Shown here one piece after another: positions 1 through 20,199 of a DNA stretch of 20,199 bases (position 1 is its first letter; each line of letters starts with the position of its first letter). A program made the translations under genes and the position numbers. The notes beneath the pieces are model-generated. The model was not told the DNA's origin. It did no database searches and saw only the letters and a list, made by a program, of their open reading frames with translations. Origin of the DNA: a virus; the IMG/VR virus record IMGVR_UViG_3300020020_000180, positions 1 through 20,199 of that record; one strand, 5' to 3'.

Positions 1-714
1 CGGGACACTTAGCCCCTCACGCCGCGCGCGGCTGTATTCGTTGCCATACACGAGCCCAGCCATACCAGCGAGCGCGGCTTGCGGGTTCTTAGATATGACC
101 GCGCCGGCAAGAACGGGGAGATTCGTCGCGAGTGACTGCACGCCACCGAGCACGCCCTGCTCGGTCAGACTGAGCTTCTGGTTCTCCGCGGTAAGCGACT
201 CCGACAGCTTCGCCGCGTCGGCGCTGATCCCTGCTAAAAACTCCGCGGACTCTGTGAACGTGCTCTTGTTGAGATCGTAATTCGCGCCAAACAGGTTCGC
301 GATGCGGTGCGGATATGTCCCGACGTAGTGCAGAGCTTCCTCTACAGACTGTAGGATGCCCGCGGTTCCGCCACCTAGGGAGACACCGCCAGCGGCTAGA
401 TTCTTCCCGTAGACACGCAGGCGGCTAAGCGTCTCCGCATCGTCCTGCGCCACGGCGTTGAAGTCGTCGCCAAGCGTCGCAGCTTCCGGCGTGTCGCGAA
501 GGAATTGCTGGAACTTGCCAGTCTGTTGCCGCGCCTGCACCTCGGGCAAGTTGCGCGCGATCACCGCCGAATCGAGCCCGGTCTCCGTCGACAACTGCTG
601 CGCAGCTGCCGCAGTGTCCGGGTCCGCGTTGCGCATGCGCGCCTCACTGAACGGGTCCAGCGGCGGCTGCTCGGTCGGGAAGACTTCGGAGATAGTGCCA
701 GCGAACTTGCCCAT
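1..714 (-). CDS. Large internal virion (ejection) protein, gp16-like, 3' end missing
   Basis: This is the N-terminal 238 codons of a larger gene. The frame is open to the left edge, so the C-terminus is unseen. The start is the ATG at 714, which shares one base with the TAA of the preceding gene (TAATG). The visible part is helical, rich in Ala, Gln and Glu, begins MGKFAGTISEVFPTEQP and has no enzyme motif. A small-residue-rich stretch near residues 185-225 could be a membrane-interacting helix. The assignment rests on position: it is third after a gp14-like and a gp15-like protein, matching the T7 order 14-15-16. In that family the largest protein enters the cell envelope during DNA ejection and often carries a lytic transglycosylase domain. 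Whether one is present here cannot be told. Confidence 0.7.
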   Translation of the reverse strand, partial: MGKFAGTISEVFPTEQPPLDPFSEARMRNADPDTAAAAQQLSTETGLDSAVIARNLPEVQARQQTGKFQQFLRDTPEAATLGDDFNAVAQDDAETLSRLRVYGKNLAAGGVSLGGGTAGILQSVEEALHYVGTYPHRIANLFGANYDLNKSTFTESAEFLAGISADAAKLSESLTAENQKLSLTEQGVLGGVQSLATNLPVLAGAVISKNPQAALAGMAGLVYGNEYSRARREGLSVP

Positions 715-2315
715 TACTGGTTGCCTTGTGCCAGCCATGCGCGATAAATCGCGGTGACAGCCTCGGGTGACGTGTCGCGTCCAGCGGCCTTGAGATCGGC
801 TTCGAGTTCCGCGCGCTCAGCCTGCGGAATAGCGTCGAACTCGACTTGCATCTTCGCGCGCTCTTCCGGCGTCGTCGCGAACAGCGGCGTGGAGCGGTCG
901 AACCAGAACGAGCGCGGGATGGTGACTTCCATCAGCTGCGTGTCGATCACGCGCTGCATTTCGTCGCTACTTAGCTTGCGATTCAGCCGCTTCTGCTCGT
1001 CTTCGACTTGCTGCCACACGGAGCGCTCGAACAAGCCACGCTCATCCTTGTCGATCTGCGCGTCGAACGACGATAGCATCTGCGTCAGCGTCATCGCGCT
1101 CGACGGCACGCCATCGCGCATGTCCTGCTGAATCTTCGTGAGCACATCCAGCTCATGCTGGTTCAAGTCCGCGCGCATCATCTGAACGTCGAGATCGTCA
1201 CGGAACGACACCGGCTCTTTGCGCGCCTGATCAAGCAGTCCGTAGTACACATCCCAATTCGTTTGCACCTGCGCCTGCGGCGTCGTCGAACGCATGGCGC
1301 GCAACTCACTCGGCGCTACGCGCTCCAACGTCTCGATGTCGGTCGGCGTCAACCCGCGAATGCCGTCTTCCGAGAAGCGCGCACGCGCGGCTTCGATCTG
1401 CGCGGTGCGCTCACGCGCGACAGCCTGCTCTTGATCGGAGAACTGTTGACGCAGCAACGACAGCGTGTGCTCGCGCGTCTGCCCCTCGGTCTCTTCACGC
1501 GCGGCAGCTAGCGCCTTCGCCTCGGGGAGGCCACGCGACCATATGTCATCGGCGGCGTTCTGCGCCGCGGTCACATCACGCCCGGTCGTGAGCTTGGTGT
1601 TGATAGCGTCGTGAACGCTGCCGGCAATCTCACGCTTGTTTGTCTCGAAGTACGCCGCTGCCGCTGCAGCGTCCGTGTCAATCATGTTCTCTATGACGTT
1701 CGTGTGCAGCTTCGTAAGCGCGTCGAGCTTCAGCTGCTCGACCTCATCCGGCGCAAGCCCGTTGAAACGACCCTGCACGCCAACCGAGTCGATCAGGTCT
1801 TGGCGCGACTGCGCGACGGCGGTGCTGTCGTCGAAGTTCGCAGCGCCATAGTTGATGGCGTTGACCTTGCGGGCTTCCGTCGCGTCGTTCACTGCGGCGT
1901 TGGACTCATTCGCCTCGTGCGTGCTGAATCCGTTAAGGCTGATCTCGCGACGGCGTGCGACAGCTTCGGCGAACAGTGCGCGCTGTGTTTCGTTTTCCAG
2001 GTTCGCGCTGATCTTGGCCGGCTCGGCGTCCCACCAACTAGCGACATCATCCGTCACGCCATACGCGTTGGAGCCACGGCGCGCTTGCTGGCTCGTGCGC
2101 ATCCCGCGCTCTGCGTCACCCAGCTGCGACTCGGCCTCGAACACGCGCGTGGCGTTGCGCTTCGTGTCCAGCTCCGTCTTCGCCGCGCGCATTTGATCGG
2201 CGGCGACGCCTGCGCCTTGCGCGATGCTACCGAGCCCGCTATCGCTCAGCGGCGCAGCGCCCGGCAACTGGATTGCCTGCGCGTCGACTTGCGGCTCTGG
2301 AACGAAGATAGGCAT
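714..2315 (-). CDS. Internal virion protein, gp15-like
   Basis: The product has 533 residues and is almost wholly predicted helical, with many heptad-like stretches rich in Ala, Glu, Gln and Arg. It has no signal peptide and no obvious catalytic motif. The N-terminus (MPIFVPEPQVDAQAIQLPGA) is a short proline-containing arm, followed by a long coiled region with DAERGMRTSQQARRG near residue 67. The start is the ATG at 2315, preceded by AGGAG at 5 bases and 2 bases after the previous stop. Size, helical character and place between a gp14-like protein and a large gp16-like protein suggest the middle ejection protein, which in T7 helps build the trans-envelope channel. T7 gp15 is longer (747 residues). 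The call is by synteny and composition, not by recognised motifs. Confidence 0.7.
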   Translation of the reverse strand: MPIFVPEPQVDAQAIQLPGAAPLSDSGLGSIAQGAGVAADQMRAAKTELDTKRNATRVFEAESQLGDAERGMRTSQQARRGSNAYGVTDDVASWWDAEPAKISANLENETQRALFAEAVARRREISLNGFSTHEANESNAAVNDATEARKVNAINYGAANFDDSTAVAQSRQDLIDSVGVQGRFNGLAPDEVEQLKLDALTKLHTNVIENMIDTDAAAAAAYFETNKREIAGSVHDAINTKLTTGRDVTAAQNAADDIWSRGLPEAKALAAAREETEGQTREHTLSLLRQQFSDQEQAVARERTAQIEAARARFSEDGIRGLTPTDIETLERVAPSELRAMRSTTPQAQVQTNWDVYYGLLDQARKEPVSFRDDLDVQMMRADLNQHELDVLTKIQQDMRDGVPSSAMTLTQMLSSFDAQIDKDERGLFERSVWQQVEDEQKRLNRKLSSDEMQRVIDTQLMEVTIPRSFWFDRSTPLFATTPEERAKMQVEFDAIPQAERAELEADLKAAGRDTSPEAVTAIYRAWLAQGNQ

Positions 2316-2317
2316 GA

Positions 2318-2785
2318 CTACTCCTGCCGCCAGCGGCGCGCAAGCATACCGGCTTGCCCGATCAACGTGCCCGTGGCTTCCCCACCGGGCGAGATTGAAT
2401 CCGCCTGTCCGCTAAAGCCCTGCGACTCGGCCTTCTTCGACAGCACGGTACGCCGCGTGTTCTCACGAATCGTGAGCGCGTCGAGTCGCGAGACGAAGTC
2501 CGCCGCATCTTCGAGATCACGCGCGGTGCCCACGCCCTGCGTGAAACCGCGGCCGGCAATCTGCGCCTTGACCTTACCCACTGCCTTGTCCGCGGAGCCT
2601 TCAACGCGCGCAGCCTTCGTGTTGCCGATGCCACGCGTGTCTTCTGCTTCCAGGTCCGCCATAGCGGCGTTGTACAGCGCTTGCCCGCGCTTTGCTCGCG
2701 CGTTCGTGTACGTGCTCAGCGTGGCCGCGCCAGCGCTCACACCTTCGAGCATCTTCACACCAATGCCTGCGCTATCCCCTGCCAT
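2318..2785 (-). CDS. Internal virion protein, gp14-like
   Basis: The product has 155 residues starting MAGDSAGIGVKMLEG. I chose the ATG at 2785 over an in-frame TTG four codons upstream because GGAG lies 6 bases before the ATG and the preceding TAG ends one base before it. The Gly/Ala/Ser-rich N-terminus could be membrane-active. It is followed by a helical, charged region (YTNARAKRGQALYNAAMADLE) with regular Ala/Arg spacing and a segment RGFTQGVGTARDLEDAADF. This pattern fits the smallest T7 core/ejection protein family (gp14), which forms a pore in the outer membrane during infection. The following gp15-like and gp16-like genes support it. Similarity is by architecture only. Confidence 0.6.
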   Translation of the reverse strand: MAGDSAGIGVKMLEGVSAGAATLSTYTNARAKRGQALYNAAMADLEAEDTRGIGNTKAARVEGSADKAVGKVKAQIAGRGFTQGVGTARDLEDAADFVSRLDALTIRENTRRTVLSKKAESQGFSGQADSISPGGEATGTLIGQAGMLARRWRQE

Positions 2786-2786
2786 T

Positions 2787-3245
2787 CTATTCTCCAACGT
2801 ACTTGATGGCGTTGGCCCCGATCAATCGGTAGCCACACGCGCTAAATAGTGTCGCGACGCGCGTCGGTTCTATGTTCGACGAGTTGCCGATCAGAATCTC
2901 GTCGGCTCCGCGCCGGATAGCTTCCTGCTCGAAGCTCTGTATCAGCCGCATGCCGTTGCGCCCTCGGCGATGCGCGGGCACCAGATACAGCGCCATGTAT
3001 GTCGCGTAAACCATGCTCGCGAAGAAGTGCTCGGTGACGAGCCCAAGCACAAACCCGACGAGCACGCCCTCGTGCTCGGCCACAAGCAAGAACAACGACG
3101 CGTTGTCACCCTGCGTCATGTCGAACAGCCGTTCCAACTTGGCCGCGTTGAACGGGTAGCGCGTGTACCGCGCCTCGACATACGCCGCCTCACCGAGTTT
3201 TAGCACGGCGTCACGGTCATATATTGTTGCTGGTCGAATCAACAT
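2787..3245 (-). CDS. GNAT-family N-acetyltransferase
   Basis: The product has 152 residues with the full GNAT fold pattern. There is an N-terminal strand-helix (MLIRPATIYDRDAVLKLGEA), a central strand pair (LFLLVAEHEGVLVGFVLGLV), and motif A for acetyl-CoA binding (LYLVPAHRRGRNGMRLI, residues about 87-103). Motif B and the last strand follow (NIEPTRVATLFSACGYRLIG). RRGRNG matches the R/Q-x-x-G-x-G/A pyrophosphate loop, so the enzyme is probably active. The substrate is unknown. The ATG at 3245 begins one base after the nozzle stop, and the gene ends one base before the gp14-like start, so it is co-expressed with virion genes. Such acetyltransferases are found near tail genes in several podophages and could modify a virion or host protein. 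Confidence 0.85.
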   Translation of the reverse strand: MLIRPATIYDRDAVLKLGEAAYVEARYTRYPFNAAKLERLFDMTQGDNASLFLLVAEHEGVLVGFVLGLVTEHFFASMVYATYMALYLVPAHRRGRNGMRLIQSFEQEAIRRGADEILIGNSSNIEPTRVATLFSACGYRLIGANAIKYVGE

Positions 3246-3246
3246 G

Positions 3247-6213
3247 TCAGCCGTCCACGTAGTCAGCTGCGAGGCCAGTGATCGTCAGCGGTAGCGGCTG
3301 GTCTTGCACGATACAAACCGTGGAATCCGCAGTCCACACGCCTAGCATCGTGATATCGTGCGGGCCGTCGCGCAGCTCGGGCACATCACCGAGCAGCTCT
3401 TCGGCATCGTCGACAAGCGGGCGCTGATCATCATCATCGAACGTGGGGCCGGCGGTGAAGCCGAGCGACTGCTTGATGCGCACCCACAGCTGCGACACGT
3501 TCTTCATTATGCCGACGCCGAAGCCCTGCTCGTTGGCATACGCGAGCGGCATTGTCTGCACCTCTGTCCGGTACGCTAGCCCGACGTGGATAACAGACGC
3601 AAAAATATCCAACGTGATCTCGCCCATGTCCACGGTGAACGGGCCGAGTACACGCCCATCAGCGAGCGCCATAACCTCTTTGCCTTCGAGGTGATCGAGC
3701 CCGGTAACTGTGTCCGTCGACGTGCCGCGATACGTGACACCTGAGTCGACGAAGAACGCCTCGGCCTGATCGGTCCCGAAATTGCGCGGCTCTATACGCT
3801 CGATGTAACGCACCGTCGCGTCGAGTATCGTACGACGCGCGATCACGTAAAGCGAGTCCTGCTGCCCCTCGGGGACAACGGCGATGGACTCGATGAACGC
3901 GCCGGGTAGCTCATGCTGATGCCATGCGTACACCTGTTGCTCGGGCATGTATGTCAGGCCGATCAATATGCCGTCGTTGCGCAGCCCGAACCATATCGGG
4001 AACGGCGCGCGCCGCATGGCAGTCTGCAGCCAGTTCTTTTTATCGATAAGGTGCGCCGCAATAACCGACAAATCCGATGAGTCGTAGCCCGTGATGTTCT
4101 CCGTCGGCTTCAGCTCATATAGATGCGCGCCACGCTCGACAGGATACAGGACGTTCGAGCCCGCCTCTTGGGGCTTCGCAAGCTCATGCGCACCGAACGC
4201 TGACGCGGTGCGCGAGCCCACCGTCGTCGGCGTAAACAACTGCGTCTCGACGGGGATGATGCGTTGCACGCCAGCCGACGTAAACAGCAGCAGCTCCGGG
4301 TCCGCCAACGCGTGCAGGATCGGCGCGGCCTTGCGCGACATCAACTCGAACGTGAACGCCTGATCATCTTGCGGCGGCACGCTGGCCTTGAAGTAGTCGA
4401 ACGCCGGAAGACCCGACGCCCAAAACGCTTGCGGCTCGGCGACAGTTCCACCCAGCACCATGCGCTGCTCGAAGAAGCACACTGTGCCGGGGTAATTGCC
4501 CGTGCTGTTGAACGTGGCTATAATCTCGGCCGGCTGCTTCAAGAAGTCAGGGCCGATGTTGTCGTCTGTGAATGTCAACCCTGTCGCGCTGCCGATGAAG
4601 CCGTGCACGGAGCCCGCACCAATGCCCTTGTACACGTTGTAGCGGAACGTCGTTGCGACGGTGTCCCACGCGATAGTGTTGAAGTTGCCGAGCGTGCGCA
4701 GCGTGTTGTCGTCGCTGTCCGGCGTACCAGCCGCAGACTCCGCGCCCTCGTCATTCAGCGCGGTGACCGTGTAGGTATACGTGATCGCGGGCGAACCCGG
4801 CACTCCCTCCGCGCTTACCGTGATATTCGCGGGCGCTGCCAGCGCAGCATTAAACGACACTGCGGTGTACGTCCAAGTGTTGTCATCCACCCGCGTCAGC
4901 TTCGCCGTCGGATACAGCTTGTGCGCGATCACTAGATCGTCGACGAACTGTGCCATACTCGCGAAGCGAACATGCGACTGCGAATACGGCGGGGTGAGCA
5001 ACACCGGGCCGGTATCCGCCGCGAGCGCGACAGTATCGCCGGTCACCAGCCCGAAGTATGGCTCATACGAGAACTCATCCCACAGCGCCGGGCCAACGTC
5101 GATGGATACATCGTCGATAGCGAAATTCGCATCACCCCAAGTTGCCAGCGCGCCCCAGCCGACGTGTGTCACGTTGGCGGGGATGGTCGTCGTGATGGTA
5201 AGCTCGACCCAGGCCGCTGTCTCAGCGCCACCAGCGAAGAAGCCCTGCGCGTTGATTCGCTCTATACCTTCCACGAGCGTTGGATCAAGGTCCACGTTAA
5301 CCTGATCTATAACGGATGTGCCGCTGTACAACATCAAGTGCGGCATGATGCGCGATTCTAGATCACTCGTTGAGTTTGATCCATTAACCCACATCGTCAT
5401 CGTGACTTCTTGACCGACAGTCACCGCGACACGCACATCGTTACGCACGAGCAAGGTCTCGCCGTTCGGGTTGCTGGTCACACCGAGCTTCAACGAATAC
5501 GTGCCCGCGTGCACAGGTGCATTCGCGTTCACCGCGTGCGAACCCGAATTATTAAACCCACCACCTAAGCCTAAGCCGCCGGTAAGCGCGCCGCCGAATA
5601 TGAGGTGACCTTCTGTGCCCAGCTCAAGGTCAAAGTTCCAGCTTGGGCTCGTCACCGGCCAGTGGTCGACGATGGTGAACGTATCCGCCGCCGGGGCGCT
5701 GAACACGAACCACGTCACGTTCATAAACTCGGCTAGCTGATTGACGCCCGCCTGATCGGGGTTCACCAAGGTGAAGCCCTGGAAGCGAATAGCGTCGCCC
5801 GGTACGAAGCCGTGCGCGCCGTCAGTGGTGAAGACCGCGGGCGTAATCGGCAACCCGTCGGCTTCTACCCATATGTCAACATCGAGAATGTCGACCGTGT
5901 CGCCGGGGTCCGTGCCTTCGTTGACGAGATTGGTGCCGCCGATAACGCGGATATACGCGTCACCGAACTCCAACAAGAAGCCTTGTCCATCTTGCCGCAC
6001 GAACGGCGCGAGCCACGCCGGTTGGTTGTCGTTCGTAGTCACTATGAAGCGCGAGCCCGCGCGATTCTCAAGCGCGCCCTGCGGCGTGATCACCGCGTTG
6101 TAGCAGCGCGCGAGTCCGATAGCGTGCCGCGGTAGATCGACACGCCCGTACATTTCTTCGCTCAACTCGCCGCCGGCAAGCGAGCGCCACTGATGGCGAC
6201 GCTGTTCGATCAT
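3247..6213 (-). CDS. Tail nozzle protein, gp12 (tail tubular protein B)-like
   Basis: The product has 988 residues. The start chosen is the ATG at 6213, which overlaps the adaptor stop as ATGA. A TTG five codons upstream is possible, and neither has a clear Shine-Dalgarno. The N-terminus (WRSLAGGELSEEMYGRVDL, then GALENRAGSRF) has the GELS...RxDL and RxGxRF signatures of the podovirus nozzle family, and YPGTVCFFEQRMVLGG and QDQPLPLT are typical central and C-terminal elements. Two insertions interrupt the propeller-like core. Residues about 220-375 resemble a carbohydrate-binding jelly roll (HAGTYSLKLGV, AAWVELTITTTIP, FAIDDVSID). Residues about 455-555 resemble a fibronectin type III module (YTYTVTALNDEGAES, FRYNVYKG). 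The protein should form the distal tail tube beneath the adaptor, and the insertions may contact surface glycans. Confidence 0.85.
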   Translation of the reverse strand: MIEQRRHQWRSLAGGELSEEMYGRVDLPRHAIGLARCYNAVITPQGALENRAGSRFIVTTNDNQPAWLAPFVRQDGQGFLLEFGDAYIRVIGGTNLVNEGTDPGDTVDILDVDIWVEADGLPITPAVFTTDGAHGFVPGDAIRFQGFTLVNPDQAGVNQLAEFMNVTWFVFSAPAADTFTIVDHWPVTSPSWNFDLELGTEGHLIFGGALTGGLGLGGGFNNSGSHAVNANAPVHAGTYSLKLGVTSNPNGETLLVRNDVRVAVTVGQEVTMTMWVNGSNSTSDLESRIMPHLMLYSGTSVIDQVNVDLDPTLVEGIERINAQGFFAGGAETAAWVELTITTTIPANVTHVGWGALATWGDANFAIDDVSIDVGPALWDEFSYEPYFGLVTGDTVALAADTGPVLLTPPYSQSHVRFASMAQFVDDLVIAHKLYPTAKLTRVDDNTWTYTAVSFNAALAAPANITVSAEGVPGSPAITYTYTVTALNDEGAESAAGTPDSDDNTLRTLGNFNTIAWDTVATTFRYNVYKGIGAGSVHGFIGSATGLTFTDDNIGPDFLKQPAEIIATFNSTGNYPGTVCFFEQRMVLGGTVAEPQAFWASGLPAFDYFKASVPPQDDQAFTFELMSRKAAPILHALADPELLLFTSAGVQRIIPVETQLFTPTTVGSRTASAFGAHELAKPQEAGSNVLYPVERGAHLYELKPTENITGYDSSDLSVIAAHLIDKKNWLQTAMRRAPFPIWFGLRNDGILIGLTYMPEQQVYAWHQHELPGAFIESIAVVPEGQQDSLYVIARRTILDATVRYIERIEPRNFGTDQAEAFFVDSGVTYRGTSTDTVTGLDHLEGKEVMALADGRVLGPFTVDMGEITLDIFASVIHVGLAYRTEVQTMPLAYANEQGFGVGIMKNVSQLWVRIKQSLGFTAGPTFDDDDQRPLVDDAEELLGDVPELRDGPHDITMLGVWTADSTVCIVQDQPLPLTITGLAADYVDG

Positions 6214-6833
6214 CTGTCGCTGATCCAAATCGGCGTGTAATCGGCGTACTGCGTGTCATCCTTGTTCGCGTTCGCGTTCATGGCGCTTGCTACCAGAAAC
6301 GTCGCGCGCGCGCGATCACGCAACGACTCAGCCAGGGCGATACCGAGCTTACCTTTCAGGATCGGGCCGGCGAGATATGAGCCAAGCAGCAGGGACAGCG
6401 CGACGATGAACGTCGGCGAGTAGCGTCCTGTCTCTTCCTCGCGGTATATGTAGTGCAACACCGCGTCTGTGACATTCGTCAGCAGCAGCGTGTCCAACTC
6501 CGTGACATCCGACTCAATCTTGAACGACTGGCCGGGATAGTCCATCGCCGCGCCGGGCGGGCACACCTTGATCGCTCGAATGTAGTCGCTCGGCAGCGAG
6601 TACGCGTACGCCCACTCACCATTCTCGAACTCGACGAGCGATAGCTCCAAGTTCCAGCGCTTCGTCGCGAAGGACCAATCGTGTAATTCGAGCAGCTCGT
6701 CGCGCGCGATGGGGAAGAACGTCGCGCAGTGCTGCGCCTGGATAGAGTTATCCGGCGGATCGATGCTGTTGACGCGAGCAGCGTCCGCGATATGCGAAAG
6801 AGCTAGCCTACAAATCTCGACCTGAGAAGCCAT
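6210..6833 (-). CDS. Tail adaptor protein, gp11 (tail tubular protein A)-like
   Basis: The product has 207 residues. Its N-terminal helix (ICRLALSHIADAARVNSI) is followed by ARDELLELHDWSFATKRW and YAYSLPSDYIRAIKV, which match the family pattern of a WSFA motif plus Y-x-LPxD. A late helical hairpin (ALSLLLGSYLAGPILKG) follows. These are the marks of the T7 gp11-type adaptor, a dodecameric ring joining portal to nozzle. The ATG at 6833 has AGGAG 6 bases upstream; the same string AGGAGTAGTC precedes the gp15-like gene. It is the first gene after the intergenic hairpin and repeats and overlaps the nozzle start as ATGA. Confidence 0.88.
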   Translation of the reverse strand: MASQVEICRLALSHIADAARVNSIDPPDNSIQAQHCATFFPIARDELLELHDWSFATKRWNLELSLVEFENGEWAYAYSLPSDYIRAIKVCPPGAAMDYPGQSFKIESDVTELDTLLLTNVTDAVLHYIYREEETGRYSPTFIVALSLLLGSYLAGPILKGKLGIALAESLRDRARATFLVASAMNANANKDDTQYADYTPIWISDR

Positions 6834-6851
6834 CGACTACTCCTATGCTGT

Positions 6852-6884
6852 TTAAGGCACCCTAACTAGGTTAAGGCACCTTAA
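6852..6884 (-). promoter_or_regulatory. Tandem palindromic repeat upstream of the tail genes
   Basis: TTAAGGCACC occurs at 6852-6861 and again at 6871-6880, 19 bases apart, close to two DNA turns. Each copy is the left part of a small palindrome: TTAAGGCACCTTAA is perfect apart from the CA centre, and TTAAGGCACCCTAA has one mismatch. The block is AT-richer than its surroundings and sits between the hairpin and the Shine-Dalgarno of the adaptor gene. Two helically phased palindromes are what a dimeric regulator would bind, but no convincing -10/-35 pair is visible. Operator or promoter function is inferred. Confidence 0.4.
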
Positions 6885-6885
6885 A

Positions 6886-6914
6886 GAGCAGCCGGGGATT
6901 TCTCCCCGGCGCTC
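6886..6914 (-). terminator. Strong hairpin, candidate intrinsic terminator or attenuator
   Basis: On the minus strand GCCGGGGA pairs perfectly with TCCCCGGC around a GAAA tetraloop. GAGC/GCTC extends the stem by 4 pairs past a single bulged base. The 3' side is followed by TTTAA, so the U tract has only three residues. It lies 8 bases after the stop at 6923 and about 50 bases before the adaptor start. The stem is very stable, but the short U tract suggests partial termination or a processing/stability element rather than a full stop. Confidence 0.6.
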
Positions 6915-6922
6915 AACGTCGG

Positions 6923-7240
6923 TTATACCAAGTCTTCGTTCGCGTCTAAGGGCGCGCCGGCCTGTGCTTCTGCCAATGTGATCGGCGTCGGCGAAACAGG
7001 CGCGGGAGGGCGCGGCTTGCCGAGTTCATTCATCACGTCGATGAACGATTTTCCCGGCGAGACTTGTCCGTCATGGCGCTGGGGAGAAAGCTCGGCGTCC
7101 GCGGGCGCGGGGCCGACATCCTCGAACCAACCTTCTTTCACGTCCGCGCGCACGTAGAACGTCGCACCGACTCGCCGACGGTGACCGTCGTACGAGCCGG
7201 CGCGCAGCGCGCGAACCTCTTTCAACTTCTGCTGGGCCAT
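6923..7240 (-). CDS. Small head-region protein of unknown function
   Basis: The product has 105 residues. The N-terminal part (VRALRAGSYDGHRRRVGATF, then GWFEDVG) looks like a compact beta domain of a kind often found as a short gene between capsid cement and tail adaptor in BPP-1-like podophages. The rest is Pro/Ala-rich and probably disordered, and ends LDANEDLV, loosely recalling the acidic DL-ending tails further upstream. The ATG at 7240 has GGAG 6 bases before it. It is followed by the hairpin at 6886-6914, so it may be the last gene of the head transcript. A head-completion or decoration role is possible but unproven. Confidence 0.65.
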   Translation of the reverse strand: MAQQKLKEVRALRAGSYDGHRRRVGATFYVRADVKEGWFEDVGPAPADAELSPQRHDGQVSPGKSFIDVMNELGKPRPPAPVSPTPITLAEAQAGAPLDANEDLV

Positions 7241-7264
7241 GCGTTTCTCCGTTTGCGTTTTCGG

Positions 7265-7711
7265 TTAGACCGTCACGCCTTCGGTCGCATCCGGGTACGC
7301 CTTGTGGTCATAGCCGGCGTCGTCCGTGAGATACGCATCCAACGTCAGCACGGCATCCGCCGTCGTCGTGTAATACGTACCGATGAGCGCGAAGTCCGTC
7401 GCATTCGGCGGGAACGGGATCACGATCAACGTGCCTGCGGCGACATTCGCCACACCCGTGATCCGCTTCGTCGCGATGATCACCGAGCTGCCGTCGATTG
7501 GCGCGACCGTGTCGCCCACGAGCGAGAAGTCGAACGTATCCGAACCGTCACCCGCAGCCGCGGTGATAATGCTGATCACTAGGTACAGCGGTCGGCCCGT
7601 GCCGAGATTGCGCCGCACCGCGCCCGTCTCGATATGGTTGGTGCCGGCGACTGCCGAACCACCCGTGACGGTCTGGCCGTCCGAGAATTTCAAAAGTTCG
7701 TCGAGAATCAT
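7265..7711 (-). CDS. Capsid cement protein, Bbp16-like
   Basis: The product has 148 residues. It opens MILDELLKFSDGQTVTGGSA, then RRNLGTGRPLYLVISI, a mid segment of alternating beta strands, and YLTDDAGYDHKAYPDA near the end. The order of an FSDGQ-type start, an RxLGxGxPLYLV strand and a late YPDA matches the Bbp16 capsid cement family known from Bordetella phage BPP-1, where a small jelly-roll protein locks neighbouring capsomers. It lies just downstream of the capsid gene, as expected. The ATG at 7711 is preceded by AAAGGAAA at a slightly long spacing. Confidence 0.8.
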   Translation of the reverse strand: MILDELLKFSDGQTVTGGSAVAGTNHIETGAVRRNLGTGRPLYLVISIITAAAGDGSDTFDFSLVGDTVAPIDGSSVIIATKRITGVANVAAGTLIVIPFPPNATDFALIGTYYTTTADAVLTLDAYLTDDAGYDHKAYPDATEGVTV

Positions 7712-7741
7712 TGCAAGGTTTCCTTTCGTTGAGAGTTGAGG

Positions 7742-7778
7742 AAAAGTCCGGGCGTACGTTATAGCGCAGAGGCCCGGA
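7742..7778 (-). terminator. Candidate hairpin terminator after the capsid gene
   Basis: On the minus strand TCCGGGC (7778-7772) pairs with GCCCGGA (7753-7747), followed directly by CTTTTC. The loop is 18 bases and may contain a short GCG/CGC inner stem. It lies in the 79-base gap between the capsid and cement genes. The stem is only 7 pairs and the U run only four, so it may be a partial terminator that sets the ratio of capsid to downstream products. Confidence 0.4.
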
Positions 7779-7790
7779 GCGTATTCCTAA

Positions 7791-8795
7791 TTACGCGACC
7801 TCGGACTCGCCCGAAACGAGCTTGTCGACGCGGCGGACGGGAATGCCCGCAAACGAGACGACTTGCTTGCCGGCGACCATGTCGGTCGTGAGCGTGCTGT
7901 TCTTGACAGCGGAGACGGTCTGACGGCGCAGAACTGACAGCAGCGTACGGTTCATGTAGAACGCCGGACGCACACCGCTCAAGCTCTGAATCGTGTCGAG
8001 CGAACGCGCCATGAGATCGATCAAATCCGCGCCCGTGGCGGCGTCGCCGACGAGTGCAGCCTGGTCGATGTTCGCGATGCGAACCACATAGCGCCAATCA
8101 CGCACGGTGAGACCTGAGTCCCAACGATAGTGCGTACGGTAGGCTTCCATGCGACCCGTCGAAGCAACGGTGTTGCCCAACGACTCGACGGTACACTGAC
8201 CCTTGTCTTCGACCGACAAGCCCGCCTTCGAGCCCTTCGGGTAGAGACAGTGGACCGTGTTCGGACCCCAGCCAACGAGCCAGATCGACGTGCGGTCGGA
8301 ATCGCCCGCGGCGTTGATGATGTTCTGACCGTTCGCAGCGCTAAGCGAATTGAAGCGCGGGGTCAAACCCGTGAACGCCTCGGGCTCGGTGCCCTCGTTG
8401 CCGTAGAAAAGCGTGTCCGCTTGCTCTTGGTTCATGGCCTGAATGAAAGCCTGATCCTCGGAGAGACGGAACGCGGCGGTGTTGCCATTGAGATCGGCAA
8501 GCGCCTTGTCGACTTCGGCGTACGCTTCGAGCATGCCCGTCGTGTCACGGATTTGAACCGTGGTGCTCTTCGACGGTTGAACGAAGCCGTAAATCTTGCG
8601 CCAGGTGACGGACGGCAAGCCGGTGCGAGCCGTGGTCCGGTGCCCTGTGCCGTCGTTCGCTTCGAGCCAAACGGCGTCGTCGAGAGCTTCGTTTTCCTGC
8701 GCGAGCAGTTCGACGACGGTCGCGATTTTGCCATCCGGGTCGAGGCGCTTTGCCACGTCCATAATGGTCGGGTGAGTCAATGCGAGAAGAGCCAT
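7791..8795 (-). CDS. Major capsid protein, Bbp17-like
   Basis: The product has 334 residues of HK97-like fold type. The start MALLALTHPTIMDVAKRLDP, the early AQENEALDDAVWLEANDGTG and TARTGLPSVTWRKIYGFV match the podovirus capsid family that includes BPP-1 Bbp17. An arm with the conserved NE-L-D-A pattern is followed by LP..TWR, then the long helix region DLNGNTAAFRLSEDQAFIQA. The late YMNRTLLSVLRRQT is typical of the A domain. There is no sign of a fused protease. The ATG at 8795 has GAGGT at 8 bases. Its neighbours are scaffold upstream and cement downstream, the standard assembly order. Confidence 0.9.
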   Translation of the reverse strand: MALLALTHPTIMDVAKRLDPDGKIATVVELLAQENEALDDAVWLEANDGTGHRTTARTGLPSVTWRKIYGFVQPSKSTTVQIRDTTGMLEAYAEVDKALADLNGNTAAFRLSEDQAFIQAMNQEQADTLFYGNEGTEPEAFTGLTPRFNSLSAANGQNIINAAGDSDRTSIWLVGWGPNTVHCLYPKGSKAGLSVEDKGQCTVESLGNTVASTGRMEAYRTHYRWDSGLTVRDWRYVVRIANIDQAALVGDAATGADLIDLMARSLDTIQSLSGVRPAFYMNRTLLSVLRRQTVSAVKNSTLTTDMVAGKQVVSFAGIPVRRVDKLVSGESEVA

Positions 8796-8835
8796 TGCGA
8801 GTTACCTCTGTTAGTTTCGGTTGATGGAAGAGAGA

Positions 8836-9468
8836 TCAGTTCATACCAGGGAACAACGTTTTCGCCGCATCGCGCGGCGTGTCGCTGCCCTTGCCTGCCA
8901 CGAACTCACCGTCAGGCGAGACCAGCTGCCCAATCTTGAGCAAGCCCTTCAATACCTGCGGGTGATCGAGAAAGGGATGCTTGTTCGCATCCTTTTCGAT
9001 TTCGGGGAAAAACTTCGCGAGCGCGCGCTTCGTGATCGCGATATTTGCGTCGAACGCTGCGCCACCTTCGCCGCCGAGTTCCTTGTCGGCGCGCGCTTGA
9101 TCGGTCCACTGCTTCTTCAGCGCGGCGAGACCATCGGCCTGCGCTTTCTTGTCAGCGACATCGGCGTCGTTGATGAGCTTCAGCTCACGGTCGAGCAGCG
9201 CCTGCGCCTGCTTCGCCGAGTAGCCGTTCGCCTTCGCGTATGCGGCGACCTCGTCGACGATGGGCTTCGGGGCATCGGCTTCGGTCACAACTTCGGCACC
9301 TGCCGCATCCTTCGTCGTGCTCTTCACCTTGGCGAAGGTGTACGACTCGGGAACGACGTGCTTGTCTTTGTCGCCTGCGGCGGCTGCAGCGGCTGCGGCA
9401 TCGGCAGTCGTTTTGGCAGCAGCTGCGGCAGCAGCCTGCGTGGCGGCGTCATCTGCGTTCAGACTCAT
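8836..9468 (-). CDS. Capsid scaffolding protein
   Basis: The product has 210 residues. It begins with a nearly pure alanine/threonine/aspartate stretch (residues about 7-33) and then a charged helical body (KANGYSAKQAQALLDRELKL, KKQWTDQARADKELGGEGGA). It has the WxxQ...DxElGG...N...A..AL..F pattern common to podovirus scaffolds, and HPFLDHPQVLKGLLKIGQLV near the C-terminus. Scaffolds guide procapsid assembly and then leave the shell. The ATG at 9468 overlaps the TGA of the HNH frame as ATGA, and its Shine-Dalgarno (AAAGGAAA) lies inside the last HNH codons. The capsid gene follows 40 bases later. Confidence 0.85.
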   Translation of the reverse strand: MSLNADDAATQAAAAAAAKTTADAAAAAAAAGDKDKHVVPESYTFAKVKSTTKDAAGAEVVTEADAPKPIVDEVAAYAKANGYSAKQAQALLDRELKLINDADVADKKAQADGLAALKKQWTDQARADKELGGEGGAAFDANIAITKRALAKFFPEIEKDANKHPFLDHPQVLKGLLKIGQLVSPDGEFVAGKGSDTPRDAAKTLFPGMN

Positions 9469-9718
9469 ATACGATTTCCTTTTGATAGGTTAACTAGCAC
9501 GGGGAGCCATTGCAGATTTTCTGCAACATGCAGCCCGCTCACGGTTCTACCGCGCAGCGGGATAACATGATCAACGTGACAACCAGCGGGTCGGCACTCG
9601 TAGAAAAACTTAATCGCGTCAGCATCCGCCCAGCGTTATACGCCTTACGCTGCGCAGCTATTTCAGCCTTGTGGGTAGCGCGGTAATCAGCCATATACAC
9701 TGCTTTAGCTGGCGTCAC
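9465..9718 (-). CDS. HNH endonuclease, interrupted by a -1 frame change
   Basis: Two frames together encode a small HNH nuclease. From the GTG at 9718 (GTGA overlap with the previous stop) one frame reads MTPAKAVYMADYRATHKAEI then AAQRKAYN, a basic helix typical of phage HNH proteins, and ends in TGA at 9539-9541. The -1 frame, open only after a TAA at 9636-9638, reads WADADAIKFFYECRPAGC, then HVDHVIPLRG and VSGLHVAENLQWL, and ends LSKGNRI with TGA at 9465-9467, overlapping the scaffold ATG. The HVDH, GLHV.EN and N..KGN elements are the ββα-metal catalytic core. Neither frame alone has both halves plus a start. A one-base deletion, a sequencing error (five T at 9604-9608) or real frameshifting could explain it. 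Such nucleases assist packaging or act in homing. Confidence 0.75.
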
Positions 9719-10032
9719 GACTGATTCTCTTCCAACAGCTTGTGCGCCAACGTAGGCGTGACTCGCAAGAGCCGTGCCCACACCCGAAGCGCAACATTCC
9801 TCTCGCCCTCGCGGAAGTTTGTGTCCCCATCTACACCCGTGAAACTGATGCGCCACATCGGCGCGATGATGTCCCACACAATGCGACGGCCCGCGTTGTG
9901 CTGCATCATCCACATGTAATCTGTGTCGAGCTGGTGCTCGTACTGCTCCCGTGCCTTCGCTGCTTCCTCGCGCGCCTCGGCTTGGCCGGCGAGATCGAAG
10001 GTCGAGTCGAACTCGTCGCGCTCGCCGCTCAC
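9715..10032 (-). CDS. Bbp19-like phage protein
   Basis: The product has 105 residues. The N-terminal half is an acidic, Ala/Glu-rich helix (residues 1-38). The core DYMWMMQHNAGRRIVWDIIA, then TNFREGERNVALRVWARLL, matches the small domain named after BPP-1 Bbp19, in which a short W-rich helix and an FREG.R.VAL helix are the hallmarks. The family is virion-linked by gene neighbourhood; its function is not established to my knowledge. The GTG start at 10032 overlaps the endolysin stop (GTGA), and its own TGA overlaps the GTG of the HNH gene. It lies just before the scaffold and capsid genes. Confidence 0.75.
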   Translation of the reverse strand: MSGERDEFDSTFDLAGQAEAREEAAKAREQYEHQLDTDYMWMMQHNAGRRIVWDIIAPMWRISFTGVDGDTNFREGERNVALRVWARLLRVTPTLAHKLLEENQS

Positions 10033-10373
10033 TTCACACCCTCATGCTCGAACGAATAGTGGTTGCCGTCGTTGAAGCGCCCACCCCAGCGGCACATATC
10101 GTGCTGCTTCTCCCACCATTCACCCAGCTCACGATGATCTTCCGTAGCGCCGAGAAAACGTCCATCGGCCCGAAACAGATTGATGTCGATGGCGAGCTTA
10201 TTCTTGTGCGCGCTCTTAGGGTGACCGTAGCCGAGCTTTACACCTATCTCGCCATGCACGCGTGGATCACGGAACAAGTCGCCGAGCCGCGCGCGTAAGC
10301 CCAGCGCATGCACCTTGTCCAGCAAGCGTGGCACGAGCCGGGCAAACAACTCTTGCTTCTCGCCGAGCGTCAA
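10029..10373 (-). CDS. Endolysin, M15-family peptidase
   Basis: The product has 114 residues, a minimal D-Ala-D-Ala carboxypeptidase / L-alanyl-D-glutamate endopeptidase fold. Zinc ligands are visible as H56 and D63 in SAHKNKLAIDINLF and H105 in DGNHYSFEH, with WGGRF just before the last. These are the SxHxxxxAxD and DxxH motifs of the VanY-like M15 group. It has no signal peptide, so release to the periplasm would need a holin; the two-helix membrane protein at 11690-11947 is the candidate. The start is TTG at 10373, coupled to the preceding stop as TTGA. The length is typical of single-domain phage M15 lysins. Its role should be cleavage of peptidoglycan cross-bridges at lysis. Confidence 0.9.
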   Translation of the reverse strand: MTLGEKQELFARLVPRLLDKVHALGLRARLGDLFRDPRVHGEIGVKLGYGHPKSAHKNKLAIDINLFRADGRFLGATEDHRELGEWWEKQHDMCRWGGRFNDGNHYSFEHEGVK

Positions 10374-10741
10374 CGTGCGGCCTTCTTGAACAACCCGACG
10401 CTGAAGTTTGTCGGAGCCGTAGCGGCTGCTTGCCGGTATCGTACCTTCGAGAAACCCCGCACATCGAGCCGCAGCGCGATGTCCGCTGTCGAGACGACAA
10501 CGTACGTGCCCGGTGTGGCCGTGGTCAGCGGCTGCGCGCTAAGCGGGATCACGCCGAAGTTGGTGCCGTCGACCGAGCCCTCGATATCGTACGTACCGAG
10601 CAAGCTGTACGAGACCGCGTAGTCGTATCCACGCACATCGACGGTGAAGATGATGTCGTTGTCCGCGGCCCCAAGTCCGCCGCTGTACGTAACGACGTTC
10701 CCTTCCTGGTTCGCGTTCTTGGTCGGTGCTGTGAGTGCCAT
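10370..10741 (-). CDS. Beta-rich small protein, probable virion component
   Basis: The product has 123 residues and no recognised catalytic motif. It consists of alternating strands (DNDIIFTVDVRGYDYAVSYS, TYDIEGSVDGTNFGVIPLS, DIALRLDVRGFSKVRYRQA). The VDVRGYDYAVSY and LDVRGFSKVRYR segments look like two related halves, which suggests an internally repeated beta sandwich. This composition suits a decoration or fibre-base protein. The ATG at 10741 has AAGGAAC 4 bases upstream, and the preceding stop is 9 bases away. It overlaps the endolysin start. The function is inferred only from fold character and neighbours. Confidence 0.6.
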   Translation of the reverse strand: MALTAPTKNANQEGNVVTYSGGLGAADNDIIFTVDVRGYDYAVSYSLLGTYDIEGSVDGTNFGVIPLSAQPLTTATPGTYVVVSTADIALRLDVRGFSKVRYRQAAATAPTNFSVGLFKKAAR

Positions 10742-10750
10742 TGCTGTTCC

Positions 10751-11683
10751 TTAGACCGGCAAGCCGATCAACTCGATTACGAACTTGCCAGCGCCGTACG
10801 TTCCCGCCGTGGCGTCGCCGCCCGTGAGATAGAGGTACTGACCACTAACCGGAAGACCGATAAGCGCAATCGTGCGCGCGAGCGTGTGATCGCCGCCATT
10901 CGTCAGCTGCACTTCGCCCGTGAGATCGGTGACCAACGTATCCTCGACACCAGTGGCTTCGTTCGCGGACCACAGGTCCACGTCAGGATCGCTGGTCGTC
11001 GGGACTTCGGCGCAAAACACGGAGCCCGCAACGATTGCGCCGTTGACCGCGTTCGTGATTTGACCGAGGTGCGCGACACCCGCGCCATTCGCGCCGATGA
11101 TGTCGTTCGCTGTACCGCCGCCGTTGAGCCCCTGAATGTCGACGTAGATGCGCGTGCGAATGAGTCCACCTTCGCGGACCACGCTAGTCGCATACGCTGC
11201 AGCCGTGCCTGTGATGCCGACACCGGCCTCGACGCCAAGCGTCGCAGCGCCGAGCAGCGTCTCGCCATTGGCGTCCACGAGCGGCACATGCACCGTGACA
11301 TTCTCGTCACCGAACGACACGAGCGGATTGCCGGAATTGTCCGTGACTACGCGCACGACATCGTTGCGTGCCGTGAACACGATGGCGACGGTGCCAGCGA
11401 GCGTATCCGTCTCGACCAGCGCGGCGCGGAAGCGTAGCGGCCCCGTGCCGACGTTGCGTAGCACCGCAGTCGAAGACTCGGCCCCACCGCTGCCGACGAC
11501 ATCGGCCACGAGAGCATGCACCTGATCGCGCGCGGCTTCCCACACGTACCCGTTACGTGATTGCTGCAATAAGAGCGTGGCTTCGTCCAGGTCCGCAGTT
11601 GTCGCGGAGTACGCGGCCGACTGACCCGGAGCCAGCTCGATCACGCTTGAGACGCCTTCGGCGTTGAGTGTTTGCGTCAGCAC
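10751..11683 (-). CDS. Beta-rich protein of unknown function, probable virion decoration
   Basis: The product has 310 residues, rich in Gly, Ala, Thr and Val, with no signal peptide or membrane helix and almost no Cys. An N-terminal domain (VIELAPGQSAAYSATTADLD, ATLLLQQSRNGYVWEAARDQ, VLRNVGTGPLRFRAALVET) reads as a beta sandwich. The middle (VTVHVPLVDANGETLLGAA) and the glycine-rich C-terminus (YLYLTGGDATAGTYGAGKF) resemble repeats in phage surface or fibre proteins. The octapeptide-like unit I-x-LIGLPV occurs twice near the C-terminus, about 32 residues apart. The start is GTG at 11683 with CGGAG 9 bases before it. Its place with another beta-rich protein, upstream of head genes, suggests a capsid decoration protein. 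Confidence 0.55.
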   Translation of the reverse strand: MLTQTLNAEGVSSVIELAPGQSAAYSATTADLDEATLLLQQSRNGYVWEAARDQVHALVADVVGSGGAESSTAVLRNVGTGPLRFRAALVETDTLAGTVAIVFTARNDVVRVVTDNSGNPLVSFGDENVTVHVPLVDANGETLLGAATLGVEAGVGITGTAAAYATSVVREGGLIRTRIYVDIQGLNGGGTANDIIGANGAGVAHLGQITNAVNGAIVAGSVFCAEVPTTSDPDVDLWSANEATGVEDTLVTDLTGEVQLTNGGDHTLARTIALIGLPVSGQYLYLTGGDATAGTYGAGKFVIELIGLPV

Positions 11684-11689
11684 GTTTGC

Positions 11690-11947
11690 TTACTCCGATT
11701 TCTGGGTCGCGCGGTAGCGACCATAGATAGCGGACAGCACGAGCCCGGCTTCGCCGAGTTCCTTCACGTCGTCCGCGGTAACGACGCCGTCACCTAGCAC
11801 TTGCGACGCGACGAGCACGAGCACTCCACCAAGCGCGCTGTACGTCAGCTTGCCCTTGGACTTTTCGATGAGTTTCTTGAACATGGCTTTCTGCACCTTA
11901 CGTTTGATGAGTTTGACGATCCAGGCCTTGAGCAGCGCGGCTATCAT
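11690..11947 (-). CDS. Holin-like small membrane protein
   Basis: The product has 85 residues. A strongly basic amphipathic N-terminus (IVKLIKRKVQKAMFKKLIEK) is followed by a hydrophobic helix (YSALGGVLVLVASQVLG, about 36-52). An acidic turn (TADDVKELGE) leads to a second weaker helix (AGLVLSAIYGRYRA). Small proteins with one or two such helices, a helix-acidic-turn-helix layout and an AIYGR.RA ending are common phage holin candidates, although here the charge is at the N-terminus. It lies in the same segment as the M15 endolysin and could release it by forming lesions in the inner membrane. The ATG at 11947 overlaps the preceding stop (ATGA). No experimental relative is recognised. Confidence 0.6.
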   Translation of the reverse strand: MIAALLKAWIVKLIKRKVQKAMFKKLIEKSKGKLTYSALGGVLVLVASQVLGDGVVTADDVKELGEAGLVLSAIYGRYRATQKSE

Positions 11948-12402
11948 TTAAAACAGCCGTAAGCAACGAACCAGTCGAAACGCGCGAGATCGGCACGCCC
12001 GTGCGTCAGCACGTAAACATTCCCAACGCGCCATGCGTTCGCCTCGGACTGGCAAACCGTTTGCATCGTATATGGCAACGTCACATAGCCGAGCTTCACG
12101 TCTAGGTAATGCACTATCTCGTGCGCTAGTATGGATTGTGTGAACACCGGGTCTGCGAAACGCAGCACCTCGGTATCCATGTGAATCGTGTCGTCGCCGT
12201 TGTAGTAGCCGAGCACGCCGAACGAGTACAGCGGCTCCCACACGACACCGGGCGGCGCTAGTCGCGAGCAGTCGTAGTCGAGCACCTTGCACGCGTAGTC
12301 GAACGCAGCCTGCGTGTCATGCGCCGGCACAGCGGCGAACACACCATACGTCGGACCAAACATGCCCGCGCACAACGCTAGAAGCAGCACGAATGTCTTC
12401 AT
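11944..12402 (-). CDS. Secreted HEXXH metallopeptidase-like protein
   Basis: The product has 152 residues. The ATG at 12402 is chosen because GGGGAGG lies 5 bases upstream and ATGA overlaps the previous stop; the longer open frame upstream is not gene-like. Residues 1-24 form a signal peptide (MKTFVLLLALCAGMFG), so the mature protein is probably periplasmic. AHEIVHYLD gives HEXXH at 94-98, and E120 in QSEANAW, 22 residues on, is placed like the third zinc ligand of gluzincins. Four cysteines (38, 45, 117, 150) could form disulfides. It might process envelope proteins, aid lysis or be an enzyme-like structural protein. It is coupled to the exported protein before it and the holin-like protein after it. 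The substrate is unknown. Confidence 0.7.
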   Translation of the reverse strand: MKTFVLLLALCAGMFGPTYGVFAAVPAHDTQAAFDYACKVLDYDCSRLAPPGVVWEPLYSFGVLGYYNGDDTIHMDTEVLRFADPVFTQSILAHEIVHYLDVKLGYVTLPYTMQTVCQSEANAWRVGNVYVLTHGRADLARFDWFVAYGCFK

Positions 12403-12713
12403 TGCAGCCTCCCCGGATAGAAGCGTACCGACAACTTCGATCCCGCCTCCGTGTCGCCACGGTCCAGCGCTTTGCGTCCGTGGCTGATGTCGATCTCCCA
12501 CGCGCGATTCGCGCCGGCTGCAATAGTGATGCCGGCCCCGACGTAATCGGCGGTCGACTCCGCTTGCTTGTTCCACGGCTTACCGCGCGTGATGTCACTC
12601 ACGTGGTCATACGTAACGAACGCCTCGATCTCCGCACCACGCGCGCCGAGAGCGTAGCCAAGCGCGAAGGCCGAGACGAGCAACGACACAAGCGCCAGGC
12701 GCAGTATTCTCAT
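12399..12713 (-). CDS. Exported small protein, possible outer-membrane-type beta protein
   Basis: The product has 104 residues. MRILRLALVSLLVSAFALGY then ALGARGA is a clear signal peptide with a likely cut near residue 27. The mature part alternates strands (EIEAFVTYDHVSD, DYVGAGITIAAG, AWEIDISHGRKALDRG, SKLSVRFYPGR). It ends in an aromatic-containing strand, like a fragment of an outer-membrane barrel or a small periplasmic beta domain. There is no lipobox cysteine, so it is not an obvious o-spanin. The ATG at 12713 overlaps the portal stop (ATGA), and its stop overlaps the metallopeptidase start. The pair of exported proteins next to a holin-like gene suggests an envelope task in lysis or superinfection, which is inference. 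Confidence 0.65.
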   Translation of the reverse strand: MRILRLALVSLLVSAFALGYALGARGAEIEAFVTYDHVSDITRGKPWNKQAESTADYVGAGITIAAGANRAWEIDISHGRKALDRGDTEAGSKLSVRFYPGRLQ

Positions 12714-14353
12714 ATGCTCGCCGACGGCTGCGCGGCAGCCATGTCTTTCGCAGCAGCAGCGACTTGCGGCGCAGCCTCGACGGCCATTGCCTGCTGTTGC
12801 TGCTTTGCGCGATCCTCGCGTATCAACGCGACTTGATCGTCGGCAACGATAAGCGTCGGATCGACGCCGAGTGTGTCGCCGTACACGTCCATCATCTGAT
12901 CGACATCGAGCTTGTCTGACATGCGCTGCGCCATTTCCGGCATAGTGGCGGCGACATTCAGCACGGTGCCCAACAATCGGTCGATTGAGTTTAGTCCCAC
13001 CAAGCGCTGGGCTTGCGCGAGCAACGAGACGAACTGCACGACGAGAGGCATCCCGCTCATTTCACGCGGGGGCGGCGGAATCAATCCGCCACGCAGCATG
13101 TACGCGAACGTGATCTCGATGAATGGGCCGAGCTTCTCGTCGTGCAGCGATTCAAGCACGGGGCCGAGCATGAGCAGCTTCTCTTCGTGCCGCTCGGCAA
13201 CTTCGCGCGCGGTCGCCGGCTGCACGCGATCATCGCCGATGATCAGCAGGAACATGTCGACATAGTACGCGCGCTCGACGCGCCCTTCGATCTGCTGGCC
13301 CTTCTGCATGACCTTGTCGACGTGGAAGTCGACATCGATCAGCTTCTTCACGCCGCCGCCCGTCGTGTCGACGAACGTCACCGTGCCCGGAGCCATGCTC
13401 ACCTTTGTGTTGGGCGGCGCTTGCAGCGGCGGCAGCGACATGAAGTCGAGCCCCTGCGCGCTGCGAAGCTCTAGATGCTGCAGCGACTTCGTATCACCAA
13501 GCGCCATCATGCCCGGCGAACTACCATACACGTCCGCGCCTCGTGTCTCCCACCGTGGCATTAGGCCGGGGAAAATCTGGAAGCCGGATTCCTTCAAGTA
13601 GTCCTGGTCCTGTCCGCCCACCTCGTAGTAACACGAGCTGTAAGGCATGTTCGTGTTTGTTGCCTTCAGCGGGTTGCGCTCGCGACGCGGTTCGATCTGA
13701 TGCAGCACCGGTATCCACGAGCCGAGTGACTTGCGGTCGTACAAGTTGCGCACGTGCGTCGAGCACCGCTCATACCCAAACTTCTGCACCATCTGGCCGA
13801 CACGCATGTCGAAACCACGGTACACGGTATCGACGGTGCCCTTGTCGTTCGTGTCCATCGCATACTCGCCGATGGTCATCGGGTAGTGATGCAACACGTT
13901 TTCGAAGTCGTCCATGACGATGTCGCCGCTCGTGCCGAACACAAGCAGCTCTTGATAAGACTGTCGGAAGGCACGGTATGTGTTCGACGCGTTGAACACT
14001 TCACGCATGCGCTTCTCGACGAGATCGAGCCACTGCTTGACTGCAGGGCGCTCGTTGAGATCGTCGTAAGGGGTCTTGAGTTTGAACCACGGGCGCGCGG
14101 GCGACGACGCGCCGCTCATCAGTCCCGCAGTCGCGATACCGACGGCACGCTGCGCGGTGTTGTTCAGAATGTGCGAGTGTTTCTTGTCACCGCGATTCGG
14201 CGCGGCAGCGGACGACGTATCGAGGAAGCGACCGGAACGCGGAAGGGTCCAGTGCGCCAGCTCTTGCCAATGGCTAAGCCATGAGCTGCGATCTGTTTTG
14301 AGCTGGCCCCAGCGAGAGAGTGCAGCCTCGCGCTTTGTGCGGTAGTCGCTCAC
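12710..14353 (-). CDS. Portal (head-to-tail connecting) protein
   Basis: The product has 547 residues, the usual length for T7-type connectors. The N-terminal part (SHWQELAHWTLPRSGRFLD, ILNNTAQRAVGIATAGLMSG, SSPARPWFKLKT) and the next block (NTYRAFRQSYQELLVFGTSG) carry the LP..GRF, D/N-x-TA..A......AGLMSG and PWF.L motifs of the bacteriophage head-to-tail connecting family. The wing and stem follow, and the C-terminus is a Gln/Ala-rich helical tail (from about 515). Twelve copies form the ring through which the terminase packages DNA. The start is GTG at 14353, overlapping the preceding stop as GTGA. It follows the terminase with two small genes between, and the adaptor (6210-6833) and nozzle complete the connector stack. 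Confidence 0.92.
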   Translation of the reverse strand: MSDYRTKREAALSRWGQLKTDRSSWLSHWQELAHWTLPRSGRFLDTSSAAAPNRGDKKHSHILNNTAQRAVGIATAGLMSGASSPARPWFKLKTPYDDLNERPAVKQWLDLVEKRMREVFNASNTYRAFRQSYQELLVFGTSGDIVMDDFENVLHHYPMTIGEYAMDTNDKGTVDTVYRGFDMRVGQMVQKFGYERCSTHVRNLYDRKSLGSWIPVLHQIEPRRERNPLKATNTNMPYSSCYYEVGGQDQDYLKESGFQIFPGLMPRWETRGADVYGSSPGMMALGDTKSLQHLELRSAQGLDFMSLPPLQAPPNTKVSMAPGTVTFVDTTGGGVKKLIDVDFHVDKVMQKGQQIEGRVERAYYVDMFLLIIGDDRVQPATAREVAERHEEKLLMLGPVLESLHDEKLGPFIEITFAYMLRGGLIPPPPREMSGMPLVVQFVSLLAQAQRLVGLNSIDRLLGTVLNVAATMPEMAQRMSDKLDVDQMMDVYGDTLGVDPTLIVADDQVALIREDRAKQQQQAMAVEAAPQVAAAAKDMAAAQPSASI

Positions 14354-14616
14354 GCGCCGAGATACGCGCCTTGCGTCCCGCCACCCATCCCCGACGCGGC
14401 CCCTGCGTCAGAGAATCCCGGCGTGCGACGCCGTCGACGTGATGCGAATAGTTCGCTTGAGTCTCGTTCCGTCTGCATAGTGTTGGCCCGCGATTCAGCG
14501 GCGATCCGTTCACTCTGCGCGAGCTGCTCTTTTTGCCCCTTGCGCGCGTCTACGGTTCCCTTCACCGCGGCACCGGCGGTGAGACCTGAAAGAATCAGCG
14601 GAACAGCGGCGGGCAT
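14350..14616 (-). CDS. Small protein upstream of portal, gp7.3-like in position
   Basis: The product has 88 residues. I chose the ATG at 14616: AGAGGGAG lies just before it and the previous TAG ends one base upstream. An extended frame of 14 more codons exists but would run back into the previous gene. The protein starts with a hydrophobic helix (MPAAVPLILSGLTAGAAVKG), then a charged helix rich in Gln, Glu and Arg. It ends with a five-arginine run (ASRRRRRTPGF) and a glycine-rich tail (GMGGGTQGAYLGA). Short basic proteins with an arginine cluster and a Gly-rich LGA-type ending are common just before podovirus portals, and T7 gp7.3 occupies the same place. A virion or tail-assembly role is a guess from position. 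Confidence 0.6.
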   Translation of the reverse strand: MPAAVPLILSGLTAGAAVKGTVDARKGQKEQLAQSERIAAESRANTMQTERDSSELFASRRRRRTPGFSDAGAASGMGGGTQGAYLGA

Positions 14617-14617
14617 A

Positions 14618-14917
14618 CTAGCTCCCTCTCTGCGGGAAAAGGCGACGCACTCGGTCACGTTCTGCTAGCACGTGCCGTGCGCGTTCTGATTGTGACGTTT
14701 GCTCGCGTGACAAACGATGCAGCGGGTACGCGATGGACATGTCCAACGATTCATCCTCCGTTTGTGACGGGAGCACGTAGCGCGTGCGTGTAGCCGCTGG
14801 GCTGCGTGAGCCTTGCTGGCCGAGGATGAATGGTACGACTGCGGGCAATGGGACCGGGACTCCTGAAAGCGAGGGCCTATCACCCTCACCTATAGCCCGC
14901 ACGCGCCCCGCCGTCAA
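14618..14917 (-). CDS. Hypothetical protein between terminase and portal genes
   Basis: The product has 99 residues with no recognised domain. It starts with TTG at 14917, overlapping the terminase stop as TTGA, and ends one base before the next start. The first half is rich in Pro, Gly and Val (GVPVPLPAVVPFILGQQGSR) and probably extended. The second half (SREQTSQSERARHVLAERDR) is a charged helix ending RRLFPQRGS. The strict coupling on both sides is the best sign that it is a real gene, since its composition could also fit chance coding. Confidence 0.5.
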   Translation of the reverse strand: MTAGRVRAIGEGDRPSLSGVPVPLPAVVPFILGQQGSRSPAATRTRYVLPSQTEDESLDMSIAYPLHRLSREQTSQSERARHVLAERDRVRRLFPQRGS

Positions 14918-16521
14918 AAGTTCATTGGATCGTAGCCACCGCCGTGGGGCGCAAGGTCAAGAACCCCCAGTGGATCATGGCCTAGCGCGGCGACGGCCTC
15001 GCGCTGCAGCTGGGCCAATTTGGGGGTTGACATTCGCGCGAGGACATAGGCCGAGCCCCAATCCGGCGAGCGCCCAATGCGCTTGATGATCTCTTCGCGG
15101 GTCTCGATCACGATGCGCCCACCAACGGCACGCCACAGCGGCGCGGCTAAATCTTTCGCGAGCTGCTTGTCGGGCGGCAGCGCGATGCCGCGATTGTTCG
15201 CCGGGTCCAAGTCTTCGCGCATCGACCACCACAAGTACGACTTCCAATTCGCGTAGTGCAATCCGCCCTGCGTGCGGAATCCCTCCGTACCTTCCTTGGC
15301 TCCGGCGTTCACACCGATAGTTTGAAACTTTGCGATGGTGAGGAAATCGTACGGCGAGCCGCCAACGCCGACAACGTCGATGTGCACGGGCGCGTCATCA
15401 CGCAGCGCAGCGACGACACGCGCCATCAGCGAGTATCCATTCGGCGTATCTTTGCCGGGGATTACGATAGGCACGTCGTACCAGTTATCGTGCCGGCGCG
15501 CTAGCACCGAGTTGTCTGCGCCGCCGCGTGCAACGTCGACGCCCATCGAGTCCATCGGCGGGATTCGATCACGTGGTTGCCAACGGGCCATTGCGGCATC
15601 GATCCACGCCGTCGGGATCACTTGCCACTCCGAGTCTTCAATGCCTGCATAAAAATCTCCGTTAAGCATCTGCGAGCGCAACGGCTCGGGAAGTGATTGC
15701 AGCTGCGCGAGATATTCCGCGCTCTGGTATTTGTTATCGGTCACCTTACTGCCGATGAAGGTGCGCGACTGCGGTTGAATGATCTGGATCGGCAGATACT
15801 CACGCGCGTCAAAATCGAATACCGGCTGGTTGTCGATGATCACGCAGCGCTTGTTCGGCACCTCGATATCGATCTGATCCTGCCCGCGCCCAACCGTGAT
15901 GAAGTGTCTGATCTCGCCATGCGCGGCGGGATTCTTCGCTTGCTTGTCTAACCACGGAGCAAAGTAGTCGATCACCCAGCGCCCCTCAGCAGTCTGTGGC
16001 GGGTTGAACGTCATCAGCTGCTCGCAGTATTGACCGGGCACGCGCGTGTTGCGCAACCATGTGCCGAGGAAGCGAATCTGTTTCGCGAGGAAGTTCGTCG
16101 CCTCGTCGTAGAACTTGAAGTCGTGCGGGTGGCCCTGATACTTCGTTTCGTCGCCAAGGTTCGGAATCGAGCCAAACGCGATGGTGCACGGCTTCCCGCT
16201 GCGCGTGAACCGCAACTGGTTCACATGCCCGCCTGCGAACCCATCCCGGTTCCCTTTCAACGCGAGGATGCGCTCGATGATCGGCTGCAACTCGGTGCCA
16301 ACGCGGCGCATGATCATGCTGTCACTGTGCTGGTTCAGCGCCTTGCCTGCGCCAAGATCAGTCTTGCCGCCGCCGGCTGCACCGCCGAAGCCGACGACCT
16401 GTGCCGGGCTCACATACGCAGCCATCTGCGGCAAGTTGCCTTTGTCGGGCAGCCACAGATTCGCACCGGCCTTCACCAGCGCGTACAGCTCGGATTCTTT
16501 CAACGCCTCATCGATGTACAT
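14914..16521 (-). CDS. Terminase large subunit
   Basis: The product has 535 residues starting MYIDEALKESELYALVKAG. The ATG at 16521 shares its A with the stop of the 27-residue frame before it (TGATG) and has GAGGA 7 bases upstream; the open frame extends 56 codons further but is not gene-like there. The ATPase domain has Walker A GGAAGGGKT (46-54), Walker B FKFYDEA (D139, E140) and coupling motif TFNPP (171-175). The RNase H-like nuclease has D329 in MGVDVARGG, D382 in HIDVVGVGG and D487 in RSPDWGSAYV. All three acidic positions are present, so both motor and headful-type nuclease should work. It drives DNA into the procapsid through the portal encoded just downstream. Confidence 0.95.
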   Translation of the reverse strand: MYIDEALKESELYALVKAGANLWLPDKGNLPQMAAYVSPAQVVGFGGAAGGGKTDLGAGKALNQHSDSMIMRRVGTELQPIIERILALKGNRDGFAGGHVNQLRFTRSGKPCTIAFGSIPNLGDETKYQGHPHDFKFYDEATNFLAKQIRFLGTWLRNTRVPGQYCEQLMTFNPPQTAEGRWVIDYFAPWLDKQAKNPAAHGEIRHFITVGRGQDQIDIEVPNKRCVIIDNQPVFDFDAREYLPIQIIQPQSRTFIGSKVTDNKYQSAEYLAQLQSLPEPLRSQMLNGDFYAGIEDSEWQVIPTAWIDAAMARWQPRDRIPPMDSMGVDVARGGADNSVLARRHDNWYDVPIVIPGKDTPNGYSLMARVVAALRDDAPVHIDVVGVGGSPYDFLTIAKFQTIGVNAGAKEGTEGFRTQGGLHYANWKSYLWWSMREDLDPANNRGIALPPDKQLAKDLAAPLWRAVGGRIVIETREEIIKRIGRSPDWGSAYVLARMSTPKLAQLQREAVAALGHDPLGVLDLAPHGGGYDPMNF

Positions 16522-16604
16522 CAGGCATCCTCGTGGCACGCTTCGATGGACTGGCACGAGCCAGTCAACCCAGCCACGATGTCGTGCGCGCGTTCCAGCT
16601 TCAT
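16521..16604 (-). CDS. 27-residue coupled open frame (microprotein or leader)
   Basis: A short frame, MKLERAHDIVAGLTGSCQSI then EACHEDA, fills exactly the space between the gene ending at 16601 and the terminase. Its ATG at 16604 overlaps the previous stop (ATGA) with GAGGA 6 bases before it. Its TGA shares a base with the terminase ATG, and its last codons (CACGAGGAT) supply the terminase Shine-Dalgarno. No function is recognised. It could be a real microprotein or simply a translated link that carries ribosomes into the terminase gene. Confidence 0.5.
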   Translation of the reverse strand: MKLERAHDIVAGLTGSCQSIEACHEDA

Positions 16605-16626
16605 AACAAATCCTCGTCGGGATCAC
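16599..16626. repeat. 28-bp gene-junction repeat, copy A
   Basis: The 28 bases match 17225-17252 with one mismatch, at the base that makes the downstream start ATG here and GTG there. On the minus strand it encodes the DPDEDLL tail, carries the Shine-Dalgarno GAGGA, the stop TGA, and the first two codons (MK) of the next frame. Confidence 0.85.
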
Positions 16627-16801
16627 ATTCCCCGAAATCAACACTGGTGTGAACTGCAGTCTGCTCGATGCGCGCATCGAGGTGCTCACGCACTAACACC
16701 AGCGCGTCATGCGCGGCGGGATCACCTTTCGCCAGCACAACGTCGTCGATGGCACAACACGCTACGTGTTGCAACGTCTGCATGTTGGTAACACTGCTCA
16801 T
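16601..16801 (-). CDS. Hypothetical 66-residue protein with DPDEDLL tail
   Basis: The protein starts MSSVTNMQTLQHVACCAIDD and continues with a helical middle (AAHDALVLVREHLDARIEQT). It ends FGECDPDEDLL, the same C-terminal tail as the small terminase subunit 626 bp upstream. It has three cysteines (two adjacent), no membrane helix and no recognised domain. The ATG at 16801 lacks a strong Shine-Dalgarno and lies 19 bases after the previous stop, one of the few looser junctions here. Its own stop overlaps the next ATG. It lies between the two terminase subunits, so a packaging accessory is conceivable but unproven. Confidence 0.55.
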   Translation of the reverse strand: MSSVTNMQTLQHVACCAIDDVVLAKGDPAAHDALVLVREHLDARIEQTAVHTSVDFGECDPDEDLL

Positions 16802-16820
16802 GCTGCTTCGGTCGGCATGC

Positions 16821-16940
16821 TCACTGCCAATAACTCCTGATCATGTGGTCGAGCCAATCCCCGTACGGCGTATCGTGCACACGAAGCACATCACCTGCAC
16901 TCGTTACCATGAAGCGCTCGCCGTTGCGTGTGAATATCAT
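16821..16940 (-). CDS. 39-residue hypothetical protein
   Basis: The protein reads MIFTRNGERFMVTSAGDVLR, then VHDTPYGDWLDHMIRSYWQ. I chose the ATG at 16940 because CGGGAG precedes it by 7 bases and ATGA overlaps the previous stop. A longer in-frame extension back to 17108 would run through the neighbouring gene and is Arg/Ala-rich noise. The N-terminus looks like a small beta hairpin and the C-terminus is aromatic. The function is not recognised. Confidence 0.5.
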   Translation of the reverse strand: MIFTRNGERFMVTSAGDVLRVHDTPYGDWLDHMIRSYWQ

Positions 16941-17230
16941 GCTGCTCTCCCGCGATGCGATGACGGATGATACCCCGCAGCACTCGATGTCTTTTGCTCG
17001 ATCACATTCGGCACGTACACGAACGGTGGGCGCATGCTCAAGCGCGTGCGGATGCGCTGTCGCCGCGCGTAGCCGGGCACACCGTGACGCGCATCGATGC
17101 TGCGCCAAGCCTTCGCGCGATAGATGTGCGTGAACGTTGCGCCCATCGGGTGTCGCGCATCAGCGAGCCGCGAATGCTCGATGTACAACTGCGGGTAGCC
17201 GATGGGCAAACGGTGGATGTCTATCTTCAC
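16937..17230 (-). CDS. Hypothetical 97-residue protein
   Basis: The GTG start at 17230 overlaps the small terminase stop (GTGA), with GAGGA 6 bases before it inside copy B of the junction repeat. The product starts MKIDIHRLPIGYPQLYIEHS and is rich in Arg, His and Tyr (THIYRAKAWRSIDARHG, PPFVYVPNVIEQKTSS). It is basic and has no cysteine, membrane helix or known motif. The strand-like first part and basic charge would allow nucleic-acid binding, but nothing specific is seen. Coupling at both ends supports it as a gene. Confidence 0.5.
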   Translation of the reverse strand: MKIDIHRLPIGYPQLYIEHSRLADARHPMGATFTHIYRAKAWRSIDARHGVPGYARRQRIRTRLSMRPPFVYVPNVIEQKTSSAAGYHPSSHRGRAA

Positions 17231-17252
17231 AACAAATCCTCGTCGGGATCAC
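17225..17252. repeat. 28-bp gene-junction repeat, copy B
   Basis: This is the second copy of the junction repeat at 16599-16626, same orientation, one mismatch. It spans the end of the small terminase gene and the GTG start of the next gene. Because it holds stop, Shine-Dalgarno and start together, it works as a coupling cassette. Confidence 0.85.
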
Positions 17253-17823
17253 GCACCTTGCGACGCGCGAGCGCGCGGTCTTCGAGATACGTCAGCAACG
17301 CTTGCGCCTCGGCGTCATTCGTCGCGTTCGCTGTCGGGATAGTGTTCACACTCACTTCGCTGCGATCCTTGAACTGCTCGGGATAGATCGCCTTGAGCAG
17401 CGCGAGCAACAACGAGTTCGTCGTTACGAGTTCTTTCACCGTCACCGGCTTGCGCACGGTGCCGGGCTTCGCGTTGCCTTCATCGTCCAGCTCGTAGCCG
17501 TTGGGGTACTCGTAGCTCACGTGCCCTTGATGCGTGAGCACCTTGTCGACACCTACGGTGCATTGTTCGAGTGCAATTTCCAACATCGCGCCGCCACGCA
17601 CAGCGAGCGCGAGCTTGACATCGTTCTCGAACGCATCGTCAGCACGACGCTCGCGCACGAAGCTCATGTAAGGCAAATCGAGATCGGCAGCGGCACCATG
17701 CAGCGAGCGACCGTGCGCGATGCGTTCGAGGTACGCGTTCTTCTGTTCGGTCGTCGGCACGATGATCACGCTATGCGCGCCAGTGACGGGGACCATCTGC
17801 TGTGGCGGGATGCGCTCGCTCAT
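17227..17823 (-). CDS. Terminase small subunit
   Basis: The product has 198 residues. Residues about 27-60 (KNAYLERIAHGRSLHGAAAD, then LPYMSFVRERRADDAF) form a helix-turn-helix of the kind that binds pac/cos DNA, followed by a long helix (DVKLALAVRGGAMLEIALEQ). LLLALLKAIYPEQFKDR (138-154) is the signature that many HTH-type small terminases carry after the oligomerisation region. The C-terminus is an acidic tail ending RDPDEDLL. The ATG at 17823 overlaps the previous stop (ATGA) with AAGGG close by. It lies upstream of the large subunit, separated by four tiny genes, and should select viral DNA and load the motor. Confidence 0.8.
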   Translation of the reverse strand: MSERIPPQQMVPVTGAHSVIIVPTTEQKNAYLERIAHGRSLHGAAADLDLPYMSFVRERRADDAFENDVKLALAVRGGAMLEIALEQCTVGVDKVLTHQGHVSYEYPNGYELDDEGNAKPGTVRKPVTVKELVTTNSLLLALLKAIYPEQFKDRSEVSVNTIPTANATNDAEAQALLTYLEDRALARRKVRDPDEDLL

Positions 17824-18143
17824 AAACCCTTCGCACGACGCGTCTGTCGTGACTCGGGCTGCACGGTGTCGTTAGCGTAGCCGAGCTGCCCTTCAGCAGC
17901 AGCGGTCACCAGCGCCTGTTTGTCTGCCCGTAGGAACGCACGCCGCGCGATGCGTTGCTCGCGAGTGAGCAGCCCCACACTCAACTCGGCAGAGATCACG
18001 TCGTGGATTGTGCGAACGAACCCGGCACGCATGGGCATGCACTTGGTGCAGATAGGCTCACCAGCGAACGGGGCACGGCGACGCCCCAGCGAGTTGCAGG
18101 CGCATCGTCCGAGCGTGCCGAAATTCAGGGTCGGGGATTTCAT
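17820..18143 (-). CDS. Putative zinc-binding small protein
   Basis: The product has 107 residues. Cysteines at 14, 16, 32 and 35 (RCACNSLGRRRAPF, PICTKC) form a CxC-x15-CxxC arrangement typical of a small zinc ribbon. The rest is helical and basic (REQRIARRAFLRADKQALVT) and ends RQTRRAKGL. A nucleic-acid-binding or regulatory role is plausible given its place between replication and terminase genes, but no family is recognised. The ATG at 18143 overlaps the previous stop. Its ribosome site is GGTGA, which pairs with the 5' part of the anti-Shine-Dalgarno and lies in the codons for the DPDGDLL tail. Confidence 0.6.
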   Translation of the reverse strand: MKSPTLNFGTLGRCACNSLGRRRAPFAGEPICTKCMPMRAGFVRTIHDVISAELSVGLLTREQRIARRAFLRADKQALVTAAAEGQLGYANDTVQPESRQTRRAKGL

Positions 18144-18679
18144 AGTAGGTCACCGTCGGGATCGCCAAGAAGTTGCGCGCCGGAAGAGCCCTCGTCTTCC
18201 CCCTCCATCCGGCCCCTATGCGGGATATAGGGGGCCGGAATTGTGAAGGGGGTAGACTCGGGAAGAGGTGAAATTACAGCGGGAATTTCTGCCCCCTCCG
18301 AGGGGGTAGCCGAGGGGGCAGAGGGGGTAGCCTTAAACACGTAAGGGTCTTCCAGCTCCACGCGCCGCGGATCACCCACCTCGGCGACCACAGCGCGCAG
18401 CGCTTTTTCGACGAGCGCGTGCAGCTCGGGACGACCCTCGCGCAGCTTCGCCACATCAGCGTGTTTAGCGAAGCGTGACTCCGACAACGACCAGCTGAAC
18501 CAGTAGTTACCCTTGTGTGGTACCGGGCGCGCGGAGATCAGCTTCATCGCAACCCACACACCGTGCTCTTGCAGCTCGCGTGCTAGTAGGTGCCACATTT
18601 CGTCCCCCAGCTTCAACACCGCTATGTGCAGCGCGTTGTGCGGTGTCTTGCCCATGTAAAGCCTAGATGAGATCGGCAT
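18140..18679 (-). CDS. Hypothetical protein with disordered linker and acidic tail
   Basis: The product has 179 residues. I chose the ATG at 18679, with GAGGAA upstream, giving a 17-base overlap with the previous gene; the ATG at 18655 is an alternative without a good ribosome site. The folded part (residues about 10-115) includes WHLLARELQEHGVWVAMKLI, HKGNYWFSWSLSESRF and PELHALVEKALRAVVAEVG. Residues 116-172 are rich in Pro, Ser, Thr and Glu (TPSAPSATPSEG), and the end is LLGDPDGDLL. A domain, long flexible linker and acidic hydrophobic tip recalls single-stranded DNA-binding proteins, but an OB fold is not evident. It lies just downstream of the replication ATPase, so a replication accessory is a reasonable guess. 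Confidence 0.6.
   Translation of the reverse strand: MPISSRLYMGKTPHNALHIAVLKLGDEMWHLLARELQEHGVWVAMKLISARPVPHKGNYWFSWSLSESRFAKHADVAKLREGRPELHALVEKALRAVVAEVGDPRRVELEDPYVFKATPSAPSATPSEGAEIPAVISPLPESTPFTIPAPYIPHRGRMEGEDEGSSGAQLLGDPDGDLL
18209..18238. other. GC-rich hairpin inside coding sequence
   Basis: CCGGCCCCTAT (18209-18219) pairs with ATAGGGGGCCGG (18227-18238), leaving one bulged G and a 7-base loop. It lies in the linker part of the 18140-18679 gene. It would be a very stable mRNA structure, perhaps slowing ribosomes or protecting the transcript, though it may only reflect composition. Confidence 0.5.
18230..18327. repeat. Cluster of five GGGGG tracts with GGGGGTAG units
   Basis: G5 tracts lie at 18230-18234, 18248-18252, 18302-18306, 18314-18318 and 18323-18327. 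Three of them continue as GGGGGTAG. The last three are separated by only 7 and 4 bases. On the coding strand they specify the repeated Thr-Pro units of the linker. The cluster looks like slippage-type expansion in a low-complexity stretch. Confidence 0.6.
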
Positions 18680-20199
18680 CGGGGTCTTCCTCTCTTGGTG
18701 ATGCCGCGAGGTGCAGCTTCGAGCGAATCAGCGTAACGGTGTGCGTCGCGTTGTCGACGATCACGATACCTTTCTCCGCGAGCGAGTTGAGCATGTTCTG
18801 CGCGCGCGTGACTCGGTTGTCCTGTCCGCTCGCGGGCGCAAGCAGCGACTCCGCATACGCGCCGAGGAATCTGTCAACATTGATCACGGGCTCGCCGTCG
18901 ACCGGCCACAGCGATTCGAGCGTGCTCAGCGCCAGCGCCGAGTTGCCGCGCTTCATGTTGTCGTCCAACTTCTTCGCCGGCTGCGCGTCTTCGAGCTTCA
19001 CGTGTTCCACACTCGCCGACGTGATCACGCCAACATCATCCATGTCGACTGGCACCTCGGTGAGCTTGAATGGATGCAGCACGCCTTCCTTGTTGCTGTT
19101 GCGCAACTTCGTGGGCACGAGATCGCGCAGCGGTGAGCCATCACGCTTCTTCACGAGTAGCTCGGCTTCAACACGCGCTTTGATCGATGAGTGGCCGCGC
19201 ATCCCCTTCGTTTCATCCTTACCAGTGTGATGCACGAGCAGGATCGTCGTGCCGAGCTGATCGTATATGCGCGCGATGTTTTCCATGACCGGCGACATAT
19301 CCTCGCCCTTGTTCTCGTCGGTGCCCGGCGTTGCAGCCGCCAACGTGTCGACGATTAGCAGGCGCAGTTTCAGTGGCCGCGCGGATTCGGTGAGCGCTTT
19401 CATCTGCTCAGCGTCCTGCATACGCACGCTGGTGCCAAGCACATAGAAGTCGACAAGCTCGTCAGGTGTCGTGTTGTGAGTCTTGCAGTACGCGAGCAGT
19501 CGATTGCGCATCGAGCCGTACGCCTCGGCCGCGATCCAGCCCACCGCGCCTTGCATCGTCTTGTACTCGCGCCAGTCGCTGCCGCGTGAGATCGCTAGGC
19601 CCATATCTAGCGCCTCGAATGACTTGCCGCTACCCGACGGGCCGTAAAGCGCGTTGATTCCTTCCTGCGGGAGAATGTCACGGATAAGCCACGGGGGCGA
19701 AGGCTCGGTGACGATCTGACTCGGGCGACGCCATTGGAATTGCGCGAGCCGTGCAGCGCGTGTCACTGCGTCCGCTTGCGCGAGCAAATCCTGATCGAGC
19801 GGCGGGCCGAAATCTGCGTCGGTCGCGACTATTTCTTGTCGCAAGCCTTCGAGCGTTGCCTTCGGCCCGGTACCGTGCCCGAACGAATCCCACTTCGCGC
19901 GCAGCGCTTCTTCGCCGGGGTACTTCTCGCCCTTGGCGCTCCACTCGTGCCACAAGTTGAAGCCGTCGTCGCCGCCGTCTGTGCCGTCGTGCAGGCGCAT
20001 GCCCATATCGCGCCACGTGTCGTAGTCACAGTCAGGATCGCGCGAGTCGAGCAGCGTGCGCACCCAGCCCAATTCGGGATTGACGGTCGCCAGTGAACCA
20101 CTGACCGGTGGTTCCTTGGGCTGGGTGCGCGCTACCATCGAGAGCCACAAATCGTGCAGCGGCTTCGGCAGCGGCGGCAGATTCTCCCAAGTGCCGGCG
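18663..20199 (-). CDS. Replicative primase/helicase: PriCT-2 plus RepA-type AAA ATPase, 5' end missing
   Basis: The frame is open to the right edge with no stop, and the edge codons (WENLPPLPKPLHDLW) read as protein, so the N-terminus is outside. Counting from the edge, residues about 38-110 (DYDTWRDMGMRLHD, LWHEWSAKGEKY, WDSFGHG) match a PriCT-2 domain. Walker A is GPSGSGKS (186-193), Walker B LLIVDTLAAA (about 280-289), followed by LVHHTGKDETKGMRGHSSIK, the sensor region of RepA/RecA-like hexameric helicases. PriCT-2 usually follows a prim-pol domain, so the missing part may be a bifunctional primase-polymerase. A winged-helix-like C-terminus (VTRAQNMLNSLAEKGIVIVD) ends EEDPDADLI. It probably primes and unwinds DNA at the phage origin. 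Confidence 0.85.
   Translation of the reverse strand, partial: AGTWENLPPLPKPLHDLWLSMVARTQPKEPPVSGSLATVNPELGWVRTLLDSRDPDCDYDTWRDMGMRLHDGTDGGDDGFNLWHEWSAKGEKYPGEEALRAKWDSFGHGTGPKATLEGLRQEIVATDADFGPPLDQDLLAQADAVTRAARLAQFQWRRPSQIVTEPSPPWLIRDILPQEGINALYGPSGSGKSFEALDMGLAISRGSDWREYKTMQGAVGWIAAEAYGSMRNRLLAYCKTHNTTPDELVDFYVLGTSVRMQDAEQMKALTESARPLKLRLLIVDTLAAATPGTDENKGEDMSPVMENIARIYDQLGTTILLVHHTGKDETKGMRGHSSIKARVEAELLVKKRDGSPLRDLVPTKLRNSNKEGVLHPFKLTEVPVDMDDVGVITSASVEHVKLEDAQPAKKLDDNMKRGNSALALSTLESLWPVDGEPVINVDRFLGAYAESLLAPASGQDNRVTRAQNMLNSLAEKGIVIVDNATHTVTLIRSKLHLAASPREEDPDADLI

Follow-up and report, generated by a model that had tools for sequence, protein, structure and literature searches.

A C-terminal peptide shared by replication, recombination and packaging proteins of tailed phages varies together with the tail of their SSB

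In a window of viral DNA (the whole stretch of 20,199 nucleotides analysed) and in its relatives, a short tail is found on non-homologous proteins, where it is placed exactly at the C-terminus and conserved as a peptide, and its letters co-vary within each genome. It is therefore probable, at roughly three chances in four, that the tail serves as a modular docking peptide, that it belongs to one type with the C-terminus of the phage's own gp2.5-like SSB and that it is bound by one common receptor, which presumably belongs to the replication/recombination machinery. The window itself is a fragment, and the SSB and polymerase of its phage lie outside it. The proposal of an earlier note that the tail is an interaction tag has been largely borne out, as in distant phages the SSB bears the tail and the small terminase subunit (TerS), the exonuclease and the primase match their own SSB.

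All four tails reported earlier are present on the minus strand, directly before the stops of a helicase (18663, REEDPDADLI), a linker protein (18140, LLGDPDGDLL), TerS (17227, KVRDPDEDLL) and a 66-residue protein (16601, GECDPDEDLL), and a six-frame scan of the window revealed no further occurrence of DPDxD[LI][LI]. From the amino-acid composition of the window the chance of such an ending is about 3e-7 per protein, so that four tails in 26 window genes are not due to chance. Genes ending in AKGL, GRAA and SYWQ lack the tail, as had been claimed. In addition, a fifth tail (DANEDLV) outside the range covered by the earlier note was found on a small protein of the head region (6923..7240, minus strand), in the same position as bbp15 of BPP-1, which ends in SGGDLV. 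The last residue is L, I or V in the window tails and L, I, V or A in most relatives, with no Phe end; the acidic fraction is about 0.76 at position -3, and more acidic positions lie upstream. A terminal Ile-Pro-Phe of the SSB-Ct type is absent from the tails of the window and of its relatives, and a clamp-motif Gln (QxxLF) at the required place is absent from the window tails and not the rule in the tails of the family.

The first carrier, a RepA-type helicase with a PriCT-2 domain, here also called helicase-primase (18663..20199, minus strand; Pfam AAA_25 and PriCT_2, PHROG 2850 and 906), is open at the window edge, its start lying beyond. Its tail codons (18666..18686) contain the ATG of the linker gene (18679), and the orthologue in the relative L007, whose last residues are DSDADIL, shares the overlapping start MP[IT]SSRL. 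Elsewhere the helicase domain occurs without the tail that is appended to it here; a search with the helicase returned two distant loci only. The linker protein (18140..18679, minus strand) consists of a domain of about 90 residues, a proline-rich disordered stretch and the tail (codons 18143..18163, overlapping the ATG of the next gene at 18143), and its homologues in many phages end after the domain, without a tail. The structure model of the linker has four strands followed by helices, with low confidence past residue ~110; a fold search gave no confident match, and with regard to a Pur-alpha/PC4-like ssDNA-binding fold, Pur-alpha chains recurred at Z 2.3-4.5, no higher than unrelated structures.

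The third carrier (17227..17823, minus strand) is identified as TerS by a profile match to PHROG 4044 (E 1.4e-7) together with its place upstream of TerL (14914-16521). Within its tail codons (17230..17250) GAGGA (17241-17237) possibly provides the ribosome-binding bases for a GTG at 17230. The tail is kept in the orthologues, and as a single-protein query against IMG/VR this protein found no match. The 66-residue (or 60-residue) protein (16601..16801, minus strand; tail codons 16604..16624) has a counterpart in L007, a similar 74-residue protein (2210-2434) ending in GHDPDGDLL; none of the small window proteins matched a defence system.

Comparison of the C-termini of relatives, which the earlier note had suggested, shows that the same proteins bear tails, reading DSDADIL, DPDGDLL, DPDGDIL and DPDGDLL in L007 and, with other letters of the same tail class, VGDLI, VDDLI and GSDLI in L005. 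Between the window and L007 the last eight codons of the linker differ by five synonymous and no nonsynonymous changes, while the linker body is 36% identical. The closest relative, G022, has a sequence that is cut at TerL and so does not extend to the genes upstream of it.

The tails vary jointly within a phage, where 43 tails match the tail of their own SSB against 4.4 expected (tails of phages with another last residue). When exonuclease-SSB pairs are reduced to 55 by dereplication of the SSBs at 80% identity, the last residue is the same in 23 (11.6 expected) and the last four residues show 97 identities (54 expected), values reached in 0 of 5000 shuffles, shared ancestry not being fully removed by such permutation tests. 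Among the closest pairs with a changed last residue of the SSB, the exonuclease follows in 17, crosses in none and is uninformative in 51. In Casjensviridae whole orthologous sets switch their tails in concert: in Enc34 and Chi the primase, exonuclease, SSB, TerS and a small post-capsid protein of the head region end in acidic -DEV, whereas in BcepNazgul -GL is found on 11 of 71 genes, including those for the SSB, exonuclease, primase, SNF2 helicase, TerS, RusA and a ParB-like protein. Even non-homologous TerS families bear the tail of their own phage (PF20901 in BPP-1, PF07278 in Enc34).

The tail is also concentrated in certain protein classes. Counted as [DEG][LF][VALI] followed by the stop in BPP-1/epsilon15-like phages, it is present on TerS in 21/24, on the DUF2800 exonuclease in 16/21, on the gp2.5-like SSB in 15/21 and on the methyltransferase in 4/5 cases, compared to 26/1178 other genes and 0/99 for TerL, portal, DNA polymerase and SNF2, gene calls outside annotated records being those of a simple purpose-made caller. 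TerS has the tail in 17 of 22 genomes with the SSB module and in none of four without it (Fisher's exact test, p = 0.008), TerL being present in all four. Exceptions exist: JWX, PaMx28 and Acinetobacter 4316 have the module without matching tails, the TerS of BcepC6B and the exonucleases of G005 and G012 have no matching tail despite the module, G020 has a TerS tail with no SSB found in its 37 kb, and no tail set was found in epsilon15, DC33 and zth2-2. The SSB of the relatives matches the PF10991 (DUF2815) profile and has an OB-fold like 5ODJ/1JE5, and in an SSB model the tail is disordered (pLDDT < 50). An alignment of 18 SSB sequences proved too diverse to be used for a scan.

According to the docking model, each carrier, be it helicase-primase, exonuclease, small terminase, resolvase, methyltransferase or small accessory protein, would present a flexible acidic stretch with a short hydrophobic C-terminus and dock via this tail, its free carboxylate included, at one common site. 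Docking might then assemble unwinding, annealing, end-processing and packaging on the same DNA, and co-evolution of the receptor with the tail could cause all tails of one phage to change jointly. The likeliest receptor would be the groove in which the phage SSB binds DNA. In the crystal of the Enc34 SSB the tail sits in the groove of the neighbouring molecule, and without its tail this SSB no longer discriminates against dsDNA (PMC5686142). Next in line is the DNA polymerase of the phage, on the model of T7, which is possible but less likely. In T7 both gp2.5 and gp4 have acidic tails ending in DF, and the gp4 tails bind basic patches of gp5 (PMC12593628). Moreover, a tail-less PolA is present in most genomes with tails; however, G005 and G012 keep the tails of SSB and TerS although their polymerase is family-B-like, which weakens PolA as the sole receptor. 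TerL is disfavoured in this role, as its homologues occur where TerS has no tail, and so is the SNF2 helicase, which is itself tail-bearing in BcepNazgul.

As two of the window tails are identical in DNA and overlap the ribosome-binding bases of the next gene, translation coupling needed testing, i.e., the possibility that a copied DNA element, supplying these bases and the start of the next gene, has produced the tail as a side effect. The earlier statement on differing codons holds only in part, for TerS and the 66-residue protein share the exact 20-nt stretch GATCCCGACGAGGATTTGTT, with GAGGA 6 nt before the next GTG or ATG, and GAYCCCGATGGAGAC occurs three times in L007. The tail codons of these two genes and of the linker overlap the ribosome-binding bases and start codon of the next gene, and in three of the four window copies the tail is directly followed by an overlapping downstream start. 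This arrangement is not general among the relatives, however, where the next start lies at least 15 nt past the tail for 13/18 SSBs, 6/8 head-region proteins and 8/16 exonucleases, and where the peptide is kept with mixed stop codons, synonymous codons and no start nearby. Also the helicase tail contains the next start rather than preceding it, the linker tail has changed synonymously only, and the genes ending in AKGL have overlapping starts in the same chain but no tail. Nowhere among the relatives were the ribosome-binding bases retained with the peptide gone. Coupling as a general cause is thus refuted by spacing, codons and stop codons and as an account of the tail is improbable, although in the clade of the window the tails owe part of their likeness to identical DNA, which has a second role in the ribosome-binding site of the next gene.

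Still less probable is a degradation signal by which one protease would make replication and packaging proteins disappear jointly. The exact C-terminal position and the hydrophobic last residues may in a general way resemble C-terminal degrons, but acidic -DDEV or -DEDLL is unlike ssrA-type -LAA, the presence of the TerS tail tracks the SSB module, and the SSB tail has documented functions with DNA and partners in Enc34 (PMC5686142) and T7. A signal targeting proteins to the head or terminase, some of them entering the capsid, is the least likely of all, for although several phages have the tail on TerS and on the small protein encoded beside the major head protein, the carriers are mostly enzymes of replication or recombination, and TerS is tail-less in phages that share TerL but are devoid of the SSB module.

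Beyond docking itself, it is conceivable, with chances a little short of even, that many tailed phages possess a phage-specific C-terminal address code, in which the SSB groove or another single hub sets the tail on up to about ten proteins that are rewritten together. Such a code would span replication, recombination and DNA packaging, the set being rewritten when the hub changes; it would link replication physically with packaging and prevent the machineries of co-infecting phages from mixing. The last few residues would then assign hypothetical phage proteins to the replication/packaging machinery, and because the small terminase bears the docking tail of the SSB, a direct handle would be at hand on the long-standing question of how replication and packaging are coupled. 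The concerted switch of orthologous sets from -DEV to -GL offers a natural swap experiment for finding the receptor.

The known precedent is T7, where SSB (gp2.5) and helicase-primase (gp4) both end in a flexible, acidic tail whose last residue is hydrophobic. As in T7, the tail of the window's relatives is acidic, is disordered in an SSB model and occurs on the SSB as well as on one or more further replication proteins of the same phage. However, among seven T7 proteins inspected only gp2.5 and gp4 carry the tail, which ends in Phe, whereas here the ends are L/I/V/A, -DEV or -GL, and TerS, exonuclease, primase, resolvase, methyltransferase and small proteins are carriers as well. No description of such multi-protein sharing was found in the open-access literature searched. 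The Enc34 DUF2815 SSB (5ODJ, PF10991) represents the SSB family of the relatives and has an acidic C-tail, but the published account, in the extract available, treats the SSB tail alone, to which the tails of primase, exonuclease and TerS are added here. The tip of bacterial SSB (DDDIPF) likewise combines an acidic stretch and a hydrophobic C-terminus in a docking peptide; there, however, the SSB has the tail and its partners have pockets, while here the partners are tailed too, without IPF. With the sliding-clamp motifs (QxxLF or PIP box) the tail shares the principle that many DNA enzymes carry a common short motif for a single hub, but it differs from them in having no conserved Gln and no aromatic end, and in being strictly C-terminal with a sequence that varies from phage to phage.

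Each of the four tails described in the earlier note (helicase DPDADLI, linker protein DPDGDLL, small terminase TerS DPDEDLL and a 66-aa protein, DPDEDLL) is found exactly at the stop codon; a six-frame search of the window gave no further copy of DPDxD[LI][LI], and the chance of such an ending, computed from composition, is about 3e-7 per protein. A fifth tail gene (6923-7240) ends in DANEDLV. The genes of the 20,199-bp window lie on the minus strand, and matches to its head-tail adaptor and terminase place it among the epsilon15/BPP-1-like podoviruses; it lacks the region of the single-stranded-DNA-binding protein (SSB, DUF2815).

As the tails sit in overlapping genes, the DNA was examined first. 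The TerS and 66-aa genes have an exact 20-nt stretch in common, with GAGGA just ahead of the GTG or ATG of the next gene; the next ATG overlaps the linker tail, and that of the helicase's neighbour falls inside the helicase tail. A ribosome-binding cassette causing the tails through translation coupling was therefore a serious rival. As a general cause, however, it is ruled out, since at least 15 nt separate tail and next start in 13/18 SSB, 6/8 head-region protein and 8/16 exonuclease (DUF2800) genes, the stops after the tails vary (TGA, TAA, TAG), and synonymous variants are mixed in the tail codons. In the clade of the window, these codons probably have a double use, in the peptide and in binding the ribosome. 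A 27-codon ORF (MKLERAHDIVAG...HEDA; 16520-16603, minus strand) between the 66-aa and large terminase (TerL) genes, with start/stop overlaps to both, may be a short coupled leader.

Comparison with close relatives allows the peptide to be told apart from the DNA. At loci L004/L007, whose TerL is about 70% identical to that of the window, the same four proteins end in DSDADIL (helicase), DPDGDLL (linker), DPDGDIL (TerS) and DPDGDLL (small protein), and at L005 in VGDLI, VDDLI and GSDLI (helicase, linker, TerS). The last eight linker codons differ between window and L007 by five synonymous and no nonsynonymous changes, in proteins 36% identical. Many phages have the linker domain of about 90 aa but neither the Pro-rich stretch nor the acidic tail, and most helicase relatives beyond this group stop without extension near what appears to be the winged-helix end, which argues that the tail is a modular addition.

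Most homologues of TerS, with identities reaching as low as about 25%, have an ending of the type [acidic]..DL[V/A/I/L]; in TerS the entropy falls from 2-3.3 bits at most of the upstream positions to 0.5-1.8 bits at the final three. In some 29 genomes or records, for most of which genes were called with a simple program of our own that is approximate outside annotated records, [DEG][LF][VALI] at the stop was counted in 21/24 TerS, 16/21 exonucleases, 15/21 SSBs and 4/5 methyltransferases, but in 26/1178 other genes and in 0/99 TerL, portal, DNA polymerase and SNF2 genes. Matching tails are missing in some phages that have the SSB/exonuclease module (JWX, PaMx28, Acinetobacter 4316 and, for its TerS, BcepC6B). 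The annotated methyltransferase gp33 of BcepC6B (L091:31489-32542) overlaps another long frame ending in DDGADLA, possibly a frameshift or wrong-frame annotation. Limnohabitans phage DC33 (L096, PQ492659) is recorded as Inoviridae and carries tailed-phage terminase and head-tail adaptor genes.

Within a genome the tail letters agree: DLDGLV, EMEGLV and EAEGLV (TerS, exonuclease, SSB) in G006; FGDLA, ADDLA and AEDFA in G014; and in BPP-1 VEDLV (exonuclease), AADLV (SSB), GGDLV (bbp15), AAGLV (TerS) and VADLI (methyltransferase). When exonuclease-SSB pairs, dereplicated at 80% SSB identity, were shuffled across genomes, the last residue was identical in 23 (11.6 expected) and the last four gave 97 identities (54 expected); in closest pairs differing in the last SSB residue the exonuclease followed in 17, crossed in 0 and was uninformative in 51, and proteins matched the tail of their own SSB 43 times, vs 4.4 times when set against phages whose tails end in a different residue, tests in which the effect of shared ancestry is reduced but still partly present. 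At 122 further loci that carry both genes, the exonuclease and the SSB often have in common a longer two-part tail, approximately [DE][DE]F[DE][DE][VIL]-x(n)-[DE]DL[VIA], whose upstream part is a second motif of both besides the last residues (L165-L290). Caulobacter phage RapA (L092) has, beside FRDLV, a second tail set (9808-10434, ..DDDDDQV; 18665-19036, ..DEDDQV; primase, ..DDDGV).

In the siphovirus family Casjensviridae the whole set switches. Enc34 has DEDEV (primase, SSB), DDDEV (exonuclease, TerS), EEEEV (ORF3) and ADDEV (ORF17), matched by Chi with an additional PAPS reductase ending in DDEV. BcepNazgul has the same replication gene set but other tails (SSB NGGL, exonuclease DDGL, primase GCGL, TerS and RusA DPAAGL, SNF2 helicase TAAGL, ParB-like AEGL, post-capsid protein ASGL), GL ending 11/71 of its annotated proteins. 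Descent of one TerS does not account for this, since those of BPP-1 (PF20901) and Enc34 (PF07278) belong to different Pfam families. At the level of sequence, these comparisons demonstrate a C-terminal peptide under selection that is borne by non-homologous proteins, agrees within a phage and is switched from one phage to another. The tail-bearing gene after the Casjensviridae major head protein is DUF7443 (PF24227; L292:17801-18085, L353:18207-18500, L352:39055-39312), and in BPP-1-like phages a small protein encoded at a comparable position bears tails.

A common docking role of the tails is likely (probability roughly three in four), and all tails of a phage would then bind one receptor. 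In the open-access literature searched, T7 offers the precedent, gp2.5 and gp4 both ending in an acidic ..DF tail, that of gp4 binding to basic patches of the polymerase (PMC12593628). Enc34 has an SSB of the family present in the relatives; its SSB tail sits in the groove of a neighbouring molecule, and SSB without its tail binds dsDNA (PMC5686142). TerL is disfavoured as receptor because TerS bears the tail in 0/4 complete or near-complete genomes that share TerL without the SSB/exonuclease module, vs 17/22 with it (Fisher 0.008; 0.03 if G020 is counted). PolA as the only receptor is likewise disfavoured, as G005 and G012 keep their tails with a PHROG 1252 family-B-like DNA polymerase (L110:15056-16834, L113:17604-19397) where relatives have a PolA-type enzyme. 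For these reasons the SSB groove would be the preferred receptor, with the polymerase second.

The linker domain (18140-18655, minus strand) is predicted to fold into four strands plus helices, and as ssDNA-binding Pur-alpha chains recur among its weak structural matches, the linker protein may possibly have an SSB-like layout of domain, linker and acidic tail.
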